DNA from: Trogon surrucura
Taxonomy: Eukaryota > Chordata > Aves > Trogoniformes > Trogonidae
Length of the DNA stretch: 64,000 nucleotides
Assembly (NCBI GenBank): GCA_020746105.1
Contig: CM036632.1
Span: forward strand, 5,890,001-5,954,000
Reading direction: 5' to 3'
Part shown: piece by piece, positions 1-64,000 of the stretch
How positions within the stretch are numbered: the first letter of the stretch is position 1
How the letters are laid out: every line of letters begins with the position of its first letter
Program-made: the position numbers and the translations under genes
The notes under the pieces: model-generated
The model's database searches: none
Seen by the model: only the letters and a program-made list of their open reading frames with translations
What the model was told of the DNA's origin: nothing

Positions 1-116
1 AAGTGAAAGAACTGTAGTCAAGAATTGGATCCTTCCCCTTCAAAGGAAGACTACTCTGTCAATTAGCTGGATTTGTGCCTCCTGTTGCTGAGAACAGCCT
101 GTTTTTTTGACCTCAG

Positions 117-215
117 GGCACCAACTCAATCTTGAGGATTCTAGTAGTGCCCAGGCTTTTGGCTCTGGCCTTGCCCAGGCCCAAGGAGATGGCAGCGTGG
201 TTGTCCCTGATTTCA
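117..215 (+). CDS. Probable internal coding exon of an unrecognised gene
   Basis: A good acceptor (T-rich tract ending in CCTCAG at 116) is followed by 99 bp open in the frame that reads HQLNLEDSSSAQAFGSG and continues to VVVPDF. A strong donor, GTGAGT, begins at 216. The peptide is small-residue and acidic/polar rich, like a disordered linker, and no domain is recognisable. With the 216 donor the exon ends on the first base of a codon. That does not join in frame to the best reading of the next exon at 591. A weak alternative donor at 220 (GTGTCT) would join in frame and give DFSEEQEEDQ. A second frame is also open through this stretch. The exon is therefore plausible, but its 3' boundary is unresolved. 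Confidence 0.45.
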
Positions 216-590
216 GTGAGTGTCTCTGCAGCACCCCAGGCTACTGTTGTCTCAACCTTCGATCATCTCCTCGGGCGTGGTGCTGTCTCACCACTCAGTG
301 ATGATTTCAGAGGCCAATTGGGGGAAGGGCCTTCCTGCTGCAGTACTGGACTGGTCTGGAAATCCCCACACAGGCTGTTGCTTTCAGGGGAACCAGATGC
401 AATTTCCAAATGTCTAGGACTCCTCTAACTGTTGATTTTAATTTTTTTTTCCTGCACCCTTCTCAGAGTGTGCAATGGAGGTCGGTCATTTCTGACTGGG
501 GAAGTAACAGTAGTCTTTGAATGGTTTTCAGTGTCTACCACCTTGTCATGAAACGTGGCGGTTTTCTAATGCCATGCTGTTCTGTTTCAG
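216..590 (+). other. Intron between the first two candidate exons
   Basis: This stretch starts at a GTGAGT donor and ends in a TTCTGTTTCAG acceptor. It has stops in all plus-strand frames and no recognisable repeat. Several internal CAG sites could serve as cryptic acceptors (near 235, 350 and 388), but none opens a convincing exon. Confidence 0.45.
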
Positions 591-637
591 AGAACAAGAG
601 GAGGACCAGATGTTGGCAAACATGATCCAGAGGCTGG
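591..637 (+). CDS. Short penultimate coding exon
   Basis: A polypyrimidine tract and TTTCAG end at 590, and a consensus donor GTAAG begins at 638, leaving a 47-bp exon. One frame reads EQEEDQMLANMIQRL, an amphipathic acidic helix. It ends on one base (G) that joins the next exon's AT to make an aspartate codon. A second frame (RTRGGPDVG...) is also open, so the choice rests on protein-like composition and on clean joining to the terminal exon. No family is recognised. The exon begins with one base that completes a codon, so the preceding exon must end on two bases of a codon. Confidence 0.6.
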
Positions 638-723
638 GTAAGGGCGCTTTCTAATGGAGCAGCACTGGGTGGCACTGAAACTGTGGGTCTCAACCTGTTC
701 TGTGTCTCCTCCCTCTCCTGCAG

Positions 724-809
724 ATGGATCTCTCGAGAACCAGGAAGCAGAGAAGAAGAAGAACAAGTTCTGGTTGTCCAAAGTATGGAAGCAGAAAAAC
801 AAGAGTTAA
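724..809 (+). CDS. Coding part of the last exon, lysine-rich C-terminus
   Basis: The acceptor is CTCTCCTGCAG ending at 723. Joined to the preceding exon, the frame reads DGSLENQEAEKKKNKFWLS and then KVWKQKNKS, with TAA at 807-809. It ends in a basic tail with two tryptophans after an acidic helix, which would suit a short coiled coil or a membrane/partner-binding tail. I do not recognise the protein. Other frames are open (one runs to a possible GTATGT donor near 862), so an alternative splice continuation is possible. The AATAAA about 1.4 kb downstream supports this being the terminal exon. Confidence 0.6.
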
Positions 810-2213
810 ACTCAGGAGTGATGTTTCTTTGCCCAACAGCCCAGAGAAGGGCCGTGTCAAAGGTATGTTCCTTCCTCAGTGCTGCTTTCCTGGAGTCATG
901 CAGGACTTCAGTGAAACTCCTCTGCTCCCTGACATGGAGACTACAAGTTTGTGGACCAAAGGGACAGTGTGAATTCCCCCTAGCGCTGGTATGGAGCGCA
1001 AGGATACCTTTCCTAGAAGATGGACTTTTAAGACTGTTTTCCTTCTTTGGATCTCAGAACTGGCTTCAGGAGCATGATGCTGTGTGTCACCCCACGGTGC
1101 CCCACTCCTGCCAGCCAGGGCAGCACCAAGGACACGATGCTGGTCTGCAAAAGGATTGTTCTCCCTCCCTTCCTCCCTCCCAGTGCATGCGGTGGCTCTT
1201 TGGCCAGGATCAGGGAGTGAGGTGGTAGGGGTTAAGAGAGATGGAGAGGCTCCCTGTTATTACTCCAGTGGAAAATGGAGCTGCAGGCCCCTCACCTGGG
1301 GAGAGACAGAGCAGAGCCACCTCTGTATCTGTGGGATGAGATGTCCTAGACACTGAGCAGTTTCAGCAATAGTGCTCTGTTTCCAGCCCTCCTTTTGGGA
1401 GTTGCTGCAGGGTGGTTTCTCAGAGTCATGAGGGATTGCTCACTGCTTCATTCCCTCTGTGGGGGAGATATGTAGCTTCCTTATTTCTCTGACAGCACCG
1501 TGAAGCAGGGGTTTCATTGTCTATGGCCCATCCTCCTGAAAACGAACAGAAGTCTTTTAACAACCTGGTGCTAACCGGGAACAGAAGGGAATTAATGGGT
1601 TTGTCTCACCCGTGAGTTTTCTGCATGGGACCAATTCCTGAGGCTCTGTCCCTGGACAGCCAGCGCCCTCAAGGGGTGCTGTGGTTCACCTTGGTGAGAC
1701 CAGGCAAGTACGAGCAGGTCCTGTACTGTTGGCAGAGTCTTTCTACTCTTCCCTCAGTCGCGCGATTGCAGCTGGACACCCGCCCTGTGTGGCAGCATTC
1801 TCACTTCCCAGTCAACCTAGGGAACAGGAATGGAAACAGGCAGAGAAATAATCGGATTAATTCATGATGCCTTTAACCCTGGTATGTGTGAATTTCCCTC
1901 CCTGCTCCCAGCCAGGTACTTTGAAGTTTCTCTGGGCAGTGTTCTCCAGAAGGGCCTGGGATTTTGCACGGAGGAGGGTTGCTGCCCGCTGTGCCCAGTG
2001 GCAAAGTAGAGGCGATGCGTCCGTTACCCACGAGGTGGCAGTGGGACTCTCTGTCCCAGCCAGCCTGCCCTGGGCACCGCAGGGGTGTGCTCGGTGAGGT
2101 ACCAAGTGCCCGAGGGGGTTCCTGGTGCCCGCGGTGTGTGTCATGTGTGTATATGTGGTGGGACACCTTGTATCTGCGTGTACTTTTGTCCAATAAAGAA
2201 TTGCTGGAGCAAA
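810..2213 (+). other. 3' untranslated region of the left-edge gene
   Basis: This is non-coding sequence from the stop codon to the polyadenylation signal, about 1.4 kb and a usual length for a vertebrate 3' UTR. It contains a TG-rich stretch (about 2132-2165) shortly before the AATAAA. No convincing introns, repeats or long open frames are present. The start follows from the stop codon. The end is set about 15-20 bases past the AATAAA and is approximate. Confidence 0.55.
2192..2197 (+). terminator. Polyadenylation signal AATAAA
   Basis: A canonical hexamer is preceded by a TG-rich segment and followed at about 2229-2275 by a GT-rich downstream element, the normal arrangement for vertebrate cleavage and polyadenylation. 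It is the best candidate for the end of the gene that enters from the left. Confidence 0.65.
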
Positions 2214-3377
2214 GCTTGGAGTCCCAGCGTGAGTTTGGGATGTGGATTGCTGGGTGTGAGCTGCCCTGGCTGCTGTGAGCACTGATGATCCCTCTCCGGA
2301 GCTGGGAGTGGTAGCGGGAGCTTGGACCTGTGATGGAGACACTCCCCTGACCAGAGCTGGGAGACCAGCAGCACCAAGAGGTTTCTCAGCATTTTCATTT
2401 ACATGTCAAACTCCCCCCTTGGCTCTCAGGTAAGTGCATTTTCCCTCTTGCTGCTTCAACATCACCCACATCCCCAAGCCATGTGAGATCCCAGCAGTCT
2501 AGGGGAGAAGGTGAGAGGCAGAGCTTGTTCTGCCGTAGTTGTACTGTGGCATTGGTGAGGAGAATGTCTGAACCGCAGTTTCATCAGGTAAAAGGCTGAT
2601 GGAAGTGCTGTCACCACACTTTTTGCTCAGTGTTGGCCCGTGTTTGCCCAGAGGTGAAGATGAGCAGGTTTTGGGGTACATGCTGATCACAGGGGCTGGC
2701 ATGCTGTGTCTTGACATCCTGGTCTGCTTGTTGGGAAGCTTTCCCGGGGCTGTGAGGGGAAAGAGGAGGGTCCCTCTTCCAGACCTGGGCATTGGCTCCA
2801 CAGAAGTAAACCTGCTTGCCTGGGCTGCCAGCTGAGAGGGAAGGAGCTGGCACCACCTCTGCTGAAGGAGAGAAAGACCCTTCCTAATGAGTGGGTTCCT
2901 CTCCTACAGCTGTCCTGGGTTGTCATTGCTGGACTTTCGTCTTTTCAGGCTGAGATACTCCAACCTTGAGAAGTTTAGTCTGTATGGATTTGGGAGCATC
3001 GTCCAAACTCAGCCAATTCTTCCCTCTGCAGGAGGCATGGGGCGGTTTAACCTTCATTCATCTTGAAGGCGGTCAGGAGATGCATCTACACAGGAACATG
3101 ATCACAAGGTGCTTAAACAACAACCCCCGGGGACCTGCAGTGGCAATGAATGCACGGTTTGACCTGCTGTAGGGTTTGCTTCCATGAGACGACTGACTGC
3201 TGCCAGAAAGCTGACACTTGTTAAACTCACTAGTGTACTTACCTGCCTCCAAGAAGAGGTTTTGAAAGGAAAACTGCTGCTTCTCCCATCTGGGGTCTAC
3301 TGGAGATGGTAACTGTGGTCTAGGGGATATGAGGCTCACCTGGAAATGCTTAAGTGGTCTCTAGGTAGAGAAATACT
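2214..3377. other. Intergenic sequence, nothing recognisable
   Basis: This is mixed-composition DNA directly after the gene end. It has only short open frames in all six frames, no recognisable repeat, and no homeodomain-word cluster. Confidence 0.6.
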
Positions 3378-3467
3378 GAGGAGTGGAGACAGAGCCCCAG
3401 CCTGCCTGAGGAGTGGAGACAGAGCCCAAGCCTGCCTGAGGAGTGGAGACAGAGCCCCAGCCTGCCT
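3378..3467. repeat. 30-bp tandem repeat, three copies
   Basis: The unit begins GAGGAGTGGAGACAGAGCCC and ends AGCCTGCCT. Copies run 3378-3407, 3408-3437 and 3438-3467, with a single C-to-A change in the middle copy. The near-identity implies recent expansion. The period is a multiple of three, so the minus strand reads a repeated GRLGLCLHSS peptide, but no gene context supports translation. Confidence 0.95.
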
Positions 3468-4518
3468 CCCTGTGCCACTGGGGCTAGTGTGAGGCCATTG
3501 TTGATACTGACCTCAATTATTTCTACACCATAGATGAGAGATAAATAGTGAAGTAGTGATCCAAACACCTCCTGCCCAGAGACCCAAACTTTTGCCTGTG
3601 CTGATGGAGCACTGACTGGTCATGGCCAGGGTCTGTGCAGCTCCTGCGCACACAGACAGCTGCTGGTTGCGAACATGAGGACAGCCCAGCTTGTTCCTCC
3701 TTCCTCTACCTTGAATTTGGGACTCAAAAGATTTGCATTTCCACCACTCTCCTAATCCAAAGCTTGAAACGAGCCCTAGACAAACTAAGCCGCTGGCTAA
3801 GGTGGAGAGAAGGAACAGCTTTTTTCCAGCTGGCTGCTTTCGGCTGAGCCGATTCCCCCGCCTGACCCCCGTTTGCTCTCCCAGCACAAGCGGCTTTGCT
3901 CACCCCGTGCAAGTGTTTCAGGAGACAAAGCAGGAGGATTTGGCCTTGGGACTGAGCGGGGAGGGAGATGCTGGGAAGTGCTCTCGTCTGCCTCTCCACA
4001 GCAGTCACCCCTGAGTGATGGGACGATCCAGGCACCCTCCTTTAACTGAACAGGAATCAAATTCCTCTCTGTTCTCCATGGGAAAGGACTGTTTGTGCTC
4101 TACTCCAGCCCCATCAGACGCCAAGCCCCGAGGTCAGGCTAGCAGGAGGTCGACTGATACTTTGCTGTGTGCATGTGGGTGTCTGCGTTTCAGTGACGAC
4201 TGAGAGCTTAATTGCTCTTCTAGGTCAGCTGCTCCACTTCCAAAATGGTTTTAAGGGCACTGAGCTTCCTGCTCACTTCCTGATGGCCTCCAGTTGTGTT
4301 CATGGCCCCGCCAGCTCCTGGATACCCAGAGTTCTGTCGCTGCTTTCTTCAGAGCTGAAGAGGAATATGGAGCATTGTACGGGGCCTGGGGGCTGTACCC
4401 TAGAGCCTCTGCCATTTAGGAGGTTCTTGGGGGTCCTTCTGCAGGCTTGGGGTGACAGGGAAAGCTGCTGTCTTGCTCCAGCACTTTAGGACTTGCAGAG
4501 GAAGCTGTGATTAGGCAA
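3468..4518. other. Intergenic sequence, nothing recognisable
   Basis: Open frames up to about 124 codons overlap here on both strands with no domain signatures and no supporting splice or initiation context. No known repeat is seen. Confidence 0.55.
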
Positions 4519-4549
4519 TGTGTGTGTGTGTGTGTGTATGTCTCTCTCT
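4519..4549. repeat. Compound (TG)n/(TC)n microsatellite
   Basis: About nine TG units are followed by ATG and a short TC run. It is likely to be length-polymorphic. Confidence 0.9.
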
Positions 4550-5312
4550 TCTGCCGTTTTCTTTAATTACAATCTCGGAGGTAATTTCTGACGCATCATT
4601 AACAGTTCTGAGTAAACAAGGGGAATTCTCCAAATTATTTGCCATGAGCACAAAGGGAAATTGGCTTTCATCGCTCCCTCTTCAAGGAAGAAGTTGATCT
4701 GCAGCAGACATGGGGAGGAAGGGAGCATCGTGGCTGCCCTCAGATGCCTCGAGTCACCTCGAGACGGAGCAGTGACCCATCCAGCTTCTCTGACTGACTG
4801 GGAGGCCAGCTCTGCCTGCAGCTTTTTGGTCCTACTGCTGAGCTGAGCAGCTGGGATTGTGACTGTAAATGAAAAATGCCTCTCGCCTATGAGGGCTTTG
4901 GATGCTGCTTTTAAGTGTTCACCTCCCATTTCCAGATGAAAGAATCAGTACTCAAGCAACTCAGGAGATGGGACAACATCCTCAAGGCTGTCTCTCAGCA
5001 TGGAATGTGACACCTTGGACCTCGGCTGTTGAGGTGAGGGGTAATGCCTGAGGCCAACAAGGGGTTGGGTTGGGAAGGGAAGGAAGGAGGACTGATATGG
5101 AGGGACTTGGGGCCTGGGAGACTGTGTTTTGTCCAAAGCAAGAACTCAGAAGGATATTGGTACATATCAGGACAGCACCAAATGTACGTGACATATTTGC
5201 TGCTCTCGTGGTATGTACCAGTACTAGGGGTGGAGGAGGTGGCTGGAGAGGATCTCTTTGCTGGGAGTCCATGGGAGGGCATTCCAGCCTCATGCAGGGC
5301 TCGAGAGAAAGG
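4550..5312. other. Intergenic sequence, nothing recognisable
   Basis: GC-balanced sequence with a GGAAGG-rich patch near 5070-5090. No repeat family or gene is supported. Confidence 0.55.
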
Positions 5313-5366
5313 GGCAGGATCAGATGGTGAGCTGTGACTGGTGTCACTGGCATTAAGACACTAGCT
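5313..5366 (+). repeat. 54-bp dispersed repeat, copy 1
   Basis: The sequence from GGCAGGATCA to the CATTAAGAC and TAGCT words recurs at 7210-7263 in the same orientation with 51 of 54 bases identical. The first 47 bases differ at one position only. Flanks on both sides differ between the copies apart from a short GAAA word. I do not recognise the family. Confidence 0.85.
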
Positions 5367-5514
5367 TCATTAGAGGGGTGGCACATGGAGCTCAGGCGAG
5401 GCAGCAGCACCCGTTGGAGCACCCATAACCCTCCCCACCCCACGCACCATGCAGACAGCCCCGTCACCCACGCTCCGGCACGGTGGCAGCGCGTCTGCGG
5501 TAGCAACCAAGGGA

Positions 5515-6075
5515 GTGAAGGTTATTTATATTCATGTTGCAGCTCTGCCAGCCGTGACTCTGTTATCTGCCATGCATGAATATTATTTGAATACAGAGTT
5601 TGTCGTGACTATTCTTCCACGTGAAACGAGGGATTTGCTGTGGGATGGGAGCCCTCCCTCCAGCTGTCAGTCAGGAGGGGTTTCCTTTTCCTGTCTCGTT
5701 GGAAGACACGTCCCCAGCAAGGTGAGACAGTGGACACTTTTTCTCTTGTTAATATCCATGTCTAATCTCCTCTCAGAGGGGCCCTTTGTCCTAGACTGTA
5801 GCCAAGATGAGTAATTCAGGGATAGATGAGACGCTATAATTGGTTTGTGACAAATTAAAACATTTTTCCTTCGGAGCCGAGAGCAGGACTGTGGTCTGGA
5901 GCTGTCAAGCGTCACAGGGGAGGGTGATTTTCGGAGTAAGCGCTTTGCAAATTGGCTCCAGATACGCCTTGGAGTCTGAAATTAAACTCCAGCTGGTGAC
6001 TCTTCTCGGCTGGGGTTTTATTTCAGGGGGGGACAAAGGGAACATGTGTGGAGAGGGGCAGCCTGATCAATAAAG
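5515..6075. promoter_or_regulatory. Possible regulatory block with AT-rich words
   Basis: Around 5515-5640 and 5820-6000 the sequence holds ATGCATGAATATTATTTGAA (POU-like), ATAATTGG, TGCAAATTGG and GAAATTAAAC words in otherwise ordinary DNA. That is the texture seen in vertebrate enhancers. An AATAAA lies at 6069-6074, but no transcript is supported upstream of it. Function is inferred from composition only. Confidence 0.25.
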
Positions 6076-6579
6076 AGAACATGATCTTTTGTTGCATTGT
6101 GCAACAAGCTGGGGACTGGAGCGAGCCGTGGTGGGGATGCTGAGGAGCACCCAGAAGTGTCATGGGAATGAACTGGTCAAGAGCTGGATCCCAGCACTGC
6201 CTGCTTCTCCTCCACGCTGCTCTCAATGGTTCTTCCATCACATCACAGCAAGGAAGGACCATGATGGAAAGTTGCAGCTCAGACCGTCTCTGCCCTTGAT
6301 CTTGAGTGGGTGCCAGGTACAGAACCTTCTCAGGAAATGCAGGCTGGTCCTTGCCCTGTAATACTTGTTTTCCTGGACTAAAGAGAGTCCCTCACCTCCA
6401 CCTGGAGAGCAGGGAACCCGCTAAAAGTCGGGAACACAGAGGTGGTCAGGATGGACAGTTTGATTAAGTACTTGGTTTGACCCGAGATGTTTATGAGATG
6501 GTTTTGGACAACGGAAAAAAACTTCCTGATGCAACTGCCCAGTGCTGGTTGATGGAGAGTGCTACAGCAGTGGCATCTC

Positions 6580-7209
6580 CACCTGGCAATGGAGATAGCT
6601 GGAGAATGAGGGAGTGCAGGGACAGCAGGCTTGGGAAGGACATAGACCTGTAAAGGGGCTTTAATAGAGTCAAGAGAAGTCACCATGTGGGCTGGTTTGC
6701 GTGTCAAAGGCAGTGGGGAAGGAAGCTCTGAAGGATGAGTGGACAAAGTCCAGACGATAGGGGTGTTGGGGCTGGGCCTCACCGAACTGGTGGAGTGAAG
6801 GCCACAGGTAGGTTCAATACGAGAATGGGTCAGAGGAGTGGAAACAAGGCTTTGAATTGTTTGCCTTAAGATTTTGCATCTGATACCAATGAAAAAGGAG
6901 GCCCGAGGAAGTGGTGCCAGGATTTTTCCAGGGAGGCTGGATCTCAGAGTCAAGGAGATAGTCTGGAAAAGAAACTTGTGTCAGAACAGCGGAAGGACAA
7001 AAGCTGTCAGTGAGTCGGAAGAGTTCAGAACCTGGAGGTGTCAGGTGAGGAAAGGAGGAAGAGATCTGTGCATCTCTTAGATATGAAGAATATAACTACT
7101 GGGCCGTGACTGGCAGGATGATGGTGGTGGGGAGTTGGAGGACTTGGAAGGAAAGATCACGGGATCTAGTTTAGCCATGGAAAGTGCAGAGATGCAGCAA
7201 ATCCTGAAA
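6580..7209. other. Purine-rich intergenic stretch
   Basis: The plus strand is rich in GGA, GAA and AGG words, with short minus-strand open frames of pyrimidine-codon composition (for example 6378-6953, 191 codons). No domain or known repeat is recognisable. The bias, not coding, explains the open frames. Confidence 0.5.
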
Positions 7210-7263
7210 GGCAGGATCTGATGGTGAGCTGTGACTGGTGTCACTGGCATTAAGACGTTAGCT
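7210..7263 (+). repeat. 54-bp dispersed repeat, copy 2
   Basis: This is the partner of the copy at 5313-5366, with the same orientation and an offset of 1897 bp. Differences are one base near the left end and two adjacent bases near the right end. The spacing and the lack of flanking similarity argue against a simple segmental duplication of a longer unit, unless the rest has decayed. Confidence 0.85.
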
Positions 7264-7640
7264 AATCCGGTTTAAGGGGATAAGCCCAAGAAAAACTGTG
7301 GAGACCTAAATTGGAGCTTGTCACTCTCCTGTGGAAAGCAGAAGTGTGGAGGAGGAGGATTTGCTGAAAGAGCCTCTGGATGGTTGGTCAGAAACAGAGG
7401 GTGGCAGGAGGAGGGCTGCAAAGATGAAGAGTCAGGAGGTATCGGGTGGGAAGACGCGACAGGAGTCACTGAAAGCTGCACAGGATAGAAAAAGCATCTG
7501 CTGTGGCAAGGAGAGGCTGTGGGACAGGCTCTGTCAGGGGTGGCCGGGGCAGAAGATGGCCTAGGGGCTGTGAAAGGGGAATAGATGAGAGAAATAGGGG
7601 AAAACCTGCTTCAACAGAGATGCCTGTGATTTAGTGCAGT
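7264..7640. other. Purine-rich intergenic sequence
   Basis: This continues the GGA/GAA-rich composition to about 7560. No gene or repeat is recognised. Confidence 0.5.
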
Positions 7641-8260
7641 AAAGAGTGTGTTGTATTTCAGAATTCACACTCAGTTTTACCATCTCTTACTGTAAGTGTG
7701 ACGTTGTTGCAATAGAATAGCAACAAGACAGATCAAGCTCAATTGTCTCGCTGATGAGGGTAAAACAGATCTTTAGCTGCATGCTTTTTATCGATATTGC
7801 TGGTCATATTTCAAAAAGGAGACTGGGGAGGCACTCAGAGTTTGTAACTAGAAATTACAAGGTCTGGATTAAATCACTGGTCTAGTTTCAGTCCGTGTGT
7901 AACTCCCCTTGTTACAGTTTGTTCAGGAGCCTTCTGGGCTGCACAATCTCTCTTTTAATAACTGACCTATAGCCCATCCTATTGGTGAAACTGGTAAGGT
8001 AGCAGCAAATCTACAGAAACCCAGTGATTACGGTCTGGGAGGCTTATACGATGCATATCAAAGCCAGTGTGTGAATTGCGTAAGTGTGATGTAGGTCTGG
8101 CACTAAAGTGATAAGAGTCATATCAAGGGAATAACTTAATTAACTGGTCTTGATCAAAGAACTATATGAATTCAATAGCCCGGTTTTCAGCGCTAAATGA
8201 TGAAGTTTAGAAAAACTGTACTTGACGCAATTATCAATTTTCCTGTCCGAGGAGCTTTGA
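7640..8260. promoter_or_regulatory. Candidate non-coding regulatory block
   Basis: The sequence is AT-rich with a perfect TATCGATA (7789-7796, the core bound by ONECUT/CUT-type factors), TTAATTAA near 8136, GATTACGG, TGATCAA and CAATTATCAA words. The dense homeodomain and CUT-like words and the absence of repeats resemble conserved vertebrate enhancers. Conservation is not testable here. Confidence 0.3.
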
Positions 8261-10289
8261 AGTGGCATTAAGAAGGGACAGTCTGTTGTTCCATTTAGTA
8301 CCACTTCCTCCCTCCCTCCAGTGATCAGGAGGCACAGGGGCTCCCTCTCCTTTCCAAGTGCTCGTTTGAAATGGTCTGAAGCATAATAAACACTGGATGC
8401 CAAGGGGAACCATATCTTGGCTTTCACAAGTTAATTGTTTCGGACGGTGTAAATCAGGAACAAAGAGCTGTCCTTTCTCTGCCAGCCAGAAAAAAAAAAA
8501 AATTGATTTCCCTATAGCTTTCATTTTGCTCAAGATTTTGAAGGGGAAGTGGTCCCATTTAACTTCCAGTAGTCCCGGACCTTTTGGTCCCTTGGGCATG
8601 TCTCCCCAGCTGCGTGTTTCTCCAACGAGGTGCTGGGTATGAGAGCAAGGAAGGAGTTAGGCTGTAGAAAGGCTTCTGGAAGTCTTTAAAATACGAAATG
8701 CCATGTGCATCCATCCACTTTGGATGTGTTTACACACACCACAGTTCTGGTGTCTATCCCACAAGTTGGGTTTCTGTGCTGAATGACTCTTTGGGCCAAA
8801 GGGAGAGCATGAACCACAGCGGTCCAGGCTCAGCTGAGCATCTTCTCAGCTGCTGACTCACACAGGCACTGGAGCTGAGTTTGCACCTTGATTAACCAGT
8901 GTCTATAAAATACAGATGTAGTCTCTGGAGGATGTACACAGAAGTATCCCACCACAGCTCCAGCTCAGGAAGGTGGAATTGCCCCTGTTAGAGGGCTGAT
9001 GTACCCAAATCTGGCTCCAGGGAGGGAGCATGTGCAAGTGTTCTTCAAAGTGAGAATTTCCCAATCCCTTTGAATTCGCTCATAACTGGGGATGAAATCT
9101 GTGCTGAAACACTGAGTCAGGGAGCAGATGTCCTCTGCTAAAGGGGCATCAACTCATGCCACAGATCAAGGGACAAACAATTCTGGAACACAGAAGTATA
9201 TTAAATCTAATGTGTTTTTTTTTTATTTTGTCAATATTTGTTAAAAAAATAATAATATATATTTACAAAAGGAGAAATCAAATGCTGAAACATCATGAGG
9301 AATAACAATGAAAGGCGTGTTCTGTGGGTGCTAGGGTTTTAATGGAGTTTCTAAACAAAATCTGGCGTGTGTATTTGGTCTAGAACTAAAAATTGTGTCA
9401 CAGCTAGTCAATGAGACACTTGGCTGATGAAATCCACCCATAACGGAAGCTGAGGTTTAACCTTCCGCACAATTTCACGGCTGTTTTAAGGGAGATGGGA
9501 CGTGGGCAGACCTTCATGGTGCCCTGCATCATCCTTGTGCCCTCCTCTGCTGATGGCTTCTCTCCCTTCCTTCATGGCCAGCTGGTGTCCTGGAGACTCA
9601 CCCTTCTGCTTAAGTAGAGTCAGGGCAGGAGGTTTTTTTCTCCAGTATTACCTTGGCAGACCTCAACCAGGTCTTCTAGAGAGGTGGACCAGTGTGTTTG
9701 CCTCCTGGAAAAGGATTCCTAAACCTTGTTCATCCATCAGTGACACTGATGGAAGAAAAACCTTTCCACTTCCAACTGCTGCTATTTATGGGCTGACTTC
9801 CCAACTCTTTTCCATCTCTTGGGCACTGTGTCCTTTCCACTGGTGAGTACCTCATTCCCACAGCTGGGAGAACTGGGAATGTGTCGTGGCTGCCAGGGTA
9901 TGGTAGGAGGCTGCTGTGAAAAGCTGAGAAGCTTCGAAAAGCCCTTGGGAAGTCAAGGATTAATTCAATTTCTTTATGGCTCACAGATGGACTTTGGTTT
10001 TACTCTCTGCAGTGAGGTGGTTCTTCCTCCTGGGCAGAAAGAAGGAATGATTTCCAAAGGCAGCAAGCCCAAGGTCCGCTCTCTTGGGTCTTTCCCAGAA
10101 TAGGACGGAGCGATGGAGGTGGGATGATTCGCTCTCCGAGCCACACTGCTGGTTTTTCTCCAGGAGACGGAAGGAAGCTGGATGCTGGTAGCCAGGAGGC
10201 GAAGCTGGAGCTGGCCATGCCAGCTCTGAACAGCGAGGGCAATTAGAGATCAGAAGAGCTGGGGTGGCTTCGTCACATTTCCCTGCTGC
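8261..10289. other. Intergenic sequence with an A-run and an AT-rich patch
   Basis: A 13-base A run lies at about 8490-8502 and a low-complexity AT patch at about 9195-9270 (T runs, ATAATAATATATAT). Open frames up to about 121 codons have no recognisable content. Confidence 0.55.
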
Positions 10290-10480
10290 CGTTCTGGAGG
10301 TGATAATATAATTCATATCAGAAGAGTTAGTGGGCTGAAAATGAATTGGAGAAATCAATCCAGAGGGTATAAATGAATTAGCATGTAAATGAGGACACTT
10401 GCTCTACATAGTTTAATATTGCCTGCAGCTGTAAATAATTCCAGGGATGGAATCAAAAGCCACAAACAACTTCATTTTTG
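10290..10480. promoter_or_regulatory. Candidate homeodomain/POU-rich element
   Basis: Within 190 bp lie GATAATATAATTCATAT, AATGAATT, AATGAATTAGCATGTAAATG (a POU-like GCAT/TAAAT pairing), TTTAATATTG and GTAAATAATT. The block is bounded by GC-richer DNA. It is suggestive of an enhancer but unproven. Confidence 0.35.
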
Positions 10481-11094
10481 TGCTCCTCCCCAGTCCGGGA
10501 GCACCTGCAGCTACGACCGACCCACCCTTGCAGAATCATTGCATTGCAAGGGAATTAAAGGTGATGAGATGTGTATATGGTTTTTTAAATTTTTTTTTCC
10601 CTGATTGGCCATTATTTACAAGGCTGCTGCTCCTGGTTTCATGCACCAAGTCGCTGTTTGTGCATGCACACGTCCGTCCGAGGGGTGGGGGCAGACACTG
10701 AAACCTCGTGCAGCATATGACGAGCCAGCCTGGTCACGCTGTGGTGGGTTGATGTGTGTGTGTGTGTGTGTGTGAAACAGCAATTTCTCACCAAGACCTG
10801 CAGTGTGAAAGGCCTTGATTGGAGTGGAGGGCATACCCCTCCTGGGGTGTCTAAGGGTGGGAGAGGTGGATGCTTGGAGAGCAGGATCCAGCCGAAGGAA
10901 TGGTTGCTTAAGTGAAAGGGTGCTTGGAGCTCTCTGAGGAGATCGAAATTCCAGGAGGGATGGAAAACCATTGGCACTAGAGGCATGGTGGGACTTTGAG
11001 TGCTGTGTACAGTCTGGAAAACTGGAAGAGCTGCAGAGATGAGTCATTAGGGTGGGGATGTTGTGTTGGAAAGCCCCTTTACAAGAGGCAACTA
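10481..11094. other. Intergenic sequence with (TG)n at 10753-10774
   Basis: It contains a TG dinucleotide run of about 11 units at 10753-10774 and a T-run at about 10590. The part from about 10800 to 11094 may be an extension of the CR1 fragment that follows, but the match is not clear enough to claim. Confidence 0.5.
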
Positions 11095-11280
11095 AACAAG
11101 CACAGCTTATTTAGCCTAGCAAAATGAAGGCTGAAAGGAGATGTGATTGTACAGGCAGACAAACACAAGGGAGGAAGAGGAGCTAGTTAAGTTAAGTTAA
11201 AGGCCAGTGTTGATACCAGAACATGCAGATACAAACTAGCCATGAATAAATTTCAGAGGGAAATGAGATGAAGTGTGCAA
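11095..11280 (+). mobile_element. CR1 LINE fragment, 3' untranslated region
   Basis: The order of words matches the sense strand of a CR1 3' region: CTTATTTAGCCTAGCAAAA, GAAGGCTGAAAGGAGATGTG, then GAGGAAGAGGAGCTAGTTAA and CCATGAATAAATTT. The fragment is divergent, contains a small GTTAA triplication (about 11186-11200), and has no reverse-transcriptase coding part and no terminal microsatellite. It is a dead, old copy. Confidence 0.7.
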
Positions 11281-11690
11281 GCGCCAGAGCAGAGACTATG
11301 GACAAGCACTGGAGAGTCCACAAAACCAGGCTGCTCTTGTGCTGGCGTTTGACTGTAAAATAGGATTATAGGAGCAGGTCCCTCGAGATCAGGCAACTGT
11401 GTTTTGTGATCCAGGAAGTCCTGCCTGTTGCCAAAAGCCCCTTTAATATTCTGGCAGAGGAAGGATGCAGATCTGAAGAAGGCATATGTCTCGTTGAGTG
11501 ACTCCGAGAGCGGTTGTTGAGAGTCTTTGGAGTGGTGCTGATGACATGAGGTTAAAGATGATTCTCGACAGTCTTTTATCAGTGCTTCCCTCTTGTTTTT
11601 GACACTGACGGATCACTGAGTTCCCTCTTTCATCAGGTTGGAGTTTCGGGTTCTGCACTAACTAGATCTCCCAGGTGGACTGGAAACACT
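11281..11690. other. Intergenic sequence, nothing recognisable
   Basis: Possibly decayed flank of the CR1 fragment. No gene, no clear repeat. Confidence 0.5.
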
Positions 11691-12095
11691 GATTAAGATG
11701 GATAGAGTGAAAGCAAGTCCATTAAATTGTTAATAAAGAATATTACACACATACCTTAATCTGCAGCTAGCCTGACACTTTATAAAAGTACATTAGGATA
11801 TAATCCAATTGAAGCCACAATATCGAGAACATCTTATCTCATCACAAATTGAAATTATATCATATTCCTCATTTCTTAAATTAAAAAGCTAAAACCTTTT
11901 AGTTTGCTCTCATATGCTTGTGTAAAACTTAATCAGTGGTTTTAACAACATTATTTTTCAATATGGGCCATTTCTACTCTCATTTATTTACAAGAGAGAA
12001 CTTCCTGGTAGGAGAAGTGATTCAATTTGCAGGAGGATACATCAAGCACTTAAGGATTTTGTAGGGATTGATTGATTATTTATCGTGTTATCTTG
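11690..12095. promoter_or_regulatory. AT-rich candidate regulatory block
   Basis: About 400 bp of strongly AT-rich but not simple sequence. It holds TAAATTGTTAATAAAG, CCTTAATCTGCAG, GATATAATCCAATTG (bicoid-like TAATCC), AAATTGAAATTATAT, TTATTTACAAG and TGATTGATTATTTATCG (TGATTGAT is a PBX/HOX-type word). There is no repeat signature. Confidence 0.35.
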
Positions 12096-14099
12096 CCTGG
12101 AGACGTCTGATATGCCTGTGCTTTTGCTATCTCTCGTTCCACCTGATGCTCTTCCTTTGCATCTAACTCCCCTCCAGTGCTAAGGGCACTCTACTCGCAT
12201 GCATGTGCCTGCATGAGTGTGTTGGAGGAAAAGGGGGGCAGGAAGGTGAGGCTGAGGCTGTCTCTGCCAGGACGAAGATGGTGGACTTGGGCAGATACGA
12301 GAAGTTCATTTTGCTGGAAGATAGCACAGAGGTAAGAAGAGGTTAAAGGGTGGTTTGAAATTCTGCTGGATTTTAACCACAGACTGCCAAGTGCATCAAA
12401 TATGTCCTTCCTCCCAGAGAAAGGAATTGGGTCATGGAGAGGCTGTACAGTTTGCTGGAAATGCCCCCAGAAGCAGAAAAAGCCCTAAAGGGCCATCAGC
12501 CCTGGTTGGTAGCTGGTCACCTTGGGCCATGCTTTCCAGGGTAGCCATCAAAACACCTTCAAGTTACCCAGCGAAGCACTGGATGGTGTTCCCATGGGAT
12601 AATGCTTCCTGCTCAGCCAGGCTGTCCTGGTGATGCTCTGCCAATGGCATGTCCAGGGCTCTTGGCAAAGCCACTGTTGTCCCAAAGCTTGTGATGAATC
12701 TGGTGACCCAACAAGGGCTGGGATTAGGGTGCAGAGAGGAAGGGGCCACCCCTTCAATCTTAAAGGAAACCAGTCTCGTAGCAATAGCCTCACAGTGTGG
12801 GAGATGCTAATTGTCTCCCACTGCATCACTGTGCCCAGAGGGTTTGTTAGTGATGGCATGTCCTCCATGGGGGTCAAGCCTGAGGCCAAAAGGGAAACAT
12901 GCAAGGTCTCTATTTGAGGGGAGATGACACCCAAGAGCCCTGCAAGAGGGCTGCAGCTTGAGTTTTGTCTTGAATGTTGGCTCTGGGGCATGAGTGGGTG
13001 AAGGAGGGATGCTGCTCATAGGGGCTCTTGGCCTCACATCCTTGGAGGGGCTTTGGGGCACTGGATATAGCAAGAAAGAAAACTTTTTTTGATTTCAAGT
13101 AAGAAAACAATGACAGCAGAAACTCCAACCAAACCCTCAACTGCTTGGACTGTAGTTGTCTTCCTGGCAGGCGGAGGCACTGGGAACATTTGAGGTTTGC
13201 TCTTTTTTACTGCTGCAGATTTTGGCAAATCGCTCTCCCTGCTATAGTTTTCCCTGAGCAGTTTGAGATCAGCTGGGTTTATTCTGTTATGAGTGCTGGA
13301 GTGCAGGCATTGCTCTCTTCTGCTGAAAATAAATACAGAAATCCTGAAGCACGATTCCAAAGAGAGACAAGCCCTTGAAAAAGCACCCTGCTGGAAAGAG
13401 TACATTTAGTTTGTCTTATGTTTATTTTGCTTTCTGGACTTTTAGAGTTCCTGTTGTAGGGATTTGTGCTGAGATAGTTTTCTTCACAGTACCTGATAAG
13501 GGGCTGTGTTTTGGGTTTGTGCTGAAAACTGTTGGTGACACAGGGATGTTTTAGTTACTGCTGAGCAGGGCTTACATGGGGTCAAGGTCTCTTCTGCTCC
13601 TCACCCCACCCCATCAGTGAGGAGGCTGGAGGTGCACAAGGAGTTGGGGAGGACACAGCTGGGACAGCTGACCCCAGCTGATCCAAGGGATGTTCCAAAC
13701 CATATGGTGTCATGCTCAGTGTATAGAGCTGGGGAAGAAGAGGCAAGGGGGGCATGTTTGGAGAGGAGTTTGTCTTCCCAAGTAACAGTTGCATGTGATA
13801 GAGCCCTGCTCTCCTGGAGATGGCTGAACAGCCACCTGCCCATGGGAAGCGGGGAATGAATTCCTTGTTCTGCTTTGCTCGTGTGAATGGCTTCTGCTTT
13901 ACCTTTTAAGCTGTCTTTATCTCAATCCATGAGTTTTCTCACTTTTACTCTTCTGATTCTCTTCCCCATTTCAGTGTGGGGGGAGTGGGCGAGTGGCTGT
14001 GTGGGGCTGAGCTGCCGGCTGGGGTTAAATCACAACAGGATTGCACCCGGGTGACAAACTAGAGAAATGGAAAATGGAAACGCAATCTCCTGGCTCCAG
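12096..14099. other. Intergenic sequence, nothing recognisable
   Basis: Mixed composition. Open frames to 147 codons on the minus strand (12548-12991) have no domain, no conserved-looking composition and no splice support. Confidence 0.55.
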
Positions 14100-14260
14100 G
14101 AGCTCAGACTTAAATATCAACAAATAGCTCAGGATACCCCTGTGAGCGGTGGTGGAGCAGCTGACTCGGCGAGCGCGGAGGTGAACAACTCCGGAGCCCC
14201 GCAGAGCCCCGTGGTCCTGATTTGCTGAACCCAGCGGAATAAATTCCTGTATAGGATGAT
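14100..14260. promoter_or_regulatory. Short CpG cluster beside AT words
   Basis: About eight CpGs fall in 70 bp (14146-14214, including GGCGAGCGCGGAG). TTAAATATCAACAAATA precedes them and GGAATAAATTCC follows. This is too short for a CpG island. It could be part of an enhancer. Confidence 0.25.
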
Positions 14261-16023
14261 CCATGTACACGGGCCCCCACAGGATCAGGGCCAACGTTTG
14301 CGAAGTGCTGTGAGATGCTTGGATGAAGGAGACTACAGAAGCGCAAAGTATTACTTTTTCATGATTACTGCAGTTGCTATCCTTGGGGCTGTCCAAATGT
14401 TGTTGTTCCAAGTGCAAATACAAAACCCGTTTGGCACGTTTCTTTTTTTTTTTGTGTGTGTTGTGATAAATAGAAATGCAGTAGGGGAAAAAAAAAATCT
14501 CCTCCTAACAGTGAAAGAAGGAAAGCAGTCCCTGTGCAATTTGTTACACATCTCATATGTCTCTGACTGCTAGCTGTAGAGATATTTAGAGGGAGTATTT
14601 AAGCCAACTCAGTGCACAGCCTCTGGAGCACCGGCTTCTGCTTTGGTCCATGCTTGGTTGAACCTTTACAGCAGCTTTATGGTTTTTTTCAACACAGCGT
14701 TTCAGGAGAGGCTTTGATTCTGGAGGATGCCAACTGCGCCGAGTGGGGCTAAGATGATTAATCAAATTATTTGAAGGGTGTTCGCCAGAACTGGGAAGTG
14801 ACCAGTCTCTGTCCTAATCTCTGGATTGAGATGTCAAGCCGGCCTCCAGCTCAGAGCACTGAGCTCGCCAGGAGGCAGAGGGTGGAAAGAAATCTCCAGC
14901 AATGAACAGCCTGGCAGGGCTGCCCGTGGTGGGGGGGTGCTGCTGGCCATCAGGAGCTGTGGGGTAGAGCTGCTAGGTGTGGCTGTGGGGGCTTTGCACA
15001 TTGGGAAGGCAAAACAAAGCTGCTCCAGCTTGCCAGAGAGTAGGAATAAGGTGATGGTTGTGCCGCAAGCTGCTTTCCTCCCACTGGCTGTTGGCTGGGA
15101 GGGAGAAAAGCCGAAATGTGCTGCGCTCCTGCAGCTCTCAGCTGGTCACGAGGTGTGGGTTCCTCTGCTCCCACCCTGATTTTAGGTCTTTGCCAAGCAG
15201 GATGGAGGAACAAGTGGCCTGGCACGGAAGAGACACAAGCGTGAAGTCATTCTGAACTTGGTGCCGGTGTCAGGTGCTTAGAGGAGCTGGGGCTTTGTTC
15301 AAGTCTTGCAGGGGATGTCAGGGTGGACAGCGTGGGACTGCACTGACAGAGCTGACAAAACGCTTCGAGAGACGAGAAACCTGGTGGGGAGCCGGGACTC
15401 AGCTTCGATGATGCCCTTTTTGGGGACCAGATAGGTCCATCGCCCATCTGCTTTTGCTTTTGGTAAGTGTTTGGATTTATCCACAGTTAAAGATGAAACC
15501 AGAGCACTCGAGAAGGAGAAGGTATGTGCTGCTGCAGCACAGCACGGGGCAGCCAGGGCTGAGTTGAGCACTGTGGGGTTAAGAGTGAATCCGTCCACAT
15601 GGGGAAGCAGGATCCCCTGCTGCCCTTCTTCCCGTGCCTGCCCTGCGGCTTGGGGGCAGATGGGCTTTCCCCAGAGCCAGGGTGAGCACTTGGCACTACT
15701 GCATAGAGAATTGCAGGTCCTGTCTCTGCTCTCCAGCTGCCTGGGTGGCCGATGTCCCTGCTTCCACATGAACCCCAAAGCGTGCCAGGATCCCCTTTCA
15801 GCACGAGCTGAGGGCGTTTCATGGACCGATGACCTGAGCATCCTCGCTTTCTCTGCCTTCTCTGTGCCGTTTTCCTGTCCACTGTCCACTTTTTCCTCAG
15901 CAAACACCTCTCTACATCTCTCCACTTCTCTTCCAGCCCCAAATCCGGGGGGCACTCGCCCTCGGCTGGAGCAATGCTGGGGCCGAGTGTTTGCAGAGGT
16001 CCCGCTCGCCATCTGCACGACTT
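14261..16023. other. Intergenic sequence, GC-rich towards the right
   Basis: It has a T-run near 14441-14453 and an A-run near 14489. From about 15400 it is GC-rich, with overlapping open frames on both strands (239 and 225 codons minus, 194 plus). The frames overlap each other antiparallel, as expected from composition, and none carries a domain. Confidence 0.5.
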
Positions 16024-16140
16024 GGTGGACGCTGGCTCCTGGCCAGGTGGGTTGAAGCCGCCGGGAGCCCCCCAGACGCGTGAAGCGTCTGGGGGGCTCC
16101 CGGCGGCTTCAACCCACCTGGCCAGGAGCCAGCGTCCACC
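16024..16140. repeat. Perfect 56-bp inverted repeat with 5-nt spacer
   Basis: The left arm (16024-16079) and right arm (16085-16140) are exact reverse complements at all 56 positions, separated by GTGAA. The flanks differ immediately outside both ends. The arms are GC-rich and a transcript of either strand would form a long, stable hairpin. Because of the symmetry both strands read nearly the same open-frame peptide, so the two overlapping open frames here should not be taken as coding evidence. The perfect identity means the structure is very young or an artefact of cloning, sequencing or assembly. Confidence 0.98.
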
Positions 16141-16204
16141 CGGTGCCCACGGCACCGCGGTCACGTGTGGCCATCAGCTGATGGGTAGGATGACTCAGCC
16201 GGCA
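16141..16204. promoter_or_regulatory. E-box and AP-1 words beside the hairpin
   Basis: A CACGTG E-box lies at 16162-16167 and a consensus AP-1 word TGACTCA at 16191-16197. Both sit between the hairpin and the AT-rich block that follows. Both are consensus matches by eye; occupancy is unknown. Confidence 0.3.
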
Positions 16205-16375
16205 GCTGTCGGGCCCCTAAAATAATGACAAAAACAATTAGCAGTCCAAGCAGTAGCCTCTCCTTAATTATCTCCTCCGAGTTTAATTAACTAGCTAAAT
16301 TATCAGCAGTAATGTAGGCATTAATTATGTCAAATTACAGTGTAAAAATCACAAAGTGTGGAAAATGTCAATTCA
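16205..16375. promoter_or_regulatory. Candidate enhancer, TAATTA cluster
   Basis: In 170 bp there are CAATTAG (16235-16241), TTAATTA (16264-16270), TTTAATTAA (16282-16290), CTAAATTATC and ATTAATTAT (16320-16328), plus CAAATTACAG. The sharp contrast with the GC-rich neighbour and the density of homeodomain-type cores are characteristic of conserved non-coding elements near developmental genes. Confidence 0.4.
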
Positions 16376-16661
16376 GCTGCGCTCACCTGCCGGGCTGAGA
16401 CGGCGCCGGTGACAGAGGCTCAACCCAGTGCAGGGAAAGGGGCTGCTCACCCCCCTCCCAGGGGATGGGGACCCCAACACAGCAACCTCAGTGGGACCAG
16501 CGAGGACACTGATGCCGGTGCTGACAGGAGCCGGTGGCACGGTTTGGGTTGGGTGTCATTGGGGGCTGCCTGGACGGGTGCAGGAGAGAGGAGGCGGGAG
16601 CGATTTGGCGCTGGCGGAGGGAGGGGAAGGAGCGTGGCTCCCCAAACCAGATGGCTTGGAT
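16376..16661. other. GC-rich spacer between two AT-rich blocks
   Basis: G/C-rich sequence with scattered CpGs and a GGAGG-rich patch near 16585-16630. Open frames of 102 and 86 codons are composition-driven. Confidence 0.5.
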
Positions 16662-16835
16662 GCTGAATTATTAAATTATGAATATTAATACAAATCAGAC
16701 ACGGAAGAGGTAATAATTTTGCTGCCCTACAGAAATAATTAACATAATTTTGATAAATTACATGATAAGAGAATCTCAAAATTGAGGTAGATTTATCTTA
16801 ATTAATATCTTGGACTTGCTCCGAAAGGTAAATTG
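16662..16835. promoter_or_regulatory. Second candidate enhancer, ATTA/TAAT cluster
   Basis: It contains TGAATTATTAAATTATGAAT, AATATTAATAC, GGTAATAATTTTG, AAATAATTAACATAATT, GATAAATTACATGATAAG and TTAATTAATATC. It has the same texture as the block at 16205-16375 and could be part of one composite element. Confidence 0.4.
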
Positions 16836-17924
16836 TTCCACTGGGGACTGGGGAAGGATGAAGAAGGGGGCCCCTGGCTCTGTGAGCTGGACCCTTCCTG
16901 GGGTTAGTGACAGGGGGACACGGACCAGGCAGCCCCTCAGGCTGCACCTCAGCCCTGGCCCAGCCACACAGAGCGGAGCAGTGTCGAGGTTATTCCCACC
17001 CCCACGGGGACACCAAGTGACTTATTTCAGGTTGCACGCATCGGTCAGTGAACGGAGGTTTGAGCTGACATCTCCAAACCTCCCTGCCACCCTCAGCCGG
17101 GCTCTGGTGGGTGTTTTGCTGTGTCTCTCTGCGGCAGAGGTGCCAAGTGTGCGCTGAGGTTTGAGTCCACAGGATAAACGGCTTTGCTAGAAACTTCTGC
17201 CTGAGTGCCCCTTGACTTCACTTCGCATGCACTGCAACATGCATAGTGTCTGTGCCGCTGCACGCACACGAGGGCGGTTTTCACAATTTGTGCCATAGTG
17301 TGGGCGTCTTCCCTCCTGCAGCTCTAGCCAGGGGCTGGGCACGTGAGTCAAACCTCATGTGCTTTCCCTGCTTGCACAGGTGTGGTTTTTATCCTTCCCA
17401 GTGCGTCCTTAACACCTCCATCCACACTGGGACGAGCACACTGCGGAGGCGAGGGAATGCTCCCTCGCAGAGCCCGTGGAGCCGCCTCCGTGCTGCACAT
17501 CTCCAACCGCGCCGCTTCGAGGGACCAGGGCAAGGCTGTGTCCTGAGCAGACGAAGACACTCCAGGCAGGTGCCGTGTGTCTGTTTTGTGCAGGGGAACG
17601 GCCAAGAGCTGTGCGTGGCTGAACCAAAGTCAGAGGGAACATCCCAGGGTGCAAGTTAGCCTGGGAGGGATGGGGACATTCAGTTATTGGGTGATTTGCT
17701 TCACTATCCACCACTGTGGTGTTAGGCTGCTTTGCTACTGCCCCACATTGTTTCCCTCCAGCTTGTGTGACTCCAGAGAAGCCCGTGTCCCTCTCCAAGC
17801 ACAAAGGCAGTGCCCTTCCCCTTTGCTGGACCTTGGTTATTGCCAGAGTCTTTGTCTTGGTGCCACTGCTGATCAACGACTCAGCTTGCAAAGGTGCAAA
17901 TCTGCCTGAAAAGGCTATGCAGAT
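16836..17924. other. Intergenic sequence, GC-rich, nothing recognisable
   Basis: Some CpGs near 17440-17530. Open frames up to 160 codons on the minus strand lack domain content. Confidence 0.55.
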
Positions 17925-18265
17925 TGTTTAATGTTGCATAAAATTTTGCACTCAAACCCCGGAGTCATCCAGGAGAGCCTAACCTCACACCTTCAGCAGA
18001 GGTGCAGCACAGAGCTGGAAGCGGTGACTTAACCCCTGAAGCAGCCAACATCCCCCAGGCATAGGCAATGTGAGCGCTGGTATGGGTATGTGTATGGAGA
18101 TCATTGATAGCTTGTGGCATCAAAGATGCAACTAAAATTACAGGGCTAATTGCAAAATTACAGGAAATTATGCTTTACTATGACATTTTTGCAATACCAG
18201 TTTAAGCAGTCTAGGGGATGACGTTATCTGCACATTAATGGTGTCCACTTAAATGTCCAAAGTGG
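17925..18265. promoter_or_regulatory. Candidate regulatory block
   Basis: AT-rich words at both ends (GCATAAAATTTTGCACTC; GGCTAATTGCAAAATTACAG; GAAATTATGCTTTAC; GATGACGTTATCTGCAC; CATTAATGG) flank a GC-balanced middle. TGACGTTA is CRE-like. No repeat signature. Confidence 0.3.
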
Positions 18266-20374
18266 TAGCTCTGCTGCAGTTGTATCTATAGCCTTAGTTA
18301 TGTTTCAAGTATGTCTGCCAAAAAGGGTTATAGCTTGGTTACTTGATATATTTCTGATACGGGTGAGTGGGAGGAGTTCAAGGAGCAGCCAGGAGAAGCT
18401 GTTCTCAGGAGGCTTTGGTCTTGGTCTCAAGCTCGAGAGGTTTTTAGATTCACATCCATGCGTTTGCCAGCTTAATTGGCAAAAGCTTTAATTTTTCAGA
18501 AGGGTTAGAAATCTTGTTGATCTGTTCCCACTGGCAGGATTTAAAGACTCAAACACTTTCCTTTTTCAAAGAACTGTACAAATGTTAACTAATACAGCCC
18601 CAGTTAAGCATAATCTCTAGATGGGGAAACAGAGTCACACGCTGCAGGAGTCCCTTAGTGTGGACAGGGCAGTTGCTGGGTCCCCATGCCATGCTTGATC
18701 CAGAAGTCACTGTTGTCTCTTCCAAGCTTTCCCTGCTCTGCCTGATCCCCTGGCCCTGCTGCTCTAAAACCGAGCTGTATTTCACGGGTTTTTTTTGGCT
18801 AGGCAGGAAATAAACGGAAGAAAAAACCCCAAAGCTACTGACTGCCATGACACCAAAGAGCAGGCTGCAAGCAGAGATTTGTCATGATGCTGAGGCATGG
18901 GTGCATCCAGGTGAGACCAGAGCTGGTGTCCAGGATAATAAAGGATGTTCCTGGGGCACAAGGAGCAGTAGAAGCTGGTAGTGGGAATACCATCCATGGA
19001 AAATACATGGTAGGGGAGAGCCTTTGTGTTACGGGAAGCTTTTAAGTATGGACTGAGTGCTGTAGCCACAGGTTAAGCTCCTTTAAGGAGAGTCAGTGCT
19101 GTGGGGCAGCACCCACCGTGGTCACCAACACCCCATCACAGGGTGGCAGAAGAGCGACCTTGGGTTTCCCTCTCACATGGACCCTATCCGATGGTCCCTG
19201 CGGCTGGAGTTGTGCACAACCCCGGCAGCCAAGAGTGATGTGAAGCCACGTCTGGACGGTGCTGGCAGTCCTGTTAAAACAAGGACACCCCGCTGAGGGG
19301 CATCGATTGTGGCTCTGTGCCACCCGCCACCTCACCTGAGTCCTGCTGGGGCTCGTCCAGGTTCACCGGCCACTGGCCACCCGCCGCAGCCGGCCAAGAG
19401 CCCTTCCCCGCCCGCATACTGATGGCACCCAGCTCCTGCGGAACAGTGGATGTACCTTTGTGCTTGTTGAAAACACACCTGGATGTTTTCCTTGCAACAG
19501 CAAGTTAGGGCTGGGGCTCTGGTGTTGCAGGAATATGCTGTGTGTGTCACGCCGATCAGCCCCGGGAGGGTTTTTCGGCCGGCGAGGCTCATGCTGTGCG
19601 TAGATATATGCATGCACACACGCACAGACAGATGGACGGCACCAGCGCCCGCTGCATCGAGAGATTCAATTTGAGTCCAGCCTTAACCCCTTCACCACTG
19701 CGGTGAAGGCATGTTCTGGTGCTTGGTCCCATCAGGACAGGGACATATAAGCTGCTGGGGGCACTTTGATGGAGCCGCTGAGATGGGAAGGACGTGGCTG
19801 GCCCTTGGGAGGCAAATTTTTTGTCTGCGTCCAAAATAAGGAGTGGAGAAAGGAAATGGAAGACCAGTGTAATGTAGGGCACGAACCAGGGATTTTAGGA
19901 GGTCTGGGTGGAAGGAGGATCAGACGGAGAGTGAGGCTGGCAGGGTCCTCTGTTGCAGGCAGTAAATCCTGAGCTTTAGGAGGGTGTGGAAGGTGGGAAA
20001 ACTGAGGCAGGGAAATAGGTGGACACATATGGAGAAGGGTGGTGGTTGGTGTGAGTACCCTGTTTCTGCAGAACACAGATGAGATGTGGGGGTGAAGAAC
20101 ACTTGTACTGAGTGGAAGAAGCCAAGCTGGGACAGCAGGAGAGTGCAGGAGCCACCCCTACGCATGCTCACACATGGGTGCGAGCAAAACACTCCCCGCT
20201 GGGAAAACACATCCGTGATGCAGAGCTGGTGGAAACCTCATCCTTCCCCTCCTCTCGCAGCCTCCCTGCTGCTGGGGCTGAAGATAGGGACACTGGCTCT
20301 GCTTCTGCCTTTTGTGGTTGCTATTTCCACTTTGTTTCAGGATTCTCCTCTGTTGGGACTTAGGGCCTTCCCTT
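18266..20374. other. Intergenic sequence, nothing recognisable
   Basis: A CpG-denser patch lies at about 19320-19440 (GC-rich, roughly 120 bp), too short to call an island. No gene or repeat family recognised. Confidence 0.5.
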
Positions 20375-20640
20375 TCCCCAGTAATTATATAATTACTTCA
20401 CAACATGCTGCAGGAATAGTCGGGGAGATGGCTACAGCTAGCACAACAATGGTGACAAGTAAAACATTAATTTCTGGAGCTCTTTTAATTAATTCATCAG
20501 GAATCGTGCTGTGCGGGATGATTACGTTAAAGTGTTTAATTACAAATTTATATGTAATGATGCACTTTAATTACTTTGGACTGGTACAATATTATTGGGC
20601 CCTTTTCCCAAGATTCCTGGCACTGGGTTTGGGCTGCACA
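20375..20640. promoter_or_regulatory. Candidate enhancer with 18-bp homeodomain palindrome
   Basis: It begins with a perfect 18-bp palindrome (20380-20397) built from two facing TAATTA cores. Then come AACATTAATTTC, CTTTTAATTAATTC, GATTACGTTAAAG, GTTTAATTACAAATTTAT, GTAATGATG and CTTTAATTAC within 250 bp. The sequence is complex and not a microsatellite. It is among the densest homeodomain-word clusters in the window. Confidence 0.45.
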
Positions 20641-21059
20641 TAAGCAGTGCCATGGATGCTTGTGCCTCTAAATTATTTACATGGCATGGGAGAAATCCAG
20701 TCCTGATTGATGAGAGCAAAATCCCCCCTTAGCTGAACAGGAGCGAGGGCCGTGGGGAATCCGGAGAAGGAAGGTCAGCGTGGCGCGTGTGTGTCAGGCA
20801 GAACATCAGGGCAGTTTTTGTTGGAAGAATCGAGGTTAATCTGGTGGAAACTGAAGTGATAGAGAGCCAGGCGCGATAAATATTTATCAAAGGGACTGGT
20901 GTCAGGATTCTGGTTCACCGACGCAGATATGTCCCGGATGGATCTCACGAAGCAGCACAAGATGCTGCCGCTGCAAACAGCCCTCGCCAAGAGCGCAGGG
21001 TGGTTTTCTCCAGCTCTGCTCCTTTTGCTTGTCTCCCTTTCCTTTGTCTTGCCTGTCTT

Positions 21060-21090
21060 TGTGTGCACGTGTGTGTGCGTGCGTGCACGC
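21060..21090. repeat. Alternating pyrimidine-purine tract (Z-DNA prone)
   Basis: Thirty-one consecutive bases alternate pyrimidine and purine with no break, mixing TG, CA and CG steps, including several CpGs. This is the classic composition for left-handed DNA under supercoiling. Confidence 0.8.
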
Positions 21091-21330
21091 TCATTTTCTT
21101 TCCCTTTAGGCTCCCATTCTCCACTTGCCCCGTCTCTATTTGCCTCCGTGCACGGGCAGCATCTGTCATTCTTCTTTCGCCTTTGTCAGTGTCCTCCCAG
21201 GCTAGACGGAGCCCAGAGGGGCAGCAATATTGTTAGAAGGGCCTGTGAGCTAAAGCGCTTCATGTGAAGTTGGAGGCTGGCCTGTCTATAAGCTGCTCAA
21301 CCTGTGACAAAACCAGTTACGTAGTGCAAC

Positions 21331-21367
21331 TGTACGTGTATACATATATGTATATACATATATATTA
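21331..21367. repeat. TA/TG-rich microsatellite
   Basis: Imperfect ACGTATACATATATGTATA-type low-complexity tract with internal self-complementarity. Confidence 0.85.
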
Positions 21368-33060: not shown

Positions 33061-33734
33061 AGAGGCTGACAGATCAGGCGCGAAGCTGACTGGGAAAATG
33101 GGGAAGAAAAAAAAAAAGGGACGACTAATGAATTTTCCATCAGAATCTCACGGATTGTCAGAGTTGGTATCAGGGAGGCAGAGACAGAGCTAGCGAGACA
33201 GAGAAAGGGCATGAGAGAGACAGCAGTGGTAAAGGGAGACTAGTTCCTTAAAAAATATTATATTTGGTAAGAGAGCAAGCAAGACGCATGAGAGGACAAT
33301 AAATATTGTTTAGCGAATCGACATCAAGGCGGCACATTTCTTAGTTCATTTTCCTCTTGCTCTGGTTTTCTGTTGTGGCCTTTCGGCTGTTTGTTTTTTT
33401 GTTTTTTTTCCTGCACCATGAATGGTTTTGTAATACCAGCACTGGGAGCTTTGATGGACCGATTGGGCTGGGGACTGTATGATGCCAAGGACCGGGAAAG
33501 GCTGTGGGGATGGGAGAGCATCCGTGCCCCGTGCTGCGGCAAGTGCGGGGCTCAAGGGATGGAAAGACAATTGAAAGCAATTAAATGATGGTCATTTAAT
33601 GAATTAGCACATATCAGCAGAGCTTTGGTATCTGGCTGTATGCCGGCCTGGCTGCATTTATGAAATAAAACAGCTTAGTTTAAACATGCCTTTATGGTGG
33701 TCGTAGCTAGCAGAAGACAGATGTCTTGCCTCCT
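33061..33734. other. Intergenic sequence, purine-rich then AT-rich
   Basis: GAGACAGAG-type purine sequence at about 33170-33240. A T-rich patch at about 33385-33412. AT words near 33580-33680 (AATTAAATGATGGTCATTTA is a short imperfect dyad). Confidence 0.5.
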
Positions 33735-34062
33735 GAAAGGAGGTTGTAGTGAGGTGGGGATCAGTCTCTTCTCCCAAGTAACAAGTGATAAGACAAGAGC
33801 AAATTGCCTCAAGTTGTGACAGGGGAGGTTTAGGTTAAATATGAAGGGGAACTTCTTCACTGAAAAGGTTGTCAGGCACTGGAACCAGCTGCCCGGGGAG
33901 GTAGTTGAGTTACTGTCCTTGGAGGTGTTTAAAAGATGAGTAGATGTTGTGCTTAGGGACATGGTTTAGTGGCTGACTTGGTAGGACTGGGTCACTGATT
34001 AGACTTGATGATCTTAAAGATCTTTTCCAACCAAAACTATTATATGATTTTGTGATTGTGAG
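33735..34062 (+). mobile_element. CR1 LINE 3' region, well preserved
   Basis: The best repeat in the window. It reads GGGGATCAGTCTCTTCTCCC, AAGTAACAAGTGATAAGACA, CTCAAGTTGTGACAGGGGAG, GGTTTAGGTTAAATATGAAG, ACTTCTTCACTGAAAAGG, GAACCAGCTGCCCGGGGAGG, GGAGGTGTTTAAAAGATGAG, ATGGTTTAGTGG, CTTTTCCAACCAAAAC and a degenerate ATATGATTTTGTGATTGTG terminus. It is 5'-truncated and non-coding. It shares type with the 30669-30790 copy. Confidence 0.96.
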
Positions 34063-35889
34063 TTTGGAGAGGCAGTTGTAGCTCTCTGGGTTGGGTGCAA
34101 AGTCACAAGAAGACCATGCACTGGCCCAGGAGCTGTTGGTCCCGTACGTGTGCAGGAGACCCAAGAGCAGAGGTGGCTGTGCGGCACCCAGGGCAGCCCA
34201 CCCACCACCCTGGCTTTGGGTATGGAACACCCTGGGTATGGAACACCTTCTGTGACATTCACAGGTTACTTTGAACTGGGAGCGTAGGACACCGCTGGCA
34301 GCTGGGAAATCATCTGCTTGGAAGCAAATGTGAGTAAACACAGGCCCCAAACCCACTTTACTCATGGTTTTAGCTTTTTTTTTGGGTTCACAGAACCCTC
34401 AGGTTTTCACGGTGCATGTGCAGGCCCTTCCATATACTTCAAATTTCTGCTGACTGAGAGTAAACCAGCTTTTCTCAGTTACCTTCCACAACCCCGATGG
34501 GTCTCTCTGGGGTGTGTAGGCAACACATTGAAACCACCAATCTAGTTAACTCAGCACGCTCCCAACCACTCACTTGATGTGCCAGCCAGCGTGCTTGCTT
34601 CTGGAAGCATTTTCAGTAGAGTTAGTAACATTATCTGGGCTACAAACATAATGTTCCCTTCCCACCATCCCTCTGCCCCTCTCAAGGGAGATGCAATGTG
34701 GATGGAGGCAATAGAAGGAACATTTTCACTGAGAATAGCTATCCTGCAGAAAGGCTTTTGTAAAATGGCTTCAGACTAATTGATTTTAAAAAAAAAGAAG
34801 AAAATTGTAAGTTGCAGTAGGAAGGCTGTTGTGAAGGGAGAAGGTGATTTTAAAGGGTCTATGCGTTGCCTCTGGTTCCATGGGTGGACCTTAAATGTTC
34901 TGAGGTACTGATCTCAGTACAGCGCTGTACCCCTTGCTCTAGGGACACCCCCGTCCTCATCAGATTTGCTGTCTGTGTGTCATCTCAGACTGGAAAGGCC
35001 AAATGCAGAAAGAAATTTCTTCCTCACAGCATTTACAAGCCTTGCTGAGAGTGAGAGGCTGGGGAAGATCATAGGCAGCAAGTCCGGAAGAGGCTCCAAA
35101 GTCCCTCCAGGAAGGGTCTAGGTGGTGGTGAGGGGTTGCAGAGATGGAATCTCCATCACTACTTGCTTTGCTTTGCTCAACCTCACTTGGGGAAACTTGT
35201 GGTTGTGGATGAAGGCAAAGGACAGCCAAGACCTTCCCATTACAGAGGTAAAGGTGATTGAGTTTTGTGCTGTGTAACACTGGATGCGTACGGGGAGGCT
35301 GCACACTTTGGCCAGGGTTGTCTTGGAAACACATGTCATATGTAGGTACCTACCTGGTTTTCCAAGGTACCAAACCAGACCAGGGCCAAATTATAAGAAA
35401 AGACTGGTTTTAAGAGCCTCTTTTCTGGCAGTCTTGGTTCATCCCAGTGCCATCAGGCTGAAACACCTGAACTGGTGGCCCCACTGATGATGGTGGTGGT
35501 GATCTTCTTCCCAAACTGCGATCAAATCCTCCTTTCAGCCCACTCCAAACCAGAGAAGCACAGCATCATACTGAACGCGCAGCCAATCTGAAAATCCACA
35601 GGAAGGAACTGCATTACCTTCCCCGGATTCCTTGCTCAGCAGCAGTGCTAAAGTGGAGCATGTTTGTAGGCCTCTTCTACCTGTGATTTGGGAGGAATAA
35701 AAACCGAGAGCATCCCCACATCTTCGGTCTAACAAATAAACCCAAGCAAATCTTTCTGGCCCGCACTGCAAAGCTCTCCCTGTGAGGAGCGCGGGGCAAT
35801 TTACTCCAGCACTGAGCTGCAGTTTCCACCTGGGGGAGAGAAGTTTGCTCAAATTTCTATCCAATTTCATTCAAAGGGAAGAATATTAG
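34063..35889. other. Intergenic sequence with a 16-bp tandem duplication
   Basis: GGGTATGGAACACC is duplicated directly at 34218-34249 (16-bp unit). At about 34985-35170 there are words faintly like CR1 (AGAAATTTCTTCCTCAC, GATGGAATCTCCATC), not strong enough to annotate. No gene recognised. Confidence 0.5.
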
Positions 35890-36230
35890 AAACTCCACTC
35901 CTTAGCACTTCATTAAACACTTTAGTTTAATAGCATCCTCCAGGGAATCCCAATCTGGACCACATGAGCCAGGAGTAAACAGCTGCATCAATTAACCCCA
36001 TAATCTCACGGGTGCTATTAGAAGGTGAGATACCCTTAGAAAGTGCATATGCCTGCAATTAGGCTTAAAATACTTATGTGTCAATAGCTTTAGTTATTTG
36101 TGCTCTCTGTTATTGATCTTTCTTATGTTTTCCACATTAAACAGTCTTTCTTACTTCATCAATAAATTAAGTGCGGTTTAGATTTACTCACTTTTTCTAT
36201 TAAATGCTGCAATCTTCGGAGCTCCTGACT
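35890..36230. promoter_or_regulatory. Candidate regulatory block
   Basis: It contains TTCATTAAACAC, TAGTTTAATAGC, GCATCAATTAACC, CCATAATCTCAC, GCAATTAGGC, GTGTCAATAGC, TTATTGATC, CATTAAAC and TCAATAAATTAAG. AT-rich, complex and repeat-free. Confidence 0.38.
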
Positions 36231-36284
36231 CTGGCCTGCCTCTAGCTGAGACGAGGGGCATCAACCCTCTTCACTGGTAGCTCA

Positions 36285-36400
36285 AGGGAATGATCACCTC
36301 CCTGCGCCTGCTGACACCACCAATCCTGACCCAGGCCAGGATGCCACTGGCCTTCTTGACCACCTGGGCACACTGCATATGCCACTTTACATGTTTCTTT
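36285..36400 (-). mobile_element. CR1 LINE fragment, reverse orientation
   Basis: On the minus strand it reads CAGTGTGCCCAGGTGGTCAA, GAAGGCCAGTGGCATCCTGG, CCTGGGTCAGGATTGG and CAGGGAGGTGATCATTCCC. This is the segment of CR1 upstream of the 3' tail. Both ends are decayed or truncated, so the true extent may be longer. Confidence 0.88.
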
Positions 36401-37439
36401 TTCCTGCCCAGGTCAGATTTGGAGATGTTAGAAAAAGTCTGGCTTTTGACACCATGAACATAACAGAAATGATTTTCTGCCACACAGGGATTTGAGGAAG
36501 GGAGAGGACTTTCAACACTATAAGGTAAGGCTCTCCCTGGCTTTTCTTCCAAGTAAAAAGGCTTTGGGAAGAGCTTTAAATTCTCTGAGATGGCAACTGA
36601 GCAGACAGGGAGCAGTGCTACCAGCAGTCACCTCACCAGGAACTGGTGGGGTGAGATGAATGACTGGTCCTCTCTTTTTCCCCCTCATATTTTCCATCAG
36701 CTTCACTGCCCATTGCAGCCTCTTCCTTCAGACTCTTTGGCCCCAAACCAGGCATGTGCATAGTCAGAAATGTGATGGCTCTCAGTGTTTCTGGCTGCAA
36801 GCTGGGACCTCTCTGGACCATACGGGTGTTCTTGGACTTCAGAAAGCTGAGATATGGTGGAGAGATGTTTGTCCACAGAGCTGGTGGAGAAGAGGGCTTG
36901 AGGAGGGGCAAGGTTTTAAGATTTTTTCTTTTTTGTAGCCAGACTTTTGAGTTTTAATTCTTCACTCCGATGGGAGTGGAACAAGGCTGGGGTCCTGTTG
37001 CAGGGTAAGTGCTGAGGGCTGAGCACAGCAAGCACGAGAGCAGCTCTTGCCAAGAGCTGGTGCCATCGTACCCTGAAAGTATCTACTGTCCTTTTCATTC
37101 TTTAAGTTCTTCAAGAGTCTTTACTTGTTTTCATAAGCTTCCCTTAAAGACCGGTTGGCTTTCTGTAAGGAATTTGAACAGTTATTTTAATGGAAAGTAA
37201 TTCTGTAGGTAATTATTTGTTTTTTTTAAATCTTTGGTCATCCTGGATTTTCTGCACTATGCATAACAACTGCTGTGGTGTTTCATGAGAAGCATGGATG
37301 AAAAAAAGAGGAAACTTTGGGCATTTAAAAGAACAGGTTTTCACATAGTTTGCACTGTTTAGTTTGCTGCTCCCCTGTCTGTCTGGTGCGTATCGGTGCA
37401 TACGAAATTTTGTTTTTAACCAGGCTCTCCTGACCGAAC
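36401..37439. other. Intergenic sequence, nothing recognisable
   Basis: The left part may be decayed CR1. AT-rich words at about 37180-37230. No gene. Confidence 0.5.
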
Positions 37440-37590
37440 AGAGGCTGCTGGGCCCTTGTTGTTACAATTAAGCCATGTGCTACTTTCCATAACTCATTAG
37501 CCCTTTAGTTTCTGGATTAATTCGATGTGCAAATAATGTCACAAATTGAATATTAGTAGACTTCTATTGAGGATTAAGCGGCAGTAAAAG
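37440..37590. promoter_or_regulatory. Candidate enhancer with two GGATTA words
   Basis: GGATTA (bicoid-class, OTX/PITX-type core) occurs at 37514-37519 and 37571-37576. Between and around them are ACTCATTAGCC, GATTAATTCG, GTGCAAATAATG, AAATTGAATATTAG. It is compact and repeat-free. Confidence 0.38.
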
Positions 37591-38269
37591 CATATCCCTG
37601 TGTCTTCATTTTGCTTTGCGCAACTGTGGTTTGTCCAGCGTAGCAAGCGGTTAGTTAACCACCCAACAGCTCGCCGCCTTCTTCCCTGTACTGGTTTTTC
37701 ATGTAATAGCCCAGCTATTAGTAGAGAAAAACAACAACTGTGCGTGTAGAAGGTGAGGATAAGGAAAATAAATTTCCCTGTTAGCACTACACAGTGTCCA
37801 AACTCTTTTTTTTTTAAAGGAAGTCTTTGCATGAGGATGGCCCCAGCTCCTGCCAGCATCACTCTGTCGACAGCAGCCGGTGAGTAGCTGATGGGCTGTA
37901 CTTGCTCCAAGCTAAACAATTCACTGATGTCATTGCATGAGTTTTGCATTTTATCACCTCTAATTCTCTGCAGACAAAATCTGGGTGGGATCGCTTAAGC
38001 CAGCCTGGGCATCCTTGTTGTTGCTACAGAGATGAAGCAGAAAAGCAGGCTTTGGAAGGGGTGCAGTGTCCCGTCCCAGCCAAAGATCTCCATGGGGGTC
38101 CCAGCACCTGCCCCCAAGGGTCTAGTTGTGCGTTTGGGACCCCCAGTGGGCACTGCAATGCAGACTTTTACCTTCAGATGTACTGGTGGTGTCACTGGGG
38201 GGAGAATGGCTCCATGCCACCAGAACTTTCAGGGCATCACTGAGCAAAATGGGTGTAGCTTTCTTTTAA
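37591..38269. other. Intergenic sequence, nothing recognisable
   Basis: Three short plus-strand frames overlap at 37944-38277 without domain content. Confidence 0.5.
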
Positions 38270-38590
38270 TGCACTGAAGTGGAGGCAAATTTCAATCTAA
38301 TAATGTAAAGCAGCAATAACCATTATAATTAATTTATATAAAAGACATTATAAAATTACACTTGATGCATTTAAATCCCATCCAGGAGCAGTGCTCGTTT
38401 TCCAGTTAAGCTATGGGCTGTGCTAAGGCAGACGGGGAAAGAGGTATTTCAATATTTCTTATAATTTTATATTCTTTCTAATATCTCTCATGCTAATTTC
38501 ATTATGCAACACAGTCAGCACAGTGATGTAATTATTGAAAAGTAATTTTGCAATAAATGGATTTAAATGTGTTCGAGTCCATTGTAAATT
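38270..38590. promoter_or_regulatory. AT-rich candidate regulatory block
   Basis: It contains TCAATCTAATAATG, CCATTATAATTAATTTAT, ACATTATAAAATTAC, GATGCATTTAAATCC, TATAATTTTATATTC, GCTAATTTCATTATGC and GATGTAATTATTG. Parts approach low complexity, which lowers confidence. Confidence 0.33.
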
Positions 38591-38959
38591 CAATCTCTTG
38601 GTAAAGGTGGACTGAACAGGCAGGAAAAAGGGAGCAGGGATGTTGCTTGGTGAAAGCTGAGAAGTCCTGGGCATCCCACGTCGAGCATCTGCTTACACCA
38701 ACTAATAACATCCACTTCAGATGGAAACCACTCACAGAGCTGGCCTCCCTCCCCTTGAGCCCCCGGAGCTGCTGCTTGCAGAGGGCACTTCCAACCTTCC
38801 CACTGGGGGGAAATTTCAGATCAGTCAGGTCTCCTCCCAGAGCAAGGCACTGCCGTTGCTGGGCATCTGTGCTGCTCTTAGCAAAGTGGGTCCTGTGTGG
38901 GTGTCTTAGTCTGGATTAAGGGCTCAGTTACTGGGCAGGGACATAAAGATATTCTTCTG
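38591..38959. other. Intergenic spacer
   Basis: Nothing recognisable. Confidence 0.5.
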
Positions 38960-39175
38960 CATAAGACATGGGAGATGTGATTTCTATTCCTGGCTCTGTC
39001 AGAGACTTCCTGTGTGATACTGGGCAAGCGGTATATCATCTCTGTGCTTCCATTTCCTCATCTGCACAATAGGGATAAAGAGTGCTTCCCCAGCTCATCG
39101 GTGAAATTAATGTAACATATGTAAAGTGCATGTATATCCCCAGATGAAAGGTGCCATTGTAATAATATTCAAATT
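38960..39175 (+). mobile_element. MIR-type SINE, decayed
   Basis: The MIR word order is clear: TTCCTGGCTCTGTC, TTCCTGTGTGATACTGGGCA, ATCTCTGTGCTTCCATTTCC, TCATCTGCACAATAGGGATA, then GTAAAGTGCATGT and CCAGATGAAAGGTGCCATTG ending in ATAATATT. MIR is a tRNA-derived SINE of early amniote age, so survival at this readability suggests purifying selection or simply a slow-evolving locus. Confidence 0.85.
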
Positions 39176-40079
39176 ATTATGGAAAATAGATAAAGCGACC
39201 AACCCCTGCTAAATGATCGTCTAGCTTTTCACTAGATTCATGAGATCCACGCGAAATGTGATAAGAAAACCTCAGATGTCAAGTGGTTTAGAGTCAGACT
39301 CTGCTCACGAAGCAGAGCTGGCTGTGCCTTTTAAGTGGAGGATGAGATAGTGAAGAATTGGGAGCTTGGAAAGTTGTTGCCGTGGTTAAGCTGTCCTGGT
39401 TTGCTGGGTGCCACTGTTCATCTAGAGAGGAAGACAGGGGGATACGTCGCTTAATACCCAAATCAGAGCACAGGAACTCTTCAGTGACGCCGAAATCAAA
39501 GTGGTGAAGTGGGGCTGTTTTTTTCTGACCGTAACTGATGCATACAAGTTTGGGATATCCCAGAAAGGTCACGCATGGATGGAGGTGACATGTGGGAGAT
39601 CGGATGAACTGACTTGGTAGGAGTACTTTACCCACAAGGCTTATGTCAGACCTTTTCCTGGGGGGAAGGGAAACAGCTCTGGTGTCACTTGTAGGCCTTT
39701 AGCAGTTGCTGCAATGGGAGGGTGTTTGGGTCTAAATACTGAGGTGATGATACCTTTCCCCTGAAGCTCATTGTGCATCTCCCTGTTCCCACAACATCAC
39801 AGCAAGGTATGTTTGGGCAGCGTAAAGGTCTCTGCCCTATAAGCACTATCCATGTTCTTGGCAGTTGGTTTGTCTCCAAGCAAGGTTGGCAGCAGGCAGA
39901 CATTTGTGTGTTTTCTCTGAAACAAATGTACCTCTCGGAGTTCCCTTCCATTGTGAAGGAGGTGCTGGGTTGGCATCCAAAAAAAAGCCATGATGGGGAT
40001 CACTTGAATCCTGAACTCACTGGAGATTTTACTCCGAAACTGCTGTGCCAGTCTCTTCTGGCACCATTGTATAGCTGCC
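39176..40079. other. Intergenic sequence, nothing recognisable
   Basis: Small AT-rich patch at 39150-39210. Otherwise ordinary. Confidence 0.5.
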
Positions 40080-40262
40080 CAGCACCAAATGCTCAATTAT
40101 AGACAAAATTGAATTTACAATTTGCTTTTGGGCAATGTGTAAATTGGCCCTTCATTGATTATTAATGAAGTGCTAATTGCTCTTTGCAACCAATTTTTAT
40201 GCAAATGCTATTAGTGCTATTTGCACAATCCTGCAATTTACAGTTTTACATTTGCAATGGCC
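40080..40262. promoter_or_regulatory. Candidate enhancer with octamer and paired-homeodomain dyad
   Basis: A perfect octamer ATGCAAAT lies at 40199-40206. A 21-bp dyad at 40150-40170 (7-bp perfect arms, only one mismatched pair overall) pairs ATTG/ATTA with TTAATG. Other words: CTCAATTATAG, TGAATTTACAATTTGC, GTAAATTGG, GCTAATTGC, CTATTAGTGC, TGCAATTTACAG. Dense, complex and repeat-free. Confidence 0.45.
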
Positions 40263-43200
40263 TGGTGAAAAGATGTGAAAAGATGACAGCTTGTCCTAAA
40301 AGAAAACAAGAAGGGGAGGGGGGAAGCAACCACAAAACTTGCAAAACTTGGAGTAGCAAAATAACACAATTAGGAATAAGAAAACATTAAAAAAAAACCA
40401 CCACAAAAAACCTGAACAAACAAACCCTCTCTCTTTATTGATTGTAACAGATTCAGCGTTGACAGGGGTTGTTCTGAATGTAACGGGATCCCACGGCAGA
40501 TGTAAACCAGACTCGAGGCATTTGCTGTGTGTTTCGCCGCGGAGGTCAGTGTATGAATTTGCCTGTGAAAACATTGATGCGAGGCTGCCAGCATTACCCA
40601 TTCAAGAACCGTGTGCTTTTTCTTGGCGACAAACAACGTGGTGTGAGTTTGCAAATCAAGCGTGGGCAGCTGCTGAACTGCTCTGGCGCAGAGCTCCTCT
40701 CTGAGCCAGCGCTTCTCCCCTGCGTGGGGCCAGAAGCTGAGCGCTCACCATCATCTGTCCAGGGCTGCTGTAAATCCACAGCCCTCCTGCCCTCCTCCCC
40801 CATCACGCTGGGCTTCTTTAGACCTCTCTTTGCTTCTGCATCACCGTGACACCTTGTAGATGCCACAGGGAGTTATGTTTTGGCTGGGGAGCTCTGTATG
40901 AAAAGCCTGAGTCCTGCAGGACAGGAGCACTGTGGGTCTCACTTTGCTAGTGGGGAACGAGAGTTTCCAGGTGAAATTTCCTCAGAGGCTCTGGGTGTTG
41001 CTACCTTCTCTGAGACTTCACAGTTGGTGGAGGACAAAATCAGATTCACCTCGAAGCTCTTCCATAATTGCCCCTCCTCTGTCAGACAGACTTTTCACTG
41101 AACTTCGCTGAAGGTGTTTGGGACAGCAGAGTGGCCTCATCTGCTGTTGGGTGACAGATATTGCTGGGGGAACAGGGCTGGCTGAGACACTAACAAAAAT
41201 GTGGGTTTTTTTTTAATTTGGACAGGGACAGGCTGTTGTTACCAGGACCCAAGGAAGCCACAGGTACCTCCCGTGTGATGGGGTAGTAAGAAACAGCTCA
41301 TATGAGTGCCTGCATGGGCTGCACTTGCTGGGTGCATTGAAAATAGATATGATTTGGGGATCCTCAAGCAGGGCATGGTGAAAGTGGATGTCAGCTTGAA
41401 CCTGTCCGTATCGGGAGAACGAGATAACAGGAGGATTTATTGTTGATCCACTGTCGTCTTTGTTTGTTCTACCTTATTATTCTTTTTATTGGTTATATCT
41501 TTGAGCAGAAAGATGCTGTTCTTACACACAGATCCTGTGTTCATACACCCAGGGATCCTGTGTATTCTTTGGCTAGAGCAGCACACCAGGAGCTGGTGCT
41601 GAGCTGCTTCTTCACAGCAGCTTCTGGTCCCTCTAGAGCTCACCCTTTTCCAGCTTCATCTTTTTGTGCTTTAGAAGATGACTATGCTCTTCTGCCTGAC
41701 ATACATCACCTACCCTTGACCGTATTAATGTTGTTTTCTAGGTCGAGTCCAATAAGCAAGAGATCCAAATTGCACTTGTTTCCACTCTGGTTTTGTGTCA
41801 TGCCCAGCTTTCCCAGCAGCAATTTAAAGTTTTATCTCCAGATCCTTAAGGGGAACATCACTTCTGCTAGACCTCGTGTCATTCTTTTCTTCAGCTTTCA
41901 GAAGAGGAGGAAGCCAGTGGATCACTGCCCAGATGTGTTACTCCCATCCAGACCTTGTGGGGTTTTACCGTGGTGCTACCCGGACAATCTCTCCCTGCCT
42001 GCTCTCTTTCCTAGGATGACAGGGCAGGAATTTTGCTACGGCTGCAGGGATCTCTGCCAGCTGCTTCACTCTTGCCAGCAGCGCAGGAAGGTCTCCTCTT
42101 GTTTTGGTTCGTTTTCTCGGTGGGACACTGCTCCTGAGCTGTTGCTGACATGGTCACTGGCAGTCCAGGGACCACAAGGGTGCCGGGGAAGCCCCAGGCA
42201 TGGATGAGGGCTGGAGCTGGGGTTGTGTTTTCCCCAAGGAGCTGCAGGCTGTAAGGCCCTGCACAGACACAGCACAGCACTCTTTTCCACAGCACCATGT
42301 GCCTGCCACCCGTAGGAGACTGTCCCCACGCATGACCCCATCCCTGACCTCACCAGCAGCCCAGGGGCTTTCCCCTCCCCACACACCCTGCTCCGGCCAC
42401 CCTGTCAATGCCCTGACCCAAGGCTGGTGTCCGGATGAGCATCGCAGCTCCCACACCCATGCCGGGGCTCAGCTGCAGGGAATTGCTCAGAAGATGCTTT
42501 GCTCAGAGCATACGTCAGGATACATGAAGCTAAACAGCATGAATGTTTTGTGGATAGACCAGCCAGGAAGTAGTGTCCAGGGGAGTAAAAGTCCTGGGAG
42601 AACTGTTTGGTTGTGACTTGTAGGTAGGGTTAGTTTGCCTTTGTTTAGTGAGATATAATCTGCTTTTTCAGGGTGGATGTGGCCCTATTCTGCATGAAGA
42701 CACAGGTGTGACAGCTGAGTGTTCTGGAGATGCAAATGCAACCAAACTACCCCAGAGGTAAGAGTTATCCAGCCGCCTCCACCCCAAAAAACCCTGCTTC
42801 ATGTCAGGGGTAAAATATGCGTTATGACCAGGAGAAAGCACTTCCTTAGCCTAGAATATCCAAGTAGCTGATCTTGGCCTTGGCCCAAGGTGGCTGGTAT
42901 GCTGGACCACCTGATACTTTAAAGTGGGTGGAACAACACTCACAGCCCCCATGAGCAATGCCCTGGTGCAAACAGCCCTGAGGAGACCCCCCCAAAAGGC
43001 AGACATCAGCACCACTTCCCCTGTCCCCCAGAGAAAGAGGGTTGCAGCTTCAATTTAAATAATTGTTGCCAGGGTTTCAGCTGTGACTCATTGTCTCCGG
43101 GGCAGGATCCCTTGTTAGCAGAGGGCTACCAGGGGAGCCTCCTCTGCCCTGTGTTGCCAAGGCACCTCGACCTGTGGGACTTTCTGCACCTCCTTCTGCT

Positions 43201-43979
43201 AGTTCCTCTCACCTCTTGTTTTTCAAAACACTCCCCCTGAGTTGGCAGAGCCCGTTCATGCACCTCACCTCTGCGGGCACAGAGGGGTGCATGTGCACAG
43301 GCATGTGCTCTCTGCACCCCAAAAAGGGCTCTGCTCTGTCACAGTGGCCAGACTTTCACATCTTTGCTCGTTTTTTCAACAGAAATGGGGGCAGAGGTCA
43401 TTTTGCTGGACCACCCAGCATCTCACAGGTCAGTCCAGACCACTTTGTCATGGAGATGTCATCTGCATCCAGAGGTCCCAGCACAGCAGATCAGTGCTGG
43501 CCTTCCCTTGGCCAGGTGGGCACCTTAAGGACGGGCTACCTTGGGATGGTGAGACAGGAGAGGAATGAACTTGCTCAAGCTGGTTTAGCTTTCAGATTCC
43601 CTCCAGGTGTAAACCATGTTTTAATTTTCAGCATTTTCTTCTGTTTTCTTTCCAACATCTGATTTGGAAGGCTATTCCACCAGTGAAATAGGAACAAAGT
43701 TGTGTTTTCACCTGCTCCTTGGCAGTGGCTGTCTGCCATCAGCAGTGGTGTTCTGGGTTAGACTTGTTCAGTTCATCTTCAGTCTCCAGACAGCACAGGG
43801 AGGCTCAGGAGACAGAGGAGGAAAGCTTTTCTCCACCCCTTACAAGAACACTTCTCTCCATGTGTTGCTGGGTTTTGGTGTTCATAGCAAAGCCCCTCCT
43901 CCCCACGGAAAACAAAACCCATGGAGAACTTGTGGGCCCTATTTTTGGGGACCAGAATCCTAGCAGGACCTCATTTTAA
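40263..43979. other. Intergenic sequence, no supported gene
   Basis: A-runs near 40390. The 255-codon plus-strand frame at 41440-42207 has a hydrophobic start and cysteine-rich tail but no domain I recognise, a pyrimidine-biased composition and overlapping minus-strand frames. T-run near 41206-41214. No repeats named. Confidence 0.5.
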
Positions 43980-44270
43980 ATGGCCCAAATTTGAGGAACA
44001 TGTATTTTAAATATGATGTTATAAAAATGTAGTAAATATTTAATTTTATTTTTATTAAATACTAAATTGATGATGGCTGACACTTTATTAAAGTGTCAAA
44101 GTGAGTGTTCCTACATTCTAATTACTTATTCTAACAAGGAGGCAGCCTCGTCAGGAGCCGTGCACTGGCGTGCGCAGACGAGGGGCGCTCCCGTTAAGTA
44201 ACACCTATTAAACTATCATTTGCACCTAGAGGCATCTCATTAATATCTCAACTGGTGAGACTGCGCTGCC
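43980..44270. promoter_or_regulatory. Candidate enhancer with TGACACTTT inverted pair
   Basis: A perfect 9-bp inverted repeat TGACACTTT/AAAGTGTCA with 3-nt spacer spans 44078-44098. Around it are TTTTTATTAAATAC, TCTAATTACTTATTC, CTATTAAACTATC, TCTCATTAATATC. A CpG-containing middle (GTGCGCAGACGAGGGGCGC) follows. AAGTG-type words suit NK2 or T-box factors, but that is inference. Confidence 0.4.
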
Positions 44271-44473
44271 AGTGCCTACCTGACCCAGGGCGTTGACAGG
44301 AGAAATGGCTCCAGGAGGCTTTTCCTCGCTCCAGGCTCTCCTGTACAAATAATTCCTATAAAATTAATAACGACCATTTCACTTAATTGAATTCCTGATA
44401 AATGAAGATTCTTCCAGGCCCATGTTAAAAGCATCCAAGAGATGCAGGAGGAGTGCTGCACTGCAGTCCGGGG
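44271..44473. other. Intergenic spacer with AT words
   Basis: ACAAATAATTCC, TAAAATTAATAACG and CACTTAATTGAATTCC at about 44340-44400 may be a rightward extension of the preceding block. Confidence 0.4.
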
Positions 44474-44770
44474 AAAGTTTTGTTCTTCTCTCTCCCCTTC
44501 CTGTTTCCTTTGTCTTTCTAAGCCTCTTCCCACCCTACCCGTCCCTCCTGCTGCTCCCTCCTTACCACTCTTTTCCTTCCCTTTCTGACCAGGTCTTCTC
44601 TTTTCTGCTGCAGTTTCCTTTCTGATCTCCCATTTGACTCCTTCCTACTTCTCTGCCTGGATCTACCTTTATGGCTATCTCAATTATTTATTTTCTTCTG
44701 GAGCATTCTTTTTTCTTTCTTCCCCTTCTATCTTTCTTTCCCTTTCTTCCATTTAACTCTTCATCTCACC
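44474..44770. repeat. Polypyrimidine-rich tract
   Basis: About 300 bp of TTCC/CTTT-rich plus strand, imperfect. It has potential for triplex-type structure. Open frames here are compositional. Confidence 0.7.
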
Positions 44771-45349
44771 AATAACAACCATTTTTCTCAGATTTCCTTT
44801 CAGGCCCTGAAATTGGTTGTCTTAGAGGAATCTCCTCGCTGGTGAGAGATCTTTGTTGGATGTGGTCGTGCCCTTGCACCTTCAGAGCTGTCCAGCTACA
44901 AAGAACATATGTCCTCCCCCACAGGGGAGATGGCTATCCCCAAAAAACCTGTGGAATGTACAAGCCTCTTTGCATCCCACCTTCCCTGTGGATAGAGAGA
45001 CGCCTGTGTGAGAAGAGGAGCTTGTCCTCAAGACAGAGTTTATATGGTCACCACATGGATGCCAAATCATAAAAAGAGAGGTAATGAGCTTCTCTGAGGG
45101 ACACTTTAGGGTTTGAGGGCTTTTTGTGGTACTGCAGGGCTGTCTTTAATGTTGTTTGCTCTGCTCCTGGCGGTAAAGGGGCTGCCTTTTTGCCCTTATC
45201 CCATACAGCTGCACTACTGGCATTGGGATTTGGTCATCCATTGTTGGGGTTTGCTTTTGTCATTCCTTTAATAAATATAAAAATACCCACTAAAAAATTC
45301 CATTCTATTTTTATTTCATTCCAATTAGAAAAACAAACTAGAAACTACA
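44771..45349. other. Intergenic sequence, nothing recognisable
   Basis: Ordinary composition. AT-rich from about 45260. Confidence 0.5.
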
Positions 45350-45560
45350 CTTAATATTAAAAACACCAACTCAAGATTCAAAGCAAGCAACTTAAAAATA
45401 AATAAATACGTAATGGAAAAAAAATCATTAAATAACACATGAATAACAAGTAATGGGATTTTAATCTTCTTGCTAGGAGAGGCTACTTCTTCAGCACTAA
45501 AGGTGACTCACAAGCAGCATTACTCTGGGAAAGTTAAAAGTGATAATTTGATACGACTCA
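45350..45560. other. AT-rich, A-biased stretch
   Basis: ACTTAATATTAAAAACACC, AAATAAATAAATACGTAATG and ATTAAATAACACATG words. It approaches low complexity, so a regulatory role is not favoured over a decayed A-rich tail. Confidence 0.45.
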
Positions 45561-47819
45561 AGGATTGTGTAGGACTTAAAGAGGAATAAAATAGCCTTGC
45601 AGGGGGCTCTCCTTCCTCTGTCTCTTTGTGATGAATGAAACTGGAAGACCTGATCAATTCAGAGCTGCTGAAAAATAGAACACAATCACATCTTCATGAG
45701 CACTTCATGAGGCTGGAAATCACTGCCGCACGATGCCACGACAGCTTAAAGCTGAATGGAGTTCGAAAGGAAGTTCAGCATTTTTATGGATAACTATATC
45801 TGGAGTTGTAAGAGTTATTATTTTAAAATATATAAATCAAACAAAATAACAACATGCTGTGAAGACGTCTGGAGAGCATCTCTGGGTGCCTGCACGAGGG
45901 CTTGGTGAACTATCAAAATTAAGAAGAGACTTCCTGCGGTGGTGAGTTACTCCCAAAGGGTTTCTTGCACCAGCTCCTGCTGCTTCCAGGGGTGGAGCTG
46001 AGATGGGGCCTGAGAGCTCTGGGGCATCTGGACATGGAGCTGTTGTGTCCAGACTTTGTACTTGAGCGGTGTGTTTCTGTGGAGACATCCAGAAAGAGGT
46101 GGACATAGGAAAAGAGAAGAATAAATCAGAGAAGGAAAAGATTGGTTTTATGGTGGCAGTGGGAAAGCCAGAGGGGAGGAAGATCTGAAAGAAGGAAGGA
46201 AGAGAATTAGAAAGAAGAATTTATTTCTACAGGTAGTCAGAAGTTTTCAGATGCCAGTTCTAGCAGATGAGAACATCTCACTGAAACTCAATGGCAGTTA
46301 CTTGGGGTATGACTTTTGCAATATAGCAAACAAAGCAGAGAAATTGATTCTTTTGATTAGAGTAAATTTGTGTTTGGTGCTGGGATGGTGGATGAGCTAA
46401 GAAACAAGAAACAGACAAACATAAGCTGTGAAGAAGGGGTGCAGGAAATAAGATGAAGAGCACTTAGGGGGACTGATCAAACTGTGTGTGGAGGATGTTT
46501 TTCACATTTGGTTGTCATCTCTCTTAGACTAAAAAGTTGTGAAAAACAGTGTGTTTCCTTTGAGGGCAGAGGGGATGGGCAGGCGGGGCAGGAGCCAGGA
46601 CCTCACAGCACCCCGGTGCCTTCCCCTCCTTGTGGTTAGTCATTGCCAGGGATGTAATTTAAGGATGAACTTGTCCTTTCTCCCTTGATTTTCACTGGTT
46701 TCATTGTCTGCACTTCCACCATTCCATCTGCCTATGGTGCCTCGTTTCCCAGGTCAGGCGGAGGCGAACACCGTTCCATGGCCAGAGCACGGAGGGGAAG
46801 GAAGCCTTGTCTGTGTGTAAGCTTTGAGATAGAGAGAGGGCTGTGAATTGGTGTTTAACATGGGGTTGCATTTTAATATTTCTTCAGCCTGCCTTGCTTC
46901 ACCCTCCCGTAACCTCCACCATCCCTCCTTTTCCCACTTAGAAATTCTGTTTCTTTATACCCATGGCTTTTGCGGGAGCCCACCACACTCTCACGTGGGG
47001 TCAGCTCTGTCACCATCACGGCCAAGAGGATAACAGGGGCTTCGAGATGTCCCTTGGTTGGAGATCTGGGCATGGGGTGGCTCAAGACACCAGGGCTCCC
47101 TGTCTCTCTCTCTCAGGCAGAATCCTTGAGGCTGGCTCACGCAGTTTGGGCAGCAGCACTGAGTGCAGGACAGGGTGCTATGGATCGGGGTGCAGGAGAG
47201 GGGTGCTGGGCCACCCCTCCGGTGAGCAGCCAGGTGTGTGCCCCTCTCCTTATGTGGTAGAGGATGGGGCAGGCTTGGTCAGAGGTACAGCTGCCCAGCT
47301 TCAGATCAGTGTTTATTTTCCAGCTGAAAGGAAGCCTGTGATCCCAGAGCCCTCCTGTGTTTAGCCAGACCTCTCATTCACTTGCAGAGGAAACCCATGT
47401 CAGCCGCTCCCCTTTGTCTCCCCTGAGCTATTGCTTTGAATCTGAAAGGATTGGGTGCAGATTTCAAGGGATGTTCAGACAAAGGCTGTTTGAACAGCAC
47501 TTGTGTAAATAATCCATGAAAAACTCTTTGAATAACCTCAATGAAATTTTCTCTGAATTTGCCATTCTTTTTCTCCAGCGGCAGAAAGAAGTGGAAGTCA
47601 AGGAAGGGAGGAGAGTAGGAAGAAGGGAGGGAGAGAGGGAGGAGGGGGGTAGGAGAAAGACCGACACTTTTTTCTCTCTGCCAACTTCTCTGAATGCCAA
47701 GAAGTAGCTTGGCTCAGAAAAAAATCTTTGTTATTTTCACAGCTTTAGGAATAACCTCATACGGGACCTCTGTGTCCTCAAACTTCTCCGTACATTAAAT
47801 GTAAGGGGATACCCTTGTA
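45561..47819. other. Intergenic sequence with a GGGA-rich patch
   Basis: Purine-rich at 46110-46215. (GGGA/GGAA)-like simple sequence at about 47604-47657. No gene or interspersed repeat recognised. Confidence 0.5.
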
Positions 47820-48080
47820 TTTAACACCGCAAGGGTAATGTCGAGCCAGTTAATTATTAGCCGTATGGTTTAATGTTCACTTGCTGTACATATGTACGAA
47901 ACAATTCCCCTTTAGCATGTCGTTTAGTTTGCATTAAAATGGAGATAATTGTTTTGATGCCAAATGGTCCCGTCCGTCCCCCCCTTCATTCCTCTTTATA
48001 CAATTTATACAAATTACATCCTTCAACAACAGGGACAAAAAGTCCTTTGATTTCTTTTCTTTTGAAGATACCCAAATTGA
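47820..48080. promoter_or_regulatory. Candidate enhancer block
   Basis: It contains CAGTTAATTATTAGCC, GGTTTAATG, a perfect 12-bp palindrome GTACATATGTAC (47886-47897), TTTGCATTAAAATG, GAGATAATTG and ACAAATTACATCC. Sharp boundary with GC-rich DNA at about 48080. Confidence 0.4.
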
Positions 48081-49039
48081 ATCCCGTGCTGCGGCTGGGG
48101 ACACCTCAGACCAGGCTGGGCGAAGCGGGATTTGTCCCAGGACATGCCGGGATCAGGGGGGGGTGGGTGGGGAGGAGACCTCTGGTGTCACTTGCAAAGC
48201 CCCCCAGGATGGGGCTGGGGAGGATGCACGTGCCTAGGAAAGGGACTTTGGGGGCTCTTTGATTTTTAGGGAGCTGGTTCAGTGGATGTCCAGGAGATGG
48301 AGCAGTGTTTCTGTGGCCTCTGCCGCCGGTGCCCCTAACGAGCCAGTCTGTCTGAACTCGGAATGAATTTTGTTCCCTTTTCATCACTCTCTGATGTCCA
48401 GCTGCTCCTGTCAACACCTTCTTATAGCATGTAATTCATCGCTCAGACTGACAGCTGGGGCCGTGGGCCTGGGACCAGCTCCTCCTGCCATCGGCTGCAC
48501 CCAGAGAGGGTCCCTGGCCAGAGCAAGGGGTTCCCTCGCCCCCTCCCCGCACCTGAGGCTCACCAACTCTCCAAAGGATTCCCCAGACAAAACCGGGAGC
48601 AGCCCGGCTCCCCGTCCCCCTCCCGCTCTCACTGGGCAGCCACTGGTGGGGGCTTTGCAGGGGGGACATCTCCCAGTCCCCCTCCCCAGTGGGTGCTGCA
48701 GGAAGCTAATGAGAAGAGCAGGAGGCAGGGCTGTGAGGAGGGGAGGATGACAGGATGCGATGCCGGCTGCGCTGTGACCACCCCGTCCTTTTATTCCTGG
48801 GTTTTAGCTTATTTTGATGGCAGGTCAAAGCAGGAACAACCTTGTCCCTAGGATTACAGACTTGCATGTGAATAATGAATAGTGGCTCTCGCCCCACACC
48901 ATCCCAAAGGCTCATCTACAAGGAGACACTTGGTATCACCACTGTGCACAAAACCATGTGGATTCTTTTTTTCACTAAGCCCCCTACCCAAATGCCCTCT
49001 TCCCTGCAGTCTACCAGCCAGTTTCTAACAATTATCCTT
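48081..49039. other. GC-rich intergenic sequence
   Basis: G-rich then C-rich stretches (48140-48240, 48440-48690) with scattered CpGs below island density. Open frames on both strands are compositional. Confidence 0.5.
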
Positions 49040-51534
49040 TAACTCGGCACTTCTGCCTTCAATTGTCCTCCTGTACCTTCCTGTCTTCCCATAATATATT
49101 CTATATTTCACCCGTTTCTTGTCCTCATTTATAATTCTTCTTTATTTTATTACTTTGCATAATTTCCTTTTAGGATTTGTCATAAAATAAATTCTGCCAC
49201 CTCTGCCTTCTCATTTCTGCTCTCAAGTGTCAGCATGCGGCTCTCCTGCAGCGCAGGTTTCTGACACCTTCTGAGTCCCTTTACTGGAGCTACCCCAACT
49301 CTGGACGATCTGGGGAGACATTGGAAGTGAATTCAGCTTAAGAAAATGCTTCCAAATAGATCCGCACCCTGAACAATATCTGAAGAGAAGACCATGAGTG
49401 TAAATTCAGGGTGAACCTCCAGCCAGTTGTTTTTTTTTTACTGTGGTGAAGTGCTGACACAGGCAGAATCATCATTGCATGATTGTCCAAAGCTGAGTTA
49501 AAAATACTGATGACTAAGTGAATGAAGAAACCGAGGAGAAAAAATGTTAACGTTCTGATGTCCAGTCCGTCATGGAAGGTAGGAAAGCACATGAGGATAC
49601 TGAGGCACAAAGCTCTAATCCAGATCCAAGCTATTTAGATTCTTGGCTCTCTTTGAAACCAACAGGAAGGGGGCATCTGGTATTTTTGACCATTTGATTC
49701 ATCCATTCAAGGTCACAAGGGACAGTTGTAGAAAGGTGATAGGGAAACATGAATGCAAATCTTCTGTTATTCGTTACCAATCTGAACGTGTTAGATGAAA
49801 GCTGGCCCAGCATGAGGGAGAGCAAAACACTTGGATGAGCTGCTCTGTTGCAGTGCACACCAAGGAAAATAGAAACTATTTATGCAGAGTTGGAGTCCAA
49901 ATGCTGTTGTCTGCTGGTACATCTGCTGGAGGAGAAGGTGCACCTACCACAACCATTGAGCCCATTAAGGGGAAACTACAGGAATCCTGAACTGTGAATG
50001 GTCCTTGCTGCCCAGGCACAGGGAGCTGCCAGAAAATGAGCTTATGATGAGATTCCTGTACCCTTTGCAAGAGGAGAGCACCCAGGAAGGACCAGGTCTA
50101 TGAAAAGCAAAAATGAGACATGAAGCGGGAGGAAGTTACATTCAGTAGAGGTAAAAGATGATTAAATCCCAGCCCTGGTAATGTGGCCCCACTCCTTGAA
50201 AGCACCTTCTCCCCTGCAGATGCAAAGAGATTCTATTCCAGCACACGCTTGGAGCAAAGTTTGTGGCCGTTCCTGGAGGTGGCTTTGCAGGGAACCAGGA
50301 TTCTGTGGTTCTTCTCATTTTTAAGTGACAGAGTCCTGATAAGAGAATATAGAAACAAATGCAAGCACCCTCTCTGTGCCCAAGTTCTGCAGCGCATTCT
50401 ACAACTGCAGACGTCTTACCTGCTTTGGAAAGTTCGAAGTTGTGAAGCAATATGTTAAAGTTCACGAATCCTATTGAAGGCTCTTTTTGAATAAACCTGG
50501 GCCAAAAGATGGCTTTGTGTGTGAGAACCACACGGTCTTATTTTCCATTCCCTCAGCTTTTAAGATCCACTTGGATTTGAAGCTCAAAGTAAAACCCGTG
50601 AGAAAAAAACCTTGGGGGGATCAGATGGAAAATGTCCTCCTGGTTCCCTGTGCTGGAAGAAAACCACTGGTTTCATCTTCCTAATGCATTTTTGTTTGGT
50701 TGTGTGTTTTTTTCCTGGTATGGAGAAATCCCGGTGTGGTTTGGGTTTGCGAGAAGGATTTTCCCTTCATGTGCTGCCACAACAGCTGAGATCAGCTGAG
50801 GCACCCGAGTGAACAGATCCTAGATGTAATTGTCTGAGGGCTGGTGGCCAGGTTTTTTCAGAAGAGGGTCCGACTGGCCGCGTTTCAGTTCCACCTCTGC
50901 CTTGACAGAGCCTGTCTCCTTTAATCATTAGAGTTCAGTGCACGGCTTTCGCCTGGCACGAGTTGGAATTTCATTTGCTTTGGAGGAAGATTGCTTGTTT
51001 TGTTAGTTTAGGGCCTCTGGTTCCAGTTGTGTAAATTGGGACAAGCCGATCCCATTGGCTCCAAGGAGCCAGGAGAAGGCCAGTCTTCTATTCACTTTGG
51101 GAGTTTGGTTTTAAATCTTTAAAACACCATTCTTGTGTCTATAGAAACATTCCGGTCTCTATAATGGGGCACGTTTTACGACTGCAAACAAAATGAATGT
51201 GTGTTTTTCCCAAACTCCGGGCAGTCAACACAAACTCAGCACCATAAACTGAGTTTCCTGTGTAAACTGAGTTTTGAATTTATTCAAATGAAGGTGAATG
51301 TTGTGTTATTACAGCCTTGCAAAACTCCAGTTAATTTATGGTGGAATAAAATCCATTTTTTTAATGACTGTGACACTGCCAAAATCTTTGCAGATGCAGA
51401 AACAGCTTCACAGGAGAATTTCAATCTAACATCAACAGGAGATTTGGAAGATGAATTGTGCAAGGATCTCCTTCCTCCAAAGATGCTGCTTTGTTTTGCT
51501 TTTTAGCATTTGGCTTGGCTCTAATATTATCTGG
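49040..51534. other. Intergenic sequence, no supported gene
   Basis: T-rich, AT-rich stretch 49075-49200 (CATAATATATTC, TTTATTTTATTACTTTGCAT). T-run at about 49430. No repeats named. Open frames to 129 codons without domains. Confidence 0.5.
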
Positions 51535-51662
51535 TTTATGATGTTTTAATTATTGTTGCTTATTTATTATAATCATATTTTAATTGTTTGTGTAGTGCCT
51601 TGAGTGCCTTGGCAGGGGGGTGCATTATAAATTAAATTATTATTAAAAAGTTATTATTATGT
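51535..51662 (+). mobile_element. Ancient L2/CR1-like retroposon tail
   Basis: GTTTGTGTAGTGCCTTGAGT, GCCTTGGCAGGGGGGTGC, ATTATAAATTAAATTATTAT. This follows the pattern of vertebrate L2/CR1-group 3' ends, in which a CCGCCTTGAG-type word, a GGGCGGTATAAAT word and a short tandem tail occur in order. Only the last 60-80 bp are convincing. Confidence 0.45.
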
Positions 51663-52809
51663 ATACATACTCCAAACTGAGCTGGAGCAGGGAACACACT
51701 AAACTGCTTGGAATTAATTCCCCTCCTTTTCCTTTGTCTCCTCTCTGCTCAGGATAGTAGTTCAAAGGGTTGGAGAGAGAAAATGATGCTTCACTGCCTT
51801 CTCCTGCGGCTCAGCAAGACTAATGGAGCTCTGCTCTGGGCTCGCTGGGGGACCAGTGCTGTCTCCCTTGGGTGTCAAGGATGAAGTTGAGGAAAGAGTG
51901 TGCTCCATGGGCTAGGCAGGGCTTGGAGTTGTTTTTTAAAGCCCTTCTGCATCGCCCTCTCCCTGCTCCTGGAGGGCAGGTTGCTGGAAGAGGCTGGGAT
52001 ATATTTGCTGCATTACAACAGGATTTGCTGGTTCTTAATTTAAAAGGGAGACTGTCACGTGTGGTGTGTTTGGAGGGAAGGAGGGATCTGTCACCTCTGG
52101 TGGCCAGGTGAGGATGGCAGGGGCACCTGGCCCAGTTTGAGTCCCACTTCACTTCTTCTGACCTTTACGATTTGCTGCAGACATCACTGTGTCTGTTAGC
52201 AGGGTCCCTGCCCACGCAGATACCCCACCTGAGGAGTCCATGGCTCTCAAAATAACAGCTGATGTTTCAGCTCTCTGGTCCCAGCGCTGGTGCACAGGGT
52301 AGATGCTGTGACTCCTCTGTGTCTTGAGGCTGGTGATGGGGAGGCCAAAGGAAAACACCCTCACCCTGGCTCCATCCCAAGGCCAAGTAGGACCACTCTG
52401 GGACAAAGCTGGTTGAGAGACACATTTCCTCCATTTGCCTTTAGTTTATCTCCCTGCAGGTTTTCTCAGACCCCTCTGTTCCAACATGGTCTGTCCGTTG
52501 GTGTTGTAGCATGAGCACAGATGACCAACCTCTGGGACAACCTCTGTCGGTGGGACTAGAATCCAGCTTCGAGGTCACCAAGCACTCAGACCAACTGATC
52601 CCATCAAAACTCTTCCGCCAGCATGGAGACGAAGGATTTTACCCTCCCTCAGACCTCCTCACCACTTGCTTACATGCTGAGGTATGGATTATTCAGGTTC
52701 TCCATGGATAATCATCTTGCTGCTCCTCACAGGCATGCCGCAGGGATGCGAGAGGCAATCGGGTGTTACAGTGATGGGAGCCACACGAGTACCACTCATG
52801 GATTAGTGC
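51663..52809. other. Intergenic sequence, nothing recognisable
   Basis: Ordinary composition, short open frames only. Confidence 0.55.
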
Positions 52810-53060
52810 TAATGTGAAGGTCCCTGTTACATTAGCTGTCAGTTTGCTAACGAATGTTAAGAGACAGATGTCATATGAGCATCTCTACACTTTGGAGCTG
52901 GTGGCAAACTTCACACCTTCAGCTCTCCTAATAAGACAGTATTTCATCCTGCTCAAAATGCTTATTATAGCTAGTCTGATGGGTACTGGAAGATCTCATT
53001 ATTTATCTATATGCTTTATTTTGGATAGATAATATAAAAAATTACCTAGAAGGGCAGCAA
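52810..53060. promoter_or_regulatory. Candidate regulatory block
   Basis: It contains TACATTAGCTGTCAG, GCATCTCTACACTTTGG, CTCCTAATAAGACAG, GCTTATTATAGC, TCATTATTTATC and AGATAATATAAAAAATTACC. AT-rich, complex and repeat-free. Confidence 0.33.
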
Positions 53061-56000
53061 TTTATTCCTGCCATTTAGGAATGAAACTGTGATTTTAACT
53101 TGCTCCCATTTACAGACTCCTGAGTGAAGTCTTCCAGCAGAGGCACAGATCTTGCTTTATTCTATGGCCTGCTACAGACCTCTGTTCACAACGCATGGGA
53201 GTCTGGAGGCCACAAGAGCAGGAGAGGGAAATGGGTTTGGTGTCTCTGTAGGACTCCTAATGCCTTAATAAACCCACAGGGTTTCACTAACCGCTCTCCC
53301 ATGGTGGCATCAGACAGGGTCAGCAAAAATAGTTGTTCCTGCAGATGTTTGATGTCAGTCCTAAGAGAAGTCACATTTTCTGTCTCCTCTGTTCATCCTG
53401 CTTCACCAGAGCTGCATGCCAGGCACCTTCTCTCTCCCTGACACGCATCCATTTATCGGTCCTGCTTTGGACTCTGCTCTTCAGCCTTTGCTTTTCCCAC
53501 CCCTCTCTGGCACATCCCTGGAGACCTCCAGCCGGGGCTCAGCTGTTGCCCTTCTCCATATGCTCTAAAGATCTTCCTTGGGCCCTTTCTGCCTGGCTGT
53601 GATGGGAAGGGAGCTGTAATTCCCTCTACTGACCCATCCTCCGGCTAAGCCCTGGTAATCCTGCACCCAGGGGCCGTTTAGCCCTGTCTGCCTGGTTTGC
53701 AGCTCTGCCACTGACGGGTCCTAATTTGATGTCATGCCGAGAGAGGACCGGGAGACAGGGCAGGACTCCCGAGGGTTGGGGTCTGCTTCTGATTTTACTC
53801 TCATGCAAAGAGTGAGCTCAGTGAGCCCCTTTCTCTCCAGTCCTCACTGCAGAGGTGAAAAAAAGGCTGAAGGAGGGTATTAGTTAAAGCTAAGCACCCT
53901 CCAGCTGTGTTGTTACTTTACTTTTGCTCTCCTCTGCCTGGTATCCAAGCTTAACATTTTCATTTTATTGTGTTCATTGCTGTTCATCACTAAACTGATG
54001 CTGTTTTGGCATAAAGACTTTGAGCTCCTCTGACTTTCTGAGTCTGTGATAGTACAAGTAGTCCTGTACTTGGAAAAAGTTATCTTTAGACTCTCTAGAC
54101 CACATATTATCCTACATAATACGTATTTTTTTTTATCTTCTGTGGCTGGTAAAGCCTTGTCCTGTCTAGGGAGAATATTTGAGTGTGTTTGGCTCTTCAG
54201 CACGATGCTTATTCCCTTTCCTGCCCTCTGCACCCAGCCTTGCTATCGCTTCTGCTGATGCAGACAGGGGATCACGCCTCTCCCTCCACTTTTAGGGCCG
54301 TATATGGCACCAGTTATCACTGCCTCAGGACTGGGAGATTCAAAGGTTGCACAGCTCCCTGCAGAGTTGTACACAGGCTTTGTGGTGAGGAGTGCTGCTG
54401 GTGCCACTTGGGTGCTGGGTGTCACTTCTGCTTGAGCTTCTGGCGATGGAGTAACAAGCCCCAAATCTCTCTCTGCTTGGGAAGGACAATTCTGGAAAAC
54501 TCTTAGGTTTGTTACCAAAAGGCAATACCAGAATGGCTGTTTTCTTCTTTCTCTAAGGAGCTTACATAAGAAGTCTCAGGCTGGGCAAATTACACCCACT
54601 CTCTCATCCGTCTTATCCACCATCCTCTTATGGGGTAACAAAAAGGAAAAAGTGTTCTTTTCCAGGAGGTTTGTCTTGGGTCAGGAGGGCATAAGGAGAC
54701 AAACACACACACCCCTCTCACATGCTGGTTGTAGTGGATGTAGCCATGGGATATGCGTAATATGACTGCCCCATGATAAACCACACTTACGGTTGGGTCC
54801 ATTCTTCCCACTAATCCACCTCCAGCGGGACTTCTCCTAACGCCACAGACCCCTGCATGCTTCGGAGGGTGGTCTTCTTGAAAGTGAAACCAAACCAACA
54901 ACCTGCCACCTGTCTGGGGGTTGAATTCCTCTGCCAGAAACAAAGACTTGCTACCCTGGTTCGTTCCCTTGCCCACAGCCCAGCACGCACTATTCACCCT
55001 CATGCCTTTCTGCTGAGCCCTGCCGTGCTGGGGAGTCCACCTCCCACATACCATCAGGACTTAAACCTGGAGATTTACACCCCCAACCCTTTCCACGGAG
55101 TTCTCCTGGATTTATAAGAGGGCAGGATTTGACCTGCAGAGTTTAACAATGGTTGTTAACCTCAGCTGTGATCAAATTAGGCTGGAGCGCAAACCGGCTG
55201 TTTTATCGGGAGCTAAGTTGCAACCTGCCTGGAAAATAACATGCATTCTCCCTCTTGCATTAACGTATCTTTTTCCAATGAGTTGGGATAAGTCCTGACT
55301 GTGTCTGTGCTGGGGAGGGATCAGCAGGATAACAGGAGTTTCTGACCCAGATGGGCTCCATCCTTTTCTATTATCTAGCTGGAGCCAGAACAGCTTTTAA
55401 CTGAGAGCAAACGTTTTTAGTCCCTCTCCATGCTGCCACTCTTCAAGTATGTTTGAAGGTGTTTTCCCTGATGCTTGATGTGTTTGTAACATGTTTTAGC
55501 TTCAATGTGACTAAATGCTTGGCTCTTGCAGGTCTGCAGCACAGCTTCTCGTTTGACTGGCTGAAAATCAGATCTATATGTGCATTTATATACTGGAGCT
55601 GGGCTACAATCCAGCCAGCTAGTTCATTCCCTGTGTAGACATGTCCTTAGTGGATATCTTTCTAGACAAGAAAACTCTTGTGGTTGAGGTGCTAAAAATA
55701 ACAAATATGTCTTCATGCCTTGAGTAACATGGGCCATGGACGGGCACAGCCTGGCTTTTAAAGGGTTAAGGAGGCTGTGTCCTTGGTGACATGCAATTTA
55801 TGATCTTGTGAATCCTTTTTTAATTATTTTGCTGTGACAGAGGTGGAAATATCCAACTTCAAACGACTGGCTTTATTGATATGCTGCTATTTGTGCCTCT
55901 GTGGAGGAACAATCCCATAAAAGCAATAAATTAGAAAAACCCCTTTTCTCATCAGAGAGAGAGATACTTTCTGGCTGGGAGCGAGAGACCTGGTGCAAAG

Positions 56001-57794
56001 GCATTTCAGCTCCACGAAGGGGCTCCCTGTGATCTGCAGTGAAAAGCCCTTTCTTGCGAACCAGGCACATTTATGGTGCACCCACCTACTCAGCTGCAGG
56101 GTCCCCTCCGAGCCGGGCCAGGTTCATCGCAGGGTGATGGAGGTTGGGAACGGAGGAGGAATTTTTGTCTGCATTCACGGACGTTGGCTTAACAGCTGCA
56201 CAATGTTTATGGCCTTGTGGCTGTTCATATTGGTTAGTTATTCGCCATATTCGCACTGAGAGCATGATCAGAAAACACATTTTAGGACAGAAAAAGGGAT
56301 TTTAAAGTACAATTAACTAATGCTGTTGGAGATGAGCTGGTTGAGGCCAAAATGGCAGTGTTTATTTGCAGACACGAATGACCGGTTTTCACCACAGAGA
56401 ATGTAACAAAATTCATCTCATGAATCCAGATGAAAGCAAATATGACATTGTATACTTTTTTTAAGTGTAAATAGTTACCGTTAACAAAGATGTACAGGCC
56501 TGGCCACCAGAGTACCCAGGCTCAGCCATACAAACACCAGCAGTTATGAAATAATTTGTGCTTCCAGCTGCATTTGGCAGCTGGAGCTGGGCCGGAGCTG
56601 AGCTGGGCTCTGCCAGCATGCGTGGGGTGAGCATCGTGTAGAGTCTGACCCATCTATGGCATGAGAGCAAGCCTCTTCCCCTCTCTTTAGAGAGACATGA
56701 AGCAGAAGACAGGTGGAGACTGACCCTGTGGTCCCAGGGACATCCACTGCCCCGATCGCAGGAGCCCCTGCAGGCACAAAAGCCTCTCCAGCCTTGCAGG
56801 AAGTCTGCAAAGGTGTCTCAGTTCTGTTCCATTGATGACCCACCCAAATGAACAAGGACTGAGCTTCTTGGCTGCTTCTTTTTGTCATATATGTTACCTG
56901 GTGTAAGATGGTCAGAGGTGCTCAAGGGACTGGGATCCATCGCACATGTTTATCGTATGGGCGGGTGGCAAAGTCCAGTTCTGATCCATACTGGGGGCTT
57001 TAGGACTAGTGCAAGAGTGTGGACAGGGCAGTAAGAGCAAAGAAGTGAAGATGGCTGGAATCAGTGTCCAGCACAAAGCTATTAGTGTACTCACACTATC
57101 CTCGTGGTGAAGTCATGTAGATTATCCCAAATCTTCAATGGCTACTAGTCCTGAGGAGCGTTACAGGTCTGGAAGCTGAAGGCCTCTTGGGTTCAGCAGA
57201 GGGTCTAGTGCCTCTCCATCAGTACATCCCATCCCATCGAAACCCCTTCTTAGGGTGGAAGGGGTTTTATCTGTGTTGGTACACACCTCAGCTTCTCCCT
57301 CGTGGATGAAGTGAGACTGTCAGTCGAGGCCAATAACAAACACACTAGAAGTCAACACCATGAGGGAACTGTGAAGTTTTGGAAAAACTGATTACGTGTT
57401 CGTTCTGGTCAAAGCTCCTGTCTGTAACTACAGCTACGGTCTCCTCAGTACCAGCCTCAGAAGAAGAGGGAGACTTCACCAGGGCTGAGCTTACACACTT
57501 CTAACAAGTCAAGCATCAGCCTCAAGTCTCTTCTTTATCAAAGAGGAGACAACAGTGTACCCTGAGCTGGAACCTGCTGTTTGGTTTTGTTAGGGGAATC
57601 TGTGAAGTATCTGTTGTTCTTGTACCAGTGGAAATTTTGATCATACCCAAGACCTCCACTCATTTCGGAGGCTGTCCTTTGGTAACAACTTTTGCTGGGA
57701 CCCAACCTGGCCCAGGTCTGAACTGAATGACCTCCACATAAAATTGCTCTAAATGCCATCATTATCCCCTGGAAGCACCCAAAAAGCAGAAGGT
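53061..57794. other. Intergenic sequence, no supported gene
   Basis: Pyrimidine-rich at 53390-53570. T-run near 54127-54134. At 56210-56470 AT-rich words (GGTTAGTTATTCGCCATATT, CAATTAACTAATG) hint at a weak regulatory block. A word near 57140 (ATGGCTACTAGTC) resembles part of old CR1 but is isolated. Confidence 0.5.
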
Positions 57795-58170
57795 AGGGCC
57801 TGATTCTTTTTTGCACCTGGCGTAAATCAGGGATGCCTTTGCTGAAATCCCAGGCACTTCACACACTCTAGAGGTGGCACAAGAGAAAGACGATTTAGTC
57901 TCTGAGTATTTACCTGCCGTTGATCTAATCCTGAGATGCTGCAGCAAATGGGATATTGCTTTTGACTTACACATACGTTGGATCAAGCCTACAGTGATTA
58001 ACATTCAACACCTGTGCTTCCATCAAGCTACTTTTCTGTAGTAATATCATTTATGCCGAAACTTCTTCTCCTTCGTTCACTGATCTTCAGGCTTATCTGC
58101 CTTAGCCTGGTGTAAATCCAGGGTAACCCTGTTCTTATTGGAGTTACTCCTGATCAGCACTGGTTTAAAT
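57795..58170. repeat. Fragments of an old amniote interspersed repeat
   Basis: GGGCCTGATTCTTTTTTGCA with GCGTAAATCAGGGATGCC near 57797-57840 is the first fragment. CCTGGTGTAAATCCAGGGTA and GGAGTTACTCCTGATCAGCA near 58108-58165 are the second. They recall a widespread amniote repeat with facing GTGTAAATCAGGAGTAACTC arms. The second fragment is itself an imperfect inverted repeat. I cannot give the family name with confidence. Confidence 0.4.
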
Positions 58171-59052
58171 CTGAATGTGACCCACAGATGATATCATTTG
58201 AGGGCCCTGTAAAGATCAGAGCTGTAACAAGTTCACTGGTATTGATCGCCTCATCTATGCCGACGAGAACAAACAAAACAACGTGGCTTGAGACACTACT
58301 GCGTCTTAATTCCTCGACATGACAAAAATCTATTGTGCAGCAGTGTCTTCAACATTCTCTCTTTATACATCTTGTTTTCACACGGGTGGGAACCACCTAC
58401 CTCTGTGCAGGCCCATCCTCAGGGTTTCTCCTCCAAAATCACAAAACTTCCAGTCTTGGCACATGCTGCACTGGGAGAGATTGATTGGAACCAGGGATGG
58501 AGAGAATGAGAGACGAGGGATAGACAACATTTCCCATCCAGGGAGAGAGGGACTGGTCAGGAAAACAATCCTGGCCTTGGGAAACCATACCTGCTGACAG
58601 ATGGAGTTGGTCACCCCTGTGGACAGCCCATCTTCTAGATGGGGGGATTTTCCCACAACACCTGGAAAACCCCTTTCATGAACTGCAGCTCAACACCATT
58701 ACCCCAGGTTCATACCCCACCAGGACCAGTGCCTTCAGGTTGGACTGGGCACCCAACAGTGGAGAGCCTGCCAACTCAGAGCCCTTCTGGGATGGATTTT
58801 CAGAGGCTGTTTCCACCACTCCATAGGAAAGACGAAGCACCACTGGTGATGAACAACATGGGACTAAACCCCGTGCACTGCTGCAGAGCTGGAGCAAACT
58901 GGACCCTTGTCCAAAACAGTTTTTTGTACCTGCTTGGTCACACCTTGAAGGTTAGTACTGAGGCCAGGCAAGGAGAAACCAACGTTTGCCACGTCACTGG
59001 GCCTCCTGGGCGTGTTCACATCTCCAACCTTGTGACCCCTCAGGAAGTCATC
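58171..59052. other. Intergenic sequence, nothing recognisable
   Basis: A 152-codon plus frame (58639-59097) has no domain or splice support. Confidence 0.5.
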
Positions 59053-59066
59053 CCACTAGGGGGCAC
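59053..59066 (+). promoter_or_regulatory. CTCF-like motif
   Basis: CCACTAGGGGGCAC matches the vertebrate CTCF core (CCASYAGRKGGCRS) at all 14 positions. I found no second match of this quality in the window. A bound site would act in loop or boundary formation beside the AT-rich block that starts 100 bp to the right. Confidence 0.55.
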
Positions 59067-59164
59067 TAGGAGTCGATTTTCCACTCCCACCTCTTAGTTT
59101 CTGCTCTTTATTTGAGTTTCTCCTTGCTTAGTGTTCTTCCCACCTCTCCCTCCTCTTTGCTGGC

Positions 59165-59520
59165 CAACTCAGACTGTTTAAATTGGAAATTATTTGTATT
59201 ACTGTCTGTAAATAATAGATGAGGGAGTGAAGTGGAGTTGCTGTCCCTTCCATAAACTCCTCCTCACTTTAATTAGTGCGAAACAGCCTGGTGAGAATGC
59301 GAGCTGCCTTGATGCTGGTAATTAAAATTGAAACCACTGAAAAGCTGCTCTATTTTTTATCGGAGCTGCTGTTCGGAGCCGGGAGCTTGCGGACGGCTCT
59401 GCAGTAAAGAGTGATAATGAAGGTGTGAATTCCCGGGGGGAGGAGGGGCAGCTGTAGCAATGGCTGAACTTACACCAGATGAAAATGCAGGAGCAATTAG
59501 AGGTGGCTGTGTACAAGCTG
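59165..59520. promoter_or_regulatory. Candidate enhancer block next to the CTCF-like site
   Basis: It contains GTTTAAATTGGAAATTATTT, GTAAATAATAG, CTTTAATTAGTGCG, GGTAATTAAAATTGAAACC, GATAATGAAGG and GCAATTAGAGG, alternating with GC-balanced parts. No repeat signature. Confidence 0.4.
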
Positions 59521-61879
59521 GGCATCGGAGATTAGTTGGCACCTTGGGAACATGGCAGGGAGGGACAGGGAAGGGGGAGGGATTTTTTTTCTTTTTGAAA
59601 AATTTTAATAGCAAAAAAAACCCCAAAACAGTGGGGGAAACAGTTAGTAACTTAAAATAAAGATCTGCCTGGCTCTGCTGGTGTGCCCAAGCAAGGAATG
59701 GGAGGAATGGTGGAATATGGGGCTGTAGTACAGAGCATGTGGGGTGGGAGACCTTGCACTGGAGAATAGCAGCATTGGCCATGCTGGGTTCTTCAGCAGC
59801 AACACGGCTGCACTTACTGCAAAGACACAGACTCATTGCAGTCCCCAGCAGTGCTGTTCCTTGAAGGTGGGCTCTGTGCATCTGAATTTCTCTGTGACTG
59901 ATGCAAAGATAAGTGGTGTCCATTGAAGGCTTACTCTCATCTTCAATTAGGCTTTGGATCAGACCCCATCCCTGAAAAATAATAACTGTTAACTTGGGTA
60001 TCTGAGAGCGATGGCAGCAGTGACAGGAGATGGAAGAGCACAGGCAGAGAGAGGTCTTTGTTATTGCAAGCCAAGGAGGAGTTTGGGAAGAGCTGCTCTA
60101 AGTAATCAGATGTTGTTATTAATTGCTTCCTGCCCTGGTGCTTTCATCCTAGTGTGGGCTCCACCGAACAGCTGATAGTCTCTGCTCAGCAGCAGAAAAA
60201 ATGTCAGATAATATAATGCACTCCATCAGAGCTGCGAGCCTGCAAAATCTTCTGGCTACAGCCACCTTGCAAAGAAAACACTCCCTGTGAACGAAAGCAT
60301 GTGTGACAGTGGTGGTTTGGGGGAAGATGAACTCCTCCATCGTCTGGAGCCCTCTGGGAGCCAAGGGGCACTTCTGTCCAAGGGCACTTCTTTCCACTCT
60401 GGCTCGTTAGCCACCCAGATGCTGGGCAACACCTGAAGGTGCCAAATTGTCTTAACTTAGATTGAAGAGCAGTTTTGTAGCAAGGAAGGGGAAGAGGCTG
60501 TAAATATCCTATGCCTAAACACTTGTGGTTTCAGAGGGTCGGTTGCTGAGTGATCCTTGGAACATGACTTGCTTCCAGAGGCTGGAGCTCCACAGCAGCT
60601 TGTAATGCCATTACCATGGTGAACCTGGGTTTTAAAGTAGGAGGAGCTCAAGTAGGAAGTTTCAATATTGGAATGAAAAGACAAAATTTAAAAACTGACT
60701 ATAAAAGCAACAGTTAATATGTCCTGTAATATCACAATCTCAGAAGAGGTTTAAAATAGCCTGTGCATTGGTATTCTTATGCACTAAAAGATGAAAAACA
60801 GTTGCTTAATTTGAACATACACTTGGACTTTACCAAAGAACAGGATTCTGATCAGTTTTCCTTGAAACATGCAGCACACTGCTGGTTTCCTAGCAAACTC
60901 CATGTCTTTGTGGAATTAGCATTTTCTGGTGAAAAGCTGCTTGGTTCTGGTATCTTCTCTTTGTTGTTGACTCACAGTAGCAAAATGTTTTTACACTTGA
61001 AATTTGTCACTTGATCTCTTGATGGAAGAATCAGAGAGAATCAAGGGCAAAGGAAGGAGAGCTGAGGTGTGCATGGGAGCGGCTTTGGTGATTTTGGTTT
61101 TACTTAATATCTTATTCTCAGGAATACGCTGATCCGGGTCTAATGGACTGTCCATGATGCCGACAAGTGCCTTAGCATGTTAGTGAGATCTGAGTGATTC
61201 ACGTTTATTTCCTGTGTTTTCTCTACCTATGAGTTTCTAAGGCGTCTCTGTGACTTCATTTGCAAAGTATATGCATCCCTCAGAGAGACTTCGCTAAGCT
61301 CTCTAGAGTTTAGAAACTCTGGCAATTTATATACCCTGGAGATGGGCAAGTTTAGATTTACATGGGGCTTAGAGACTCTGAAGAATTGGATTTTCACTCA
61401 TTTTTGGTTTGTTGTAATGAGGCTGGTTTATTTTGTTATAAACCAGACAGTCCTTACAGTTGGATTAAGCATTAGCTCACTGTTGCATAGTGTTCAACAT
61501 TATTTTCCCACTTAATAGGTTGTATTTTCTCACCTGTTAGACATGATACAAACACCTTATTGAGCAGATTTCAGAACTAAGAGGGTGTTTTCCCAAGTCT
61601 GTTGGACATGTTTGTTTATCGACTTGCCGGTCAGTGGCTATTACTATTTAAACTAATAAGAAGGAAGAACAGATTTGTACCTGAGCCATCTTGTATACCA
61701 ATATTTAGGACTCTGTGTCTTGATGCTTTTCCAAAGAACTTTCTCAAGACAACTGAGCTCTCAATATGTTAGAAGGAAAAAAAATAAATCTTTAGAAATG
61801 CTTATTTCCCTTACTGAAAGTTAGAAAATTCCCAGGGGAAAAAAAAGCGCCTTATTAGGATGGAACTAAGTTAGCAGAT
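59521..61879. other. Intergenic sequence, no supported gene
   Basis: T/A runs near 59583-59625. Several short AT-rich patches (60690-60800, 61420-61560). Small perfect inverted repeat AGAGTTT/AAACTCT at 61305-61320. No gene or known repeat. Confidence 0.5.
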
Positions 61880-62110
61880 AAATTGAAATCCTTTGATTGA
61901 AAGTAATGTTATTAAAAAGTTTTAATTATTGAGAAGAAAATGTAAGAAAGGCACTCAGAGCTAACATAAAAATGATTGGAAACTGGTAATTAAAACAAAA
62001 TGCTTGAAAATTAAACATCACAAAATATGAAAATGCAAACGTGGTTCTGATTCATTACGACACTTAAAACCTGGGATTGCTATTAAATCGTAGATGGTTG
62101 ATTTGAATTC
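61880..62110. promoter_or_regulatory. AT-rich candidate block
   Basis: GTTATTAAAAAGTTTTAATTATTG, GGTAATTAAAACAAAATGC, GAAAATTAAACATC and GCTATTAAATCG words. AT-rich flanks make this less distinct than the other blocks. Confidence 0.28.
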
Positions 62111-62899
62111 GGAGGGTCTACATTGATGCTAAAGGTTGGGCAGATGCTCCAGATCCCCTCCATATTCTCCCCTTTCCCATCTCTTGCCATCTTCCATTTA
62201 GATTTCTACACTAAATCAAAACTTCTTGCTCTCTCAAGAAAGCATCTGGATGCTGCATTCCCTAGGTGTTTTTAAAGTTCATGCATTCCACCCTTTCAAA
62301 TATTCACGGCTTTATTTTGCACCTCTGATACAATTGCTGTAGCTAAAGAGCCGTGTCCCTCTGTAGAACACCAATTCCTGCTCAACACAGGTTGGTTTCC
62401 TCAAGTGATAGCCTGTAGATTTCTATGGAAGTATCTCCAGAACATCCTTGGGATCTTCCAGAACTGGGTCTGCATTTCCTCAGGAACCCTTCATGAGGTG
62501 GCTGCCATCCGAAATTCGGTTCCTGTGGTCAGTGAGCTGTTTTGGGAGTGTGCACCATCAAAATATAATAAGGAGCCCTGCAACAGGTAGGAAGTACTGT
62601 AAGGCTTCTGCCGACATTTTTTGTGCCAGAAATACCACCACTACCCTGATAGTCATAGCCAGACAAGACCATCCAGCCATCTTTTCCTATTAAACATATT
62701 GATTTTTTTTATTTTTTTTTACATGATCACAGCAGTGAATGTCACCTTGTTGCCATCCTTCGATGGAAAGACTGCCTTGTCCCTGCCTTGGGGAGATCCA
62801 GGAGATATGTCCCCAGCTCTACACAGGACAGTTGTGGCTTCCCCACAACCCTCTCTGCCCACAGCACTCTTTCCCAGGAGAGACCAAGAGAGAGCAATC
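62111..62899. other. Intergenic sequence, nothing recognisable
   Basis: T-rich run at 62702-62722. Short open frames only. Confidence 0.5.
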
Positions 62900-63180
62900 T
62901 TACACTTGAAGAAGGTAATTTGAATTGGATGTGAAGTTGTTACTAATTTAATGTTTATCCAATAACAAGGACTTTGCAAAACCCCTTACCTTTTCATGAG
63001 CCTCAGGTAACACTGTCAATTCATAATTGCTATGATCCCTTTATCCTCTAGTTTAATAAATAATTTACCTAAATTATTAAAATGAAAATTTCAACATTAT
63101 TAAAAATTAACCAGGTTAAATGAGCAAACAGTAAATAGTGCTGGGCTTGTCCTGCGTGACAGGAGTCCGCAGCTTTTATT
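62900..63180. promoter_or_regulatory. Candidate enhancer block
   Basis: It contains GGTAATTTGAATTGG, TACTAATTTAATGTTTATCC, CAATTCATAATTGC, TAGTTTAATAAATAATTTACC, CTAAATTATTAAAATG, AATTAACCAGG, plus an ATAACAAGGACTTTGCAAAA stretch with SOX/TCF-like words. Repeat-free. Confidence 0.4.
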
Positions 63181-64000
63181 GTCTTTTTCCCAGGCGCAGA
63201 GGGTACATTTCTCCCTCCCCCTCTCCCTACTCCCCTGTCTCCCATTCTACCGCTCTACTCTTGTCTTTCACAAACTCCTCTCCTTGATACTAATTTTCTT
63301 CACAGCCTGTTTCGTCTCTGTGTCCTCTTCTCCACTGTTGGTTTACTCTTCCTTCCTGTGAACCTTCCCCATCCCTGCCATGGCACCAGCCATCCGTCTC
63401 CTCTTTGCACATGACATTCTGCACACATATGTAGCACAAGATGCCTGGCCAGACTTTTTGTGCTTTCTCTCTGTGATCCGTGCCTGGCGATCCCATCTGA
63501 CGCCAAGAGGACGTAGATCCAGGAGAACACATGATCTCCGAAGAGCAGAGAGTTTGTCAGGTCTTCAGGATACAGGCTGCTTTCCTTCATGAAAAATTTA
63601 TTCAAATCTGACTGCTCTTAAAGGATCGCAGCTCTGTCATTTTTAATTGAAACGTTCAGTTTGCCCAAAATGAAGTGCTCCATCTTTCAGGCTGTATCTC
63701 GTGCCAGATTTTTTTTTCCTTCTCTGTAATTCCTGCTGAACTGCTCCTTCTGCTGTTTTCTGGCAGAATTCCTCATTGACTTAAAAGGGTTCCCCCCCTC
63801 CAGGCTTCATCCCATCCATTTTCCCCTTCAGCACATGGGAGTCCTGGAAATGGCTTTTTCTCCTGCTTGACATTTTTCACCCAGAACATTTGCACCAGTG
63901 CAGACCTCGAGGCACACAGCTGATCTTTTCCTGCAGACCTGGGAGAATTAGGCACCCAGCTCCTGCTGAGTTTCTGTAAAGATGTTAGTGCCTGCAGAAA
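63181..64000. other. Intergenic sequence to the right edge
   Basis: Pyrimidine-rich at 63190-63370. Ordinary beyond. No sign of a promoter or exon at the right edge. Confidence 0.5.

Follow-up and report, generated by a model that had tools for sequence, protein, structure and literature searches.

A perfect 56-bp hairpin in single-copy trogon DNA: a proposed fold-back insertion with a second, unrelated example in the same genome

The stretch of DNA analysed here, 64,000 nucleotides of Trogon surrucura (C19:5890001-5954000; hereafter the window), carries near 16 kb a long hairpin, whose parts are listed in Table 1. Comparison of the arms by reverse complement indicated pairing at 56 of 56 positions around the 5-nt loop, as an earlier note on this DNA had claimed. 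The sharp boundaries claimed there were likewise observed: T at 16023 and C at 16141, the first bases outside the arms, do not pair, and pairing thus stops at both outer edges. Each arm contains four CpG. When folded as DNA, the hairpin forms a single uninterrupted stem of -89.2 kcal/mol (z -20.9), and the RNA fold of the region gave -177.9 kcal/mol (z -15.6). The small inverted repeat of 7 bp follows the hairpin directly on its right side and is also paired in the RNA fold. The label "GC-rich", given earlier to the whole site, fits the hairpin but not its right side, where the sequence at about 16220-16370 is AT-rich by eye.

Table 1. Positions of the two long hairpins and of the adjoining small repeat
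Feature	Position	Strand	Basis
Left arm, 56 bp, 75% GC	16024..16079	+	sequence comparison, hairpin scan
Loop GTGAA, 5 nt	16080..16084	no strand	sequence
Right arm, exact reverse complement of left arm	16085..16140	-	sequence comparison
Separate small inverted repeat CGGTGCC, 3 nt, GGCACCG (7 bp)	16141..16157	no strand	sequence, fold
Second perfect hairpin, 37-bp arms, 2-nt loop GA, GC-rich	L005 328-403 = C19:1500328-1500403		sample scan

The description of the locus as single-copy was confirmed by searching the assembly (1,165,559,148 bases in 164 contigs) with queries of 201 and 1,201 bases: the locus was found once in the 1.17-Gb genome, and the only extra match was the hairpin's own other arm. 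No second haplotype contig of the locus was found among the 164 contigs with the same queries. Since the hairpin is single copy, it is not a repeat family. A MITE or fold-back transposon, for which several genomic copies are required, was rejected on the same ground, the hairpin being found in one place by a word search that passes over very common words. Rfam gave no match at gathering score across the window, and hence no described RNA family that would mark the hairpin as a microRNA precursor. A codon-usage scan, based on human codon usage, gave no coding signal near 16 kb, and among the 157 stop-to-stop reading frames of at least 100 aa, Pfam at E up to 0.1 gave no match for nine, nor for part of a tenth; by these results, from a check that could miss short exons, a coding origin of the hairpin was rejected. 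No tandem repeat was detected at 14-18 kb of the window. The scan for promoters and terminators was of bacterial type and uninformative for bird DNA. Altogether the site looks like single-copy non-coding DNA. Elsewhere in the window, a T-run (23493-23519) and an A-run (about 24349-24376) flank some 830 bases with the best codon-usage scores of the window, on both strands; for two stretches tried within 23493-24376, no Pfam match was obtained.

The E-box, AP-1 and TAATTA words that had been reported beside the hairpin are all present in the sequence. By eye, CACGTG lies at 16162-16167, CAGCTG at 16175-16180 and TGACTCA at 16191-16197, to the right of the hairpin, and TAATTA begins at 16265, 16284 and 16322.

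The hairpin is far beyond the range of chance. The second-longest perfect hairpin in the window, with loops of up to 60 nt, has a stem of 13 bp, and the longest in five order-1 Markov sequences of equal length were 9-12 bp. In 1.17 Gb, the expected number of 56-bp stems by chance is about 10^-22.

We then sampled this genome further in 25 pieces of 10 kb each (11 on C19 and 14 on eleven other contigs), picked regardless of hairpins. Inverted repeats with loops of up to 100 nt were scanned at match +1 and mismatch -3, with an arm score threshold of 14. Exactly one inverted repeat in the 250-kb sample reached this threshold, and it was a second perfect hairpin (Table 1). This hairpin was also found once in the genome, and its sequence is unrelated to that of the window hairpin. 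Two long perfect hairpins were thus found in 314 kb, one in a window that had drawn attention and one in the 250-kb sample; both are GC-rich and both are located on C19. The earlier interpretation is amended in that the window hairpin is not the only one of its kind. As an unrelated 37-bp hairpin turned up in a sample of this size, the generating process, either mutation or assembly error, recurs.

The word pair GGGGGGCT/AGCCCCCC is present in both hairpins. Genome-wide, the word was found facing its own reverse complement at a distance of 1-30 bases in 140 places, against 18 for a control pattern that contains CpG and hence gives an unfair comparison. Among 50 listed of the 140 places, all 41 inspected (40 loci) had stems of only 8-12 bp and none was long; the remaining nine were additional units of a single C9 tandem array. 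The word pair was accordingly rejected as a hallmark of long hairpins. For a second word pair, spacings of 0-30 gave 16 places (control, 1) and spacings of 101-131 gave 11 (control, 0), numbers of little power in which no clear excess at near spacing was seen. On C9, a 30-base match recurs between 8917548 and 9289541; its copies form two interleaved series, each with a step of about 24.3 kb, and resemble a large tandem array.

A gapped search for inverted repeats was performed over the 314 kb (317,500 bases including overlaps) and three order-2 Markov controls. Scores of at least 30 were reached by 76 inverted repeats in the real DNA, a count that includes the window hairpin and one other twice through overlaps among the matches listed, and by 37, 38 and 24 in the controls. 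The real DNA is thus richer in weak inverted repeats, among which there could be very old hairpins; of those listed, many consist of AT-rich or repetitive sequence. The two hairpins scored 219 (window) and 142 (sample), followed in the real DNA by scores of 51 and 50, and the control maxima were 48, 43 and 52. No half-decayed hairpin was found between scores 142 and 51 in the 314 kb. One of the weak repeats, an imperfect palindrome of 76% at 5155-5223 of the window (score 51), might be an old decayed hairpin.

The decay of such hairpins was simulated under the assumptions that CpG changes 8 times faster and that indels are a tenth of substitutions. At 0.005 substitutions per site, the intact frequency was 0.26 for 56-bp and 0.43 for 37-bp arms; at 0.10 substitutions per site, a score of at least 60 was retained in 58% and 38% of trials, respectively. 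Integration of the simulation tables by hand indicated that a hairpin is intact for only about 3% (56 bp) or 6% (37 bp) of the time during which it is detectable. Perfect CpG-bearing arms therefore imply recent origin or active correction, which agrees with the earlier claim. With a bird mutation rate near 2e-9 per site per year, the simulation puts the time spent intact at about 2-3 million years. Under simple formation and decay, the probability that both detectable hairpins are intact is about 0.002, a value that overstates the case because the window hairpin had been picked for its perfection; for the sampled hairpin alone it is about 0.06. Two intact hairpins and no intermediates in 314 kb, small numbers as they are, point to a poor fit with steady neutral accumulation. 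The absence of intermediates suggests fast loss, arm-to-arm correction or recurrent assembly error.

For comparison of rates, avian microinversions outside hotspots are estimated at 0.25 per Mb per million years in one study (PMC3123225). By our estimate, events at this rate would leave about 0.5-0.7 intact scars per Mb. The observed frequency lies above this value, both with two hairpins counted in 0.314 Mb and with the single one in the independently drawn 0.25 Mb, but counts so small do not establish a difference. An extended proposal is that GC-rich bird chromosomes carry several long perfect short-loop hairpins per Mb, formed by frequent fold-back copying and purged or corrected between arms so fast that intermediates hardly exist, and so commoner than the microinversion rate suggests; this we consider unlikely. 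Searches of open-licence papers listed no report that treats GC-rich hairpins with long perfect arms as a class of their own in birds.

We propose, with a probability of roughly 60%, that the window hairpin is a recent germline fold-back insertion, made by template switching or by repair of the Pol-theta type, and a scar of mutation rather than a working element. This reading is based on the perfect 56-bp arms, the sharp ends, the single copy and the second independent single-copy hairpin; from these we infer the copying event, the youth of the hairpin, and real DNA rather than assembly error. While DNA was being replicated or a break repaired, a 3' end would anneal to bases lying shortly behind it, or switch to the complementary strand, and about 56 bases would then be copied backwards. 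The growing end would return to the normal template, or the product would be joined to the other break end, leaving two arms that are exact reverse complements on either side of a turn of 5 nt. A short turn of the kind used in such self-priming was found in both hairpins, with 5 nt in the window hairpin and 4 nt in the DNA fold of the sample hairpin. The template-switch origin suggested in the earlier note is partly supported: the arms are beyond chance, and reverse copying in one event is described to make such arms. Microhomology at the return junction, as judged from the present-day sequence, was GGTG in the window (P 0.47) and CTGCCT in the sample hairpin (P 0.046), at chance level in the one and weak in the other, and gave no clear signature of mechanism.

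The same observations can be read as an error of assembly or library, in which one arm is a spurious reverse copy generated by polymerase fold-back or by consensus or gap-filling error in GC-rich DNA. Two perfect hairpins with zero intermediates in 314 kb, both GC-rich and on the same contig, agree with such an origin, and artificial palindromes are known as products of whole-genome amplification (PMC6218980). The two arm lengths, however, have no fixed size in common. Palindromes made by amplification continue to the fragment end, unlike the window sequence, which leaves the arm for a different flank. Further, the assembly keeps apart many near-identical copies of PF02422, the feather/scale beta-keratin family, a mild sign of good quality; at least 150 matches to this profile were scored among 344 candidates, and none in 14 control genomes. 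Together with the size of the genome, these matches agree with a bird as the source. Among the at least 150 scored, clusters were observed on C6 (1.0-1.26 Mb), C26 (5.6-6.36 Mb) and C32 (1.25-1.38 Mb). On balance we place an artefact on the unlikely side, though it has to be reckoned with.

If the hairpin were instead older and kept perfect by copying from arm to arm, through template-switch correction or gene conversion, its perfection would give no date. The lack of intermediates in the 314 kb is consistent with this, and the conversion of nearly perfect inverted repeats into perfect ones is regarded in PMC7954356 as typical of template switching. In nematodes, according to PMC1803023, the structure of inverted repeats is far more conserved than their sequence, although those repeats are much longer. 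We judge this maintenance improbable. Very improbable is a function as hairpin RNA, a source of microRNA or endo-siRNA, or as a selected cis element. A putative transcript is predicted to form an almost complete duplex, which the earlier note had taken as a possible Dicer or ADAR substrate, and the adjoining E-box, AP-1 and TAATTA words might be taken as candidate parts of such an element. The lack of an Rfam match in the window argues against a functional RNA, and so does the acquisition of mismatches by known microRNA stems after a perfect phase, as reported in PMC8794818; that so small a sample held another hairpin, unrelated in sequence, speaks for a process rather than for a selected element.

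A 56-bp hairpin that is still perfect would preserve one fold-back copying event cleanly, and with a second hairpin in 250 kb of this genome the case is no longer a mere curiosity, since a rate can be measured. The main interest lies in this recurrence and in the lack of intermediates, which raises the question whether such scars in birds are destroyed, corrected, or errors of assembly. If they are errors, the hairpin signature marks a fault worth screening assemblies for; if they are real, GC-rich bird DNA may undergo fold-back copying more often than the microinversion rate suggests.

Among known systems, the avian microinversions resemble the hairpin in being small inverted events in bird non-coding DNA, and differ in that a segment is inverted in place (PMC3123225), whereas here the inverted copy adjoins its source; no stem-loops were detected at the microinversion hotspots of that study. 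In a survey of 118,019 genomes (PMC13155455), the arms of perfect inverted repeats of eukaryotes are AT-rich relative to background, in contrast to the two GC-rich hairpins here. Fold-back insertions in break repair, including those by Pol theta, share with the hairpin an inverted copy that a few paired bases prime over a short turn and an unrelated flank beyond it, as described in PMC11724301 and PMC11292364. The former gives 2 to about 150 bp for fold-back inversions in yeast, most of them below 14. According to the latter, two terminal base pairs are the starting point of stem-loop synthesis by human Pol theta; it cites, for mammalian cells, inverted insertions of 3-30 bp and, for Drosophila, a most favourable loop of 6 nt, whereas the present hairpins have arms of 56 bp with a 5-nt loop and of 37 bp with a loop of 2 nt (4 nt when folded). 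A further likeness is to short-range template switching, for which a four-point model has been described. Mutations of this class are exact reverse complements of a nearby template, as is the arm of the window hairpin along its whole length. In PMC7954356 and PMC8794818, a single event in single-copy DNA yields inverted repeats that are perfect and closely spaced, usually with lengthening of the sequence, and PMC8794818 attributes perfect stems to such single events. For great apes, PMC7954356 gives a median copied length of 12 and a maximum of 128, and 65.0% of events lengthen the sequence. The lengths of 56 and 37 bp lie inside this range yet are long against its median; 56 bp is in the upper tail of the known class of fold-back mutations, and both lengths count against the proposed reading. 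The proposed origin is plausible, and the window hairpin would then add a new and long case to a kind of mutation scar already known.
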